DNA of 64,000 nucleotides, taken from positions 2,480,001 through 2,544,000 of the forward strand of contig NZ_CP046582.1 of assembly GCF_018141005.1 (NCBI RefSeq). The letters are read 5' to 3'. The notes under the pieces are model-generated. The model saw nothing but the letters and a program-made list of their open reading frames with translations, did not search any database and was not told where the DNA came from. The position numbers were made by a program, and so were the translations under genes. Below are positions 1 through 64,000 of the stretch, in pieces. Source of the DNA: Erwinia sp. E602. Its GTDB lineage: Bacteria > Pseudomonadota > Gammaproteobacteria > Enterobacterales > Enterobacteriaceae. Within the stretch, counting starts at the first letter, position 1. Every line of letters starts with the position of its first letter.

Positions 1-850
1 GGATCGCCCTTGAGGTGCAGAGCATACATCCCAGCATCAGCGAAAATCCCTGCGCCTGCGCCGCATCGGCCAGTGCCAGCGCTTCGGTCAGCCCGCCGGT
101 TTTGTCCAGCTTGATGTTGACCATCTCATAGCGCCCGCGCAGCGCCGGCAGGCTGTCACGGGTGTGGCAGCTCTCATCGGCGCAGATCGGCAGCGGGTGG
201 ATAAAGGTCTCTAATGCGGCGTCTTCGCCGGCGGGCAGCGGCTGTTCCAGCATGGCGATATTGAGGTCGGCCAGCAGCTGGCAGCGTTCAGCCAGCCCCT
301 CGCCGTGCCATGATTCGTTAGCGTCAACGAGCAGCGTCGCCTCCGGCACCGCCGCGCGGATCGCCACCAGCCGTTCGGCGATCAGGTGGTTATCGAGCTT
401 AATTTTCAGCAGGCGCGCGCCGTTTTCCCACAGCGCCAGCGCGCTGCTGGCCATCATCTGCGGCAGGTCGATGGTGACGGTTTGCGCGGTCTCCACCCGC
501 GCCGGGGCGCTGGCTGCCGTCAGTTGCCACAGGCTGCGGCCGCTCAGTTGCGCCTCCAGCTGCCACAGCGCACTGTCAATGGCGTTGCGGGCAGCCCCGG
601 CCGGCAGCGCCTGTTGCAGTTCTGCGCGGCTCATACCCTGCTGCAGCGCGGCGATCAGCGGGGCAATCTGCGCCAGTACTGAACCTTCGGTTTCGCCGTA
701 GCGCCCGTATGGCGTGGACTCGCCCTGCACCCTGATGCCCTGTTCTTCCAGCTCCACCACCACCACCGCTGCCTCGCTGCGGCTGCCGCGGGCAATGACA
801 AACGGCGTGTGCAGGGGCCAGCTTTCCGGGTAAACCTTGACCGTTCTCAT
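1..850 (-). CDS. ycjG: L-Ala-D/L-Glu dipeptide epimerase, C-terminus missing
   Basis: Enolase-superfamily epimerase that converts L-Ala-D-Glu to L-Ala-L-Glu during recycling of murein peptides in the cytoplasm. The frame starts at the ATG complementary to 848-850 and stays open to the window edge, giving about 283 codons of a family near 320 residues. Visible superfamily motifs in order are KIKLD (second-shell lysine region), DANESW and EQPLP (metal-ligand Asp and Glu), ADES, and NIKLDKTGG (the second catalytic lysine). The C-terminal end lies outside the window. It is divergent from tpx, as in E. coli. Identification is from the motifs and the neighbour tpx; the substrate is inferred from the family. 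Confidence 0.93.
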   Translation of the reverse strand, partial: MRTVKVYPESWPLHTPFVIARGSRSEAAVVVVELEEQGIRVQGESTPYGRYGETEGSVLAQIAPLIAALQQGMSRAELQQALPAGAARNAIDSALWQLEAQLSGRSLWQLTAASAPARVETAQTVTIDLPQMMASSALALWENGARLLKIKLDNHLIAERLVAIRAAVPEATLLVDANESWHGEGLAERCQLLADLNIAMLEQPLPAGEDAALETFIHPLPICADESCHTRDSLPALRGRYEMVNIKLDKTGGLTEALALADAAQAQGFSLMLGCMLCTSRAI

Positions 851-1015
851 CGTCACCTTCCTGTTCAGGTTTGATACCCGCCATATCTTCAGTCCATACA
901 CGCATAACGCCGGGCGAACCCTCACTGCTATGCGTCTGTTTTTTTACTGTTTCCCCGCCGCGGCATGACATACACTGGGGGCGCTTAAACACCATTAACA
1001 TACAAAGGATAGTTT

Positions 1016-1519
1016 ATGTCTCAGACCGTACATTTTCAGGGCAACCCGGTTGCCGTCGATGGCCTGCTGCCGGCCCCGGGCCAGGTAGCCAAACCCTTCA
1101 CCCTGGTAGCCAAAGACCTTTCCGATGTGGCGCTGTCCAGCTTCGCCGGCAAGCGCAAGGTACTGAATATCTTCCCAAGCATTGATACCGGCGTGTGTGC
1201 CGCCTCGGTGCGTAAATTTAACCAGCTGGCCGGCGACGCGGAAAACACCGTGGTGCTGTGCATCTCCGCCGACCTGCCGTTTGCGCAGTCACGCTTCTGC
1301 GGCGCGGAAGGCCTGAACAACGTGGTAACCCTCTCCACCCTGCGCGGCGCGAGCTTCATCCAGGACTACGGCGTGGCGATCGCAGCTGGCCCGCTGAGCG
1401 GCCTGGCGGCACGTGCGGTAGTGGTGCTGGACGAGCAGGATAACGTGATTTACAGCGAGCTGGTGAATGAAATCACCACCGAGCCGGACTACGATGCGGC
1501 CCTGGCGGCGCTGAAGTAA
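1016..1519 (+). CDS. tpx: Thiol peroxidase Tpx
   Basis: Atypical 2-Cys peroxiredoxin that reduces lipid and other hydroperoxides using thioredoxin; in E. coli it is periplasm-associated or cytosolic. The 167-residue product matches the usual length. The peroxidatic cysteine is Cys61 in the motif SIDTGVC and the resolving cysteine is Cys95 in RFCG, the same numbering as E. coli Tpx. The start ATG has a purine-rich stretch (AAAGGA) about 8 nt upstream. It is a single-gene unit ending in a strong hairpin at 1526-1549 and is divergent from ycjG. Nothing is unusual. Confidence 0.98.
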
Positions 1520-1525
1520 TCTCTG

Positions 1526-1556
1526 CGGGCCGCCCCTCCGGGCGGCCCGTTGTTTT
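1526..1556 (+). terminator. Intrinsic terminator of tpx
   Basis: Stem GGGCCGCCC/GGGCGGCCC with a CTCC loop, followed by TTGTTTT, 6 nt after the tpx stop. It also separates tpx from the convergent tyrR. Confidence 0.9.
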
Positions 1557-1581
1557 CCCAGCCGGATCGCCGGTTTCCGCG

Positions 1582-3147
1582 TTACTCCCCGTCGCTTTTC
1601 TTCTGGCTCAGGCCATACTCACGCAGCTTATTGGCGATCGCCGTATGCGAGACGCCCAGCCGTTTGGCCAGTTTGCGGGTGCTCGGATAGGAGAGATAGA
1701 GCCGGGTCAGCACCGAACGTTCAAAGCGGCTGGTGATGTCATCCAGCGATCCTTCGATCGCCTCATCACCCAGCGGCATCTCCAGCGCATATTCCGGCAG
1801 CACGATATCCTGCGGCCGCAGTTCGTAGCCTTCCAGCTGGGTGAGCGCCCGGTACAGCGTATTTTTCAGCTGGCGCACGTTGCCCGGCCAGGTGTAACGG
1901 GTCAGAAATGCGTTCAGCTGCGGTGACAGTTTAGGCCGCGCCATGCCCTGCTCATCGGCAAAGCGGGCGACGAACAGGTCGGTGAGCGGCAGAATGTCCT
2001 GCGGACGATCGCGCAGCGGCGGCAGGTTCAGCGTCAGCACGTTCAGCCGATAGAACAGGTCTTCACGGAACTCGCCGCGCTGCACCAGCTCCAGCAGATT
2101 TTTCTGCGTGGCGCAGATCACCCGCACGTTGACGTGTACCTCGTGCTCTTCACCCACCCGGCGGAAGGTGCCGTCGTTGAGGAAGCGCAGCAGCTTGGTC
2201 TGCATGCGCGGGGACATCTCGCCGATCTCATCCAGCAGCACCGAACCGCCGCTGGCCTGCTCAAAGAACCCTTTTTTACCTTCCAGCGCGTTCGGGTAAG
2301 CCCCGGCGGCGTGACCAAACAGCTCGCTTTCTGCCACGTCGTCCGGCAGCGAGGCACAGTTAAGCGCCAGGAACGGGTTTTTACCGCGCGCGCTGCGCAG
2401 ATGGCAGGCGCGCGCCAGCATATCCTTGCCGGTGCCGGTGTCGCCGACGATCAGCAGCGGCGCGTCGAGCATCGCCAGCTTGCGCGCCTGATCGACCACC
2501 TGCCGCATCTTACCGCTGACGGCGACGATATGCTGGAATTCGCTGTCGTCGTTGACCGCGAGGTTCTGCAGCTGCTGCCCCATGCGCGCGGTTGACTTGA
2601 GCATCACCACCCCGCCGACCGGCATCACCGTTTGCTGCTCATCATCACGGCCGTAAATTGGGGTAATCTCCAGCAGGAAATCGCGCCCCTGCAGCACCAC
2701 GTGATGCGCCTGAGCGGTAATCTGCTCGCTCTCCAGCCAGCGGGTGAAGTTGAACCCGCCGATCAGCGCGCCCGCGCTGTGGCTGCGGATTTTCTCTTCG
2801 TTGAGATCGAACAACGACTGCGCCGCCGGGTTAGCCAGCTCCACTTTGCCTTTCATATCGATGGAGAACACCGGCTCCGGCAGCGCCACCAGCAGCGCGC
2901 TCAGCGCCCGGTGCTCGCGCTCTGAGGGCAGAAACGCCACGGTGCGCACGTCGGTTACGCCGGGGATGCGGCGGATTTCCGCCATCAGCTGGCTGAACTG
3001 CTCGAAGCCGATGGTGGAGAAGTTGAGGTAGATGCGGCCGATGGCGGCAATTTCGATGCCGCGCAGGTCGATAGCGCGCTCCACCAGCAGGTCCAGCAGT
3101 TCGCGGGTCAGACCAATCCGGTCCTTACAAAAGACTTCAAGACGCAT
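1582..3147 (-). CDS. tyrR: Transcriptional regulator TyrR (aromatic amino acid regulon)
   Basis: Regulator of aromatic amino-acid biosynthesis and transport that responds to Tyr, Phe and Trp and acts with sigma-70 polymerase. The 521 residues (E. coli 513) show an N-terminal ACT domain (about 1-75), a PAS domain (about 80-190), an AAA+ ATPase core with Walker A GDTGTGKD (about 240) and a C-terminal helix-turn-helix (SHTAIANKLREYG). The loop that reads GAFTGA in sigma-54 activators reads GAYPNA here, in line with TyrR not acting on sigma-54. It is convergent with tpx and follows ycjF in the same direction after 114 nt, with a possible TyrR box in that gap. Confidence 0.97.
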   Translation of the reverse strand: MRLEVFCKDRIGLTRELLDLLVERAIDLRGIEIAAIGRIYLNFSTIGFEQFSQLMAEIRRIPGVTDVRTVAFLPSEREHRALSALLVALPEPVFSIDMKGKVELANPAAQSLFDLNEEKIRSHSAGALIGGFNFTRWLESEQITAQAHHVVLQGRDFLLEITPIYGRDDEQQTVMPVGGVVMLKSTARMGQQLQNLAVNDDSEFQHIVAVSGKMRQVVDQARKLAMLDAPLLIVGDTGTGKDMLARACHLRSARGKNPFLALNCASLPDDVAESELFGHAAGAYPNALEGKKGFFEQASGGSVLLDEIGEMSPRMQTKLLRFLNDGTFRRVGEEHEVHVNVRVICATQKNLLELVQRGEFREDLFYRLNVLTLNLPPLRDRPQDILPLTDLFVARFADEQGMARPKLSPQLNAFLTRYTWPGNVRQLKNTLYRALTQLEGYELRPQDIVLPEYALEMPLGDEAIEGSLDDITSRFERSVLTRLYLSYPSTRKLAKRLGVSHTAIANKLREYGLSQKKSDGE

Positions 3148-3224
3148 ATGTTTTAACCTTCGTGAACGGCAGCAGGGTCATTAACGCCAATCATACGCTA
3201 TCCCCTGTTTGTCCAGAAGTGGTG

Positions 3225-3242
3225 TGTCAGCATAAGTTGACA
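3225..3242. promoter_or_regulatory. Possible TyrR box upstream of tyrR
   Basis: An 18-bp dyad, TGTCAGCATAAGTTGACA, lies 78 nt upstream of the tyrR start. It keeps the G and C spaced as in the TyrR-box consensus TGTAAA-N6-TTTACA, and the dyad extends one more base pair each side. E. coli tyrR is autoregulated, so self-control is plausible. The match is weak and the assignment is inference. Confidence 0.4.
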
Positions 3243-3261
3243 CGCAACCCCTGCTTTTGTG

Positions 3262-4320
3262 TTACTTCGCGTTTTTATCGCGCGCCAGCGTCTCTTTTAA
3301 CTGCCCCAGCAGCTCGCGGCGGAAATCGCCGAGGCGGGGTTTATCCTCCTCAAGCCACGGCAGCGGGCGGCACAGCTCCATCGCTTTAATGCCTAACCGG
3401 GCTGTCAGCAGGCCGGCACCAATGCCCTGCGCGGCGCGGGCGGAGAGGCGCGCCGCCAGATCCTGCGACATCCAGTCCATGCCCACTTCGCGCACCAGTT
3501 CAGAGGCGCCGGCAAAAGCGATATTGATTAATACCAGGCGAAACAGACGGATACGGCTGAAGTAGCCCAGCTCAATGCCGTACAACGCCGCAATCCGGTT
3601 CACCAGACGCAGGTTGCGCCAGGCGATAAACGCCATGTCTACCAGCGCCAGCGGGCTGACGGCGATCATCAGGGTCGACTCGGCGGCGCAGCGGCTGATT
3701 TCGCGGCGCGCCTGGCTGTCCAGCTGCGGCTGCACCAGCCGGGCATAGAGCATCACCACTTCACGATCGTTATGGGTTTCGTGCAGCGCAGCCTGCCAGC
3801 GCTGTAACGCCGGGTTGCCAGCGTCCAGCCCGGCCTGCCGCGCCAGCCGTTCACAGAACGCCCGCCCTTCACCGGGGGCCTGGCTGTTGAGCAGCCCGCG
3901 CGCCACGTCACGCTCCTCCGCCCGCTCGCGCAGGCGATACAGACGCCGCCACTCGGCGATCAGCGATCCGGCACCGGCGACGACGATCAGTCCCCCGGCC
4001 ACGCCGCCGGCCAGCGCGATCCACTGCTGCTCAAGCCACGCCTGATGCAGCCACTGTCCGCCCTGCGCCAGAACGCTGACGCCAGACAGCGCCAGCCCGG
4101 CCAGCGCAATGCGGCGCCACAGGCTGCGCTTCGGACGCAGCGCCGCTTCAACCGCCTGCTCGCCCGCGCCTTCGGCGGCCAGCACCTCGTCATCCGGCTC
4201 AGCCGCTACGACAAAATCCGGCTCCCCGGCGTTAAACGCCTGCGACGGCCGCAGCTGCGGCTCGGGCTTATCCTGCAGCGGGCTGGCAAAATCAACCCGC
4301 GGTTTGATCGGTGTGCTCAT
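3262..4320 (-). CDS. ycjF: Inner-membrane protein YcjF (DUF697, Psp-linked)
   Basis: Integral membrane protein of the UPF0283 family, 352 residues against 353 in E. coli. The first 70 residues are polar and proline-rich. Two adjacent hydrophobic helices follow (about 70-135: [16 protein letters not shown] and [16 protein letters not shown]), then a mostly soluble DUF697 domain with further hydrophobic stretches. The ATG overlaps the end of ycjX by 4 nt, so the two are translationally coupled. It is the last gene of the psp-ycjXF transcription unit. The biochemical role is not established; context says envelope stress. Confidence 0.93.
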
Positions 4321-5714
4321 CGCAGCTTATCTCCCAGTAAAAATTCCAGCGCGGCATCCATGCGGATATGCGGCAGCGGCCGGTCAATGTCCAGCGGCTG
4401 CGGCCGGAACTGATCAAAATGAAACCCCTGCTGCTGCCAGAACGCCTGACCGGGCAGGCGCGGCGGCACGTCGCCCGGGTAGACGGTCAGCGGCGCGTTA
4501 TCGTCCAGCCGGTGGCCGCGCAGCGCCGGAACCCGCTCGCCGTTATGCTCAACGTGGCCGCTTTGCGTCGCCTGCACCGCGGCCAGGCCAAGGCACTCCA
4601 TGCTGATGCCTTCGAACGCGGCATTCTGCCAGGCGTCCTGCACCAGCTGCTGTAGCAGCGACACAAGGTTGGCGTGTTGATCGACGGTAACGTGGTCAGA
4701 TTTGGTGGCGGCGAACAGCAGCCGGTCGATAACCGGTGAGAACAGGCGGCGGAACAGCGTGCGCTGGCCGTAAGAGAAGCTTTGCATCAGCTGGGTCAGC
4801 GCCAGCCGCATATCGTTAAACGCCTGTGGCCCGCTGTTAAGCGGCTGCAGGCAGTCAACCAGCACCACCTGCCGGTCAAAGCGCAGGAAGTGATTTTTAT
4901 AGAAGCCTTTCACCACGTGCTGACAGTAGTAATGGTAACGGGCGCGCAGCATGCCGATATTGCTGCCGGCGTCGGCCTGCATCAGCTGGCTTTCGCTGCC
5001 CTCACCGATCTGCGGCCACGGGAAGAACTGCAGCGCCGGCGCACCGGCCATCTCCCCCGGCAGCACAAAGCGCCCCGGCTGGATAAAGTGCAGCCCTTCC
5101 CGCTTGCAGTGCTGCAGGTATTCGGTCCAGGCGGCGGCGATCTCCGCCAGGCGGTTTTCATCGGCGGGGGCGAAAGGGTCCAGTCCGTCCACCAGCTGCT
5201 GCCAGCGCTGCGCCCACGCCGCGCGGTCGCCGTGCAGCAGGCCGGTCATCTGCCGCGACCAGCTCAGGTAGTCCTGCGCCAGCATCGGCAGGTCGAGCAG
5301 CCACTCGCCGGGGTAGTCAACGATCTCAAGGTAGAGCGTCGAGGTGTCTTTGAAATGGCGCAACAGCGAGTCACGCGAACGGAAGCGCAGCGCCAGCCGC
5401 GTTTCGCTGACGCCACGGGTTGGCACCGGCCAGGCGGGCGGGTCGCCGTACAGCTGCGCCAGCCCCTCATCGTAGCTGAAACGGGGGATCCCGAGATCGC
5501 GCTGCGGCACGCGCTTAACCCCCAACAGCCGCCCTTCGCGCACGGCGCTGAACATCGGCAGCCGCGCGCCGTTGTTGACCTGCAAAAGTTGATTGACCAG
5601 TGAGGTAATAAAAGCGGTTTTGCCGCTGCGGCTTAAACCGGTAACGGCCAGCCGTAAATGGCGATCCACGCCGCGGTTGACCAGAGACAGTAGTTCAGTT
5701 TGCAGTCGTTTCAT
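4317..5714 (-). CDS. ycjX: Predicted P-loop GTPase YcjX (Psp-linked)
   Basis: YcjX/DUF463 nucleotide-binding protein, 465 residues, as in E. coli. The Walker A motif GLSRSGKT is at about 26-33, preceded by the strand HLRLAVT; a G3-like segment DYPGEW follows at about 140, and TKSD (NKxD-like) is near 335, supporting a GTPase fold. It begins 31 nt after pspD with a GGAGGTG ribosome site and overlaps ycjF by 4 nt. E. coli ycjX is induced with the phage-shock genes. Its exact function in envelope stress is unknown. Confidence 0.94.
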
Positions 5715-5745
5715 CTGTGCCCGGGCACCTCCGTTTAAATTTTCC

Positions 5746-5994
5746 TTATTTTAACACAGTGTCCGCCGGGGCGTTTTTCAGCCAGCGGCCGGCAATGCCG
5801 CGCATCGCCCGGCGCAGCAGCGGTTCCAGCGCCCAGGCCAGCAGGATCCTGAGCGGCCGGCGGGCCACCGACTTCACCGCCCAGCCGCTGATGCCGGCCG
5901 GGCCGGCGGTAATGGCGGTGAGCAGGATAAATTTTCCGGCCTTCTTCATTGCCGGCGCGGCCTGCTGCCGCGCAACCTGTTGCCACTGACGCAT
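5746..5994 (-). CDS. pspD: Phage shock protein PspD
   Basis: Small peripheral inner-membrane protein of the psp operon, 82 residues. The start chosen (ATG complementary to 5992-5994) has GGGAG 7 nt upstream and gives [10 protein letters not shown]; the core [18 protein letters not shown] followed by LEPLLRRA matches E. coli PspD (73 residues). A longer open frame exists upstream but runs through pspC and lacks a ribosome site. It lies 43 nt after pspC with a small hairpin in between, and is followed by ycjX. pspE is absent. Confidence 0.9.
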
Positions 5995-6037
5995 AGATTT
6001 CTCCCGTTGCTGGCGGAGCCGTGGCTCCGCGATGCGA

Positions 6038-6382
6038 TTACAGCTGGCTGAACCGGCTGCGCACGCTGAAGGTCTCGGAGGTGACGTAGCGCTCAACGTC
6101 ACGCAGACGCTGCTCACCCCGCTGCAGCTCGTTGCCGAGCTGGTTTAACAGTTGCCCGGCGTTCAGCTGCGCCGCCTGCTGCTCCTGCGGCATCTCGTCC
6201 AGCACCCACGCCAGCACGAAGTAGGCGATCAGGGTGAACATAAACAGCCCGAAGATCATCGACAGCACCACGATCACCCGCACCAGCCGCACCGGAATAT
6301 CCAGGTACTGCGCGATACCGGCGCAGACGCCTTTGATTTTACCCTGCGCCGGAATGCGCCAGAGCTTTTTCCCGTTGCTCAT
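6038..6382 (-). CDS. pspC: Phage shock protein PspC
   Basis: Membrane-stress sensor and effector that with PspB recruits PspA to the inner membrane. The 114 residues (E. coli 119) comprise the PspC domain (about 8-70: [20 protein letters not shown]) with a strong transmembrane helix at about 40-63 and a charged C-terminal tail with a heptad-like pattern. Its ATG overlaps the pspB stop by 4 nt. It is part of the sigma-54-driven pspABCD-ycjXF operon. Confidence 0.96.
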
Positions 6383-6606
6383 GGCTGCCTCCAGTTCGGA
6401 TGTTCGGCGTCAAGAATGGCTTCCAGCGCCTGGATGCGGTCGGTCATCTTTTTCGCCTCCAGGTTCAACTGCTGCAGACGCTGCAGATCGCCCTGCGACA
6501 GGGCGGCCCCGCTGCTCTGCCGGTTGCTGTAGTGCAGCCACAGCCAGATCGGCGCGACGAACAGTACAAATATCGTCAGGGGGATGGCTAAAAATAACGC
6601 GCTCAT
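6379..6606 (-). CDS. pspB: Phage shock protein PspB
   Basis: Partner of PspC in sensing secretin or proton-motive-force stress. It has 75 residues (E. coli 74). An N-terminal transmembrane helix (about 4-24) is followed by a basic segment and a C-terminal coiled coil rich in leucine and glutamine (about 38-68). It starts 28 nt after pspA with GGAGAG upstream and overlaps pspC by 4 nt. Confidence 0.96.
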   Translation of the reverse strand: MSALFLAIPLTIFVLFVAPIWLWLHYSNRQSSGAALSQGDLQRLQQLNLEAKKMTDRIQALEAILDAEHPNWRQP

Positions 6607-6634
6607 TCACTCTCCTTATGCACAGGGGTGCGGA

Positions 6635-7300
6635 TTACTGGCCCGGGTTCATTCTGGCCTTCAGCGCGGCCAGCTGCTGGCTGATTTCATCGTCGGCCTG
6701 CAGATCGGCAAACTGCTGATCGAGACTTTTCTTTTTACCAAAGCTGTGGCTTTCCGCTTCGGCTTCCATATGGTCGATGCGGCGCTCAAAGGACTCGAAG
6801 CGGGCCATTGCCTGGTCCAGCTTACCGCTGTCCAGCTGACGACGCACGTCGCGGGATGACGAAGCCGCCTGGTGGCGCAGGGTCAGCGCCTGCTGGCGCG
6901 CGCGGGTCTCACCGAGTTTACTTTCCAGCTCGCCGATCTCGCCTTTCATCCGCGTCAGGCTCTCTTCCACCTGGTCGGCTTCCTGCTGCAGCAGCGCGAT
7001 CAGCTCGGTCAGCTTCTGCTTTTCGATCAGCGCGGCGCGGGCCAGATCGTCTTTCTCTTTGCGCAGCGCCAGTTCGGCTTTTTCCTGCCATTCGCTCTGC
7101 TGGAGTTCCGCCTGCTCAATGCGGCGCAGCAGCTGTTTCTTCTCGGCCAGCGCGCGGGCAGAGGTGGAGCGCACTTCCACCAGCGTGTCTTCCATTTCCT
7201 GAATCATCAGTCGCACCAGCTTCTGCGGATCTTCTGCTTTTTCCAGCAGCGAGTTGATGTTGGCGTTAACGATGTCAGCAAAGCGTGAAAAAATTCCCAT
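6635..7300 (-). CDS. pspA: Phage shock protein PspA
   Basis: ESCRT-III-like coiled-coil protein that binds PspF as a negative regulator and, on stress, oligomerises on the inner membrane. It has 221 residues (E. coli 222), almost entirely helical, with an amphipathic N-terminal helix ([20 protein letters not shown]) for membrane contact and PspF control. It is first in the operon, preceded by AAAGAGGAACTG and by the sigma-54 promoter at 7361-7376, and divergent from pspF. Confidence 0.98.
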
Positions 7301-7360
7301 AAGTCAGTTCCTCTTTAACAACGGTATCAGGCAGAATGCCGTCCGGTCTGCATAACACCA

Positions 7361-7376
7361 TTCAAAATCCGTGCCA
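7361..7376 (-). promoter_or_regulatory. Sigma-54 promoter of the psp operon
   Basis: On the minus strand the sequence reads TGGCACGGATTTTGAA, i.e. TGGCACG-N4-TTGAA, fitting the -24/-12 consensus with the invariant GG. It sits about 60 nt upstream of pspA. PspF activates this promoter from the upstream sites. Confidence 0.88.
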
Positions 7377-7438
7377 GTTTTTATGTTATTGATTTTAAAT
7401 AAACATTGCGCTTTACAGATTTCCACCACCCGACTAGA

Positions 7439-7455
7439 TTAGTGATTATCACTAA
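7439..7455. promoter_or_regulatory. Perfect palindrome, likely PspF enhancer (UAS)
   Basis: TTAGTGATTATCACTAA is a perfect 8-1-8 dyad beginning about 63 bp upstream of the sigma-54 element and ending 3 nt before the first possible pspF start. From memory it resembles the PspF upstream activating sequence of E. coli (TAGTG...GCTAA type). It would serve both pspA activation and pspF autorepression. Because it abuts the ATG at 7459, the later ATG at 7474 may be the real pspF start. Confidence 0.65.
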
Positions 7456-7458
7456 CAG

Positions 7459-8505
7459 ATGGCGAAATTCATCATGTCTGAACGCGCAGAGACCCTGCTG
7501 GGTGAGTCGAATAACTTTCTTGAGGTGCTGGAGCAGGTTTCCCGGCTGGCTCCGCTGAATAAACCGGTGCTGGTGGTCGGTGAGCGCGGTACCGGCAAGG
7601 AGCTGATTGCCAGCCGCCTGCACTACCTCTCCGACCGCTGGCAGGGGCCGTTTGTCTCGCTCAACTGCGCGGCGCTGAACGAAAACCTGCTCGACTCCGA
7701 GCTGTTTGGCCATGAAGCCGGGGCGTTTACCGGCGCGCAAAAGCGCCATCTGGGCCGTTTTGAGCGCGCAGACGGCGGCACCCTGTTCCTGGATGAGCTG
7801 GCTACCGCGCCGATGCTGGTGCAGGAAAAACTGCTGCGGGTGATCGAGTACGGTCACCTGGAGCGGGTTGGTGGCAGCCAGCCGCTACAGGTCAGCGTGC
7901 GGCTGGTGTGCGCCACCAATGACGATCTGCCGCTGCTGGCCAGCCAGGGAAAGTTCCGCGCCGACCTGCTCGACCGGCTGGCCTTTGACGTGGTGCAGCT
8001 GCCGCCGCTGCGCCAGCGGCGCGGCGACATTCTGGTGATGGCGCAGCACTTTGCGATACAGATGTGCCGCGAACTCGGGCTGCCGCTGTTTGCCGGTTTT
8101 ACCCCGGCGGCGGAGCAGACGCTGCTGGCGTATCGCTGGCCGGGCAACGTGCGCGAGCTGAAGAACGTTGTGGAACGCTCGGTGTACCGCCACGCCAGCG
8201 CCGAGCAGCCGCTCGACCACATTATTCTCAATCCGTTTGCCGCCAGCAGTTCCGCAGCGGCGCAGGATCGGGCCGCGCAGACAGAACCGGCGGCAGACCT
8301 TCCAGCCGAGGCTGCGGCGGCAGGGTTACCCCAGCTGCCGCTGGATCTGCGCCGGTGGCAGCATCAGCAGGAGCAGGCGCTGGTCACCGCCAGTCTGCAG
8401 CAGGCACGCTTTAACCAGAAGCGCGCCGCGGAGCTGCTTGGCGTAACCTATCATCAGTTCCGCGCGATGCTGAAAAAACACGATATTCAGGTGACTGAAG
8501 AGTAA
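7459..8505 (+). CDS. pspF: Sigma-54 enhancer-binding activator PspF
   Basis: Constitutively active bacterial enhancer-binding protein that drives pspA transcription and is inhibited by PspA. It has 348 residues (E. coli 325). The AAA+ domain starts almost at the N-terminus, with no receiver domain. Walker A is GERGTGKE (41-48), the sigma-54 contact loop is GAFTGA (88-93), Walker B is GTLFLDE, and a C-terminal Fis-type helix-turn-helix contains NQKRAAELLGVTYHQF. The linker near 265-295 is alanine-rich and longer than in E. coli. Start choice is uncertain: ATG 7459 directly follows a palindrome, and ATG 7474 (MSERAETLLGE) gives a product closer to E. coli. Confidence 0.96.
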   Translation: MAKFIMSERAETLLGESNNFLEVLEQVSRLAPLNKPVLVVGERGTGKELIASRLHYLSDRWQGPFVSLNCAALNENLLDSELFGHEAGAFTGAQKRHLGRFERADGGTLFLDELATAPMLVQEKLLRVIEYGHLERVGGSQPLQVSVRLVCATNDDLPLLASQGKFRADLLDRLAFDVVQLPPLRQRRGDILVMAQHFAIQMCRELGLPLFAGFTPAAEQTLLAYRWPGNVRELKNVVERSVYRHASAEQPLDHIILNPFAASSSAAAQDRAAQTEPAADLPAEAAAAGLPQLPLDLRRWQHQQEQALVTASLQQARFNQKRAAELLGVTYHQFRAMLKKHDIQVTEE

Positions 8506-8511
8506 CAGGCG

Positions 8512-8602
8512 AAAAAAAACCCGCACAAGGCGGGCTGAAAAAATACTGGAAGCAATGTGAGCAATGTCGTGCCCCTCCCCGGTAGAGCCACCGGTGAAGC
8601 GC
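8512..8602 (-). ncRNA. ryhB: RyhB iron-starvation small RNA
   Basis: The minus strand of 8542-8572 contains the 31-nt RyhB core (GCACGACATTGCTCACATTG, then CTTCCAGTATT), identical as far as I recall to the E. coli sRNA segment that pairs with sodB and sdhC messages. Upstream is a 5' hairpin CCGGT/ACCGG; downstream a GC stem CCCGC/GCGGG ends in eight U (8512-8519), a normal Hfq-type terminator. A promoter TTTACA-N18-TATTAT and an overlapping Fur box place the start near 8602, giving about 91 nt (E. coli 90 nt). RyhB represses iron-using proteins under iron starvation. It is antisense to nothing annotated and lies between pspF and sapA, unlike E. coli (yhhX-yhhY). Confidence 0.93.
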
Positions 8603-8603
8603 A

Positions 8604-8623
8604 GATGAATAATAATCATTCTC
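8604..8623. promoter_or_regulatory. Fur box over the ryhB promoter
   Basis: GATGAATAATAATCATTCTC matches 14 of 19 positions of the Fur consensus GATAATGATAATCATTATC and overlaps the -10 element of ryhB, immediately upstream of the predicted start. Confidence 0.85.
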
Positions 8624-8822
8624 ACTCCGATCTGTAAAGCCATTTGTTGAGAATTTTTCTCATCTCCACAGCAATTATGGGCGTATTTCATCCAGCACGT
8701 CGCGTAACCGGAGAATATTCTGACGGCTCGCGGTGGATTTTAACGCAGTTATCCCGGTGGGCTTTGGGTACGCACGCAGAGTGCTGTACACTGTGTTTAT
8801 TGTCTGAAATATCAGAAGAGTT

Positions 8823-10457
8823 ATGCGCCCACTATTCATCACCCTGCTTCTCTGCCTGAGCGTGCTTAGCGCCCCGGCACGATCCGCAACGCCCGGCGAT
8901 ATTCGTCAGAGCGGCTTTGTCTATTGCGTTAACGGCATGATAAATACCTTTAACCCGCAGATGGCCAACAGTGGCCTGGTGGTGGATACCCTCGCCGCGC
9001 AGCTTTACGACCGCCTGCTGGACGTTGACCCCTATACCTACCGGCTGGTGCCGGAACTGGCGGCAAGCTGGGAAGTGCTGGACAACGGTGCCACCTACCG
9101 TTTTCACCTGCGGCAGAACGTGCCCTTCCAGAAAACCCGCTGGTTCACCCCCAGCCGGAAGATGAACGCCGACGACGTGGTGTTCAGCTTTGGGCGCATG
9201 TTTAACCGCCAGCACCCGTGGCATAACGTCAACGGCGGCAGCTACCCCTATTTCGACAGCCTGCAGTTCGCCGACGCGGTGCAGAGTGTGAAAAAAATCG
9301 ATAAATATACGGTTGAGTTTCGCCTGAACAGCCCGGATGCCTCGTTCCTCTGGCACCTTGCGACCCACTATGCGCCGGTGCTGTCGGCTGAGTACGCCGC
9401 GCGTCTGGACCAGACCGACCGCCAGGAGACGCTGGACCGCCAGCCGGTGGGCACCGGGCCGTTTATGCTTGAGGAGTATCGCGCCGGGCAGTATATCCGC
9501 CTGCAGCGTAATCCGGATTACTGGAAAGGCGTGCCGCGTATGCAGCAGGTGGTGGTCGACCTCGGTGCCGGCGGCACCGGGCGCCTGTCCAAACTGCTGA
9601 CCGGCGAGTGTGACGTGCTGGCCTATCCGGCGGCCAGCCAGCTGTCGATCCTGCGCGACGATCCGCGCCTGCGGCTGACGCTGCGCCCGGGTATGAGCAT
9701 CGCTTATCTGGCGTTTAACACCCGTAAAGCTCCGCTGGACCGGCCGGAGGTGCGCCAGGCGCTGGCGCTGGCGATCAATAATGAACGGTTGATGGAGTCA
9801 ATTTATTACGGCACCGCCGAGACCGCCGCGACGATCCTGCCGCGCGCCTCCTGGGCCTACGATAACGACGCCCGCGTCACGCCGTATAATCCGCAGGCCT
9901 CGCGCGAGGCGCTGAAGTCGCTGGGGGTGGAGGATCTGCACCTGACGCTGTGGGTCCCTTCCGCTTCGCAGGCGTGGAACCCCAGCCCGATGAAAACCGC
10001 CGAACTGCTGCAGGCCGACCTGGCGCAGGTGGGCGTTAAGGTCACCATCGTACAGGTCGAGGGGCGTTTTCAGGAAGCCCGGCTGATGGAGATGAATCAC
10101 GACCTGACGCTGACCGGCTGGGCCACCGACAGTAACGACCCGGACAGCTTCTTCCGCCCGCTGCTGAGCTGCGCGGCGATCGCCTCGCAGACCAACTACG
10201 CCCACTGGTGCAATTCCGGCTTCGACGAGCTGCTGCACAAGGCGCTGCTCTCACAACAGCTGGCGAACCGCATTGAATATTACGACCAGGCGCAGACGCT
10301 GCTCTCCCGCGAGCTGCCGGTGCTGCCGCTGGCCTACTCGCTGCGCCTGCAGGCCTATCGCTACGATATCAAAGGACTGGTACTGAGCCCGTTCGGCAAC
10401 GCCTCGTTTGCCGGCGTGTACCGTGAAGCTGACGGCGCAGAGGAGCACCCACGATGA
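8823..10457 (+). CDS. sapA: Periplasmic peptide-binding protein SapA
   Basis: Solute-binding protein of the SapABCDF ABC transporter, linked to antimicrobial-peptide resistance and, in E. coli, putrescine export. It has 544 residues (E. coli 547). A signal peptide covers about 1-21 ([15 protein letters not shown]), followed by an SBP_bac_5 domain (opening [18 protein letters not shown]). It opens a tightly packed operon: sapB begins 4 nt before its end. The ATG at 8823 is the only one that gives a full signal peptide. Confidence 0.96.
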
Positions 10458-11419
10458 TTATCTACACCCTGCGCCGGCTGGTGCTGTTCATGGTCACGCT
10501 GTTTATGCTGACGCTGGTCGGCTTCAGCCTCAGCTATTTTACCCCGCACGCCCCGCTGCAGGGCGCGTCGCTGTTTGACGCCTGGCTGTTCTGGTTTAAA
10601 GGCATCGTGCAGCTCGATTTTGGCGTCTCCAGCATTAACGGTCAGTCAATCAACCAGCAGCTGCGTGAGGTGTTTCCGGCCACCCTGGAGCTGTGCTTTA
10701 TGGCCTTTGCGCTGGCGATGCTGGTCGGCATCCCGCTGGGGATGGTCGCCGGGGTGATGCGCAACAAGTGGCAGGATAAGGCGATCAGCGCCGTGGCGCT
10801 GCTCGGTTTCTCGGTACCGGTGTTCTGGCTGGCGCTGCTGCTGACGCTGTTCTTCTCACTGAACCTGGGCTGGCTGCCGGTCTCCGGCCGTTTCGATCTG
10901 CTCTACCCGGTGCAGAACGTCACCGGCTTTGCGCTGATTGACGCCTGGCTGAGTGATTCGCCGTGGCGGCATGAGATGATCCTCAGCGCGCTGACCCATA
11001 TGGTGCTGCCGGTCACCGCGCTGGCGGTGGCCCCGACCACCGAAGTGATCCGCCTGCTGCGCATCAGCACCCGGGAAGTGATGGAGAAGAACTATGTCAA
11101 AGCCGCCGCCACTCGCGGTTTGTCCCTGTTCACCATTATCCGCCGCCACGTGCTGCATAACGCGGTGCCGCCGGTGATCCCGCGCCTCGGGCTGCAGTTC
11201 TCCACCATGCTGACGCTGGCGATGATCACCGAGATGGTGTTCAGCTGGCCCGGTCTCGGCCGCTGGCTGATCGGCGCCATCCGTCAGCAGGATTACGCCG
11301 CCATCTCCGCCGGCGTGATGGTGGTCGGTGCGCTGGTGATCGCCGTCAACGTGCTGGCCGATATTCTCGGTGCCATGCTGACGCCATTGAAGCATAAGGA
11401 GTGGTATGCCCAGCGATAA
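10454..11419 (+). CDS. sapB: ABC transporter permease SapB
   Basis: Inner-membrane permease of the DppB/OppB type, 321 residues, equal to E. coli. An N-terminal helix (residues 10-27) and five further helices are visible, with the EAA-loop segment KAAATRGLS at about 216-224 that docks onto the ATPase. Its ATG overlaps sapA by 4 nt and its end overlaps sapC by 14 nt. Confidence 0.96.
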
Positions 11420-12296
11420 CGTCTACTCTGAACAGCGTCAGCCCAGCCCGCTGCGTTACACCTGGGGGCTGTTCTACCGCGATACCACGGCGATGGTGGG
11501 CTTTTATGCCTTTATCGCGCTGCTGCTGCTGTGCCTGGCCGGCGGCCTGCTGGCCCCTTATGATATAGACCAGCAGTTTTTAGGCTTCCAGCTGCTGCCG
11601 CCGTCGTGGTCACACTACGGCGACGTGTCGTTTTTCCTCGGCACCGACGATCTCGGCCGCGACCTGCTGAGCCGGCTGTTAAGCGGTGCGGCACCCACCG
11701 TCGGTTCGGCGATACTGGTGACGCTGGCGGCGGCGTTCTGTGCCATGCTGCTGGGGGTGCTGGCCGGGCTGACCCGAGGTTTACGTTCGGCGGTGCTCAA
11801 CCATATCCTCGATACGCTGCTGTCGATCCCGTCGCTGCTGCTGGCAATTATCGTGGTGGCGTTTCTGGGTCCGCGTCTGGAGCATGCGCTGCTGGCGGTG
11901 TTCCTCGCGCTGCTGCCTCGGCTGGTGCGCGCCATTTACAGTGCGGTACACGACGAGCTGGAGAAAGAGTACGTGGTGGCGGCCCGGCTGGACGGTGCCA
12001 GCAGCCTCGATATACTCTGGCACGCTATCCTGCCGAATATTCTGGCACTGTTGATCACCGAATTTACCCGCGCGCTGTCGATGGCAATCCTCGACATTGC
12101 GGCCCTGGGCTTCCTCGATCTCGGCGCGCAGCTGCCCTCGCCGGAGTGGGGAGCAATGCTCGGCGATTCGCTGGAGCTGATCTACGTGGCCCCGTGGACG
12201 GTGATGCTGCCGGGCGCGGCGATTATGCTGAGCGTGCTGATCGTTAATCTGCTGGGTGACGGCATCCGCCGCGCCATCGTTGCGGGGGTGGAGTAA
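11406..12296 (+). CDS. sapC: ABC transporter permease SapC
   Basis: Second permease, DppC/OppC type, 296 residues as in E. coli. An OppC N-terminal helix (about 30-55) precedes the periplasmic segment [16 protein letters not shown], typical of this family. The permease domain with an EAA-like loop ([11 protein letters not shown]) follows. It forms the membrane channel with SapB; overlaps on both sides imply coupled translation. Confidence 0.96.
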
Positions 12297-13291
12297 TGCC
12301 GCTACTGGACATTCGTAATCTGACCATTGAGTTTATGACCGCTGACGGCCCGGTGAAGGCGGTGGACCGCGTCAGCATCACCCTGACGGAAGGCGAGATC
12401 CGCGGCCTGGTCGGCGAGTCGGGTTCAGGGAAAAGCCTGATTGCCAAGGCGATCTGCGGCGTGACCAAAGACAACTGGCGGGTAACGGCGGACCGCATGC
12501 GCTTTGACGATATCGACCTGCTGCACCTGTCGCCGCGCGAGCGGCGTAAGATCATTGGTCACAATATTTCGATGATTTTTCAGGAGCCACAGTCGTGCCT
12601 CGATCCGTCAGCACGCGTCGGCACCCAGATTAAGCAGGCCATTCCCGGCTGGACCTGGAAAGGCCGCTGGTATCAGCGCTTCCGCTGGCGTCACCGCCGC
12701 GCCATCGAGCTGCTGCACCGGGTGGGCATTAAAGATCATAAAGACATCATGCGCAGCTACCCTTATGAGATCACCGAGGGGGAGTGCCAGAAGGTGATGA
12801 TCGCCATTGCGCTGGCCAACCAGCCGCGCCTGCTGATCGCCGACGAGCCCACTAACGCCATGGAGCCGACCACTCAGGCGCAGATTTTCCGCCTGCTGAC
12901 GCGGCTTAATCAGAATAACAACACCACCATTTTGCTGATCAGCCACGACCTGCAGATGCTCAGCCAGTGGGCCGACCGCATCAACGTGATGTACTGCGGG
13001 CAGACGGTGGAGTCGGCGGCCAGCGACGCGCTGATCGCCGCGCCGCATCACCCTTATACCCAGGCGCTGATCCGTGCCATGCCTGACTTTGGCCGCGCGC
13101 TGCCGCACAAAAGCCGCCTGAATACCCTGCCGGGCGCGATCCCGTCGCTGGAACACCTGCCGATCGGCTGCCGGCTGGGGCCGCGCTGCCCCTATGCGCA
13201 GAAAACCTGCATCGCCACGCCGCGGCTCAGCGGGCCGAAGGCCCACCTGTTTGCCTGCCACTTCCCGCTGAATATGGAGAGCCAGCCATGA
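12296..13291 (+). CDS. sapD: ABC transporter ATPase SapD
   Basis: ATP-binding subunit, 331 residues (E. coli 330). Walker A is GESGSGKS. The usual LSGGQ signature is replaced by TEGECQ, and the segment after Walker B ([11 protein letters not shown]) carries N-A-M-E in place of the usual D-loop; this divergence is shared by E. coli SapD and is not a defect of this copy. A C-terminal oligopeptide-ABC cysteine motif ([14 protein letters not shown]) is present. E. coli SapD also supports Trk potassium uptake. The ATG overlaps sapC by 1 nt and the end overlaps sapF by 4 nt. Confidence 0.96.
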
Positions 13292-14094
13292 GTGAAACGC
13301 TGCTGGAAGTGCGCGGGCTGAGTAAAACCTGGCGCTACCGCACCGGCCTGTTCCATCGTCAGCACGTTGAGGCGGTGAAGGCGGTCAGCTTTACGCTGCG
13401 CGAGCGGCAAACGCTGGCGATTATCGGCGAAAACGGCTCCGGTAAGTCGACGCTGGCGAAGATGCTCAGCGGCATGGTCGCCCCGAGCACCGGACAGATC
13501 CTGATCGACGGGCACCCGCTGGAGTTCGGCGACTATGGCTATCGCAGCCAGCGCATCCGCATGATTTTTCAGGACCCGTCCACCTCGCTGAACCCGCGTC
13601 AGCGCATCAGTCAGATCCTTGACTTACCCCTGCGGCTGAACACCGAGCTGGACGCCGACGCGCGGGAGAAACGCATTATCGCCACCCTGCGCCAGGTCGG
13701 GCTGCTGCGCGACCACGCCGCCTATTATCCGCATATGCTGGCACCGGGTCAGCAGCAACGCGTTGGCCTGGCGCGTGCGCTGATCCTGCAGCCGCAGGTG
13801 ATCGTGGCCGATGAGGCGCTGGCGTCGCTGGATATGTCGATGCGCTCACAGCTGATTAACCTGATGCTTGAGCTGCAGCAGAAACACGGCATCGCCTATA
13901 TCTACGTTACCCAGCATCTGGGGATGATGAAGCATATCAGCGACCAGCTGCTGGTGATGCATCAGGGGGAGGTGGTGGAGCGCGGCAGCACCGCCGACGT
14001 GCTGGCCTGCCCGATGCACGAACAAACCAAACGCCTGATCTCCAGCCACTTTGGTGAAGCGTTAACCGCTGACGCCTGGCGTAAAGACCGCTGA
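13288..14094 (+). CDS. sapF: ABC transporter ATPase SapF
   Basis: Second ATPase of the Sap transporter, 268 residues as in E. coli. Walker A is GENGSGKS, the signature is degenerate (LAPGQQQR), Walker B is VIVADEA and the H-loop is QH rather than SH (YVTQHLG). It ends the sap operon. In E. coli fabI follows downstream; here the next gene is yciW after 244 nt, in which I see no gene. Confidence 0.96.
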
Positions 14095-14338
14095 TCTGAC
14101 GGGCGGTCGCCGCTGGCTGCCCGACTTACTGTACCGCCTGTACCTCGCCTTCCCCACTTTCCGTCCTTCTGTCTGCCTGCATGCGTCTGCCTTATAGCTA
14201 TCCGCTATTTGTTAGCACCGATCATTATTTCGTTCGCCAGCCGGCTTAGGTCAGGATACTGAAGCCATTCAGACCCGCCGCCGCGTCGTGCCCTTCACCA
14301 CCACGGCAGCGGGTCAGTTAACTCAACAAGGACTGATC

Positions 14339-15472
14339 ATGGAACAACGCCGCCTTCCCGGCAACAGCCAGTGGTATCATGAAACCCAGACCAGCCTGCC
14401 CACGCAGCGCGCGCCGCTGGTGCCTGAAGCTGCCAACGTTGAAGACCGTTTTCTGCTTGGTCTTGGGCAGCAGGCGAACGGCGAACTGAATACCCTTCTG
14501 CAACGGGCAGAACCGGTGATGCACGCCTCACGGGATCTTTACCCGCTGCTGTTCCCCGACCTGCTGAACACCAGCCTGACCCATACGCTCACCCTCTATG
14601 ACCGGTTATGTACCGCGCTGACCGTGGCGCAGGTTGCCGGTGTGCAGCGTTTGTGCAACCACTATGCGGCGCGGCTGAACCCACTGCCGGGCCCGGACTC
14701 CTCACGCGAAAGCAACCGCCGTCTGACGCAGATCACCGAGTATGCCCGCCAGCTGGCCGGGCAGCCGACGCTGATCGATGCCGCCGCGCTGCAGCGGCTG
14801 GACGACGCGGGCCTGACCGCGCCGGATATCGTTACCTTCAACCAGATTATCGGCTTTGTCTGCTGGCAGGCGCGGGTGGTGGCTGGCATTCATGCATTCA
14901 TGGCGCTGCCGGTGCGCTGGATCCCGGGCGTTGCCGTGCCGCCAGATGCCGATGCGTCCTGCCTTCAACCCGGCGACTGGCAGCCTGCCCTGCCGCCGCT
15001 GGAGCCACGCTATGCGGCGGCGGATCAGCTGGTGGCCATTAACAGCAGCGCGCCGCTGGGGCTGCCGGAGGCCGCCTGCTGGCTGTTTGCACACGACGGC
15101 AGGGTGCTTTCCGGCTGGAGCGCGCTGCTGGCGGCGCTGGCGGCGTCACAGCAAACGGCAGAAACACGGTTGGCGGCAGCCGTGGCATCACGCATCAACG
15201 GCAGCGCCGGCTGCTTTTACCGCTACCCTGAAGGCGCGTTGCGCGATGCGCTGGCCGAAGGCGTGGATCGGGCGCTGCACTTAGCCACACCGGTTGAACA
15301 GGCGGTGATTAACCTGGCCGCCCAGCTGACACGTTCCCCGGAGCGCTTCAGCGCTGCACATCTGCAGCCGCTGCGCGACGCCGGATTAAGCGATGGCCGG
15401 GTGTTAGCGGCGGTATTAAGCGCGGCGGCAGCCAGCTGGGGCAACCGGCTGATGCAGGGGTTGGGTTTATAA
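14339..15472 (+). CDS. yciW: YciW, CMD/AhpD-like predicted oxidoreductase
   Basis: Protein of the carboxymuconolactone-decarboxylase/AhpD-like superfamily, 377 residues (E. coli YciW about 375). The start at 14339 (MEQRRLPGNSQWYHETQ) has AAGGA 8 nt upstream and begins as E. coli YciW does; the longer open frame from 14288 has no ribosome site. The protein is alanine- and leucine-rich, with a first-half segment SHTL-like helix bundle and WQARVVAGIHAFMAL near 197-211. E. coli yciW lies in the CysB regulon and is linked to thiosulfate/cysteine metabolism; that link is only by homology here. fabI and ycjD, its E. coli neighbours, are missing. Confidence 0.85.
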   Translation: MEQRRLPGNSQWYHETQTSLPTQRAPLVPEAANVEDRFLLGLGQQANGELNTLLQRAEPVMHASRDLYPLLFPDLLNTSLTHTLTLYDRLCTALTVAQVAGVQRLCNHYAARLNPLPGPDSSRESNRRLTQITEYARQLAGQPTLIDAAALQRLDDAGLTAPDIVTFNQIIGFVCWQARVVAGIHAFMALPVRWIPGVAVPPDADASCLQPGDWQPALPPLEPRYAAADQLVAINSSAPLGLPEAACWLFAHDGRVLSGWSALLAALAASQQTAETRLAAAVASRINGSAGCFYRYPEGALRDALAEGVDRALHLATPVEQAVINLAAQLTRSPERFSAAHLQPLRDAGLSDGRVLAAVLSAAAASWGNRLMQGLGL

Positions 15473-15478
15473 TTTTTA

Positions 15479-15582
15479 CTCAGTTCGCGACGCAAATACC
15501 CGTCATTAAGTCCGGGAGTATATTCCTGTCGTACTTCTCTGCTAACTGAGTTGGGTATATCTCTCAGACTTACTCGAACTGA
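15479..15582. other. Structured non-coding element after yciW
   Basis: The segment starts with ACTCAGTTCG. Its first half can pair with AACTGAGT at 15544-15551 (8 bp), and TCAGTTCG can instead pair with CGAACTGA at 15575-15582, directly against the terminator stem that follows. ATACCC (about 15497) and GGGTAT (about 15554) also pair. These two mutually exclusive folds recall an attenuator, a small RNA or a small mobile element with inverted ends; nothing distinguishes them here. Confidence 0.4.
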
Positions 15583-15612
15583 AAGGAGCACCATGATGCT
15601 CCTTTCATTTTA
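15581..15612 (+). terminator. Intrinsic terminator after yciW
   Basis: Perfect 10-bp stem GAAAGGAGCA/TGCTCCTTTC with a 6-nt loop (15581-15606), followed by ATTTTAT. It would end yciW or a small RNA beginning inside the preceding element. Confidence 0.8.
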
Positions 15613-16244
15613 TGCAGGAACTGGAATACACGGCTATTAATCGTCAAGTTATGCATGGTTTAGCAGCCCTGTGCCGCTCAGGGCCGACGAAACTTGTATC
15701 AATCTTTGACTTAAAGACAGAGAGCCACCCCCAATGCCCTTTCCAATCGAATTCTTCAGCACGCCTTAAAAAAGAATAAAATATCGCAACACTCCATTCC
15801 CACCTATTACGACAACCAAAAAAACCTTAAACAGGTGCAACCACAAGCCTTTTAACAACAGCACTTCCGCAACGTGACAATCACATTTAAATGCCTTATC
15901 ATGGCTCATAAAAATGCATAATGTGATTTTAATTTAATTCAGAATTTCGCGTATTAATAACGATCAACATACAACTTTAATCACAGAGGACGTGAATAGA
16001 ATTTTAATAACTTGCTCTTAAAGTCGCTTCATCTGGTCGTTTAACCACCCCACATGCAGCAAGATATTCAGTACACCGGTAGGCAGGTCAAAGCCCATAA
16101 GTGTTGATTAAAAATAAATCAAGAACAATGATGACATCTATCTACAATGTATAACCATTTTTCTATGGAAGCAATTTTTTCGGTTACCTCTCCACGATTC
16201 CAACAGAAAAAAATTTAACATTTTGAAAAAGATAAGGATATCAA
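15613..16244. other. AT-rich intergenic stretch upstream of adhesin gene
   Basis: No gene is supported here. The base composition falls sharply in GC compared with flanking genes, with many A/T runs and near-neutral codon signal in all frames. The stretch ends in AAGATAAGGATATCAA, the ribosome site of the next gene. It looks like acquired DNA and is the sort of sequence H-NS would bind. Confidence 0.5.
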
Positions 16245-17039
16245 ATGCAATACATTAAAAAAATCAGAGGTGGGCTCTTATCCCTCATTTTAGTGACAAC
16301 CCCAGCATTAACTAAACCCGTCAACTATTCCCAATGGCCAAAAACCCCATTAAATATAACAACAACCTTCATGAAAAGGTCTAACGATCACTGGTTAATG
16401 AATATAACTAATATAACTTTAAATTATGACACCTCCAGAAAAATATGCCCCAGAACAGGCTGCACACTCTACATCTATGATGAAAAAGCAGGTCCGATCT
16501 TGTTTTTAAACCTCACCAGCCTCACTCAACACCGATCATGGGAGTCGGCTTCATCGGTCGCCGCAGAGTTACATGGTTTTTCGCAACAATTCTATAACCC
16601 TGATCTCGGCGGTGATTACACCGTTCATTTCGAATTAAATTATATAGGCGGTAAAGAAACGCTCGAAATTATAAATGGAAAACTACCACCAACAAAAAAC
16701 AGTTGCAGTATCCGTGAAAAAAGTTATGTACTGGACCATAAAACTCTACCTGCAGATAATCTTAACGGCAACACTACATCGCTAACGGCTAATATCAGCT
16801 GCGAACTACCTGCCTCCGTTACGATAACAGCGTCAGATAACGCTGGTTTGAGCAAAATAAACCTGGCGCCGGGGCTGGGTGCAAGACTAAAAATCAACAG
16901 CAGAGACGGTGCAGACGGCGTTCAGGTCAATAATCAGAAAGAGATCTCTTTTACACTCTCTTCAACGCTGGAAAATACCTCTGCCATCTCAGCTGGTGAT
17001 TATAAAAGCTCAGGGATCCTTAAAATTGAATTCCAGTAG
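16245..17039 (+). CDS. Orphan fimbrial adhesin-like protein
   Basis: 264-residue secreted protein with a signal peptide (about 1-23, ending TPALTK). It has two apparent halves: an N-terminal domain (about 24-150) with the paired cysteines CPRTGC, suited to a lectin-like tip domain, and a C-terminal pilin-like domain (about 155-264) beginning NSCSI with a second cysteine at NISCEL and ending in alternating residues, ILKIEFQ, like a donor-strand-accepting pilin. Architecture suggests a two-domain fimbrial tip adhesin (MrpH/PapG-like). No usher, chaperone or major pilin is next to it. Codon use is AT-rich, unlike neighbours, indicating transfer. Ligand unknown. Confidence 0.6.
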   Translation: MQYIKKIRGGLLSLILVTTPALTKPVNYSQWPKTPLNITTTFMKRSNDHWLMNITNITLNYDTSRKICPRTGCTLYIYDEKAGPILFLNLTSLTQHRSWESASSVAAELHGFSQQFYNPDLGGDYTVHFELNYIGGKETLEIINGKLPPTKNSCSIREKSYVLDHKTLPADNLNGNTTSLTANISCELPASVTITASDNAGLSKINLAPGLGARLKINSRDGADGVQVNNQKEISFTLSSTLENTSAISAGDYKSSGILKIEFQ

Positions 17040-17080
17040 TCATTACTTTCATTTTTAAATTGATGGTAACTGAATGAGGT

Positions 17081-17971
17081 TCAAACTGATCCACGCACCG
17101 CATCAAAAAAGTGCTGCGCCAGCGGCGTAGCGCGTCCGGGTTCAGCAATAACAATGGCGGCCTGCCGTGACATCGGCGGTACGCTTATAACCCGGCGCTG
17201 CAGTTCTCCGGTCATACCTGGCAGCAATTGCCCCACCGGAGAGAGCAGGCAGCCCAACCCGACCTGGGTTGCCTGCAACAGCTGAAACACCGAGGTGGTT
17301 TCCAGTACCACCCTTGGCGTTACACCGGCCTCGCGGAAGTGTCCATCAAGATAGCGGCGGAAATAGCGCGTGGGTTCGGCCAGGCACAGCGGTACACCAG
17401 CCAGTCCACCCAGCGTCAGCGGCTCGTTCCCCATCAGCTGTGGAAACTGCTGTGGGTGGTACAGCAACTCTACGCCCTTATCCGCCACCCGCTCCGCCTG
17501 AAAATGCAGTTCACGTAACGTCGCCAGCTCGAAGAAACCGATGCCTGCATCTACGGTGTGGCTGTTCAGCGCCTCAAGCAGCTGATCGGCGCTGAGCACC
17601 GCCACGCGATAATCCAGCTGCGGGTAGCGGCCGCTGACCGCCTTTAGCAGTTCCGGCAGCGAAATGCTGCACTGCGGCACCACGCCAATGCGCAGCGTGC
17701 CGCTGACGCCGTGCTTCAGTGATTCCACCTCCAGCTTCAGCCCCTGATAGACGGAAACCATCTCACGCGCCCAGGCCAGCACCCGCTCCCCCTCCGGCGT
17801 AAATCCGTCAAAGTTGTTGCTGCGGTTAATCAGCGACAGCCCCAGCTCGCGCTCCAGATTTTTCAGGCGCATAGAGAGCGTTGGCTGGCTGACAAAGCTG
17901 GCCTCGGCGGCGCGGCCAAAGTGGCGCTCGCGCTCAAGATTGACAAGGTAGGTTAATTGCTTGATGTCCAA
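17081..17971 (-). CDS. LysR-type transcriptional regulator
   Basis: 296 residues with an N-terminal winged helix-turn-helix (about 1-60: RHFGRAAEASFVSQPTLSMRLKNLE) and a C-terminal substrate-binding domain starting near LRIGVVPQ (about 92). It is convergent with the adhesin-like gene and divergent from the DUF2158 gene, which it may regulate. I do not recognise a specific orthologue; the signal molecule is unknown. Confidence 0.9.
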   Translation of the reverse strand: MDIKQLTYLVNLERERHFGRAAEASFVSQPTLSMRLKNLERELGLSLINRSNNFDGFTPEGERVLAWAREMVSVYQGLKLEVESLKHGVSGTLRIGVVPQCSISLPELLKAVSGRYPQLDYRVAVLSADQLLEALNSHTVDAGIGFFELATLRELHFQAERVADKGVELLYHPQQFPQLMGNEPLTLGGLAGVPLCLAEPTRYFRRYLDGHFREAGVTPRVVLETTSVFQLLQATQVGLGCLLSPVGQLLPGMTGELQRRVISVPPMSRQAAIVIAEPGRATPLAQHFFDAVRGSV

Positions 17972-18053
17972 TGCGTCGGGCTTCCTGAATAATTCATCGG
18001 GCTTACGGACTTTAACGGCTGGTGGGCGAAGTTATCGCCAGCTGACGACAATT

Positions 18054-18083
18054 TTGCGGGACGGATAAATACGTTGCTATAGT
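18054..18083 (+). promoter_or_regulatory. Likely sigma-70 promoter of the DUF2158 gene
   Basis: TTGCGG, an 18-nt spacer and TATAGT, followed within the leader by a perfect inverted repeat AACCGA-N7-TCGGTT (18085-18103) just before the AAGGAG ribosome site. The repeat could be an operator or a leader hairpin. Confidence 0.5.
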
Positions 18084-18119
18084 TAACCGACATTTTATCG
18101 GTTTTTTAAGGAGAGAGAC

Positions 18120-18299
18120 ATGTTTAAAGCAGGTGATTTCGTTCAAGGCAAAACCGGCGGCCCGAAAATGGTGGTGCTGGCCGTTCACGGCGACACGCTT
18201 AGCTGCGCGCGCGCCAGCGACGCAGAAAAAAAACCGTTCGATGTCGCGGTGGATAGCGTTAATCTTTACCACGAAGACGGCGATTTCGGCGTTTGCTGA
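18120..18299 (+). CDS. Small DUF2158 protein (YodC-like)
   Basis: 59-residue cytosolic protein, MFKAGDFVQGKTGGPKMVV..., matching the DUF2158 pattern of a beta-barrel-like small fold: GD-V--K-GGP-M-V followed by a cysteine strand (LSCARA) and a second strand with CF/VD motifs. E. coli YodC belongs to the same family. The ATG is preceded by AAGGAG at ideal spacing. Function unknown. It is divergent from the LysR gene. Confidence 0.75.
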   Translation: MFKAGDFVQGKTGGPKMVVLAVHGDTLSCARASDAEKKPFDVAVDSVNLYHEDGDFGVC

Positions 18300-18422
18300 T
18301 CGCCAGACCAGTCGGCGCAGGCCCCACAGACCGGCGCACTCAGTGAGCTGCCTGTGAGACGCGTTCGATAACCGCCGATAGCCGATAGCGTAAAGACCTC
18401 TACCGACAGGCGGTGTAATGGA

Positions 18423-20012
18423 TCAGCCGATCCCCAGCGCCGCCTTCACCTCCGCCGCAATTTTCTCCACCTGTGGGCCATAAATCACCTGCACATCGTG
18501 CTCACTGACATGCCTGACGCCGTTGGCCCCGGTTGTCATCAGCGTTTCATCAGCCACCTGCTGCATATCGTTTACCCTAACCCGTAGCCGGGTGAAGCAG
18601 CAGTCCACGTCACTAATGTTCTCCGCACCGCCCAGCCCGCTGATAATGGTTTTAATCCGCTCGTCGGCTGACACCGTTGCCGCCGGCTCCTGATCCGCTG
18701 ACTCTCGCCCCGGTGTCTCTACCCGCATACGCCTGATGATAAAGGTAAAGCTGTAGTAATAGACCGGCAGGTAGACCAGCCCCAGAACAATGCTCCACCA
18801 CCAGGCGGTCTTACTGCCACCGAGAATACCGAACACCACCAGGTCGATCGCCCCGCCCTGTATGTTGCCGATCATCAGGTGCATCAGCGACATCAGCATA
18901 AACGACAGGCCACTCAGCACGGCATGCAGGATGTAGAGCACCGGCGAAACGAAGATAAAACAGAACTCCAGCGGTTCGGTAATGCCGGTGCTGAAAGAGG
19001 TCAGCGCCCCGGCCAGCATGAGTGCCTTGACCCGCTGCTTTTCTGCAGGGCGTGCGCAGCGGTAAATCGCCAGTGCGGCGGCGGGCAGGCCAAACATCAT
19101 CACCGGAATTTTTCCCTGCGCCAGAAAACGTGTGGCCTCACGCACCGTGTCATCCGGCACGCTGCCCGGGTGGGTCAGCGAGGCATTGAAGATATTCAGT
19201 GCGCCGACCAGCGTTTGTCCGTCTACCGTGGCCACACCACCAATAGGGGTAAAGCGCACGGTTTCATTGAGGATATGATGCAGGCCGGTGGGGATCAGCA
19301 GCCGCTCGCTGCTGCCATAAAGAAAGGCGCCATACTGGCCGCTTTTGCCAATCAGCTCGCCGACCCAGGCAATGCCGTTGCCGATGGTCGGCCAGATCAG
19401 CGCCAGCAGAACGCCGGCCAGCGGCAGCACCAGCACGGTAACGATCGGTACAAAGCGACGCCCGCCGAAGAAGGCGATCGCCGTTGGCAACTGCACGGTG
19501 TAGCAATGGTTGTGAATGACCACGGTCAGCAGGCCAGCTATCACCCCACCCAGGACACTCATGTTATAGGTAAAGATACCAAGCATCTGGATATATTCCG
19601 CCGCCTGCATCATTGCGGCAGTTTGATCCATCCCCTGCTGCTGCAGCGCCGCCGGGGTGGTGGTGGCTGCGGTCAGCCCCTGTGCTGCCAGAGTGGCGCT
19701 TACGCCGACGTGCATAACGATAAAACCAATCGCCGCAGCAAAAGCGGCGGTGGGCTTTTCCGCCTTTGCCAGACCAATGGCACTGGCCACGGCGAAGAAC
19801 AGCGGCAGATTGGCAAACAGTGCGCCAGCCACCTTGCGAATAAAGCCAATAATCAGCTGCGGCAGCGGCAGGCCAGCGAAGGCTTCGCCGGTAATGGCCG
19901 GGTTTTGTAGCGCGGCGGCCACACCAAGAAAGATACCGGCGGCGGCGATCACCGAAATCGGCATCATAAGTGCTTTTCCAAAGGCATGAACGTTACTGGC
20001 GAACTGTTTCAT
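18423..20012 (-). CDS. PTS EIICB permease, glucose/maltose family
   Basis: Sugar phosphotransferase permease of 529 residues with an N-terminal EIIC membrane domain (about 1-410, many helices, GITEPLEF substrate loop near 350) and a C-terminal EIIB domain (about 440-529). The phosphorylated cysteine is most likely Cys472 in DCCFTRLR; a second cysteine immediately before it is unusual. No EIIA domain is fused, so Crr/EIIAGlc must serve. No glycosidase or regulator of a sugar operon is adjacent, so the substrate (glucose, maltose, alpha-glucoside type) cannot be told. It is divergent from the YdeP-like gene. Confidence 0.88.
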   Translation of the reverse strand: MKQFASNVHAFGKALMMPISVIAAAGIFLGVAAALQNPAITGEAFAGLPLPQLIIGFIRKVAGALFANLPLFFAVASAIGLAKAEKPTAAFAAAIGFIVMHVGVSATLAAQGLTAATTTPAALQQQGMDQTAAMMQAAEYIQMLGIFTYNMSVLGGVIAGLLTVVIHNHCYTVQLPTAIAFFGGRRFVPIVTVLVLPLAGVLLALIWPTIGNGIAWVGELIGKSGQYGAFLYGSSERLLIPTGLHHILNETVRFTPIGGVATVDGQTLVGALNIFNASLTHPGSVPDDTVREATRFLAQGKIPVMMFGLPAAALAIYRCARPAEKQRVKALMLAGALTSFSTGITEPLEFCFIFVSPVLYILHAVLSGLSFMLMSLMHLMIGNIQGGAIDLVVFGILGGSKTAWWWSIVLGLVYLPVYYYSFTFIIRRMRVETPGRESADQEPAATVSADERIKTIISGLGGAENISDVDCCFTRLRVRVNDMQQVADETLMTTGANGVRHVSEHDVQVIYGPQVEKIAAEVKAALGIG

Positions 20013-20158
20013 CTGGCCCCCTGCGCTGACGTTGAGCGTTAAGTATTAGCCCGGGTGGCGCTTCTGGCGCGTTTCCGGCGGCTAAACGGCAGCCATTTTT
20101 TGAGGAGCATCACATTTTTTAGCCTCTGACGATAAACATCAGCTATCGCTTCATCGCC

Positions 20159-20188
20159 CTAATCAATTAGACAAGCCGGTTACCGGCT
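20159..20188. promoter_or_regulatory. Two adjacent dyads between PTS and ydeP-like genes
   Basis: CTAATCAATTAG (5-2-5 dyad, 20159-20170) is followed 3 nt later by AGCCGGTTACCGGCT (20174-20188), a perfect 7-1-7 palindrome. They lie in the 237-nt divergent promoter region and are good operator candidates for either gene. Confidence 0.45.
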
Positions 20189-20249
20189 CGCAAAATTCAG
20201 GCAAACAAACCATAACTTCATAACAACTATTCAACACAAGCCTGCCATC

Positions 20250-22556
20250 ATGAAATTTAAAGAAGCGATTAAGCCCTATCAGGCCGCAGCCGGCGGCTGG
20301 GGTTCACTGGAAGCCACCACCCGTTTTGTCTTTGACAGTAAGCAGGTGATCAAGAACATGCGTAACCTGATGCGCATGAACAAAGCCAAAGGTTTTGACT
20401 GCCCGGGCTGTGCCTGGGGCGATGACAATAAAAGCACCTTCAGCTTCTGCGAAAACGGCGCCAAGGCGGTGACCTGGGAAGCCACCCGCCGCCATATCGG
20501 TGCAGAGTTCTTCGCCCAGTACAGCGTCAGCCAGCTTTACCAGCAAAGTGATTACTTTCTTGAATATCAGGGCCGTCTGACCGAACCGCTGCGCTACAAC
20601 CGTGAAACCGACCATTACGAGCCCATCAGCTGGGATAACGCCTTCGCGCTGATCGCCCGCCATGTCCACGCGATGGATAATCCCCATCAGATGGAGCTGT
20701 ACACTTCCGGCCGCGCCAGTAACGAAGCCTCCTGGCTCTATCAGCTGTTTGGTCGCCTGAACGGCAGCAATAACTTCCCCGACTGTTCGAACATGTGCCA
20801 TGAGGCCAGCGGCACCGGTCTGAAGCGCAGCATCGGCGTCGGTAAGGGCACCATTCGTCTGGATGACTTTGACCACGCCAGTGCGATCTTCGTTTTCGGA
20901 CAAAACCCGGGCACCAACCACCCGCGTATGCTGCACAGCCTGCGCCACGCCGCCGACAACGGCGCGAGCATCGTCACCTTCAATACCCTGCGCGAACGCG
21001 GCCTTGAGCGCTTTGCCGACCCGCAGAAGCCGCTGGAAGTGGTCACCAGCATGGCCGGCCAGATCAGTTCCAGCTACTATCAGCCCAACCTCGGCGGCGA
21101 TATGGCCGCGGTGCGCGGCATGGTCAAGGTGCTGGCAGAGACCCATCGCGCCCGCCTCGCCGCAGGGGAAAGCGGCCTGTTTGACCAGGCCTTTATCAGC
21201 GCCAATACCGAGGGCGTGGAGGCATACCTGGCCACCGTTGATGCCACTCCGTGGTCGCATATTGTGAGCCAGTCCGGCCTGAGCGAGCAGCAGATCCGCG
21301 AAGCGGCCACCCTCTACCAGAACGCCGAACGGGTGATCTGTACCTGGGCGATGGGCATCACCCAGCATAAACATTCGGTAGATACGGTCCGCGAAATCGT
21401 TAACCTGCAGCTGCTGTTTGGTCAGCTGGGCAAAAAAGGTGCCGGCCTGTGCCCGGTGCGCGGCCACAGCAACGTGCAGGGCAACCGTACAATGGGCATC
21501 GATGAGAAGCCCTCAAAGGCATTCCTTGACAGCCTCGGCAGCCATTTTGACTTTGAGCCGCCGCGCGAACCCGGCCACAACACCGTTGAAGCGCTGGAAG
21601 CGATGCTGCGCGATGAGATTAAGGTGCTGATCGCCCTCGGCGGCAATCTGGCGGCAGCCGCGCCGGACAGTCCGCGTACCGAGCAGGCGCTGAAGCGCTG
21701 CGGTTTAACGGTGCAGATCAGTACCAAGCTGAACCGCAGCCACCTGTGCCCCGGCGCGGTGGACGCGCTGATCCTGCCGACCCTTGGCCGTACCGAGCAG
21801 GATCTGCAGGCCAGCGGCCCGCAGTTTATTACCGTCGAGGACTCGTTCAGCATGGTGCACGCCTCGGAAGGGGTGGGTAAACCGATCGCCGACACCCAGC
21901 GCTCGGAAACCTGGATCGTCGCCGGTATCGCCAACGCGGTGCTGGGCAGTGCGAAGGTCGACTGGCAGGGGCTGGCCGATGACTACGGCAGGATCCGTGA
22001 ACATATTGCGGCGACCATTCCCGGCTTCAGCGACTTTAACGCCAAATGCGATCTGAAGGGCGGCTTCTACCTTGGCAACGCCGCCGCCGAACTGCGCTTT
22101 ACTACCCTGCATGAGAAGGCGCAGTTTAGCGCCGCCGCCCTGCCCGACTCGCTGTTCCCGCCGCTGGCCGAGGCGGTGCCTTATACGCTGCAGACGTTAC
22201 GCTCCCACGATCAGTACAATACCACCATTTATGGCCTTGATGACCGTTACCGCGGCGTGTATGGCCAGCGCGAGGTGCTGTTTATCAACGCGGAAGATAT
22301 GCAGCGCCAGGGGCTGGCCGCAGGCGACCTGGTGGATATTGAAACGCTGTGGAATGATGGCATTACCCGTAAAGTCAGCGGCTTTAAGCTGGTGCCTTAC
22401 GCCATCCCGCGCGGCAACCTCGCCGCCTACTATCCGGAAACCAATCCGCTGGTGCCGCTCTCAAGCTTTGGCGACGGTAGCGGTACGCCAACCTCTAAGT
22501 CGGTGCCGGTGAAAATCAGCCTGTCGCCGCAGGTGCCGGGGCTGCGCATCGCCTGA
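20250..22556 (+). CDS. ydeP: YdeP-like molybdopterin oxidoreductase
   Basis: Predicted molybdenum-cofactor enzyme of the FdhF/YdeP family, 768 residues (E. coli YdeP 759). It opens with the YdeP N-terminus (YQAAAGGWGSL) and the cysteine cluster CPGCAW with a further cysteine at FCENGAKA, possibly ligating an iron-sulfur cluster. The central molybdopterin domain shows TSGRASNEASWLYQ, NNFPDCSNMCHE and NPGTNHPRM, and the C-terminal dinucleotide-binding domain shows RSHDQYNTTIYG. The substrate is unknown; E. coli ydeP is implicated in acid resistance. It ends in a terminator at 22561. Confidence 0.88.
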   Translation: MKFKEAIKPYQAAAGGWGSLEATTRFVFDSKQVIKNMRNLMRMNKAKGFDCPGCAWGDDNKSTFSFCENGAKAVTWEATRRHIGAEFFAQYSVSQLYQQSDYFLEYQGRLTEPLRYNRETDHYEPISWDNAFALIARHVHAMDNPHQMELYTSGRASNEASWLYQLFGRLNGSNNFPDCSNMCHEASGTGLKRSIGVGKGTIRLDDFDHASAIFVFGQNPGTNHPRMLHSLRHAADNGASIVTFNTLRERGLERFADPQKPLEVVTSMAGQISSSYYQPNLGGDMAAVRGMVKVLAETHRARLAAGESGLFDQAFISANTEGVEAYLATVDATPWSHIVSQSGLSEQQIREAATLYQNAERVICTWAMGITQHKHSVDTVREIVNLQLLFGQLGKKGAGLCPVRGHSNVQGNRTMGIDEKPSKAFLDSLGSHFDFEPPREPGHNTVEALEAMLRDEIKVLIALGGNLAAAAPDSPRTEQALKRCGLTVQISTKLNRSHLCPGAVDALILPTLGRTEQDLQASGPQFITVEDSFSMVHASEGVGKPIADTQRSETWIVAGIANAVLGSAKVDWQGLADDYGRIREHIAATIPGFSDFNAKCDLKGGFYLGNAAAELRFTTLHEKAQFSAAALPDSLFPPLAEAVPYTLQTLRSHDQYNTTIYGLDDRYRGVYGQREVLFINAEDMQRQGLAAGDLVDIETLWNDGITRKVSGFKLVPYAIPRGNLAAYYPETNPLVPLSSFGDGSGTPTSKSVPVKISLSPQVPGLRIA

Positions 22557-22560
22557 CGTA

Positions 22561-22583
22561 AAGCCGGGATTTCCCGGCTTTTT
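22561..22583 (+). terminator. Intrinsic terminator after ydeP-like gene
   Basis: AAGCCGGG/CCCGGCTT stem of 8 bp, loop ATTT, then TTTTT, 4 nt after the stop. Confidence 0.9.
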
Positions 22584-22651
22584 ACTTGCCGCTGCGCGGT
22601 TAATCGCGTAAAACTGTCTGCCGCACTTAGGCCACGAAAACTGTTGAGATT

Positions 22652-24589
22652 ATGTTCCAGGATAACCCGCTGCTCGCGCAGCTCAAAGAGAAACTCCACT
22701 CCCAGACGCCGCGTGTTGAGGGTGTGGTAAAAGGCACTGAGAAAGGCTTTGGCTTCCTGGAAGTCGACGCACAGAAAAGCTACTTTATTCCGCCGCCGTT
22801 TATGAAAAAAGTCATGCACGGTGACCGCGTCTCCGCGGTGCTGCAGACCGATAAGGATCGTGAAGTTGCCGATCCGGAAACGCTGATTGAGCCGTTCCTG
22901 ACGCGCTTTGTTGGCCGGGTGCAGAAGAAAGATGACCGCCTGTCGATCGTTCCCGATCATCCGCTGCTGAAAGATGCCATCCAGTGCCGCGCCGAGCGTG
23001 ACGTGAAGCATGACTTCCAGACCGGTGACTGGGCGGTGGCCGAGATGCGCCGCCATCCGCTGAAGGGCGACCGCACCTTCTACGCTGAACTGACCGAATT
23101 TATCACCACCGGTGACGATCACCTGGCACCGTGGTGGGTGACACTGTCACGCCATACGCTGGAGCGTGAAGCTCCGGACGTCGCTACCCCGGAAGAGATG
23201 CTTGACGAGTGCCTGCCGCGCGAAGACCTTACCGGCCTGGACTTCGTAACCATCGACAGCGCCAGCACCGAAGATATGGACGATGCGCTGTATGTGGAAG
23301 AAACGGCAGAAGGCAACCTGCTGCTGACCATCGCCATTGCCGACCCGACCGCCTATGTGCCGGTGGGCAGCAAGCTGGATGCGATCGCCGCCGGACGCGC
23401 CTTTACCAACTATCTGCCGGGCTTCAATATTCCGATGCTGCCGCGCCAGCTGTCTGACGACATCTGCTCGCTGCGCCCGAACGTGCGCCGCCCGGTGCTG
23501 GCCTGCCGCGTGACGCTGGCCGCCGACGGTACGCCGCAGGGTGAACCGCACTTCTTCGCCGCCTGGATCGAATCGAAAGCCAAACTGGCCTATGACAACG
23601 TCTCAGACTGGCTGGAGAACAGCGGCGACTGGCAGCCGGAATCAGAAGCCATCGCACAGCAGATCCGCCTGCTGCATAAGGTGTGCCTGGCACGCTGCGA
23701 ATGGCGCCAGACCCACGCGCTGGTGTTCAAGGACCGCCCTGACTTCCGCTTCCTGCTGGGCGAAAAAGGCGAAGTGCTGGACATCATTGCCGAGCACCGC
23801 CGCATCGCCAACCGTATCGTGGAAGAGTCGATGATCCTTGCCAACGTCTGCGCCGCCAGCGTGCTGCGCGACAAGCTGGGCTTCGGCATCTACAACGTTC
23901 ACCTCGGCTTTGACGCGCTGAACGCCGAACAGGCCGCCGCCGTGCTGGCCAACCACGGCGTCACCGCTGACCCGCAGGCGATCGCCACGCTGGAAGGCTT
24001 CCGCGTACTGCGCCGCGAGCTGGACACCCATCCGACCCAGTTCCTCGACAGCCGCATCCGTCGTTTCCAGTCGTTTGCCGAAGTCAGCACCACGCCGGGG
24101 CCGCACTTTGGCCTTGGCCTGGACGCGTACGCCACCTGGACCTCACCGATCCGTAAGTATGGCGATATGGTCAACCATCGTCTGTTGAAAGCCATTATCA
24201 AAGGCGAGCCGGCGGAAAAACCTGCCGACGAGCTGACGGTGAAGATGGCTGAGCGCCGCCGCCAGAACCGCATGGCCGAGCGTGACGTGGGCGACTGGCT
24301 CTACTCGCGCTTCCTGCAGAATGCGGCCGGCAGCGAGCAGCGTTTCAGCGCCGAAGTGATCGACGTTTCACGCGGTGGCATGCGCGTGCGCCTGCAGGAT
24401 AACGGCGCGGTGGCCTTTATCCCGGCGCCGTTCATTCACGCGGTGCGTGATGAGCTGGTGTGCAGCAACGAAAACGGTACGGTGATGGTGAAAGGTGAAG
24501 TCGCCTACCGCGTTACCGACCTGATTGAGGTCACCATCGCCGAAGTGCGTATGGAGACCCGCAGCATCGTGGCCCGCCCGGCTGCCTGA
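22652..24589 (+). CDS. rnb: Exoribonuclease II
   Basis: Processive 3'-5' hydrolytic exoribonuclease that degrades unstructured RNA. It has 645 residues (E. coli 644). Cold-shock-like N-terminal domains (about 1-180) precede the RNB catalytic domain with [14 protein letters not shown] (metal-binding aspartates) and a C-terminal S1 domain (about 560-645: [16 protein letters not shown]). The ATG follows a GAG-rich stretch. It keeps its E. coli position next to the gmr orthologue. Confidence 0.97.
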
Positions 24590-24598
24590 TGACGTTTA

Positions 24599-24628
24599 GC
24601 AGCGGGCCGGCTCTGGCTGGCCCGCTGC
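24599..24628 (+). terminator. Hairpin after rnb
   Basis: GCAGCGGGCC/GGCCCGCTGC perfect 10-bp stem extended by a GU/GC helix, 10 nt after the rnb stop. No T-tract follows, so termination may be inefficient or the stem may serve as a 3' end stabiliser. Confidence 0.6.
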
Positions 24629-25239
24629 CTTACCTGCCGTGATGTTGTCATCCACTTCTGCTGCCGTGTCATCCTGCTCTGCTCTCCCGGATTCATTCCC
24701 TCCTTCTTAGTACGCGGCCCGAACCTGCGACCCTGACCGATGCACCTTTAGCCATTGTCTGTTGCGCGCAGCGCGAGAAAAATTGCAGATAACTGCCATA
24801 AACTATTAAGCTATTCCGATGTTAACAGTGCTGTTATCGGACCAGCACCACGCTGGCCGCTGGCGTCTGGCCACCCCGACATAAAATAATTGCTGTTTCC
24901 TGCCCCCTCCACAGAAAGCCTGGAGTGAATAAGGCTTATAGGTTCTGATGAGTCAGGCCAGCGGCATGCTGATGAAATATTCTTGTTAACCTATTGAATA
25001 AAAAGAACACTAACGGTATTTTCAGTTAACTGAATTCAGACACACCCCGTGGCGACCTTCCTTAATGATTGATCCGGTGCCTTATCCGCGCGATCTCCCT
25101 CCCGATCGTTGTCGCGATCGGAAAGTTTTATTTCAGTATAAAATTGAGTATGGCGGCAACGGACGCAGCCGCTTTCGGCAGAATAATGTCGTTAAACCAG
25201 TATGATATCCGTTGCTACCTAGCACGAAGGAGAATCTGA
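24629..25239. other. Long intergenic region upstream of rpfR
   Basis: About 610 bp without a supported gene. Near its end CCGATCG-N6-CGATCGG (25102-25121) is a perfect inverted repeat, followed by a TATAAA element at 25137 and the ribosome site AAGGAGAATCTGA. E. coli has gmr much closer to rnb, so this leader is unusually long and may hold the rpfR regulatory region. Confidence 0.5.
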
Positions 25240-27225
25240 ATGACCGATGAACAGGGGCAGTCGCTGATGTATGCCTGGTTTGGCACCCACAGCCCTCATT
25301 GGCGTTTAACTTCTGACAGCGATGCCCTGCAGTTTGCCAAAGATGAAGGCGGCGTCACCAGTATCGCCGTGGCGCTGAGCCCCGGTCAGGCCAGCATGCT
25401 GCGCGCGATGACGGTGATCACCTCCAGCGTTAACCTCAGCCTGGCGATCTACGGCAACGACCTGTCGCTGCACCTGGTTGGCCGCAAGGTCAGCCAGTCG
25501 GCGTGGGCCGGTTCGGCGTCTGCCTGGGGCGATACCTCATCGGTCGCGCGTGACCTGGTGCACGGTCTCTCCTTTGCCGAGCAGGTGGTATCCGAAGCCA
25601 ACTCGGTGATCGTCATCCTCGATCAGCACGGGCATATCCAGCGTTTTAACCGCCTGAGCGAAGAGTACACCGGCCTGAAGGAGCAGGAGGTGATCGGGCG
25701 CAACGTGTTCAAACTGTTTATGACCCGCGAAGAAGCGATCGCCTCGCGCCGCAACGTGGCGCACTTTTTTCGTGAAGGCAGCTCGTATGAGGTAGAGCGC
25801 TGGGTCAAAACCAAAAAAGGCCAGCGCCTGTTCCTGTTCCGCAATAAATTTGTCCACAGCGGCAGCGGTAAAAATGAAATCTTCCTGATCTGCTCCGGCA
25901 CCGATATTACCGAAGAGCGCCGTGCTCAGGAACGGCTGCGGGTGATGGCCAATACGGACACGGTGACCGGCCTGCCGAACCGCAACTCGATCAACCAGGA
26001 TATCAGCGCCGCGCTGGAAAAACGTGTCAATGGCCAGGTCGGGGTGGTGTATCTCGATCTCGACAACTTCAAGAAGGTCAACGACGCCTACGGCCATATG
26101 TTTGGCGACCGGCTGCTGCAGGCGGTGTCGCTGGCGATCCTTAGTTGTCTTGAAGAGCAGCAGACCCTCGCCCGCCTCGGCGGCGATGAGTTTATTATCC
26201 TGGCGGAGCAGACCAGCCAGCTGGCGCTGGAGGCGCTGGCCTCACGCATTCTCGACCGCCTGAAGCAGCCGTTCCGCATTGGCCTGATCGAGGTCTACTC
26301 CGGCTGCTCGATCGGCATCGCCTTCGCCCCGCAGCACGGTGAGGATCGCGACAGCCTGATCCGCAATGCCGATACCGCGATGTATACCGCCAAAGAGGGC
26401 GGACGCGGCCGCTTCAGCATGTTCTGCTCCGAGATGAACCAGCGGGTGTTTGAGTATATCTGGCTGGACACCAACCTGCGCAAAGCGCTGGAGCTGAGCC
26501 AGCTGGTGATCCACTATCAGCCTAAGCTCAACGCCGACAACAGCGTGACCAGCGTTGAGGCGCTGGTGCGCTGGATGTCGCCGGAACGTGGACTGGTGCG
26601 ACCGGACAGCTTTATCTCCTACGCCGAGGAGTCCGGGCTGATCGTGCCGCTTGGCCGCTGGGTAATGCTGTCGGTGCTGGAGCAGATTAAACGCTGGCGA
26701 GTGATGGGGATTGACCTGCGGGTGGCGGTGAACGTGTCGCCGCGTCAGCTGATCGACCAGAGCATCTATTCCGATCTGAAGCATGCGCTGAACGAGGCGG
26801 GGATTGTCGGCTGCCCGATTGATATCGAGCTGACCGAGAGCTGCCTGATTGAGAATGAGCAACAGGCGCTGGACCTGATGCAGCAGTTCCAGAAACTGGG
26901 GGCGGCGGTGCATCTGGATGATTTTGGCACCGGCTATTCGTCGCTGTCGCAGCTGGCACGGGTGCCGATTGACGCGATTAAGCTCGACCAGAGCTTTATC
27001 CGCGGAGTGGATTCGCAAAAAGTCTCGCAGTCGCTGGTGCGGGCGATTGTAGCGGTGGCGCGCGCGCTGGATCTGCAGGTGATTGCCGAAGGGGTGGAAA
27101 CCCCGGAGGAGGAGGCGTTTGCCATCGCCAGCGGCGTTGACCTGCGCCAGGGGTATCTGTATGCAAAGCCAATGCCCGCCGGGGAGCTCGAGCACTGGCT
27201 TAAACAACGTGCCGCTAAGGATTAA
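25240..27225 (+). CDS. rpfR: RpfR: DSF receptor, c-di-GMP enzyme (Gmr/PdeR orthologue)
   Basis: 661 residues, same length and domain order as E. coli PdeR/Gmr (YciR): an N-terminal domain (about 1-105) that in Cronobacter RpfR binds RpfF, a PAS domain (about 108-225) that binds the fatty-acid signal, GGDEF (site GGDEF at 314-318) and EAL (EALVRW at 440-445). All catalytic signature residues of both domains look intact. In Burkholderia and Cronobacter, binding of cis-2-unsaturated fatty acid to PAS stimulates phosphodiesterase activity and lowers cyclic-di-GMP. Its convergent neighbour rpfF, 15 nt away, makes this a receptor/synthase pair. Confidence 0.9.
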   Translation: MTDEQGQSLMYAWFGTHSPHWRLTSDSDALQFAKDEGGVTSIAVALSPGQASMLRAMTVITSSVNLSLAIYGNDLSLHLVGRKVSQSAWAGSASAWGDTSSVARDLVHGLSFAEQVVSEANSVIVILDQHGHIQRFNRLSEEYTGLKEQEVIGRNVFKLFMTREEAIASRRNVAHFFREGSSYEVERWVKTKKGQRLFLFRNKFVHSGSGKNEIFLICSGTDITEERRAQERLRVMANTDTVTGLPNRNSINQDISAALEKRVNGQVGVVYLDLDNFKKVNDAYGHMFGDRLLQAVSLAILSCLEEQQTLARLGGDEFIILAEQTSQLALEALASRILDRLKQPFRIGLIEVYSGCSIGIAFAPQHGEDRDSLIRNADTAMYTAKEGGRGRFSMFCSEMNQRVFEYIWLDTNLRKALELSQLVIHYQPKLNADNSVTSVEALVRWMSPERGLVRPDSFISYAEESGLIVPLGRWVMLSVLEQIKRWRVMGIDLRVAVNVSPRQLIDQSIYSDLKHALNEAGIVGCPIDIELTESCLIENEQQALDLMQQFQKLGAAVHLDDFGTGYSSLSQLARVPIDAIKLDQSFIRGVDSQKVSQSLVRAIVAVARALDLQVIAEGVETPEEEAFAIASGVDLRQGYLYAKPMPAGELEHWLKQRAAKD

Positions 27226-27240
27226 CTAGCGCACGGCGAC

Positions 27241-28110
27241 TCAGCCAGCGTGGCGTAACGCCTGCTGGCTGTGTCGATTCTGCAACGTCACCAGCCGTTC
27301 CATATAGGCGATATCCTTCGGCTCCAGCTGAAATGCCGCATCCACCCAGTCTTCCGTAATATCCATCAGCTCACCCCGGCTCAGCTGTAGCACCCGCTGA
27401 CGCGCGCGCAGCATGGCGCGCACGCCGTTCAGCTTCGGCCGCAGCGTATCGATAAAGGTGCGCGTGCAGCGATAGCCGTCACCCGGCTGGAACAGACGAT
27501 CCACCAGCCCGCGGGTTTCAAACCACTCCGCGGTGTGCGACTCCCCTTCACAGATCAGCTCTTCGGCCAGCTTCATGCCGGAACGCCGTGCCACCAGTGA
27601 ATAGCCGCCCATGCCCGGGAACAGGTTAAAGGCGATCTCCGGGAAGCCCATGCGGGCGGTGTTCTGCGCGAGGATAAAGTGGTGCGCCAGCGCGGCTTCA
27701 AAGCCGCCGCCCAGCGCGCTGCCCTCAATCATCGCAATGCTCACCGCCCCGCAGTCGAAACCGCGCGCCGCGGCGTGGATGCAGTCCACACAGGCGCGGG
27801 CATAGGCACGCAGGGCTTCCCGCCGGCCATTTTTGATCGACTCGACAAAGAAGCGCAGGTCGCCGCCCGCGTTAAACATGGTCGGTACCAGCGAGCCGGT
27901 AACCCAGAAATCAATCTCCAGCCCGCTGCGCTGGGCGGCATAGCTGAGGTTCATGATCTCTTCAATCAGCTGATGATTGAAGCTCGGGCGCGGCTGGGCA
28001 CGCAATAACATCCACAGGGTGCGCCGCTCTTCTTCATAGTAAGCCGACAGCTGGGTGGTAGAGCCGACTTCATTGAACAGACGGCAGGTAGCCTGATTAA
28101 TAACGGTCAT
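27241..28110 (-). CDS. rpfF: RpfF-type DSF (cis-2-unsaturated fatty acid) synthase
   Basis: Crotonase-fold enzyme, 289 residues (Xanthomonas RpfF 289). RpfF acts as acyl-ACP dehydratase and thioesterase making diffusible signal factor. Oxyanion-hole segments are FNAGGDL (79-85) and SALGGGFEAAL (131-141). The two catalytic glutamates are Glu138 and Glu158, spaced 20 apart like Glu141 and Glu161 of Xanthomonas RpfF, and the family stretch GFPE...LFPGMGGYS is present, which separates it from general enoyl-CoA hydratases. Start: ATG at 28108-28110 with AGAGGATG upstream. It is convergent with rpfR; araD lies 109 nt upstream on the same strand. Confidence 0.92.
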   Translation of the reverse strand: MTVINQATCRLFNEVGSTTQLSAYYEEERRTLWMLLRAQPRPSFNHQLIEEIMNLSYAAQRSGLEIDFWVTGSLVPTMFNAGGDLRFFVESIKNGRREALRAYARACVDCIHAAARGFDCGAVSIAMIEGSALGGGFEAALAHHFILAQNTARMGFPEIAFNLFPGMGGYSLVARRSGMKLAEELICEGESHTAEWFETRGLVDRLFQPGDGYRCTRTFIDTLRPKLNGVRAMLRARQRVLQLSRGELMDITEDWVDAAFQLEPKDIAYMERLVTLQNRHSQQALRHAG

Positions 28111-28219
28111 AGTTTCATCCTCTGTTAGTTGGCGCGATAATCGCTTAACCAGCCTAATAGAGAGTGAGTAAAGCCAGAACAGGTGCCTGATATAACGGAT
28201 AAAAATTTTTATCGTCAGA

Positions 28220-28918
28220 CTATTTTTGCCCGTAATATGCCTGGGCGCCGTGCTTACGCAACCAGTGTTTGTCCAGTAGCGCCTGATCCACCGGCGGCAG
28301 CTCCGGGGTTAGCTGACGGCTGAAAATGCCCATATAGGCTACCTCTTCCAGCACGACGGCGCTGTGCACTGCTTCTTCCGCGCTACGCCCCCAGGCGAAC
28401 GGCCCGTGCGAATTGACCAGTACCGCCGGTACCGCCAGCGGATCGATCTCGCGCTGCTGCAGCGTTTCAATAATCACCTGGCCGGTGTGCCATTCGTAGC
28501 GGTCGCTAATTTCGTCGGCGTACATCGCGCGCGTGCAGGGGATTGCGCCGTAAAAGTCATCGGCGTGGGTGGTGCCCCAGGCGGGGAGATCGCGGCCCGC
28601 CTGGGCCCAGATGGTGGCATGGCGTGAGTGGGTGTGGACAACTCCCCCTATCTGCGGCCAGGCAAGATAGAGCGCGCGATGGGTGTCGGTGTCGGACGAC
28701 GGCCGTTTGCTGCCTTCGACCACCTCGCCACTGCTGAGGCTGACCACCACCATATCGTCGGCCTGCATCTCTTCGTAGCTTACGCCGGACGGTTTAATCA
28801 CCACCAGCCCCTGCTCACGATCGATGGCGCTGACGTTGCCCCAGGTAAAAGTCACCAGGCCATAGCGCGGCAGCGCCAGGTTGGCCGCCAGTACCTGCTG
28901 TTTCAGTTGTTCCAGCAT
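28220..28918 (-). CDS. araD: L-ribulose-5-phosphate 4-epimerase
   Basis: Class II aldolase-family epimerase, 232 residues (E. coli AraD 231), interconverting L-ribulose-5-P and D-xylulose-5-P. Zinc ligand histidines lie in [14 protein letters not shown] and the product ends in HGPFAWG, EEVAYMG and [10 protein letters not shown], as in AraD. The start at 28918 ([17 protein letters not shown] upstream) is chosen; an upstream extension ([10 protein letters not shown]) lacks support. araB and araA are not adjacent, so its operon is elsewhere or it has another role (UlaF and SgbE are relatives). It precedes rpfF on the same strand with an AT-palindrome GATAAAAATTTTTATC between them. Confidence 0.9.
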
Positions 28919-29085
28919 AATCTCGTCTCCCGATGCATGTCGGAATATTGTCATGCCAGCGCGGCCGGGACGGTATGGAAGCATTGGCTGAATAGCGGGC
29001 AGTTTCTGACTGAGGCAGGAGAAGTGTGTACAGAGATGTCTAAAAATTAGGAATTTTCACCTGAGCGTATAATCAGTAAACCCTT

Positions 29086-29094
29086 CTATACTTA
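29086..29094 (+). promoter_or_regulatory. Sigma-S type -10 element of osmB
   Basis: CTATACTTA fits the extended -10 preferred by sigma-S (KCTAYACTTA). It lies 52 nt upstream of the osmB start. A second TATAAT at 29068-29073 is nearby. E. coli osmB has sigma-S and Rcs-controlled promoters. Confidence 0.65.
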
Positions 29095-29145
29095 GAGGGT
29101 ATCCAGACAATTAACGCTATCTGGTCGACGAAAATCAGGAGAATA

Positions 29146-29364
29146 ATGATGTCAACTACTGCAAAACGCGTTACCGCCGCCGTATTGGCTGCAACTTTAG
29201 TCCTTTCACTCAGCGCCTGTTCAAACATGTCGAAACGCGATCGTAACACCGCCATTGGTGCCGGCGCCGGTGCTATCGGCGGCTCAATTCTGACCAACGG
29301 CAGCGGCCTTGGCACCCTCGGCGGCGCGGCCGTCGGCGGTATAATCGGCCACCAGGTCGATTAA
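29146..29364 (+). CDS. osmB: Osmotically inducible lipoprotein OsmB
   Basis: 72-residue lipoprotein as in E. coli. The lipoprotein signal ends in LSAC (lipidated Cys25). The mature part is the glycine-zipper module RDRNTAIGAGAGAIGGSIL...GGAAVGGIIGHQVD, typical of OsmB. Induced by osmotic and stationary-phase stress in E. coli. The next gene, yciH, is convergent and shares a terminator. Confidence 0.96.
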   Translation: MMSTTAKRVTAAVLAATLVLSLSACSNMSKRDRNTAIGAGAGAIGGSILTNGSGLGTLGGAAVGGIIGHQVD

Positions 29365-29411
29365 GCTGACGACGGTATAGCCGGCAGGCTGCCTGCAGCA
29401 GCGCTTAGCAA

Positions 29412-29437
29412 AAAGGCCACGATCGCTCGTGGCCTTT
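29412..29437. terminator. Bidirectional terminator osmB/yciH
   Basis: AAAGGCCACGA-TCGC-TCGTGGCCTTT, an 11-bp stem with A-run before and T-run after, so it can end both convergent transcripts. Confidence 0.9.
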
Positions 29438-29440
29438 CCC

Positions 29441-29767
29441 TTATCCGCCGGCCAGTTTGACCCTGTGCCCTTTGGCCTCCAGCAGCGTTTTCAGCAGGTC
29501 GCGCTGGTCGCCCTGAATCTCAATCACGCCATCCTTGAGCGCGCCACCACAGCCGCACTTTTTTTTCAGCTCGGCGGTCAGCTTGCTCAGCTCGGCGTCG
29601 TCCGCGTCGATACCGCTAATCAGGCACACGCCCTTGCCCTTTCGCCCGCTGGTCTGGCGCGCAATACGTACGATACCATCGCCCTTCGGGCGCACCGCTA
29701 CCGCTTTCGGCTCGTCAATACGTCCGCCGGCCGTCGAGTAGACCAGGCGGCTGTTGTTATCGGCCAT
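29441..29767 (-). CDS. yciH: SUI1/eIF1-family translation factor YciH
   Basis: 108 residues as in E. coli; contains the SUI1 domain (about 30-105) with GRKGKGVCLISG and the cysteine pair KKCGCGG. Stress-related inhibitor of translation initiation by homology; the role is not firmly defined. ATG overlaps the pyrF stop by 1 nt (TAATG), so the two are coupled. Confidence 0.95.
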   Translation of the reverse strand: MADNNSRLVYSTAGGRIDEPKAVAVRPKGDGIVRIARQTSGRKGKGVCLISGIDADDAELSKLTAELKKKCGCGGALKDGVIEIQGDQRDLLKTLLEAKGHRVKLAGG

Positions 29768-30483
29768 TACGCCTCCTGCAGTGAGCTGAGAATCGCGGCA
29801 AGCGTAGCGGCCGGATCGGCAGACTGGGTAATCGGACGCCCGATCACCATATAGTCAACGCCGGCCTGCTGCGCCTGCTCAGGCGTCATGATGCGGCGCT
29901 GATCGCCGGCATCGCTACCCGCCGGGCGAATACCCGGCGTTACCAGCCTGAAGTCCTGGCCAATGTGCTGTTTAAAACGCACCGCTTCGTGTGCGGAACA
30001 GACCACACCGTCGAGGCCACACTGGCGGGTCAGCCGCGCCAGCCGTTCCGCCTGCTCTGCCGGGGTCAGGGTAATGCCCAGCCCGCGCAGGTCTTCAGCG
30101 TCCATGCTGGTGAGTACCGTCACGGCGATCAGCAACGGCGCATCGTTGCCAAACGGCACCAGCGCTTCGCGCGCCGCGCTCATCATCCGCGCCCCACCGC
30201 TGGCGTGAACGTTGACCATCCATACGCCGAGATCGGCCGCTGCCGCCACCGCGTGGGCGGTGGTGTTGGGAATATCGTGGAATTTCAGATCGAGAAACAC
30301 CTCGAAGCCGCGCTGCTGCAGGTCACGGACGATCTGCGGCCCGAACAGCGTGAACATCTCTTTGCCCACCTTCAGACGGCAGCTGCCGGGTTCAATCTGG
30401 TCGACAAACGCCAGCGCGCGATCGCGATCGGCGTAATCTAAAGCGACCACAATCGGTGAACCGCTAACCTGAATGTCTTGCAT
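29767..30483 (-). CDS. pyrF: Orotidine-5'-phosphate decarboxylase
   Basis: Last step of UMP synthesis, converting OMP to UMP in the cytoplasm. 238 residues (E. coli 245). The active-site charge network [10 protein letters not shown] (Asp-Lys-His-Asp) is intact, and the phosphate-gripper segment [13 protein letters not shown] follows near 190. The start at 30483 (MQDIQVSGS) has AGGAGA upstream; a longer frame (276 codons) runs into the intergenic region. It follows lapB after 207 nt and is coupled to yciH. Confidence 0.97.
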
Positions 30484-30690
30484 GGAACTCTCCTGGTGGG
30501 TGGCAAACGGCTGGCATTCTACCTGTGTCAGGAGGAAATTCACAGGCAAGGTATTGAGAAAATGGCCCGCGCTGTAAAAAACTCCCTCGCCCTGCATGAC
30601 CGCGCTGCACCGGCGTTACTGCAACCCTGTCGGGAGAGGGATAAAAAGTATGTTGTAACTAATTGACGATACCGGTTTAATCGCCCCCGG

Positions 30691-31860
30691 TTACTGGCCG
30701 TCGAGGCCACGGATCGGTTTAACCGAAGACCAGGTGCGGCATGACGGGCAGTGCCAGTAGAGCGCATGGGCGGTGAAACCACACTTGTGGCAGCGGTAGC
30801 GCGGCTTGGTGCGGATCTGCTCGCCAACCATATCGCGCAGCACCATCAGGCTCTCTTTCGCTCGGCCCGCTTCGGCCTCCTGCAGGTTAAAGTCCATCAG
30901 GCGATGGAAAACGCGCATGGTAGGATGACGCTGCAGCTGGCGGGTAATATAGGTTTGCGCCACCTCGGCCCCTTCATCGCGATCGAGGATCGCCGCCAGG
31001 TGCAGCTCCGCCGCCGCGCCGGTGTTCTCTTCCACGCAGCGCTGCAGATAGTCGCGCCACGCCTGCGGCTGGTTGAGGTGCTGATAGCAGGTTTCCAGCA
31101 TATCGAGTGTTTCACTGACCAGCTCGTGATCCTGTTCGATCACCCGCTGCAGATGGCTGACCGCGCGGGCGTACTCCCCTTTCGCCAGCTGAATGCGCCC
31201 CATCATAATCGATACGCGGGCGCTGTTGCGGTCCGCGGACTCACCCCGTTTCAGCAGGCTCATTGCCCGGTCGAGATCGTCGCTGCCCATCGCCTGCAGC
31301 GCCAGCTCGCAGTAGAAGTGGGCGATCTCCATCTTCTGCCGCTCTTTGCCCAGCTTAACCAGCCGCTCCGCCACCTCAATGGCGTTGGTCCAGTCGCTGG
31401 TCGCCTGGTGGATCAGCAGCAGCTGCTGCAGCGCGCTGACGCGGAAGTCGGTTTCATCCACCAGCTGGCCAAACATCTGTTCGGCGCGGTCGTAGAAGCC
31501 GGCGGCCATATAGTCGCGCCCCAGCTGCTGGATCGCCAGCAGGCGCTGGTCGTAGGTCAGCGACGCGCTCTCCATCAGCGCCTGGTGAATGCGGATCGCG
31601 CGGTCGACTTCGCCGCGCGAACGGAACAGGTTGCCCAGCGTCAGGTGCGCTTCCACGGCCCCGCTGTCCTCTTTCAGCATCTCAAGGAACAGGTCAACCG
31701 CTTTGTCCTGTTGATTGGAAAGCAGGAAGTTAACCCCGGCTACGTAATCCCGTGACAGGCGGCTGGCCTCCTGTTGCTTATCCTGTTGCGCGCTGCGCCG
31801 GCCCATATACCAGCCGTAGGCGGCAGCGACGGGCAGCAACAGAAACAGCAGTTCCAACAT
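30691..31860 (-). CDS. lapB: LPS assembly regulator LapB
   Basis: Essential inner-membrane protein that controls LpxC proteolysis by FtsH and thereby LPS synthesis. 389 residues as in E. coli. An N-terminal helix (about 1-20) anchors it; TPR repeats fill the middle (from about 40 to 340); the C-terminus has a rubredoxin-like metal site CHKCG...CPSC. It starts 6 nt after the lapA stop, same strand. Confidence 0.97.
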   Translation of the reverse strand: MLELLFLLLPVAAAYGWYMGRRSAQQDKQQEASRLSRDYVAGVNFLLSNQQDKAVDLFLEMLKEDSGAVEAHLTLGNLFRSRGEVDRAIRIHQALMESASLTYDQRLLAIQQLGRDYMAAGFYDRAEQMFGQLVDETDFRVSALQQLLLIHQATSDWTNAIEVAERLVKLGKERQKMEIAHFYCELALQAMGSDDLDRAMSLLKRGESADRNSARVSIMMGRIQLAKGEYARAVSHLQRVIEQDHELVSETLDMLETCYQHLNQPQAWRDYLQRCVEENTGAAAELHLAAILDRDEGAEVAQTYITRQLQRHPTMRVFHRLMDFNLQEAEAGRAKESLMVLRDMVGEQIRTKPRYRCHKCGFTAHALYWHCPSCRTWSSVKPIRGLDGQ

Positions 31861-31866
31861 AAAGTA

Positions 31867-32175
31867 TTATTCCCTGACTGCCGCAGGCTGGGCGCTGGCC
31901 GCAGTGGTATCGCTCTGCCCCAGCTGCTGCTGCAGACGTTTCAGCTTACGCTGGCTGTTGGCCAGCGACAGGCGCAGCCGCAGCCAGAACAGCCCGCAGA
32001 TAGCCCAGCCAAGTATAAATCCGCTGGCAAACAGGGTTGCCAGCAGCGTTGAAATACGGAACTCGCCCTGCGCCAGCAGGTAGTTAAAGTTCACCACCTG
32101 GTCGTTGTGCGCGCCGAGGGTGACAGAAACGACGAATATCGCCAGCACAACCAAAAAAATCAGCAAATATTTCAC
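31867..32175 (-). CDS. lapA: LPS assembly protein LapA
   Basis: Small inner-membrane protein (102 residues; E. coli 102) with two transmembrane helices (about 3-22 and 45-66) and a charged coiled tail, working with LapB. Start is GTG (complement 32173-32175); an ATG start would lose the first helix. Its leader contains a very stable hairpin and a sigma-32-like promoter. In E. coli lapAB is heat-shock induced. Confidence 0.94.
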   Translation of the reverse strand: MKYLLIFLVVLAIFVVSVTLGAHNDQVVNFNYLLAQGEFRISTLLATLFASGFILGWAICGLFWLRLRLSLANSQRKLKRLQQQLGQSDTTAASAQPAAVRE

Positions 32176-32247
32176 AGTGCATCCCGTTATCTGGAGTTAA
32201 CCAGATGAATTATGCCAAAAAAATCGCCCCGATGCTTGCTTAGATGC

Positions 32248-32316
32248 AGCGGATGCGGCCGCCACGGACGCTGCACGCGATCCCCCTGCGGCGGTTCCGC
32301 GCGTCCCGCATCCGCT
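32248..32316 (-). other. Large stem-loop in the lapA leader
   Basis: AGCGGATGCGG (32248-32258) and CCGCATCCGCT (32306-32316) form a perfect 11-bp outer stem; inside, CCGCC (32259-32263) and GGCGG (32290-32294) also pair. The structure starts about where transcription from the predicted heat-shock promoter would begin. Farther down, GGGGCGATTTTTTT recalls a weak terminator. Possible attenuator or RNA-stability element. Confidence 0.5.
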
Positions 32317-32319
32317 AAG

Positions 32320-32346
32320 AAATGGGGGCAGCTCGTCAGTTTACAA
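32320..32346 (-). promoter_or_regulatory. Possible sigma-32 promoter of lapAB
   Basis: On the minus strand TTGTAAA followed 13 nt later by CCCCATTT resembles the sigma-32 pattern CTTGAAA-N13-15-CCCCATNT. It overlaps the 3' end of pgpB. E. coli lapAB is a heat-shock operon. Confidence 0.5.
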
Positions 32347-32349
32347 TCA

Positions 32350-33114
32350 TTAAGGCTGATTTTCCCGTTCGGCTATCTCCTGCTGCTCCTGCAGCGGCAC
32401 GCCGAGCGGGCCGCAGAAGCGCTGCGCCAGCCAGGTGGCGAGGCTGACAAACAGCCAGCTGAACAGGGTGGCAACGATCAGGTCACGCGGCCAGTGCATG
32501 CCGAGCGCCAGCCGGCTGCCCATCACCAGCGACGCCCACACCAGCAGCACGATGATGGTCACGTAGCGCCGGCGCGGCCACAGCAGGCCAACGCCGAGCA
32601 GCGCCCAGCTGGCCGCAAACATCGTATGACCGGACGGGAAGGCAAAACCGGTTTCAAACGCCCAGTGGCGCTTCAGCCAGCCGGGGAGCTGCTTATCTTC
32701 CGCTACCGCCTCGCTGACCAGTTGGCTGCGCTGCTTTCGGTGCTGCTGGTAAAAGGTCTCCGGGTTAACGCCGCGCTGCTGCTCCAGCCACAGCACGTAG
32801 GGGCGCGGCTCCCTCACCTGCTCTTTAATCACCCCTTTGGTGTACTGCCCGATCAGGATCGCGCCGACGATAATCGCCAGCAGAAACACCGCCGGTTTCA
32901 GGCGAAAGCGCAGGCACCAGAGAAACCAGCCGCAGAGGATGGCACTGGTCAGCGTGCCCCACGGCCGGGTCACCGTTTCGGTAAACCAGAACAGAATCTG
33001 ATGCCCCAGCCCCATCTCCACCGGCTGCCAGCGCCAGCCCGATACCATTACCGCCAGCGGCAACAGCAGCAACAGCAGCGCCCCCAGCGTGGTACGTTTC
33101 AGAATATCCTTCAT
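32350..33114 (-). CDS. pgpB: Phosphatidylglycerophosphatase/undecaprenyl-PP phosphatase PgpB
   Basis: PAP2-family membrane phosphatase, 254 residues as in E. coli. The three signature segments are present: KEQVREPRPY near 135, SGHTMFA near 185 (catalytic His) and SRLALGMHWPRDLIVA near 230 (second catalytic His). Several membrane helices. It dephosphorylates phosphatidylglycerol-P, undecaprenyl-PP and other lipid phosphates at the inner membrane. Divergent from ribA. Confidence 0.96.
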   Translation of the reverse strand: MKDILKRTTLGALLLLLLPLAVMVSGWRWQPVEMGLGHQILFWFTETVTRPWGTLTSAILCGWFLWCLRFRLKPAVFLLAIIVGAILIGQYTKGVIKEQVREPRPYVLWLEQQRGVNPETFYQQHRKQRSQLVSEAVAEDKQLPGWLKRHWAFETGFAFPSGHTMFAASWALLGVGLLWPRRRYVTIIVLLVWASLVMGSRLALGMHWPRDLIVATLFSWLFVSLATWLAQRFCGPLGVPLQEQQEIAERENQP

Positions 33115-33275
33115 CTACTCTCCCTGGTCCGTTCAAATCACGTCAGTCACTAACAATAGGATAAAAAATAATAACCTGGAGCCTGGCGATGCGCTTATTG
33201 TACGGTATCGCAGCAATCGCTCTAAGCTGTTAACCCTCGCGAGACGGGTTGTGGCAAAATAGCGGGTATTGTACC

Positions 33276-33319
33276 GGTCAGCAAGCTGACCCTGCCGCTT
33301 TCGCCGCGCGAAAGTGGCA
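33276..33319 (+). other. Tandem hairpins in ribA leader
   Basis: GGTCAGCAAGCTGACC (33276-33291, 7-2-7 palindrome) is followed by a 12-bp stem TGCCGCTTTCGC/GCGAAAGTGGCA (33293-33319). The FMN riboswitch belongs to ribB in enterobacteria and is not recognisable here. They end 24 nt before the ribA start, so they could be a leader structure or operators. Confidence 0.5.
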
Positions 33320-33343
33320 GTATCTGACGTTTACGGAGAACGC

Positions 33344-33937
33344 ATGCAGCTTAAACGAGTGGCGGAAGCCAATCTGCCCACCCCCTGGGGTGATTTCCTG
33401 ATGGTGGGGTTTGAAGAGGTGGCCACCGGGCACGACCACGTGGCGCTGGTGTATGGCGACGTCTCGGACCATGAGCCGGTCCTGTCCCGCATCCACTCTG
33501 AGTGCCTGACCGGCGACGCGCTGTTCAGCCTGCGCTGCGACTGCGGCTTTCAGCTGGAAGCGGCGCTGAGCCAGATCGCGGAACAGGGGCGCGGGATTTT
33601 GCTCTATCACCGCCAGGAGGGGCGTAATATTGGCCTGCTGAATAAAATCCGCGCCTATGCGCTGCAGGATCAGGGCTACGACACCGTAGAAGCCAACCAC
33701 CAGCTGGGTTTTGCCGCCGACGAACGTGATTTTACGCTGTGCGCCGATATGTATAAGCTGCTGGGCGTCAACGAAGTTCGCCTGCTGACCAATAACCCGC
33801 GTAAAGTCGAAATCCTCAGCGAGGCCGGCATCAATATCGTTGAACGGGTACCGCTTATCGTCGGCCGCAACCCGAGCAATACCCATTACCTGGATACCAA
33901 AGCCGCCAAAATGGGCCACCTGTTGTCTAAAGGCTAA
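33344..33937 (+). CDS. ribA: GTP cyclohydrolase II
   Basis: First step of riboflavin synthesis, GTP to 2,5-diamino-6-ribosylamino-pyrimidinone phosphate. 197 residues (E. coli 196). Zinc-binding cysteines lie in [18 protein letters not shown], followed by [11 protein letters not shown] (GTP binding). Start at 33344 ([11 protein letters not shown]) has GGAGAACGC upstream; an earlier ATG at 33314 is out of line with the family. Convergent with acnA. Confidence 0.97.
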
Positions 33938-33946
33938 CCACCGCAG

Positions 33947-33970
33947 CGGGCAAGGGGTCTCCCTTGCCCG
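33947..33970. terminator. Hairpin between ribA and acnA
   Basis: Perfect 10-bp stem CGGGCAAGGG/CCCTTGCCCG with loop GTCT between the convergent genes. No clear T-tract, so strength is uncertain. Confidence 0.65.
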
Positions 33971-33986
33971 ATCCCTGCTCTGCCCC

Positions 33987-36668
33987 TCAGTCGTTCAGCA
34001 TATTGCGGATCACGTAGTGCAGAATGCCGTCATTCTGGTAGTAGGTCAGTTCGTTGCCGGTATCGATGCGGCAGCGGGTCTCCAGCACCTGCTTACTGCC
34101 ATCGTTGCGCGTTAACGTCACCCTCACCGTTCCCCCCGGCCGCAGCTGGTCCAGGTTGCTGATGTCGATCTGCTCGTCACCGGTCAGTCCCAGGGTTTTG
34201 CGCGTTTCACCCTGCGGGAACTCCAGCGGCAGAATGCCCATACCGATCAGGTTTGAACGGTGGATGCGTTCGAAGGACTCGGCAATCACCACCCTTACCC
34301 CCTGCAGACGTGGCCCTTTTGCCGCCCAGTCGCGGCTGGAGCCGGAGCCGTACTCTTTACCGGCAATCACCGCCAGCGGCACTCCTGCCTGCTGGTAGCG
34401 CATCGCCGCGTCATAAATCGCCATCTGCTCATTGCCCGGTAGGTAACGGGTGATGCCACCCTCTACCCCCGGCACCATTTCGTTGCGGATGCGGATATTG
34501 GCAAAGGTGCCGCGCATCATCACCTCGTGGTTGCCGCGACGCGAGCCGTAGGAGTTAAAGTCGGTTCGCTCCACGCCGCGCTCCAGCAGATAGCGCCCGG
34601 CCGGGCTGTCGGCCTTTATGCTGCCGGCGGGCGAAATATGGTCAGTGGTGACCGAGTCGCCAAGCATCGCCAGAATGCGCGCGCCGTGGATATCGCTGAC
34701 CGGTTCCGGTTCGCGCTGCATGGTGTCGAAGAACGGCGACAGGCGGATGTAGGTGGAGTCCTGATCCCAGCCGTAGGTGGCAGCCTCGCTGACGTCTATC
34801 TGCTGCCACTCCGGCGTGCCGGCAAACACCGCCGCATACTCTTTGTGGAACATATCGGTGGAGACCTGCTGCACCGCTGCGGCGATCTCCTCCGGCGACG
34901 GCCAGATATCACGCAGATATACCGGCCCACTGGCGTTAAAGCCCAGCGGTTCGGTCTGCAGGTTAAGCGTCATGTTGCCGGCCAGCGCATAGGCCACCAC
35001 CAGCGGCGGCGAGGCCAGCCAGTTAGTTTTGATTAACGGATGGATGCGCCCCTCAAAGTTACGATTGCCGGAGAGCACCGCGCCGACGGTCAGGTCGCCC
35101 TGCTTAATCGCCGTTTCAATGGCGTCCGGCAGCGGCCCGGAGTTGCCGATGCAGGTGGTACAGCCGTAACCCACCAGGTTAAAGCCCAGCGCATCAAGGC
35201 TGGCGGTCAGCCCGGCTTTATCCAGATAGTCAGAGACCACTTTGGAACCCGGCGCCAGCGACGCTTTCACCCAGGGTTTCGGCCGCAGGCCGGCCGCTAC
35301 GGCTTTTTGCGCCAGCAGGCCGGCGGCCATCAGCACGCTGGGGTTGGAGGTATTGGTACAGGAGGTGATCGCCGCGATGACCACCGCGCCGTCATCAAGC
35401 GCGGTCTGCTGACCGCTCTTCTCGTCCAGGTAGCTGACCGCCCGCCCGTCTTTCTGCGCGTGGTTGACCTCCAGCTCGTGACTGGCCTTAAACGCCGCCG
35501 GTACGTCGCCCAGCGCCACGCGATCCTGCGGGCGTTTCGGCCCGGCGAGGCTTGACTCCACCCCCGACATGTCCAGCGCCAGGGTGCTGGTGAACACCGG
35601 CTCATCGCCGGGTTCGCGCCACAGGCCCTGAGCCTTAGCGTAAGCTTCCACCAGCGCCACCTGCTGCGCGCTGCGCCCGGTAAGGGTCATGTAGCCCAGC
35701 GTCACCGCATCAATCGGGAAGAATCCGCAGGTGGCGCCATATTCCGGGGCCATATTGGCGATGGTGGCGCGGTCAGCCAGCGGCAGGTCGTCGAGGCCGT
35801 CGCCGTAGAACTCAACAAATTTGCCGACCACGCCGTGCTTACGCAGCATCTGGGTGACGGTCAGCACCAGGTCGGTGGCGGTGATTCCCGGTTTCAGCTT
35901 GCCGCTGAGCTTAAAGCCGACGACGTCGGGGATCAGCATCGATACCGGCTGTCCGAGCATCGCCGCTTCCGCCTCAATCCCGCCCACGCCCCAGCCGAGC
36001 ACCCCCAGCGCGTTGATCATGGTGGTGTGAGAGTCGGTGCCAACCAGCGTATCGGGGTAAGCCACCTCTTCGCCCTGCTGCTCTTCGTGCCACACCGCCT
36101 GCCCGAGATACTCCAGGTTCACCTGATGGCAGATGCCGGTGCCGGGCGGCACCACGCTGAACCGGTTAAAAGCCTTCTGCCCCCAGCGCAGGAAGACATA
36201 GCGCTCATGGTTGCGCTCCATCTCCAGCCGTACGTTCTCATCAAAAGCCGCGTCGCTGCCGAAGCGGTCTACCGTTACCGAATGGTCGATCACCAGATCG
36301 ACCGGCGACAGCGGGTTAACCTTCGCCACGTCGCCGCCGAGGCGTTTCACCGCCTCACGCATTGCGGCCAGGTCGACCACCGCCGGCACGCCGGTAAAGT
36401 CCTGCATAAGCACCCGCGCCGGGCGATAGGCGATTTCACGATCGGCGTGGGCCGTCTGCAGCCAGCCGGCCAGCGCGCGGATATCTTCATCGGTGACCGA
36501 GTCATCATCCTGCCAGCGCAGCAGGTTTTCCAGCAGCACCTTCATCGATTTCGGCAGGCGGGAAATATCCCCCAGTTCAGCCGCCACACGGGCCAGGCTG
36601 AAAAAACGATAGTGCTGTTGCTGTACTGCCAGCGTGTCCTGGCTTAATTCTCGTAGGGTCTGCGACAT
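33987..36668 (-). CDS. acnA: Aconitate hydratase A
   Basis: Iron-sulfur aconitase isomerising citrate and isocitrate; stable under oxidative stress and iron limitation. 893 residues (E. coli 891). Cluster-binding cysteines are in [10 protein letters not shown] and CTTCIGNSG; the C-terminal swivel domain ends with [11 protein letters not shown]. The start at 36668 (MSQTLREL) has GGAGGAG upstream; a longer frame begins MNCMRQ without support. It is part of the RyhB regulon in E. coli, worth noting since ryhB is in this window. Confidence 0.97.
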
Positions 36669-36785
36669 GGCTCCTCCGTTTTGACGCATGCAGTTCATAC
36701 CCTGACAAACTACAGGGCTGATATAAACATAGTACAGAATGGAGGTAAGATTTTGATAACATGAGGTGTGAGCACAGGCGGATAC

Positions 36786-36815
36786 AAAAACGCCCCGTCG
36801 GCTGGCGACAGGGCG
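36786..36815 (-). terminator. Intrinsic terminator of the small-protein unit
   Basis: On the minus strand CGCCCTGTCG-CCAGC-CGACGGGGCG, a 10-bp stem with one G-T pair, is followed by TTTTT. It ends transcription 40 nt after the 29-codon gene and upstream of acnA. Confidence 0.88.
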
Positions 36816-36854
36816 TGATGAGAATAAGGTAAGAAAAAATAGATTATGGTGTGT

Positions 36855-36944
36855 TTACAGTGACATACCCAGCCACACCACGCCGCTCCAGAACAAAGTG
36901 CAGAAGGTCAGCACCCCTAACCACGTCAATTGCGTAATATTCAC
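36855..36944 (-). CDS. 29-residue single-helix membrane protein
   Basis: GTG start (complement 36942-36944) preceded by GCGAGGG at 5 nt spacing. The product is M/V-NITQLTWLGVLTFCTLFW SGVVWLGMSL, essentially one transmembrane helix with no charged residue. A strong terminator follows 40 nt later, which supports translation of a real unit. E. coli has similar very small membrane proteins (YmiA group) near acnA; I cannot fix the orthologue. It is too short for routine annotation. Confidence 0.65.
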   Translation of the reverse strand: MNITQLTWLGVLTFCTLFWSGVVWLGMSL

Positions 36945-37134
36945 AGAAACCCTCGCTAACAAAACAGGTATTAATCGCAGCTGCCCTTTTAAAGCATTCT
37001 GACCGCTGCGCGATTATCGGGTTTCAGACACACTGATTGAGATCAGTCCCGGTATAAATATCAGTAACGAAAAATAAGGCTTTTTTTATAATAATAACCG
37101 TTGCGGCGTTATTAATCTGACCCGCCTGCCCGGC

Positions 37135-37320
37135 TCAATCCATTTCCAGCATTGACTCAATAAAACGATGCTGAGACTCGTTAAACATCCAACCTTCCAG
37201 TATCGCCTGCTCAGTCTTAGTATCGGCAGCCATTGTCGATTCTTTAACCTTTTTTTCCGTTTCTTTTCGCAGCTGACCGGCAAGCTCTGGTGTGCAACGG
37301 TTCAACTCATCAACCGCCAT
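37135..37320 (-). CDS. Small hydrophilic protein (possible YciX)
   Basis: 61 residues, highly charged, no membrane segment (MAVDELNRCTPELAGQLR..., ending FIESMLEMD). It overlaps the end of ymiA by 19 nt and is in the same direction, so translation may be coupled. In E. coli the ymiA neighbour is called yciX; the match is by position and not by recognised sequence. An internal ATG at 37233 gives a shorter product but has no ribosome site. Confidence 0.5.
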   Translation of the reverse strand: MAVDELNRCTPELAGQLRKETEKKVKESTMAADTKTEQAILEGWMFNESQHRFIESMLEMD

Positions 37321-37460
37321 ACCACCAGCGCAACCATCAGCCAGAACAGCGATGAACCGGCAAACACCGCCAGCCAGGCCTTACGTTTAAGATCGCTCGA
37401 TCCTTCGGCGTCAGCGGCATCCTCTGCAAACTCTGCATGTACAGACAGTCTTGTAGCCAT
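37302..37460 (-). CDS. ymiA: Small membrane protein YmiA
   Basis: 52 residues, start at 37460 with CAGGAG at 7 nt. An acidic N-terminus is followed by DLKRKAWLAVFAGSSLFWLM and a transmembrane helix ending VALVVWRLMS, nearly the same as E. coli YmiA (RKAWLAVFLGSALFW...). Function unknown. It lies between acnA and cysB as in E. coli and may share a transcript with the two following small genes. Confidence 0.85.
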   Translation of the reverse strand: MATRLSVHAEFAEDAADAEGSSDLKRKAWLAVFAGSSLFWLMVALVVWRLMS

Positions 37461-37896
37461 AATGCGACTCCTGGTTTGATTGGTGCTGGTGATGTTATCC
37501 ACCACTATTAGGATTAATCCTAAGGCATTCCGGGGGATAAAATCCAGCAATATTTATGCGAGAAAACGATTAATTCATTTTATCAACTAAGCCAAATTAA
37601 TATTTAGATAGCCATCTTGTTTGCATCAACAAATTAATCGCCAGAGGAAACAGTTGCTAGCGATTGTCGGCTGCCGGTTCGAGGTTGCACAGGCGCTGCC
37701 GCCGCCCTTTACTGTCTAAACTTTCCACTAATTATGGAAATCTTCATATTGGTTATCAAAGTTATCGGCGTGAAAGTGTGTTCAGATTCTCATTTAATAA
37801 ATGAATTAGCTTTAAGCTGTGACGCAGGTGTCATTTAATGAAATTTATTTCAGGCAGGGGGCTATTGCAGAAACAGGTGGTGCCGATAATGCAGAT
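37461..37896. other. Intergenic region between ymiA and cysB
   Basis: No gene is seen. The region is AT-rich near 37500-37640 and would hold the ymiA promoter, reading leftward. Confidence 0.5.
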
Positions 37897-37920
37897 TCAG
37901 GGCAGGCGGTGCTGCCCTGA
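37897..37920. terminator. Hairpin downstream of cysB
   Basis: TCAGGGCAG/CTGCCCTGA, perfect 9-bp stem with 6-nt loop, beginning 21 nt beyond the cysB stop on the minus strand. No T-tract; likely 3' end structure. Confidence 0.55.
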
Positions 37921-37941
37921 GGCGTTCAGTCTGCGTATTGG

Positions 37942-38919
<978 letters not shown>

Positions 38920-39130
38920 TCATTCCATCCTGGGTTTGAAGCACGACGCCAGAGACCAGACTAAGACGTCCGCCAGGAAAATGACCGGATGCAGACTGCG
39001 GGTCTAATGCGATTTGATAATAAGAGAAGCCATTTCTATAACAACTATATCAAAAATGTGGGATATGTATAGCATCGGTTTGGGAACAATCTTGGGGATT
39101 TCTGGCGGGATCCGGCAACAGCGGGGGCTC

Positions 39131-39161
39131 AAAAAAAGCGGGGAGATCGGGCGATCTCCCC
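39131..39161 (-). terminator. Intrinsic terminator of topA
   Basis: On the minus strand GGGGAGATC-GCCC-GATCTCCCC, a perfect 9-bp stem, then GC and TTTTTTT. Confidence 0.93.
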
Positions 39162-39171
39162 TCATGGGCAG

Positions 39172-41769
39172 TTACTTTTTGGTCACCTGCCACTCGCCGT
39201 CAACGAAGAAGGCTGTCCAGCCGGTGGCTTTACCCTCTTTATCGGTGCTGACGTACTGCTGTTTGGTTTTACGGCTGAAGCGAACCACCGCCTTGTTGCC
39301 TTCGTCATCCGCCGCTGGCGCATCGGCCAGGTAGCGCAGTTTCTCCGGCAGACGGTCGCGGAAACGCTGCAGCTCCTCCACCTGCGGCGCGCGGGTTTCG
39401 CGCGATTTCGGGAAGGTGTTGGCGGCGAGGAACACGCCGGCCGCACCGTCACGCAGCACGAAGTAGGCGTCTGACTTCTCGCACGGCAGTTCCGGCAGCG
39501 GCACCGGATCTTCCTTCGGCGGCGCGACTTCACCGTTACGCAGGATCTTTCGGGTGTTCTTGCAGTCGTCGTTGGTGCAGGACATGTACTTACCGAAACG
39601 GCCCATTTTCAGGTGCATCTCAGAACCACACTTCTCACACTCAACGATCGGGCCGTCATAACCCTTGATGCGGAACTCACCCTGTTCGATTTCGTAGCCG
39701 TCACACTCCGGGTTGTTACCGCAGACGTGCAGCTTGCGCTGGTTGTCGATCAGGTAGCTGTCCATCGCCGTGCCGCACTTCTGGCAGCGGCGACGGGCGC
39801 GCAGGGCGTTGGTTTCCGCATCATCCCCTTCCAGAACGTTCAGCACTTCATTTTCCGGAATCAGGTTGATGGTCTGCTTACAGCGCTCTTTCGGCGGCAG
39901 CGCATAGCCGGAGCAGCCGAGGAATACCCCGGTGCTGGCGGTGCGGATGCCCATCTGGCGGTTACAGGTCGGGCAGTCAATCGAGGTAATCACCATCTGA
40001 TTGGGCTGCATACCGCCCTCTTCCGGATCTTTCTCGGCCTGCTGCAGCTGCTGGGTGAAATCACCGAAGAAGGCATCCAGCACCCCTTTCCACTGCGCCT
40101 GGTTATTGGCCACCTTGTCGAGGTTGTCTTCCATATGCGCGGTGAAGTCATAGTTCATAAGCTCGCGGAAGTTCTGCTCCAGACGATCGGTGACGATTTC
40201 ACCCATCTTCTCGGCGTAGAAACGGCGGCTCTCGACCTTAACGTAGCCGCGATCCTGAATGGTCGAAATGATCGATGCATAGGTGGACGGGCGGCCGATG
40301 CCGCGTTTTTCCAGCTCGCGCACCAGCGAGGCTTCGCTGAAGCGCGCCGGCGGCTTGGTGAAGTGCTGGCTCGGCAGCAGTTCCTGCAGCGACAGTTCGC
40401 TGCCGACGTCCACCGGCGGCAGGGTACGATCTTCATCGCCCTTGCGCAGCGCGGGCATCACCCGCGTCCAGCCGTCAAAGCGCAGCGTACGCCCTTTGGC
40501 TTTCAGCTTAAAGCCGGCCGCTTCGACGGTCAGCGTGGTTGAGTCATACTGCGCCGGCATCATCTGGCAGGCCACGAACTGACGCCAGATCAGCTGATAA
40601 AGCTTCTGCGCGTCGTTTTCCATATCCTTCAGCTGCTCAGACTGGATCTTCACGTCGGACGGACGGATCGCCTCGTGCGCTTCCTGCGAGTTTTCTTTGC
40701 TGCTGTAGGTGTTGGCATCCTTCGGCAGATACTTTTTACCGAATTCATCTTCGATGTAGCCGCGCACCATGCTCACCGCATCCTGACTCAGGTTGGTGGA
40801 GTCGGTACGCATATAGGTGATATGACCCGCTTCGTACAGCCGCTGCGCCATCATCATGGTTTTCTTGACGCCAAACCCAAGCCGGGTGCTGGCCGCCTGC
40901 TGCAGCGTGGAGGTAATAAAAGGTGCACCCGGCTTGCTGCTGGTCGGTTTATCTTCCCGCTCAGAGACAAGGTAGCGCGCCTTTTCCAGCAGGCTGACGG
41001 CCGCCTCGGTCTGCTCACGGTTAACCGGACGGAACGGCTTATCGCCCTGATGGGTGACCTGCACCGGCAGCGCAACCCCTTTTGGCGTCTGCAGATCGGC
41101 CGCCAGCTCCCAGTACTCTTCCGGGACGAAGGCTTTGATCTCGCGCTCACGCTCCACCACCAGCCGCACGGCAACCGACTGTACGCGCCCTGCGGAGAGG
41201 CCACGGGCCACTTTCTTCCACAGCAGCGGCGACACCATATAGCCCACCACGCGGTCCATAAAGCGGCGCGCCTGCTGGGCGTTAACGCGGTCGATATTCA
41301 GTTCGCCCGGCTTGTCAAACGCCTGACGAATCGCATTCTTAGTAATTTCGTTAAACACCACGCGGCTGTAGCGTGACTCATCGCCACCGATCACTTCTCG
41401 CAGGTGCCAGGCAATGGCTTCCCCTTCGCGGTCAAGGTCGGTTGCGAGATAGATATGGTCAGCTTTTTCTGCCAGCGCCTTCAGCTCCGCCACCACTTTC
41501 TCTTTACCGGGCAGGATCTGATAGTTCGCCTCCCAGTCGTGGTACGGGTCGATGCCCATGCGGCTGACCAGCGCCGCTTTCTCATCTTTCTTAACTTTTT
41601 TGGTTGTTTTACTGGTTGTAGAGTCAGCGCTCTTTTTAACCGTTGATCCGCTGGTCGGCAAATCGCGGATATGGCCCACGCTGGATTTCACCACGTAGTC
41701 ATTGCCGAGATATTTATTGATCGTTTTGGCTTTTGCCGGGGATTCAACTATTACGAGAGCTTTTCCCAT
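39172..41769 (-). CDS. topA: DNA topoisomerase I
   Basis: Type IA topoisomerase that relaxes negative supercoils. The start at 41769 ([16 protein letters not shown]) gives 865 residues, exactly the E. coli length; a longer frame to 41895 has no ribosome site. The Toprim domain carries [15 protein letters not shown], the active tyrosine is in [10 protein letters not shown], and four-cysteine zinc motifs are in the C-terminus ([27 protein letters not shown]). Confidence 0.98.
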
Positions 41770-42145
41770 AGTTACCTTTACCTGATTAAAACATCCGAGA
41801 GTAAGTCGTTCCGTTAGGCGATCGCTGCGAATGACGCCGATGGCTCTACCGACGTGGGGGAATGCTGGAGCAAACACACCGTATAACATCCCCAAATGCA
41901 GCTGATAACACCCTGATTAACGGGACTTTTTACCACCTGTTAAACGCATCGCTAACAAAGCGTAAAGTCATTTTTACGCCCGGAACCCGAAACGCCCACA
42001 CTGTACCTGATAAAATTCGTTACGCAACTTAATTAGCATTTAGCAAGACATTTCGCCAGAAAAGGCAGCAAAAAGAGGCTGTTTTTTCAATCGCCTGGCC
42101 AGTGCGTCACTCTGACGCGCGACGCCCGGCGGCAATTTCCCCCGT
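41770..42145. other. Intergenic region upstream of topA
   Basis: About 376 bp without a supported gene. Its left part should contain topA promoters. In E. coli the small gene yciN lies between topA and sohB; no trace of it is seen here. Confidence 0.5.
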
Positions 42146-42175
42146 AAAAAAACAAACGCCCGCGGCGGCGGGCGT
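42146..42175 (-). terminator. Intrinsic terminator of sohB
   Basis: On the minus strand ACGCCCGC-CGCC-GCGGGCGT then TTGTTTTTTT, about 40 nt after the sohB stop. Confidence 0.93.
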
Positions 42176-42215
42176 CTTCAGAACAACATGGCCACAGGGG
42201 CCGCAACGCCGCTGA

Positions 42216-43265
42216 TTACACCTGCGGCCTGGTCCCGCGCTGCCAGAGGCGCAGCAGCACGCCCTCCGCGCTGCGGGCGGCGCTGTGGGTAAAGCGGTCC
42301 ATCAGGCGCTTGCGTCGCGCGTAGCGCACGCCGATCACCTGATGATTTTTCAACTGAGCGATAATCAGGTCGTCGCTGGTGCTGATAGCGTCGATCAGAC
42401 CTTTTTCCTGTGCCTGGCTGCCGTACCAGTACTCACCGGTCGCCACGCTGTCGATGTCCAGCGCAGGACGCATCTGATGCACGTACTGTTTGAACAGCAG
42501 GTGGGTCTCATTAAGGTGCTCACGGAACTTCTCACGCCCCTGCTCGGTGTTCTCGCCAAACAGGGTCAGGGTTCGCTTGTACTCGCCGGCGGTGTGCAGC
42601 TCCACGTCAATCTCATTGCGCTTCAGCAGGCGGTTGAAATTAGGGATCTGCGCGACCACGCCAATCGAACCGATAATGGCAAACCGCGCGGCGACGATGC
42701 GGTCCGCCACGCAGGCCATCATATAGCCGCCGCTGGCGGCGACTTTATCCACCGCCACGGTCAGCGGAATGCCGCCGTCGCGCAGGCGCTGCAGTTGCGA
42801 AGAGGCCAGGCCGTAACCGTGCACCACCCCGCCAGGGCTCTCCAGACGCAGCAGCACTTCATCGCCAGGCGTTGCCACCGCCAGCACGGCGGAGACCTCT
42901 TCACGCAGGGAACTGACTTCACCCGCGTCCATGCTGCCTTTAAAGTCGAGCACGTAGAGGGTGCTCTGCGCTGCCGGCTGCGGCAGACCGCTTTTCGCCT
43001 GCTGTTTTGCCTGCTTCGCTTCCAGCTTGCTCTTCTTCTTATGCTCCTTCTGCCACAGCTTCTGCTGCAGCGGCTTCAGCTTCGCCAGCCGCATCTGATC
43101 CTGCAGCTCGGTATAGCGTTCACCCAGGTCACTGAGCTTCAGTTCACCGCCGGCCGCACGCCTGCGCAGGGCCAGCGCGGTGATGGCGACGGCAATCGCC
43201 ACGATCGCTACCACGACGGTAACGGTTTTAGCCAGGAAAAGTCCGTAATATGTCAGGAAATCCAC
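42216..43265 (-). CDS. sohB: Inner-membrane S49 peptidase SohB
   Basis: Signal-peptide-peptidase-family protease, 349 residues as in E. coli. An N-terminal transmembrane helix (about 8-32) precedes a coiled basic segment (KLKPLQQKLWQKEHKKKSKL) and the S49 domain; the catalytic serine lies in KVAASGGYMMA and the conserved lysine in GEYKRTLT. High-copy suppressor of degP mutants in E. coli. Divergent from yciK. Confidence 0.96.
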   Translation of the reverse strand: MDFLTYYGLFLAKTVTVVVAIVAIAVAITALALRRRAAGGELKLSDLGERYTELQDQMRLAKLKPLQQKLWQKEHKKKSKLEAKQAKQQAKSGLPQPAAQSTLYVLDFKGSMDAGEVSSLREEVSAVLAVATPGDEVLLRLESPGGVVHGYGLASSQLQRLRDGGIPLTVAVDKVAASGGYMMACVADRIVAARFAIIGSIGVVAQIPNFNRLLKRNEIDVELHTAGEYKRTLTLFGENTEQGREKFREHLNETHLLFKQYVHQMRPALDIDSVATGEYWYGSQAQEKGLIDAISTSDDLIIAQLKNHQVIGVRYARRKRLMDRFTHSAARSAEGVLLRLWQRGTRPQV

Positions 43266-43487
43266 TCATTCCGCCTTATTTAACATTATGTTAGAGATAA
43301 GCCTAGTGTAGCCGACTCGCGCCGTCCCGTCGCCTGAAAGCGGGTAACATAAGATGAATTGCTGCAGGCCGGGATTGAACTGCGGGCGGTTTTCAGGCAT
43401 AAACCCTTTTATTCAATCCAGGCAAAGGCTTAGCCACGACTGCCTGACCGGAAGCCGCCATCGCCCTGCTGCACTGAGGAAGTTCGT

Positions 43488-44249
43488 ATGCATTATCAAC
43501 CGAAAAGTGACCTGCTGGTCAACCGCATTATCGCCGTCACCGGTGCCAGCGACGGCATTGGCCGCGAAGCCGCCCTGACCTACGCCCGCTATGGTGCGCG
43601 GGTGGTGTTGCTCGGGCGCAATGCCGAAAAACTGCAGCAGGTGTGTGACCAGATCAACCTGACCAGCCGTGCCCCGGCGCAGTGGCTGCTGATTGACCTT
43701 GAAACCGCAACACCGGAGAGCTGTCAGCAGCTGGCCAGCGCGCTGGCAGAACAGGTGCCGCGCCTTGACGGGCTGCTGCACAACGCCGGGCTGCTCGGCG
43801 AAGTGCTGCCGATGGCCGAGCAGTCGCCCGCCGTCTGGCAGCAGGTGATGCGGGTGAATATCGATGGCACCTTCCTGCTGACCCAGGCGCTGCTGCCGCT
43901 GCTGCTGCGGGCCGGCGCTGCCTCGCTGGTGTTCACCTCCTCCAGCGTTGGCCGCCAGGGCCGCGCCGGCTGGGGGGCTTACTCGGTCTCCAAGTTCGCC
44001 ACCGAAGGCATGATGCAGGTACTGGCCGACGAGTACGACAGCCGCCAGCTGCGGGTCAACTGCATTAATCCCGGCGGCACCCGCACCGCGATGCGCGCCA
44101 GCGCCTTCCCACAGGAGGATGCCGCTAAGCTGAAAACCCCCGCCGACATCATGCCGCTCTACCTGTGGCTGATGGGCGATGACAGCCAGCGTAAATCCGG
44201 CCAGACCTTTGACGCGCAGCCGGGGCGCAAGCCGGGGGCCGCAGAATAA
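43488..44249 (+). CDS. yciK: Short-chain dehydrogenase YciK
   Basis: 253 residues (E. coli 252). Rossmann fold with the cofactor loop TGASDGIG (about 19-26), NAG (about 98) and the catalytic YSVSK (about 166-170). NAD(P)-dependent oxidoreductase of unknown substrate. Its stop overlaps the btuR ATG by 1 nt (TAATG). Confidence 0.95.
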   Translation: MHYQPKSDLLVNRIIAVTGASDGIGREAALTYARYGARVVLLGRNAEKLQQVCDQINLTSRAPAQWLLIDLETATPESCQQLASALAEQVPRLDGLLHNAGLLGEVLPMAEQSPAVWQQVMRVNIDGTFLLTQALLPLLLRAGAASLVFTSSSVGRQGRAGWGAYSVSKFATEGMMQVLADEYDSRQLRVNCINPGGTRTAMRASAFPQEDAAKLKTPADIMPLYLWLMGDDSQRKSGQTFDAQPGRKPGAAE

Positions 44250-44842
44250 TGGCCGATAACGAACGTCATCAGCAGCGGCAGCAGCGGCTTAAGGAGCAGG
44301 TCGATGCGCGCGTCGCCGCGGCCACTGAGGTGCGCGGTATCCTGATGGTCTTTACCGGCAACGGTAAGGGCAAAACCACCGCCGCCTTCGGCACCGCCAC
44401 CCGTGCGGTGGGCCACGGCAGGCGCGTCGGGGTGATCCAGTTTATCAAGGGCGAGTGGCCCAACGGCGAGCGCAACCTGCTGGAGCCGCACGGTGTGGAA
44501 TTTCAGGTGATGGCCACCGGTTTTACCTGGGACACGCAGAACCGTGACACCGATACCGCCGCCTGCCTCGGCGTCTGGCAGCATGCCCGGCGCATGCTGC
44601 AGGATCCGGCGCTGGACCTGGTGGTGCTGGATGAGCTGACCTACATGGTCAGCCTGAGCTATCTGCCGCTGGAAGAGGTGCTGCAGGCGCTGCGGCAGCG
44701 GCCTGCGCAGCAGAGCGTGATTATCACCGGGCGCGGCTGCCACCGTGAGTTGCTGGAGCTGGCCGATACGGTCAGTGAGATGCGGCCGGTTAAGCACGCC
44801 TTTGACGCCGGCATTCAGGCACAGCAGGGCATTGACTGGTAA
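44249..44842 (+). CDS. btuR: Cob(I)yrinic acid a,c-diamide adenosyltransferase
   Basis: ATP:corrinoid adenosyltransferase (CobA/CobO type) that makes adenosylcobalamin. 197 residues (E. coli 196). The P-loop is GNGKGKTTAAFG (about 36-47), and the Mg/ATP segment VVLDELTYM follows near 130. Coupled to yciK; followed by the tandem structured repeat at 44854. Confidence 0.96.
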   Translation: MADNERHQQRQQRLKEQVDARVAAATEVRGILMVFTGNGKGKTTAAFGTATRAVGHGRRVGVIQFIKGEWPNGERNLLEPHGVEFQVMATGFTWDTQNRDTDTAACLGVWQHARRMLQDPALDLVVLDELTYMVSLSYLPLEEVLQALRQRPAQQSVIITGRGCHRELLELADTVSEMRPVKHAFDAGIQAQQGIDW

Positions 44843-44853
44843 GCCGTTAACAT

Positions 44854-45058
44854 AATAAAGAGGCCACACGGGTCCCTGTTATGGCTCATCCGCTTTAATA
44901 CGATGGGTTGTCCTGCAGGATCCGGCGGATTTTACGTGCCAGTAAAGAGGGGCGACGATAGCCCCTGTTACGGGTCATCCGCTTTACAAAGAGGGGTTGT
45001 TCTGCAGGTTCCGGCGGATATTACGTACTAATAAAAAAGGGGACCCTATGGCCCCCTC
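44854..45058 (-). repeat. Two-and-a-part tandem copies of an 88-nt structured unit
   Basis: Copy 1 is 44854-44940, copy 2 is 44941-45028, and a third copy begins at 45029 but keeps only its first 30 nt. Shared blocks include TCATCCGCTTTA, GGGTTGT.CTGCAGG and CCGGCGGAT.TTACGT. Each unit opens (on the plus strand) with a short GC hairpin: AGGGGC/GCCCCT in copy 2, AGGGGACC/GGCCCCCT in copy 3. The hairpin bases differ between copies but still pair. In each unit ATCCGC can also pair with GCGGAT. On the minus strand the hairpins end in CTTTA or CTTTTTTATT, terminator-like. No protein reading frame is supported. Confidence 0.75.
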
Positions 45059-45060
45059 TT
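45031..45060 (-). terminator. Probable terminator of rluB
   Basis: On the minus strand GAGGGGGCCATAGGGTCCCC followed by TTTTTTATT. It belongs to the third, partial repeat copy and stands about 60 nt after the rluB stop. Confidence 0.75.
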
Positions 45061-45120
45061 AATACTCAACGCTTGCAGGATTTGCAGCGGCGTCAGATAA
45101 CGCACGCCCGCCGTAGCATA

Positions 45121-46011
45121 TTACCCCTGCTGGCGGCGCGATGAGCGACGGTTGCCGCCCGGCCTGGCCGTTTTGCTGGTGGTAGTGTGGCGCTTGACGG
45201 CACGACGGATCTGGCTGGCCTTGGTGCGACGGCGATCCTTCTCTACCGCCACCTTGCTGACGGTTTCCGGCTGCAGGCCCACCAGCTCACGCAGGTAGTT
45301 TGTCGGTGCCAGCTCCAGCTCGGTCCAGCCGCCGCGCGGCAGGCCTTTCGGCAGGTCGATATCACCGTAACGCACGCGGATCAGGCGGCTCACCTGCACG
45401 CCCACCGCTTCCCACAGGCGACGCACTTCGCGGTTGCGCCCTTCGGTCAGGGTGACGTTGTACCACTGGTTGATGCCTTCACCGCCGGAGAACTTCAGCG
45501 TTTTAAAAGCGGCCGGGCCGTCTTCCAGCTGCACGCCACGGCTCAGCTGTTTGATCTTCTCATCATCGACCTGACCAAACACGCGCACGGCGTATTCGCG
45601 CTCAACTTCACGGCTCGGGTGCATCAGGCGGTTGGCCAGCTCACCGTCGGTAGTGAACAGCATCAGCCCGCAGGTGTTGACGTCAAGACGGCCAACGGCG
45701 ATCCAGCGCGCGCCGCGCAGCTTAGGTAAACGGTCAAACACCGTTGGACGCCCTTCCGGGTCGTTACGGGTACACAGCTCGCCTTCCGGCTTGTAATAGG
45801 CCAGAACGCGGCACACTTCGGTAATGGATTCGCTGACCGGCACCACGTGACCGTCGATACGGATCTTCAGTGATGCGCTGGGCACCACGCGATCGCCCAG
45901 CGTCGCCAGCTTGCCGTCAACGCTGACGCGCCCGGCAGAGATCATGGTTTCGATTTCACGACGGGAACCGTGCCCGGCGCGTGCTAAAACTTTTTGTAAC
46001 TTCTCGCTCAT
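45121..46011 (-). CDS. rluB: 23S rRNA pseudouridine synthase RluB
   Basis: Makes pseudouridine 2605 in 23S rRNA. 296 residues (E. coli 291). An N-terminal S4 RNA-binding domain (about 1-55) precedes the RsuA-type catalytic domain with the aspartate in [11 protein letters not shown]; the C-terminal tail is basic and low-complexity ([15 protein letters not shown]). ATG complement 46009-46011. Confidence 0.96.
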
Positions 46012-46370
46012 GGAGCACCCTCTTTGTCGCCTTCCCAGGCGTCATGAAGAAAATAAAAAATTCTTTTATTTTCAATAACTTAAATAGAAACTCGCGGGCT
46101 ATTATACAGGGTTTTACCGGTGCTGTAACCCGTTTTATAGCGCGTATAAGCATAGTTCAGATCGAGTCAGGCTGGCAGCCCCTGTTTGCTCCTCTGTGCC
46201 AGCGTGACGCATCCCCCGTTGATCTGAACCGCACTCCCCCCATCACAGCCCTTTGGCAAATGATTTATCTGACTGAGGGGCGCTGACTTAGCGGACTGCC
46301 TCAACCAATCATCAACGGGTCCTGAACAGGCTCCGGAGCCGGGAACTCATCACTTTTAATGCGAACAATT
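46012..46370. other. Intergenic region rluB / receptor gene
   Basis: About 360 bp without a gene; it should hold the leftward rluB promoter and the start of the receptor promoter region. Confidence 0.45.
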
Positions 46371-46402
46371 TTTATTATCATTCTTGGGTGCATTATCATT
46401 TA
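46371..46402. promoter_or_regulatory. Fur-box region of the TonB receptor gene
   Basis: TTATTATCATT followed by GCATTATCATTTAC, two copies of the ATTATCATT motif 18 nt apart, about 25-55 nt upstream of the start. This spacing fits Fur arrays over an iron-repressed promoter. Confidence 0.7.
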
Positions 46403-46424
46403 CAGCGAATAAGAGGAAAATCTC

Positions 46425-48530
46425 ATGGAAATTAGTAAATTATCCATTTTATCCAGCCTGGCACTGACCGGTGTGCTGTGCATTTCCGCCCCCGTGCAGG
46501 CCGCCGACGATACGCTGGTGGTCACCGCCAGCGGCTATGAGCAGAAGCTGACCGACGCCCCGGCGTCCGTTTCGGTAGTCAGCCAGCAGAAGCTGCAGGA
46601 GACGAATTACCAGGATCTCGGCGAGGCGCTCAGCGGCATTGAAGGCGTCAACGTGCGCGGCGGCACCGGCAAAACCGGCGGGCTGGATATCAGCATCCGC
46701 GGCATGGCCAGCAGCTATACGCTGATTCTGGTCGACGGCGTGCGCCAGTCGGCCAGCGCGGACCTGACCCCCAACGGCTTCGGCACGCTGAACACCGCGG
46801 TGCTGCCGCCGATGTCCGCCATCGACCATATCGAGGTGATCCGCGGACCGATGTCGACGCTGTACGGCTCCGACGCGATGGGCGGGGTGATCAATATCAT
46901 CACCAAAAAAGAGGGCAAGGCGTGGCACGGCGCGCTGGATATCGGCCACGGCTTTCAGCAACGCAGCAAGTGGGGCGACAGCAGCAAGTATGACCTGTAC
47001 GCCAGTGGCCCGCTCGGCGGCGGCGTCGACCTGACGCTGCGCGGCAGCTTCCTGCACCGCCAGGGCTCCGCCATCACCTCGCTCAGCCCGACCGGCGACA
47101 GCCGCGTGCCCTTCCCGACCGCAAGCGATAACTACGACCTCGGCAGCAAAATCAGCTGGGCGACCAGCGATAAGAATACCTTGTGGATCGATGGCGAAGC
47201 GTCGCGCCAGTGGTACAACAACAGCGATGGCCAGCTCGGCCCGGTTGGCGTAGCCGGCGGTGGCTACCGCGACTCGCTGCGCTTTGAGAAGAATAAGGTG
47301 ATGGCCGGCCATAATACCGACATGAGCTTCGGCCGCTGGAGCTCGACGCTGACCTTCGACAGCACCGAGAACAGAGGCCGCGTGCTGACCGCCAAAACCC
47401 TCAGCCCCGCCAACGCTGGCCGCATCGGCGACGATCGCCAGCTGAAGAACACCAACGCCATTTTTGACACCTCGCTGGTGGCGCCGATCGGCGACGACCA
47501 CCTGCTGACCGTCGGCGGGCAGTACTGGCAGGCGAAGCTGAAGGACGGCATCGTGCTGGCCAACAGCGGCGACACTTTTGAACAGAAAACCTGGTCACTG
47601 TACAGCGAAGATGACTGGCAGATCATCGATCCGCTGAGCCTCACCTGGGGGGCGCGCTACGAAAAGCACGACAGCTTCGGCGGCCACGTCAGCCCGCGCG
47701 CCTACCTGGTGTGGAACGCGCTGGATAACTGGACGGTTAAAGGCGGCGTCAGCACCGGTTACAAAGCGCCGTCGCTGGCACAGCTGCATAACGGCGTCAG
47801 CGGCGTGGGGGGCAACGGCACCACCAGCACCCTCGGCAACCCGAACCTGAAGCCGGAGACCAGCACCAATATCGAAACCGGCGTCTACTACGATAACGGC
47901 GACGGCACGAACTTTAACGTCACCGGCTTTATTAACCATTTCCGCAATGCGATTCAGTCGGTGGATCTGACCAGCACTACCTCCAGCTACGTTAACGTCG
48001 GTAAAGCCCGCACCCAGGGCGTCGAAATCGCCGGCGGCGTGCCGCTGGGCCTGCCGGAGCTGACCCTCAACGCCAACTATACCTATACCGATACCGCGCA
48101 GATCGGCGGCAAAAATCCGGGCGCACCGCTGACCAGTACGCCCCACCAGGCCGCTAACGCGCGCCTGAACTGGCGTGCTACGCCGGCGCTGAATACCTGG
48201 CTGGCGGTGGAGTATCACGGCAGGACGCCGCGCTTTACCAACAACTATGCCAACCTTACCCCGGTGCAAAAAACGCTCTATAACGATAAAGGTGGTGACC
48301 TCAAGGCCTGGACGGTGGTCAACCTGGGAGCCACCTACCAGCTGACCAAAGCGCTGAAGGTGAACGGATCGGTGAATAACCTGCTGGATAAGGATTTCTC
48401 CGAGGTGAACACCTATAAGGTGGGCAAAAGCACGCTGTACGGCGGTGATTACTTTAGTACCTCCGCTTCCACCAGCGGCTACGTGATGCCAGGCCGTAAC
48501 TACTGGGTGTCGCTGAACTACAGCTTCTGA
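46425..48530 (+). CDS. TonB-dependent siderophore receptor (CirA/IrgA-like)
   Basis: 701-residue outer-membrane receptor. Signal peptide about 1-26 (ending PVQA), TonB box DTLVVTASG right after it, plug domain (about 35-160, VRGGTGKTGGLDISIRG, VIRGPMSTLYGSDAMGGVINIIT), then a 22-strand barrel ending in the typical terminal residue Phe (LNYSF). The plug sequence resembles catecholate receptors of the CirA/IrgA group; the ligand is not certain. It is preceded by a Fur box and is therefore likely repressed by iron. Not in the E. coli gene order, so an accessory insertion. Confidence 0.9.
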   Translation: MEISKLSILSSLALTGVLCISAPVQAADDTLVVTASGYEQKLTDAPASVSVVSQQKLQETNYQDLGEALSGIEGVNVRGGTGKTGGLDISIRGMASSYTLILVDGVRQSASADLTPNGFGTLNTAVLPPMSAIDHIEVIRGPMSTLYGSDAMGGVINIITKKEGKAWHGALDIGHGFQQRSKWGDSSKYDLYASGPLGGGVDLTLRGSFLHRQGSAITSLSPTGDSRVPFPTASDNYDLGSKISWATSDKNTLWIDGEASRQWYNNSDGQLGPVGVAGGGYRDSLRFEKNKVMAGHNTDMSFGRWSSTLTFDSTENRGRVLTAKTLSPANAGRIGDDRQLKNTNAIFDTSLVAPIGDDHLLTVGGQYWQAKLKDGIVLANSGDTFEQKTWSLYSEDDWQIIDPLSLTWGARYEKHDSFGGHVSPRAYLVWNALDNWTVKGGVSTGYKAPSLAQLHNGVSGVGGNGTTSTLGNPNLKPETSTNIETGVYYDNGDGTNFNVTGFINHFRNAIQSVDLTSTTSSYVNVGKARTQGVEIAGGVPLGLPELTLNANYTYTDTAQIGGKNPGAPLTSTPHQAANARLNWRATPALNTWLAVEYHGRTPRFTNNYANLTPVQKTLYNDKGGDLKAWTVVNLGATYQLTKALKVNGSVNNLLDKDFSEVNTYKVGKSTLYGGDYFSTSASTSGYVMPGRNYWVSLNYSF

Positions 48531-49307
48531 CGGCCAGATCTGCCCGGCTGAGCTGCGCATCCTGCTACAGTCGCACCAGCGGGCCGGTCAGCCCCTCGCT
48601 TTTCTTCTGAGGGTATTCGTACGGTATGGATTAGCCGAAAGAGGAATACCGTGGGAGAACAGCGTGGAGATAAAACAGCATATCCGGCCCGGTAAATACC
48701 GTTAACCCAAATTAATATCCGCAGTGTGACCTTCGCGTATCACAGGAAGGGTTACTTACTGAGTTTATTATTATAAATCGCGGCGTACGGATTATTTCCC
48801 TCCTGCACCTGGAGAGGTAAGCATTAGTTGTATTGATACTATTGCTGTTTTAGTGTTCATCATTAGCAGGTGACGCCAGCTTTGCAGGTCAGCTCAGCGG
48901 TTAACGCCAGCCCGAAACCTTATCGCAGCACCAATATCCAACTTAAATCAAATTCATCATCATAAAGTTAATGCAATATCAAATGACCAGGCTATTCGGA
49001 CAGTGGTTTGCTTAGTGGCAGATTATTAACGCTTTTTCTCTGTTCGGGCCAATAAGCTGTTTTAACCACCGTTAAGGTTGTGTAAACTTCGCACGGCGTA
49101 CAGATAACGATCGACGCACTGTTAAATATAAATAATAAGTCGCATCCCGACGACTACAAATAATTTACAACATTGTTTCTTTAAATAAACAGAGGTCACG
49201 GGGAGGAAGTGTGTCTCCCGAACAAGCGCTGAGTGACTCTCAGCACCCATTTTGCACGCAGAACTCCTCACCAGGGAAACTTCATTGCGTGTCAGGACAA
49301 AACGAAA
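48531..49307. other. AT-rich intergenic stretch
   Basis: About 780 bp. No frame of credible codon use, no tRNA-like sequence and no clear repeat is seen. It carries AT-rich runs in 48920-49190. It separates the receptor from the lipoprotein gene and probably holds the promoter of the latter. Confidence 0.5.
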
Positions 49308-49934
49308 ATGATGAAATTTAACGCGATTGCGGCACTGGCCGCGCTGACGCTGACCGGCTGTTCCGTCGGCAAATATAATTACAGCAGCACGGCGATGGAA
49401 CGCGTCGATATGAGTTTTACCGGCATCCCGACGGTGCTCGGTATCGGCTCATTAGGTACCAGCATTCCCCTTACCCCCGAATACAGTCTGACCGCCGCCC
49501 ACGTGGCGCGTTTTGCGGTGCAGCGCGTCAAGGCGTACCACCCTTATTGCGACCTGGCGATCATCTACCACAAAAATGACCTGAAGACGCTGCCGAAATT
49601 CCGCAGCAGTGAGGTTGGCGAACCGGTGAAGATGTACGGTTACAGCTTTGTCTCAGCGATGCCGGTGGAGTCGTCAGGCGTCAACCTGGCGCTGACCGGC
49701 ATCCGCAACGGTTTTAACAAAAAGCCGTGCGCGGCGATGGCTTCTAACGCCGGCGTGGTGCAGGGTATGTCCGGCGGCGCGGTGTATAACGCGGATGATA
49801 CCATCAGCGGGGTGATCGTCGGCTATACCAGCAAGGTACGCCAGCGGCTGAAGCCCAACGAGCCGCTGAAGGACGTCTCGCTGTATATCCCTTATCAGGG
49901 CTTTAAAGAGTGGCTGGCGGCGTCAACCTCCTGA
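49308..49934 (+). CDS. Trypsin-like serine protease lipoprotein
   Basis: 208-residue predicted lipoprotein. The signal peptide ends in the lipobox LTGC (lipidated Cys18), so it is anchored in the periplasm or outer membrane. The rest is a trypsin-fold domain with a full triad: His65 in LTAAH, Asp82 in CDLAI, and Ser155 in GMSGGA (GxSGG). There is no PDZ domain, so it is not a DegP. The start at 49308 is chosen for the lipobox; a longer frame from 49233 would spoil the signal peptide. Substrate and family name unknown to me. It is not in the E. coli gene order. Confidence 0.75.
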   Translation: MMKFNAIAALAALTLTGCSVGKYNYSSTAMERVDMSFTGIPTVLGIGSLGTSIPLTPEYSLTAAHVARFAVQRVKAYHPYCDLAIIYHKNDLKTLPKFRSSEVGEPVKMYGYSFVSAMPVESSGVNLALTGIRNGFNKKPCAAMASNAGVVQGMSGGAVYNADDTISGVIVGYTSKVRQRLKPNEPLKDVSLYIPYQGFKEWLAASTS

Positions 49935-49966
49935 CGCCTGAATAAGAGACGGGCCACTGAACGGGA

Positions 49967-50587
49967 TCAGAGGAACGGCGCGGTGTCCCCCACCCCTTCA
50001 CGTACCACCTGCGGGCTGTCATCGGTCAGATCGATCACCGTGGTTGGCTGCTGGCCGAGATAGCCGCCGTGGATAATCAGATCCACCAGCTTGCCGATCT
50101 CATCCTGGATCGCTTCCGGATCGGACTCGGTAAAATCGTTGCCCGGCAGCATCAACGAGGTGGACATCATCGGCTCATCCAGCGCTTCCAGCAGCGCCAG
50201 CGCGATCGGGTTTGACGGCACGCGCAGGCCGATGGTTTTACGCTTGTCGTTCATCAGCCGGCGCGGTACTTCTTTGGTGGCCTTCAGAATAAAGGTGTAG
50301 TTGCCCGGCGTGTTGTTTTTGATTAAGCGGAACGCGCTGTTGCCAACCTGCGCATAGGTCGACAGCTCCGACAAATCGCGGCACATCAGCGTAAAGTTGT
50401 GGTTGCCGTCCAGCTGGCGGATGCGGCAGATGCGCTCCATCGCGCCTTTATCTTCCAGCTTACAGCCCAGCGCATAGCCGGAATCGGTCGGATAGACCAC
50501 CACGCCGCCCTTGTTCAGCAGCTCAATCGCCTGCTTAATGAGCCGCGGCTGCGGATTCTCGGGGTGAATATAGAAAAACTGACTCAT
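49967..50587 (-). CDS. yciO: Sua5/YciO/YrdC-family protein YciO
   Basis: 206 residues as in E. coli. It contains the YrdC-like dsRNA-binding fold (VVYPTDSGYALGC, KRKTIGLRVP, STSLMLPGND). Related to the threonylcarbamoyl-AMP synthase TsaC, but E. coli YciO is not the essential enzyme. Same strand as rnm, 32 nt apart. Confidence 0.95.
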   Translation of the reverse strand: MSQFFYIHPENPQPRLIKQAIELLNKGGVVVYPTDSGYALGCKLEDKGAMERICRIRQLDGNHNFTLMCRDLSELSTYAQVGNSAFRLIKNNTPGNYTFILKATKEVPRRLMNDKRKTIGLRVPSNPIALALLEALDEPMMSTSLMLPGNDFTESDPEAIQDEIGKLVDLIIHGGYLGQQPTTVIDLTDDSPQVVREGVGDTAPFL

Positions 50588-50619
50588 AAAAACCTCTCGT
50601 TTACCCGGTGCGGGTGAAC

Positions 50620-51495
50620 TTATTGCAGGATGTCAGGAAAACGTTGCCACACGGCCTCAACGCCGCCGGGCAGCCATAATTTTTTGCCCAGTTCGATCCA
50701 CGGGCAGGGCTGATGAAAATCAGATCCCTGGGACGCGGCCAGCCCGTAGTCACGGGCGTACTGCGCCAGCTGGGTGCGCTCGTTCGGTGCCTGCTGGCAC
50801 TGCGCCACCTCCATCGCCTCGCCGCCCTGTTCGGCAAAATGGGCCAGCAGCCGCTTCAGCCACTTGGCCGACAGCCCGTAGCGGGCCGGGTGCGCCAGCA
50901 CCGCACGGCCGCCGGATTGCTGAATCACATCAACGGCTTGTTTAATTGTACACCACTGTGGCGGCGCGTAGCCGGTTTTGCCCCGCGCCAGGTAATTTTT
51001 GAACACCTGTTGCATGTTGCTGGCCTTGCCCTGGGCGATCAGGAAACGGGCAAAGTGGCCGCGCCCAACCGCACCGCCGGCGGCCAGCGCCAGCGCGCCC
51101 TCCAGCGCACCGGGGATCAGCGCCTTCTCCAGCCGCTCCGCCATCAGCCGCGCACGCGCCAGCCGCCGTTCCGCCTGCTCAGCCAGAAACGCGGTCAGCG
51201 CCGGATGGACAATATCCACGCCGAGGCCGACGATATGGATCTCATGATTTTCCCACAGCGAGGAGATCTCCACCCCGGCAATCAGCTGCAGCGGCAGCTG
51301 GTGCCTGGCGATCGCCTCACGCGCCGGCCGAACGCCGTCGGTGCTGTCGTGATCGGTGATGGCCAGCACGGTAACGCGCTGCTCCACCGCGCGCAGCACC
51401 AGGGCTTCCGGGCTGAGCAGGCCGTCGGAGGCCTGGCTGTGGCTGTGCAGGTCAAACAGGGAATAGACTGAGGTTGAAGGACTGTCTGCGGTCAA
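50620..51495 (-). CDS. rnm: 5'-3' exoribonuclease/PHP phosphoesterase Rnm (YciV/TrpH)
   Basis: 291 residues (E. coli 293). PHP-domain metal site in DLHSHSQASDG (about 14-24) with further histidines in TDHDS and HPARYG. In E. coli it trims the 5' ends of 5S and other rRNAs and hydrolyses pAp. Divergent from the trp promoter, as in E. coli. Confidence 0.95.
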   Translation of the reverse strand: MTADSPSTSVYSLFDLHSHSQASDGLLSPEALVLRAVEQRVTVLAITDHDSTDGVRPAREAIARHQLPLQLIAGVEISSLWENHEIHIVGLGVDIVHPALTAFLAEQAERRLARARLMAERLEKALIPGALEGALALAAGGAVGRGHFARFLIAQGKASNMQQVFKNYLARGKTGYAPPQWCTIKQAVDVIQQSGGRAVLAHPARYGLSAKWLKRLLAHFAEQGGEAMEVAQCQQAPNERTQLAQYARDYGLAASQGSDFHQPCPWIELGKKLWLPGGVEAVWQRFPDILQ

Positions 51496-51563
51496 AACGA
51501 CTCCGGCGCTACATTAAAATTGGCTGCATAATACCGCCATTCCGTGCTAAGAGAAAAAGAGTA

Positions 51564-51602
51564 TTGACTTTTTTCCTGCGAACCAGTTAACTAGTACACA
51601 AG
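51564..51602 (+). promoter_or_regulatory. trp promoter and TrpR operator
   Basis: The -35 TTGACT (51564-51569), a 17-nt spacer and -10 TTAACT (51587-51592). The operator CGAACCAGTTAACTAGTACA (51579-51598) overlaps the -10 and differs from the E. coli TrpR operator by very few bases. Tryptophan-bound TrpR would block polymerase here. Confidence 0.95.
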
Positions 51603-51626
51603 TTCACAAACACAGGGGTCACGATC

Positions 51627-51677
51627 ATGTTCAACCTTATTCGCGTTAATACCGGTTGGTGGCACACTTCTCCCTGA
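51627..51677 (+). CDS. trpL: trp leader peptide
   Basis: 16-residue leader, MFNLIRVNTGWWHTSP, with tandem Trp codons at positions 11-12 (51657-51662). Ribosome stalling there at low tryptophan favours the antiterminator. The ATG sits 15 nt after CAGGGG. Confidence 0.95.
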   Translation: MFNLIRVNTGWWHTSP

Positions 51678-51678
51678 A

Positions 51679-51746
51679 CGGGCGGAGTTGTTCTGCACAG
51701 ATGAGTCGTGCAAACCCCAGGCCCGCTGAATGCGGGCTTTTTTTTG
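51679..51746 (+). terminator. trp attenuator
   Basis: The terminator hairpin GCCCGC-TGAAT-GCGGGC (51721-51737) is followed by a T-run to 51746. CGGGC at 51679-51683 can pair with GCCCG of the 5' arm to form the antiterminator. It is 23 nt upstream of trpE. Confidence 0.92.
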
Positions 51747-51768
51747 AGCAAAATATCGGGAACCTCTT

Positions 51769-53331
51769 ATGCAAAACGCCAGACCTGGAGTGAAGTTAAT
51801 CACCGGCAGCGCCCCGTACCGTGAAGATCCGGCGGCGGTGTTTCATCAGCTGTGCGGCGCTCGCAGCGAAACGCTGCTGCTGGAGTCGGCAGACGTCGAC
51901 AGCAAGCGCAACCTGAAGAGCCTGCTGATCGTCGACAGCGCGCTGCGCATTACCGCGCTGGATAAGACGGTGACCATTCAGGCGCTGTCGGAAAACGGCC
52001 GCGCGCTGCTGCCGCTGCTGGACGCCGCCCTGCCCGCTTCGGTGCAGAACAGCGTGCGCCCGGACGGCCGTGAGCTGCTGTTCCCGGTCAATACGGCGGT
52101 GCAGGATGAGGACGCTAATCTGAAGGCGCTGTCGGTGTTTGACGCGCTGCGCCTGCTGCCAACCCTGGTCAGCGCCCCGGAGGAAGAGCGCGAAGCGATG
52201 CTGCTCGGCGGCCTGTTTGCCTACGACCTGGTGGCCGGCTTTGAGACGCTGCCCGAGCTGCACAACCAGCAGCGCTGCCCCGATTACTGCTTCTACCTGG
52301 CCGAAACGCTGCTGGTGATCGACCACCAAACCCGCAGCGCCCGCCTGCAGGCCAGCCTGTTTACCCACTCGCCGGCCGAGTTCCTGCGTCTGCAGAGCCG
52401 CATTGAGCAGCTGCACAGCCAGATGATGCAGCCGGCACCTGCGCTGCCGGTGCAGCCGGTGGCGCAGATGACGCTGACGGTCAGCCAGAGCGATGAGGAT
52501 TACTGCCGGGTGGTGCGCGAGATGCAGCAGGCGATCCGCGTCGGCGAAATTTTCCAGGTGGTGCCGTCGCGCCGCTTCTCGCTGCCGTGCCCGTCGCCGC
52601 TGGCCGCCTATGAGACGCTGAAAAACAGCAACCCCAGCCCGTATATGTTCTTTATGCAGGATCGCGATTTCAGCCTGTTTGGTGCCTCGCCGGAGAGTTC
52701 GCTGAAGTATGACGCCAGCAGCCGCCAGATTGAGATCTACCCGATTGCCGGCACCCGCCCGCGCGGCCGCCATGCTGACGGTTCCCTGGATCGCGACCTC
52801 GACAGCCGCATTGAGCTGGAGATGCGCACCGACCATAAAGAGCTGGCCGAGCACCTGATGCTGGTCGACCTGGCGCGCAACGACCTGGCGCGCATCTGCG
52901 AGGCGGGCAGCCGCTACGTCGCCGACCTGACCAAAGTCGACCGTTACACCTTTGTGATGCACCTGGTTTCCCGCGTGGTCGGCCAGCTGCGCGGCGATAT
53001 CGACGTGCTGCACGCCTACCGCGCCTGCATGAATATGGGCACCCTGAGCGGCGCGCCGAAGGTACGGGCGATGCAGCTGATCGCCCGCGCAGAAGGCACC
53101 CGCCGCGGCAGCTACGGCGGCGCGGTGGGCTACTTCACCGCCAGCGGCGACCTCGATACCTGCATCGTCATCCGCTCCGCTTACGTGGAAGACGGCGTGG
53201 CCACCGTACAGGCCGGTGCCGGCGTGGTGCTTGACTCTGACCCGCAGGCCGAAGCCGACGAAAGCCGTAATAAAGCGCGCGCCGTGCTGCGCGCCATCGC
53301 CACCGCCCACCACTGCCAGGAGATTTTCTGA
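51769..53331 (+). CDS. trpE: Anthranilate synthase component I
   Basis: Chorismate plus glutamine to anthranilate, with TrpG. 520 residues, the E. coli length. Feedback-binding motif LLLESAD near the N-terminus; catalytic C-terminal domain includes [30 protein letters not shown] and [13 protein letters not shown]. Its TGA overlaps the trpG ATG by 1 nt. Confidence 0.98.
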
Positions 53332-53909
53332 TGGCCGATATTCTGCTGCTCGATAACGTCGACTCCTTTACCTATAACCTCGTCGACCAGTTACGCACCT
53401 TTGGCCATAACGTGGTGATTTACCGTAACAGCGTCCCGGCGGACACCCTGATCGCCCGCCTGCAGGAGATGGAAAACCCGGTGCTGATGCTCTCCCCCGG
53501 CCCCGGTGCACCCTCTGAGGCGGGCTGCATGCCGGAGCTGCTGCAGCGCCTGCGCGGCCAGCTGCCGATTATCGGCATCTGCCTCGGTCACCAGGCCATT
53601 GTTGAAGCCTACGGCGGCCACGTCGGCCAGGCGGGCGAGATCCTGCACGGCAAAGCCTCCGCCATTCAGCACGACGGCGAAGGCATGTTTGCCGGCCTGA
53701 GCAACCCGCTGCCGGTGGCCCGCTACCACTCGCTGGTCGGCAGCAACCTGCCGGAAGGCCTGACGGTCAACGCCACCTTTAACGGCATGGTGATGGCGGT
53801 GCGCGACGACGCACGCCGGGTGTGCGGCTTCCAGTTCCACCCGGAATCCATTCTCACCTCCCAGGGGGCACGCCTGCTGGAACAAACCCTCGCCTGGGCG
53901 CTGGCGTAA
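53331..53909 (+). CDS. trpG: Anthranilate synthase component II, glutamine amidotransferase
   Basis: 192-residue free-standing amidotransferase that supplies ammonia to TrpE. The nucleophile is in GICLGHQAI (class I GATase triad with HPES near the end). In E. coli and Salmonella this domain is fused to TrpD; here it stops with TAA 14 nt before a separate trpD ATG. The unfused form is typical of Serratia, Yersinia and Erwinia relatives. Confidence 0.97.
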
Positions 53910-53923
53910 TTACGGAGATATCA

Positions 53924-54922
53924 ATGAATAGCATTCTTGAACGACTTTACCAGGGTGAGACGCTGACGCAGGCCGAGAGCCACCAGCTGTTTGCAGCGAT
54001 TATTACCGGCCAGCTGGAACCCACCCAGCTTGCGGGCGCACTCATTGCCATGAAGCTGCGCGGTGAGAAGCCGGCGGAGATCGCCGGCGCGGCCAGCGCG
54101 CTGCTGGCGGATGCCAGACCCTTCCCGCGCCCGGACTATCCGTTTGCCGATATCGTCGGCACCGGCGGCGATGGCAGCAACAGCATTAATATCTCCACCG
54201 CCAGCGCCTTTGTGGCGGCGGCCTGCGGGCTGAAGGTGGCCAAACACGGCAACCGCAGCGTCTCCAGCAAGTCCGGCTCGTCCGATCTGCTGGCGGCCTT
54301 CGGCATCAGCCTCGACCTGCCCGCTGACCAGGCGCGCCAGGCGCTGGACGACCTTAACGTCTGCTTCCTGTTTGCGCCGCAGTACCACAGCGGTTTCCGC
54401 CATGCGATGCCGGTGCGCCAGCAGCTGAAAACCCGCACCATCTTTAACGTGCTCGGGCCGCTGATTAACCCGGCGCGGCCGCCGCTGGCGGTGATCGGCG
54501 TCTACAGCGCGGATCTGGTGCAGCCGATTGCCGAAACCCTCAGGGTGCTGGGCTATAAGCGCGCGGCGGTGGTGCACGGCGGCGGCATGGACGAAGTCGC
54601 GCTGCACAGCGTCACCCACGTAGCCGAACTGCGCGAAGGCGAGATCACCCGCTACCAGCTGACGCCGGACGATTTTGGCCTGAACAGCCACCCGCAGGAG
54701 GCGCTGGCCGGCGGCACGCCGGAAGAAAACCGTGACATTCTGACGCGTTTACTCCAGGGTAATGGCGAGCTGGCGCACGAAGAAGCCGTAGCGGCTAACG
54801 TCGCGCTGTTACTGAAGATTTTTGGCCACGAAGATCTGCGGCAGAACGCGCAGCAGGCGCTGGAAGTGATCCGCAGCGGCCGCGCTTATCAACACGTGAC
54901 CGCACTGGCGGCGAGAGGATAA
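53924..54922 (+). CDS. trpD: Anthranilate phosphoribosyltransferase
   Basis: 332 residues. Second step of the pathway. Glycine-rich PRPP site [15 protein letters not shown] and [15 protein letters not shown] are intact. The start at 53924 ([12 protein letters not shown]) has CGGAGAT upstream; longer frames begin inside trpG. The stop TAA overlaps the trpC ATG (TAATG). Confidence 0.97.
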
Positions 54923-56289
54923 TGATGCAGCAGGAAACCGTACTGAATAATATCGTCCGCGATAAAGCTGACTGGCTGGCAGAGCGCCAGCAGCAGCAGC
55001 CGCTGGCGTCATTTAAGGATCAGATCGTCCCCGCCACGCGCAGTTTTTACGACGCGCTGCAGGGTGCCCGCACGGTGTTTATCCTCGAGTGCAAGAAAGC
55101 TTCGCCCTCGAAAGGATTAATCCGCAACGACTTCGACCCGGAGGCGATCGCCGGCGTCTACAAACATTACGCCTCGGCGATTTCGGTACTGACCGACGAA
55201 AAATATTTCCAGGGGAGCTTTGATTTTCTGCCGCTGGTCAGCGCGGCGGTCACCCAGCCGGTGCTGTGCAAAGACTTTATTATCGATCCCTATCAGATTT
55301 ACCTGGCACGCCACTACCAGGCGGACGCCATCCTGCTGATGCTGTCGGTGCTGAACGATGAGCAGTACCGCCAGCTGGCCGAGGTGGCGCACGGCCTGAA
55401 TATGGGCGTGCTGACCGAAGTGATCAGCGATGACGAGCTGGAGCGCGCCACCGCGCTGGGCGCGAAGGTGGTCGGCATCAACAACCGCGACCTGCGTGAC
55501 CTGTCGATCGACCTCGACCGCACCCGTCGCCTGGCACCAAAGGTGGCGCACGGCGTGACGGTGATCAGCGAGTCCGGCATCAGCAGCTATGCGCAGGTGC
55601 GCCAGCTCAGCCACTACGCCAACGGTTTCCTGATCGGCTCCGCACTGATGGGCGAGGACGATCTCAACGCCGCCGTGCGCCGGGTGATCCTCGGGGCCAA
55701 TAAGGTCTGCGGCCTGACCCGGGCGGAAGACGCCCGCAGCGCGCGGGAGAGCGGCGCAATTTATGGCGGGCTGATCTTCGCTGACGGCTCACCGCGCAGG
55801 GTGGACGTGGCGCAGGCGCAGCAGGTGATGGCCGGTGCAGCGCTGAAATACGTTGGCGTATTCCGCAACAACCCTTTAAGTGACGTTGTCACTACCGCGC
55901 GACAGCTAAGCCTGGCAGCGGTACAGCTGCACGGCGATGAAGACCGCGAATTTGTCAGCCAGCTGCGTGCTCAGCTGCCTGAAGAGGTGCAAATCTGGAA
56001 GGCGTTCAGCATTAGCGATCGCCTTCCCGACCGCGACTGGCCGTTTGTTGATCGCTACGTGTTTGATAACGGTAACGGCGGCAGCGGCAAGACCTTTGAC
56101 TGGTCGCTGCTGCAGGGGCAGAGCCTCGACAACGTGCTGCTGGCCGGTGGCCTGAGCGCGGACAACTGTGTTGAGGCCGCCCGCCTCGGCAGCAGCGGCC
56201 TGGACTTCAACTCCGGCGTGGAAAGCGCCCCGGGTATTAAAGACCCGGCAAAAGTCGCCGCCGTATTTGCCACGCTGAAAGCTTACTGA
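54922..56289 (+). CDS. trpCF: Indole-3-glycerol-phosphate synthase / PRA isomerase
   Basis: Bifunctional fusion, 455 residues: TrpC domain about 1-258 (FILECKKASPSKG, ISVLTDEKYFQGSF, CKDFII) and TrpF isomerase about 259-455 (KVCGLTRAED, AVQLHGDE, LAGGLSADN). The fusion is as in E. coli. The first ATG (MMQQ) overlaps trpD; the second ATG at 54925 is equally possible. Confidence 0.97.
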   Translation: MMQQETVLNNIVRDKADWLAERQQQQPLASFKDQIVPATRSFYDALQGARTVFILECKKASPSKGLIRNDFDPEAIAGVYKHYASAISVLTDEKYFQGSFDFLPLVSAAVTQPVLCKDFIIDPYQIYLARHYQADAILLMLSVLNDEQYRQLAEVAHGLNMGVLTEVISDDELERATALGAKVVGINNRDLRDLSIDLDRTRRLAPKVAHGVTVISESGISSYAQVRQLSHYANGFLIGSALMGEDDLNAAVRRVILGANKVCGLTRAEDARSARESGAIYGGLIFADGSPRRVDVAQAQQVMAGAALKYVGVFRNNPLSDVVTTARQLSLAAVQLHGDEDREFVSQLRAQLPEEVQIWKAFSISDRLPDRDWPFVDRYVFDNGNGGSGKTFDWSLLQGQSLDNVLLAGGLSADNCVEAARLGSSGLDFNSGVESAPGIKDPAKVAAVFATLKAY

Positions 56290-56337
56290 TTGCAGGCCGG
56301 GTGCTGCACCCGGCCCACCTATTGAAGAGAGACGGTC

Positions 56338-57528
56338 ATGACTAAGTTAAATCCCTATTTTGGTGAGTTCGGCGGCATGTACGTGCCGCAGATCCTGATG
56401 CCCGCGCTGCTGCAGCTGGAAGAGGCGTTTATCAGCGCCCAGAGCGACCCGGCCTTCCAGGCGGAATTTACCGACCTGCTGAAAAACTACGCCGGCCGCC
56501 CGACCGCGCTGACCCTGTGTAACAACCTGACCCGCGGCACCAAAACCCGCCTGTACCTGAAGCGTGAAGACCTGCTGCACGGCGGCGCACACAAAACCAA
56601 CCAGGTGCTGGGCCAGGCGCTGCTGGCGAAGCGGATGGGTAAAAAAGAGATTATTGCCGAGACCGGTGCCGGTCAGCACGGCGTGGCGTCGGCGCTGGCC
56701 AGCGCCCTGCTCGGCCTCAAGTGCCGCATCTATATGGGTGCCAAGGATATTGAACGCCAGTCGCCGAACGTGTTCCGCATGAAGCTGATGGGCGCCGAGG
56801 TGATCCCGGTGCACAGCGGCTCGTCGACGCTGAAAGACGCCTGTAACGAGGCGCTGCGTGACTGGTCCGGCAGCTACGACACCGCGCACTATATGCTCGG
56901 CACCGCCGCCGGCCCGCACCCGTTCCCGACCATCGTGCGCGAGTTCCAGCGGATGATCGGCGAAGAGACCAAAGCGCAGATCCTCGAAAAAGAGGGCCGA
57001 CTGCCGGATGCGGTGATCGCCTGCGTCGGCGGCGGTTCGAACGCCATCGGCATGTTTGCCGACTTTATTGATAACGAAAGCGTCGGGCTGATCGGCGTCG
57101 AGCCGGCCGGCCACGGCATCGAGTCCGGCGAGCACGGCGCGCCGCTGAAGCACGGCCGCGTCGGCATCTACTTCGGCATGAAAGCGCCGATGATGCAGAC
57201 CGAAGACGGCCAGATCGAAGAGTCTTACTCGATCTCCGCCGGGCTGGACTTCCCGTCGGTCGGGCCGCAGCACGCCCACCTGAACAGCATCGGCCGCGCC
57301 GAATATGTCTCAATTACCGATGACGAGGCGCTGGACGCGTTTAAAACCCTGTGCCGCAGCGAGGGGATTATTCCGGCGCTGGAGTCCTCCCACGCGCTGG
57401 CCCACGCGCTGAAGATGGCGCGTGAGAACCCGGAAAAAGAGCAGCTGCTGGTGGTCAACCTCTCCGGCCGCGGCGATAAAGATATTTTCACCGTGCACGA
57501 CATTTTCACCGCGAAGGGAGAGCTGTGA
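56338..57528 (+). CDS. trpB: Tryptophan synthase beta chain
   Basis: 396 residues (E. coli 397). PLP-dependent beta-replacement of serine with indole. The PLP lysine lies in [15 protein letters not shown], the phosphate loop in [12 protein letters not shown]. Starts with AGAGAGACGGTC 5' and overlaps trpA by 1 nt. Confidence 0.98.
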
Positions 57529-58334
57529 TGGAACGTTACGAACGCTGTTTTAAACGTCTGGCAGACCGCAACGAAGGTGCCTTTGTGCCCTTCGTCACCC
57601 TCGGCGACCCGACGCCCGAGCTGTCGCTGAAAATTATCGACGCGCTGGTGGCCGGCGGCGCCGACGCGCTGGAGCTGGGCATCCCCTTCTCCGATCCGCT
57701 GGCCGACGGCCCGACCATTCAGAACGCCGCGCTGCGCGCCTTCGCCGCAGGCACCACCCCGGCGGTCTGCTTTGAGATGCTGGCGGCCATCCGCCAGAAG
57801 TACCCGGAGATGCCGATCGGCCTGCTGATGTACGCCAACCTGGTGTTCTCCAACGGTATCGACAACTTTTACGCCCGCTGCCAGCAGGCCGGCGTTGACT
57901 CGGTGCTGATCGCCGACGTGCCGGTGGAAGAGTCGGCCCCGTTCCGCCAGGCGGCGCTGCGCCACAACGTGGCACCGATCTTTATCTGCCCGCCGAACGC
58001 CGATGACGATCTGCTGCGCGAGATCGCTTCGCACGGGCGCGGGTACACTTATCTGCTCTCCCGCGCCGGGGTAACCGGTTCAGAGACCCGCGCCAGCCTG
58101 CCGCTGAAGCACCTGGTGGATAAGCTGGCCGAGTATCACGCCGCGCCGCCGCTGCAGGGCTTTGGTATCTCGGAAGCGTCGCAGGTGGCGGAAGCCATCG
58201 CCGCCGGCGCGGCCGGGGCGATCTCCGGTTCGGCGATTGTGAAAATCATCGAGCAGCATCACCAGACGCCGGACGTGATGCTCAGCGAGCTGACGGCGTT
58301 TGTCAGTAGGCTGAAGGCCGGCACCCGCCATTAA
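57528..58334 (+). CDS. trpA: Tryptophan synthase alpha chain
   Basis: 268 residues, as in E. coli; start MERYERCF at 57528, within TGATG. Catalytic Glu and Asp are in [13 protein letters not shown]... [18 protein letters not shown]. Cleaves indoleglycerol phosphate and channels indole to TrpB. A GTG at 57525 is an alternative start with one extra residue. Confidence 0.98.
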
Positions 58335-58359
58335 CCGTGGGCCGGGCGCGAAAACAGAA

Positions 58360-58391
58360 AGAGGACGCTGGTGACAGCGTCCTCTTTTTTT
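58360..58391 (+). terminator. Intrinsic terminator of the trp operon
   Basis: AGAGGACGCTG-GTGA-CAGCGTCCTCT, 11-bp stem, then a T-run of at least six. Confidence 0.94.
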
Positions 58392-58526
58392 ATCTGCTTA
58401 ACTGATGGGTTTCGTGCCACAAAGCCAGGGTGAACCTTGCTCGCGGGGACGCACTGGCAGGTACACCGCGGCAGGTCAGGCTGGTCGGTCAGGCCGGACT
58501 GCGCATGCCGCTCACCTTCATTTGGC

Positions 58527-58934
58527 TTAACCGGCTAAATCCAGTCTGGCCATCTGCGCCGGGGTGGCGTCCAGCGGCGGCAAAATCTGCTCACAGTAGC
58601 CGCGCAGGTGCCCGAACAGCACCGGCCAGGTCGGTTTATCGATATTGTCGGCCATAAAGCCGGCGTCCAGGCGCGCCGCTTCAAACATGCCGTCCTGCAG
58701 GGCCTTGAGGGTGGTGTGCCCTGCCCCGAGGTTGCCCAGCCACAGCTTGCAGTAGCCGGAGAGATCGCGCAGCAGCGGGTTATCGAGACCGTCGTGCAGG
58801 TTGGGAAAATCTTCGGAGATCACCAGACGCATAAAGTCCGGTAACGGCTTTCCATTGCTGACAATTTGCACCGCATCGCGGTAAGTAACAGGAAAAGTAC
58901 TAAGCATATCGACGGGTTCCATGCTGTCATTCAT
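58527..58934 (-). CDS. Uncharacterised 135-residue protein
   Basis: Acidic cytosolic-looking protein without signal peptide or membrane segment. It has the sequence features FPVTYRDAVQI, LVISEDFPNLHDGL, LRDLSGYCKLWLGN, MFEAARLDAGFMAD and ends GHLRGYCEQILPPLDAT. I do not recognise the family. Start is uncertain: ATG complement 58932-58934, or the nearby downstream Met 5 codons later. It is alone between the trp terminator and an MFS gene, reading leftward. Confidence 0.55.
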   Translation of the reverse strand: MNDSMEPVDMLSTFPVTYRDAVQIVSNGKPLPDFMRLVISEDFPNLHDGLDNPLLRDLSGYCKLWLGNLGAGHTTLKALQDGMFEAARLDAGFMADNIDKPTWPVLFGHLRGYCEQILPPLDATPAQMARLDLAG

Positions 58935-59289
58935 TATGGTTATTGTTTTTATGCGGGGTCTTTATCGCCCCTGGCGAACAGATTTGTGTTCAACTTAACG
59001 CACAGACGATTTTGCCGGGTTGCCCGGTAGTTATCTTTAGATTTTGCCTATTGAAATTTTGCGATCAATCGTTGAAAACTGGAAAAAATCCACGTTAAAA
59101 TTAAGCCTTATATTACAGTCAATTATCTGTAGTGGCTTCGCGCAATGTTTAACACCAGCCGGTGGTTTTTGCATACACCGGTACTGCGATACCGCGCGTT
59201 GATCTCAGCCGAGATGCTCCATGTTGCTCTGCTGGCTCCATCAACGCAGGGTTTGAGCCCCTGTTCGCCGCCTGGGCTGTGTTGTGGGA
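58935..59289. other. Intergenic region with AT-rich promoter stretch
   Basis: About 355 bp. It is AT-rich (59030-59110) upstream of the 135-residue gene. No gene is supported; the right part lies at the 3' end of the MFS gene. Confidence 0.45.
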
Positions 59290-60519
59290 TCACACATGAC
59301 GCGCAGCGTGCCTTGCGGCCAGCACGATACCGGCAACCGACAGCAAGGCCGCGCCCCCCGCCAGAACGATGGACAGCGTATAGCTTCGGTAAAAATCATA
59401 CAGCAGCCCGGCGAAACTTCCGCCCGCAACGGCGGCGATACCGACGGCGATGTACAGGGCACCGAGGATGGCACCCAGGTTGGCAGTGCCAAACCAACTA
59501 CTGGCGACCGCCGGATACAGCGCGATGCACCCGCCGTTAGCCGCGCCAAACAGCAGTGCGAACACAGCGAGAGCCATAAAGCTGTGTGCCACACTCCACA
59601 GACCGCACAGCACGACCAGACTTAACGTGACCACGATCAGAAAACGCTGGGCACCTATGCGATCGCCTGGACGCCCGAGTACCAGCCGGCCAGCAATGTT
59701 GCCCACACCTATAAGACCAATCAGCAGATTGGCCTGGGTGGCTTCAATCCCCTGTTGACGGGCATAGGGATTGATATGGACCAGCGCGAGGAACAGGCCG
59801 ATCGATCCGAAGAAAATCGCCATAAAAAACCACCAGAAAGCAGGCTGACGCACCGCTTCACCCAGCGTAACGCTGCGATTAGATGCAGGTGATTTCACAT
59901 CGTTGAACGCTTCAGGGGTCAGTCCGTCAGGTTGCTGCCCAATATCCTGTGGTTTTCCACGCAGATAAACCGCCGCAGTCAGCCCCAGCACGACAATGGC
60001 TGCGGCATAAATCTGCATGGTGCTCTGCCAGGACAGATGCCGCATCAGCCACCCGGCAACCATCGGCCCGACCAGCGTGCCCAGCCCCGTTCCGGCCAGG
60101 GCAAGACCCGAAGCCGAACTGCGATGTACAATGAACCAGCGTTGAATGGTCGATACTGCCGGTACGTAGACCAGGCCAACGCCCAGCCCGACCAGGCTAC
60201 AAAAGGTTGCCAGGAACAGTGACAGTGAGGATGACATCAGGCTACTGACCAGAAAGCCAAGCGCGAGCAGCACAATTCCGAGGCCTGTAACGGTACGAAC
60301 CGAGGTTCTGTCGCTCCACGAACCGGAGAAAACGCCCACGACGTAATAGATTAGCGCGGTCAGTGAGAATATCGATGCGGTCGAAAAACGATCTGCATCA
60401 AAATTCTCCTGCAGGCTACTGAAGAATGCCCCAAAGGAGTAGGCCGCACCGAAAATCAACGCCAGTAAAAGATGCACGGCCGCCACCATATGCCAGCCGC
60501 GGAATGTGGTTCTGTTCAT
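59290..60519 (-). CDS. MFS transporter (OFA/monocarboxylate-like)
   Basis: 409 residues with 12 predicted helices and a central loop near 195-220. The opening GWHMVAAVHLLLALIFGAAYSFG and SDRTSVRT motif, plus GTGLGTLVGPMVAGWL, recall the OFA/oxalate-formate and monocarboxylate branch of the major facilitator superfamily. Substrate unknown. Stands alone; divergent region upstream carries a gene remnant. Confidence 0.85.
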   Translation of the reverse strand: MNRTTFRGWHMVAAVHLLLALIFGAAYSFGAFFSSLQENFDADRFSTASIFSLTALIYYVVGVFSGSWSDRTSVRTVTGLGIVLLALGFLVSSLMSSSLSLFLATFCSLVGLGVGLVYVPAVSTIQRWFIVHRSSASGLALAGTGLGTLVGPMVAGWLMRHLSWQSTMQIYAAAIVVLGLTAAVYLRGKPQDIGQQPDGLTPEAFNDVKSPASNRSVTLGEAVRQPAFWWFFMAIFFGSIGLFLALVHINPYARQQGIEATQANLLIGLIGVGNIAGRLVLGRPGDRIGAQRFLIVVTLSLVVLCGLWSVAHSFMALAVFALLFGAANGGCIALYPAVASSWFGTANLGAILGALYIAVGIAAVAGGSFAGLLYDFYRSYTLSIVLAGGAALLSVAGIVLAARHAARHV

Positions 60520-60826
60520 CGCGTTTTCCTGAAGTTTCCGTCAGCGGGTGTGCGATACTGCGGGTGCGCTGGCATCATAAATGCGCCAAGTTTCATGTCA
60601 TCCCCCTGTAGAATGAGGCGACAGTGTCAAAATAGCTGCTTGAGCCGCCCTGTATAAATAACTAAAACGCACATCCCCACCCGCGATCAATCGTTGCTTT
60701 TCTTAGTTTTCGCGACGACTGTCTTTTTTTTGATCTGAGCCTCAAGATTTCCGCTCAAAAAATGCTCTATCTTCTCAGCTCGGTTTACACCGTGCTCCGC
60801 GCTGTCGCCGCAACTATTTTCCCTTT

Positions 60827-60955
60827 CCGCAACTGCGTAAAATTGTCCTGTCGCGTAGCACAGTTGTTACTCAGGCCGTTCCGTCTCTCAGACAGCATGT
60901 TACGCAGCAGTTTGAGCAGCTCGCTGGACAGCTCCTGGCCGATTACCTACAGTGA
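60827..60955 (+). pseudogene. Remnant of a coding region, possibly a TetR-type C-terminus
   Basis: In one plus-strand frame the sequence reads PQLRKIVLSRS...QAVPSLRQHVTQQFEQLAGQLL and stops after ADYLQ at 60953-60955. The amphipathic run resembles the end of a TetR regulator. No start and no upstream helix-turn-helix in that frame; other frames have stops, so it looks decayed. Low certainty. Confidence 0.3.
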
Positions 60956-61019
60956 GCTTAATGTTACTCCGGCTCCCGGCTTCACCCAGCCGTAAGCCGA
61001 CCACTTTCAGGCTGAACTG

Positions 61020-61472
61020 ATGAAACTGCTCGAATGCGCTGTCCGCGACGTGGTGGCGGGAAACAACGTCACCATTATCCAGCCCGCCAACATTTACCAG
61101 TGCGAACTGCATGATGATGTCTTTGTTGGCCCCTTTGTTGAAATTCAAAAAGGCAGCGTGATCGGCCAGGGCAGCCGCATCCAGTCACACAGCTTTATCT
61201 GTGAAAACGTCACCATTGGCCGGCACTGTTTTATCGGCCACAACGTCACTTTTGCCAACGACCTGTTTCGCAGCGGAGCGCCTGATGCCTCGGCAGAGAG
61301 CTGGATCGCCATCACCCTGGGCGACCATGTTACCGTTGGCAGCGGCGCAACCATCCTGACGCCATCTGTCTGCAGCGGCGCGGTAATCGGAGCGGGCAGC
61401 GTGGTGGTCAGGCCGGTTGAGATAAAAGGGATTTATGCCGGAAATCCGGCAAGGTTGTTGCGCAGATTGTAA
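61020..61472 (+). CDS. Hexapeptide-repeat acyltransferase
   Basis: 150 residues built of left-handed beta-helix repeats (VTIIQPANIYQC, VFVGPFVEIQKG, VTIGRHCFIGHNVTFAND, VTVGSGATILTPSV, AVIGAGSVVV), ending in PARLLRRL. It resembles sugar N- or O-acetyltransferases used for surface polysaccharides (FdtC/WbpD-like). No sugar-biosynthesis neighbours are present. The start has no good ribosome site, so an upstream or alternative start is possible. Confidence 0.75.
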   Translation: MKLLECAVRDVVAGNNVTIIQPANIYQCELHDDVFVGPFVEIQKGSVIGQGSRIQSHSFICENVTIGRHCFIGHNVTFANDLFRSGAPDASAESWIAITLGDHVTVGSGATILTPSVCSGAVIGAGSVVVRPVEIKGIYAGNPARLLRRL

Positions 61473-61507
61473 TCCACTGCCGTAGCGCGTTCAGGTCGCT
61501 GCACAAC

Positions 61508-61876
61508 TTACTCGCGGCAGCCAATCAGACACTCCAGCGGGATATTAAACTGCCGATGAAGCTCACGAATCATCGGCAGGGTGAGATTGCGCGTACCGTT
61601 GAGCACTTCGTAGACCCGGTTTCTGCGCCCAATAGCAGGTTCGAGATCTTTCGCAGTGAGTCCCTGCTGTTCCATGCGGAATTTAATCGCTTCAATGGGA
61701 TCGGGCGAATCGACGGGGTAGTGCTTCTTCTCCCAGTCCTCGATCAGCAAGCACATGATCTCAAAGAAATCACCTTCCGGAGTATTCAGCTCTGGCTCGT
61801 TGTCGAACAGGGGTTCAATCAGCTTTAATGCGGCTTCGTAGTCGGCTTCTGTACGAATAGGCTTGATTTGAATCAT
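61508..61876 (-). CDS. higA: HigA-type antitoxin
   Basis: 122 residues. A C-terminal XRE-type helix-turn-helix (about 72-115: QQGLTAKDLEPAIGRRNRVY) with a longer N-terminal part that would neutralise the toxin. It starts 3 nt after higB on the same strand (toxin first), the usual HigBA order. Represses its own operon by homology. Confidence 0.88.
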   Translation of the reverse strand: MIQIKPIRTEADYEAALKLIEPLFDNEPELNTPEGDFFEIMCLLIEDWEKKHYPVDSPDPIEAIKFRMEQQGLTAKDLEPAIGRRNRVYEVLNGTRNLTLPMIRELHRQFNIPLECLIGCRE

Positions 61877-61879
61877 AAA

Positions 61880-62182
61880 TTACTCCAACTCGACGGTTTC
61901 GGCATCGATATTGTCATACTGACGGTGAGTACCAATGAACTTCACAAACATCCAACCGCGCTTGTAAGCAATAGCGACGATAAGTCGATAATTATTGCCT
62001 TTAATATTAAACACTACCCGCCGATTCTTCAAAATACTGGCACTGCGATAATGGGACTTGATATCAGCCGGCGACTGCCAGGTCGCTTTCGAAGCTTCAT
62101 CAATCCATGACTTGATCGCCTGCTCAGAGTCAGGATTCCTTTCCCAAAAGTCTTTAAGAGTGCGGATAGAGATAATTTTCAT
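61880..62182 (-). CDS. higB: HigB-type mRNA interferase toxin
   Basis: 100 residues of the HigB/RelE-superfamily fold: opening KIISIRTLKDFWERNPDSE, core FNIKGNNYRLIVAIAYKRG and ending FIGTHRQYDNIDAETVEL. Ribosome-dependent or free endoribonuclease by family. Promoter-proximal, with an operator-like palindrome just upstream of its start. Confidence 0.88.
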   Translation of the reverse strand: MKIISIRTLKDFWERNPDSEQAIKSWIDEASKATWQSPADIKSHYRSASILKNRRVVFNIKGNNYRLIVAIAYKRGWMFVKFIGTHRQYDNIDAETVELE

Positions 62183-62192
62183 GCACTCATGC

Positions 62193-62211
62193 TAGTCCCA
62201 TAACGGGACTA
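62193..62211. promoter_or_regulatory. Palindromic operator of higBA
   Basis: TAGTCCCATAACGGGACTA, a perfect 7-5-7 dyad 10-29 nt upstream of the higB start. Likely HigA autoregulatory site overlapping the promoter. Confidence 0.7.
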
Positions 62212-62273
62212 ACTCAAGTCAGCTCTTTGCCTTAAAGTGCGAGTGTTGACACGAAATGCACCGGCTATCTCAA

Positions 62274-63074
62274 CTACAGCCCCTTAACGTTCTCAGCCTC
62301 GATTTCCGTGAAGTACTTCAGCGTCTTCACCTTCAGCTCCATGGTCGAGGGTTCATCGCAGACGATCAGCGCTTTCGGGTGCAGCTGCAGGCAGGTAATG
62401 GTCCACATATGGTTGACGTTGCCCTCCACCGCCGCCTGCAGCGCCTGCGCTTTGGCGTGCCCCTGCACCAGGATCATCACCTCTTCGGCGTCCAGCAGCG
62501 TGCCGACGCCAACGGTCAGCGCACATTTCGGCACCAGGCTAACGTCGCCGCCGAAGAAGCGGGAGTTGGCCACGCGGGTGTCATGGGTCAGGGTTTTAAT
62601 CCGGGTGCGGGAAGCCAGCGACGAGGCAGGTTCGTTAAAGGCGATATGGCCGTCGTTACCCACGCCGCCCATAAACAGGTTAATTTTGCCGTAGCTGCGG
62701 ATTTTCTCTTCGTAGCGACGGCATTCAGCGTCGATATCCGGCGCGTTGCCGTTCAGCAGATTGATATTTTCCGGCTGAATATCCACGTGGTCAAAGAAGT
62801 TGCGGTGCATAAAGCTGTGATAGCTTTCCGGATGTTCCTGCGGCAGGCCCACGTACTCATCCATATTAAAGGTGACGACGTGCTGAAAGCTGACCAGGCC
62901 GGCCTGGTGCATCGCCACCAGCGCTTTATAGGCGCTAAGCGGCGTGCCGCCGGTGGGCAGGCCCAGAACAAACGGACGTTCCGCCGTTGGATTAAAAGCG
63001 TTGATGCGCTTGACGATATGGCGCGCGGCCCATTTACCGACGTGTTCAGCTGTTGCCAGGGGGATCAGTCTCAT
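62274..63074 (-). CDS. nagB: Glucosamine-6-phosphate deaminase
   Basis: Converts glucosamine-6-P to fructose-6-P and ammonia. 266 residues as in E. coli. The signature [10 protein letters not shown] and the catalytic Asp/His stretch [15 protein letters not shown] are intact. In E. coli nagB heads nagBACD; here nagA and nagC are not next to it. Downstream (leftward) is higBA; upstream is a LacI-family gene on the same strand. Confidence 0.96.
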
Positions 63075-63258
63075 ACGTAACCTTATGCGTAAAGTAGAAT
63101 GCAGATAGCATAGCTCTGCACTGTTTAAACAATATTATGACGTGCGCGAACCGCCTGATAATCAGGAGACGGCGCATAAATTAAATTTAACGGCACTCTA
63201 TAAAGACTAAAAAATTATCACATTTAAATAATATCAATCCCGCGCATTATTATCCGCA

Positions 63259-64000
63259 TCAGGCCGACTCGCGAATAACCAGCTCCCCGGACAGGGTAAT
63301 CCGCTGGAACTGCAGTTCCGGATCTTTCAGCCTGCGGATCATCAGCGACCCGGCCTGACGGCCGTTCTCTTCGCTGGCCGACGAAACATAGGTAAACGAG
63401 GGAGAGGTTAAATTAACATGCAACATATCCTCGAACCCGACCAGGGCGACCTGCTGAGCAAGGAATACGTCCTTACCCACCGTACGACCGGCCTGATGAA
63501 TACCGCTGATGCAGCCGATCATCGCGTCCGGCGAGTGGCAGAGCAGCGCGGTGATGTTGTTATTACTCTCCAGCAGCTGGCGGGCGGCACTGCCGGCGGC
63601 GTGGGTGCCGCCGCTGCACGCCGGCGTCGACTCATCGCGCATCACCAGCCCGTACTGCTTCAGCGCGCCGTAGAAACCCGCCAGCCGCTGCTGGCGGATG
63701 CGGTCATTTTCATCACCGCCGATATAGGCAATGCTGCGGTGGCCGCGTTCGATCAGATAGCGGGTCGCCAGGCTGGCCGCCTGACGATTGTCGCGCATCA
63801 CCAGATTGCAGTTCTCCTCCATCAGCGACTGTGAAACGACCACTAACGGCAGTGGGCACTGGCGAATTTTTTCCGGCAGATGCTTCGTCGTCGGGTCAGA
63901 CGCAAGGTAGATCACCCCCGCGACGCCCTGCTGCTGAAACGACAGCAGGCAGCGTTCAAGATGCTCATCTTCGTCGGCAGGCTGGCCAAGGAACACCATA
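63259..64000 (-). CDS. LacI-family repressor, MalI-like, N-terminus beyond window
   Basis: The C-terminal 246 residues of a LacI/GalR repressor are visible: periplasmic-binding-protein-like ligand domain with RDNRQAASLATRYLIERGH, YIGGDENDRIRQQRL and a terminal part resembling E. coli MalI (FLAQQVALVGFED). The DNA-binding domain lies past position 64000. Same strand as nagB; could control nagB or a neighbour outside the window. Confidence 0.8.
   Translation of the reverse strand, partial: MVFLGQPADEDEHLERCLLSFQQQGVAGVIYLASDPTTKHLPEKIRQCPLPLVVVSQSLMEENCNLVMRDNRQAASLATRYLIERGHRSIAYIGGDENDRIRQQRLAGFYGALKQYGLVMRDESTPACSGGTHAAGSAARQLLESNNNITALLCHSPDAMIGCISGIHQAGRTVGKDVFLAQQVALVGFEDMLHVNLTSPSFTYVSSASEENGRQAGSLMIRRLKDPELQFQRITLSGELVIRESA

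Follow-up and report, generated by a model that had tools for sequence, protein, structure and literature searches.

The rpfR-rpfF gene pair of Erwinia sp. E602 and the divergence of RpfR in relatives without rpfF

Organization of the locus

We analyzed a stretch of 64,000 nucleotides (the 64-kb window) from Erwinia sp. E602, whose genome of 5.17 Mb consists of two contigs and is Erwinia-like. The window contains two intact open reading frames arranged tail to tail, with 15 bp (27226-27240) separating their stop codons. The first, rpfR (25240-27225, plus strand), starts with ATG and encodes a protein of 661 amino acids from the gmr/pdeR family, a predicted receptor and c-di-GMP phosphodiesterase. 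The second, rpfF (27241-28110, minus strand), also starts with ATG and encodes a protein of 289 amino acids with a crotonase fold, a predicted DSF/BDSF synthase. The start codons are preceded by the motifs GAAGGAG (rpfR) and CAGAGGA (rpfF). An initial annotation had proposed a complete, convergent rpfR-rpfF pair, and both reading frames were indeed found at these positions and on these strands.

Upstream of rpfF and on the same strand, at a distance of 109 bp, lies a gene of the AraD family (L-ribulose-5-phosphate 4-epimerase; 28220-28984, minus strand), which exceeds the cut-offs of PRK12347.1 and TIGR00760.1. A link of this gene to signalling is not evident. On the other side, rnb and rpfR are 650 bp apart (24590-25239); the equivalent gap in E. 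coli K-12 measures 235 bp and contains the small ymiB. An inverted repeat of eight pairs is located within the gap at 25102-25121. No RNA element reached the Rfam gathering scores between positions 20000 and 33000 of the window. A promoter scan returned 0 sites (2.3 expected), and six terminator-like sites were found (3.2 expected); neither result is informative.

Identity of RpfF

RpfF scored 408.9 bits against the NCBIfam model PRK08788.1 (cut-off 177). This is the single place above that cut-off in the whole genome, which has no second rpfF. The closest solved relatives are PDB entries 6dgn (E = 2e-124), 5fus (2e-123; RpfF of B. cenocepacia) and 3m6m (1e-45), the last of which we take to be an RpfF of Xanthomonas origin. 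Among the best 80 of 317 matches, the closest named sequences were those of E. persicina (93% identity), E. rhapontici and E. typographi (both 92%).

The initial annotation had emphasized two glutamates with an RpfF-specific spacing. Both residues are present (E138 and E158), but the spacing proved not to be specific: a glutamate follows the GGGxE motif at equal distance in three of the four enoyl-CoA hydratases tested from the same genome. We therefore rejected the spacing as an RpfF marker; being common to ordinary crotonases, it is no argument for the identity of the protein. E138 and E158, together with F44 and F88, are identical in all 96 paired genomes of our comparison set and also in B. 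cenocepacia.

The dedicated RpfF equivalog model NF053515 (NCBIfam) gave 184.1 bits for the window's protein, below its curated cut-off of 550. The RpfF proteins of B. cenocepacia (185.1 bits; 279 residues scored) and Cronobacter (188 bits) miss the cut-off equally, so that the model leaves this branch uncovered and the score of the window's protein says little. The sole RpfF above the cut-off was found in one of 369 class genomes (L267) and falls elsewhere among the RpfF-like proteins in the tree.

A phylogeny of 51 rows placed the window's RpfF in a clade of 14 rows (support 100/100) with 12 enterobacterial RpfF sequences and RpfF of B. cenocepacia (RpfFBc). Four enoyl-CoA hydratases from the same genome fell outside this clade; a fifth match (L045) had no alignable piece and was left out. 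The initial annotation would have been refuted by a grouping of RpfF with general enoyl-CoA hydratases; the tree places it with RpfFBc and away from them, which bears out the assignment. Relationships between the RpfF-like groups are poorly resolved in this tree, with 20 of 48 inner branches open and warnings on several long branches. That the protein is instead an ordinary lipid-metabolism crotonase or thioesterase, standing by chance beside a c-di-GMP phosphodiesterase gene, would fit the Pfam matches, which are to crotonase domains only, the name of PRK08788.1, which is only 'crotonase/enoyl-CoA hydratase family protein', and the general nature of the glutamate pair and its spacing, but is highly improbable in view of the 100/100 clade apart from the four hydratases, the strict co-occurrence and convergence with rpfR (99/99 carriers) and the variation that the receptor shows in FI signature and ligand pocket where rpfF is absent (both described below).

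Domain structure of RpfR and proposed mechanism

RpfR scored 1179.6 bits against PRK10060.1 ('cyclic di-GMP phosphodiesterase', cut-off 782), which is presumably the Gmr/PdeR model. Matches to domain models and to solved relatives recovered all four domains that had been claimed for the protein. The RpfF-interaction (FI) domain comprises residues 1-95 (25240-25524; 6dga_A, E = 4.6e-26, aligned over 1-95) and is followed by a PAS domain (residues 115-224, 25582-25911; 6dgg_A, E = 2.7e-60), a GGDEF domain (residues 237-390, 25948-26409; E = 3e-45) and an EAL domain (residues 412-644, 26473-27171; E = 3e-68), all encoded on the plus strand. The motifs GGDEF (at residue 314), EAL (at 440), ELTES and DDFGTGYS (at 560) are intact. 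The FI domain bears a moderate likeness to known ones, with 94 bits over 95 residues to the RpfR FI domain of 6dga and 51% identity with that of B. cenocepacia. The structural study PMC6361424 names S169, N172, Y183, R187 and N202 as BDSF-contact residues; in B. cenocepacia, c-di-GMP rose when the residues corresponding to S169, N172, R187 and N202 were replaced by alanine. The PAS domain of the window's RpfR has all five contact residues.

Based on the homology to RpfFBc and on the solved complex of relatives we propose the following mechanism. RpfF would dehydrate a 3-hydroxyacyl-ACP, which in B. cenocepacia is 3-hydroxydodecanoyl-ACP, to yield the cis-2-enoyl-ACP, and would free the acid. 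The cis-2 acid would then enter the PAS pocket of RpfR and stimulate the EAL phosphodiesterase, which would lower c-di-GMP. The FI domain of RpfR would dock on RpfF and restrain it; F44 and F88 of RpfF are described as shifting position in the FI complex (PMC6361424). The two genes very probably make up a full RpfF/RpfR signalling module like those of Burkholderia and Cronobacter. By analogy with C. turicensis and B. cenocepacia (PMC4698668, PMC6361424), the pair may produce a signal and control biofilm formation, motility and virulence in this strain.

The pair could also work with a mainly cell-internal task, tuning acyl-ACP hydrolysis and c-di-GMP with little signal exported. The FI domain inhibits the thioesterase activity of RpfF and has been proposed to curb wasteful acyl-ACP cleavage (PMC6361424), and in C. 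turicensis a biosensor was not triggered by the wild type and responded only to plasmid-borne rpfF (PMC4698668). In the same study, however, an rpfF mutant of C. turicensis regained part of its biofilm behaviour when BDSF or DSF was added; the cells are thus able to answer a signal from outside, and we consider a mainly internal role quite unlikely.

Comparison with known systems

RpfF/RpfR function has been demonstrated in C. turicensis (PMC4698668). The receptor of that species has the same five pocket residues, and the RpfF proteins of Cronobacter belong to the same family (C. muytjensii RpfF, P0070, is 76% identical to the window's). The FI domain of the window, in contrast, has clearly diverged (the above 94 bits over 95 residues), and the function of the window's pair is a predicted one.

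In B. cenocepacia (RpfFBc/RpfR, BCAM0581/BCAM0580) RpfF is 64% identical to the window's protein and alike in E138, E158, F44 and F88. The two genes are convergent there as well (L046), whereas the five other neighbours tested from the window are absent, and pocket position 183 of RpfR is occupied by phenylalanine instead of Y183. The B. cenocepacia system acts with GtrR and other partners (review PMC12838280).

PdeR of E. coli (Gmr, YciR), an annotated c-di-GMP phosphodiesterase, lies in the same rnb / yciH-pyrF locus, is 68% identical to the window's RpfR and aligns across all four domain stretches. E. coli has no rpfF. The pocket of PdeR reads SNYLN compared with SNYRN in the window, with the pocket arginine gone in K-12, and the FI signature reads GPSSVEV compared with GPDSAGV.

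RpfF of Xanthomonas is a DSF synthase of crotonase fold that shares both glutamates in the alignment with 3m6m but is distant from the window's protein (158.7 bits to 3m6m). RpfC is a kinase. It is the receptor of the Xanthomonas system (PMC12838280), in place of a PAS-GGDEF-EAL protein.

RpfF-like genes on plasmids of Methylobacterium, Sphingomonas and Bosea (35-38% identical) were considered as the same system and rejected. Those on the Methylobacterium and Sphingomonas plasmids (L047, L049) lie tail to tail with GGDEF-EAL genes, the products of which align to RpfR over GGDEF-EAL only. BLASTP found no RpfR-like N-terminus in these two partners, and an FI comparison with the L049 partner gave no match. 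The partner at the third locus (L048) was checked by Pfam alone. The L047 and L049 pairs are possibly a separate DSF-like module.

Distribution and chromosomal position

In an evenly drawn sample of 392 genomes of the family, rpfR was found in 140 and rpfF in 99. All 99 rpfF carriers also have rpfR, in every case in convergent orientation. The remaining 41 genomes, three of them with incomplete matches, have rpfR without rpfF, which was scored as absent when the assembly gave no match with an E value of 1e-60 or lower. Measured between protein matches and with stop codons included, the gap between the two genes is 6-118 bp in 91 carriers and 320-6288 bp in eight. Six genomes (G307, G124, G078, G223, G429 and G373) have 1.4-6.3 kb between convergent rpfR and rpfF. 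Another genome (G321) has, about 280 kb from its own convergent pair, a second, lone rpfF (C7:1005864-1006727) with 73% identity to the window's.

Within the window's genus, rpfF was found in 27 of 36 genomes and rpfR in 28 of 37 (genome G447 was searched for rpfR only), and both genes are missing from the same nine. For E. coli, the annotation had stated that gmr is kept and rpfF is lacking. This is correct: DNA matches to rpfR were found in 5372 of 5426 E. coli genomes, and no DNA match to rpfF was found in the 20,395 records searched.

The receptor gene occupies the same place with and without its partner. The order rnb, rpfR, yciH, pyrF, lapB was found in 37 of 38 loci with rpfR alone (hereafter orphans), and the 38th (L058), at the start of a contig, shows the same order minus rnb. 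The succession rnb, pdeR, yciH, pyrF also holds in E. coli K-12, where yciZ, yciT and osmB separate pdeR from yciH. Among the named paired loci from the best 80 of 317 matches, rpfF faces rpfR in all 80 and is accompanied by an araD-like gene in 53. In seven of the nine genomes of the genus without the pair, a distance of 70-345 bp separates rnb and the araD-like gene; of the other two, L300 lacks an araD-like match within the stretch and L303 has matches to rnb only. No relics of rpfF were detected in the 38 orphan loci by tblastn at E = 1e-3. In three further loci the pair is in place with one gene broken or short (rpfR in L230, rpfF in L244 and L253), which perhaps represents loss under way.

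Parsimony reconstruction of rpfF presence and absence required eight changes on the tree of whole RpfR, which contains ten all-orphan clades, and ten changes on the GGDEF-EAL tree; such counts do not by themselves distinguish gain from loss. The simplest interpretation of a common position from which rpfF is repeatedly absent is an ancient pair that underwent many losses in situ.

Receptors with and without a synthase

We compared 96 intact paired RpfR sequences, including the window's, with 38 orphans. The three partial rpfR matches (G259, G120 and G087) and the three paired loci with broken or short genes were dropped; L091, flagged for a stop, was retained because one open piece spans at least 90%. 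All five pocket residues are kept in 96/96 paired receptors and in 17/38 orphans. The individual residues are retained to different degrees in the orphans (N172 in 27, S169 in 31, Y183 and R187 in 36 each, N202 in all 38), and the pocket is altered in 21 orphans from seven of the ten orphan clades. A signature of seven FI residues is kept in 95/96 paired receptors compared with 2/38 orphans; it is altered in 36 orphans and in eight of the ten clades. The pocket positions were fixed beforehand from PMC6361424, whereas the FI positions were chosen for invariance in the paired set, and the decay of the FI signature is for this reason partly a matter of data selection. Near-invariance of signature and pocket in the presence of rpfF, and variability in its absence, is the pattern that the proposed mechanism predicts.

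To include all conserved positions, we counted those conserved to at least 98% in paired receptors and to less than 90% in orphans. These amount to 7/18 in FI, 10/61 in PAS, 5/61 in GGDEF and 5/85 in EAL; the reverse count (conserved in orphans, lost in paired receptors) gave 1/10, 7/49, 12/72 and 28/115, respectively. FI is clearly asymmetric and PAS as a whole only slightly so, and in the enzyme domains the asymmetry runs the other way.

On one topology, the branch-length ratio of FI to GGDEF+EAL is 1.25 for paired and 3.31 for orphan branches, and the corresponding ratio for PAS is 0.37 and 1.00; none of 2000 shuffles of the branch labels, which ignore the clade structure, reached the observed FI or PAS ratios. 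The FI ratio lies above the paired value in all ten orphan clades (1.62-4.92) and the PAS ratio in seven of them. For reference, 33 overlapping paired clades of 4-25 rows have a median of 1.16 (maximum 3.12) for FI and 0.34 (maximum 1.34) for PAS.

The within-family pocket changes, 12 in number, all map to tree nodes that hold orphans and none to paired-only nodes. With the phenylalanine at position 183 in the Burkholderia outgroup the tally is 13. The chance of this pattern is 6.9e-07, assuming that tree and all 13 changes, or 0.00048, assuming the same tree, if seven clades are counted once. A test on independent pairs, of which there are four with good support (ten on all branches), was not significant for either trait (median p = 0.5); with four pairs it is too small to reach significance, and no pair pointed in the opposite direction.

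The faster evolution of FI and PAS in orphans might reflect a general relaxation of rpfR rather than release from RpfF and its signal. The neighbour gene rnb served as an external control. This comparison covered 23 paired rows and 36 orphans; of the 80 named loci, 58 dropped out, nearly always because the stretch did not contain a complete rnb. Relative to rnb, orphans also show faster evolution of GGDEF (2.08-fold) and EAL (1.68-fold), and some of the change is therefore general. The small asymmetry of PAS as a whole and a strict pairs test that could not attain significance fit such a relaxation as well. The rise is largest, however, in FI (3.96-fold) and PAS (3.73-fold); shuffles as high as observed occurred in 25 of 2000 cases for EAL and in none for FI, PAS or GGDEF. 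The GGDEF and EAL motifs are retained in all 38 orphans, and the excess of the FI ratio recurs in every orphan clade and that of PAS in seven of ten. We consider general relaxation, as opposed to such release, unlikely. The comparison suggests that receptors without an rpfF partner drift in the parts that read the signal and retain the enzyme parts.

Taken together, we favor, with moderate confidence, a history in which rpfF was lost in situ many times while the receptor stayed, its enzyme motifs being kept and the FI domain and BDSF pocket drifting most. PdeR of E. coli would then be a former quorum-sensing receptor, and in the nine genomes of the window's genus without the pair, both genes would have left in a single block from between rnb and the araD-like gene, a junction observed in seven of the nine.

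Implications

The review PMC12838280 records homologs of RpfFBc in Erwinia, Pantoea, Enterobacter and others, and the pair in the window is an ordinary further member of this already described system, adding another intact pair of the DSF type from a genus associated with plants. YciR/PdeR is treated as an RpfR homolog or as a global regulator in the accessible texts of PMC9684580 and PMC6335245, which hold no comparison of paired and orphan receptors. We found no such comparison in the titles and abstract openings of the open-licence papers listed on the subject; it may be in print already. Since the presence of rpfF tracks the conservation of the FI signature and of the pocket, the comparison backs the published structural model with independent evidence from sequences and yields a testable evolutionary pattern around a known system. 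Dodecanoic acid has been raised, as a speculation, as a possible regulator of E. coli PdeR (PMC6361424). If the proposed history is true, PdeR of E. coli is a former signal receptor that has lost the arginine of its pocket, and it is predicted to have lost the ability to discriminate BDSF as well.
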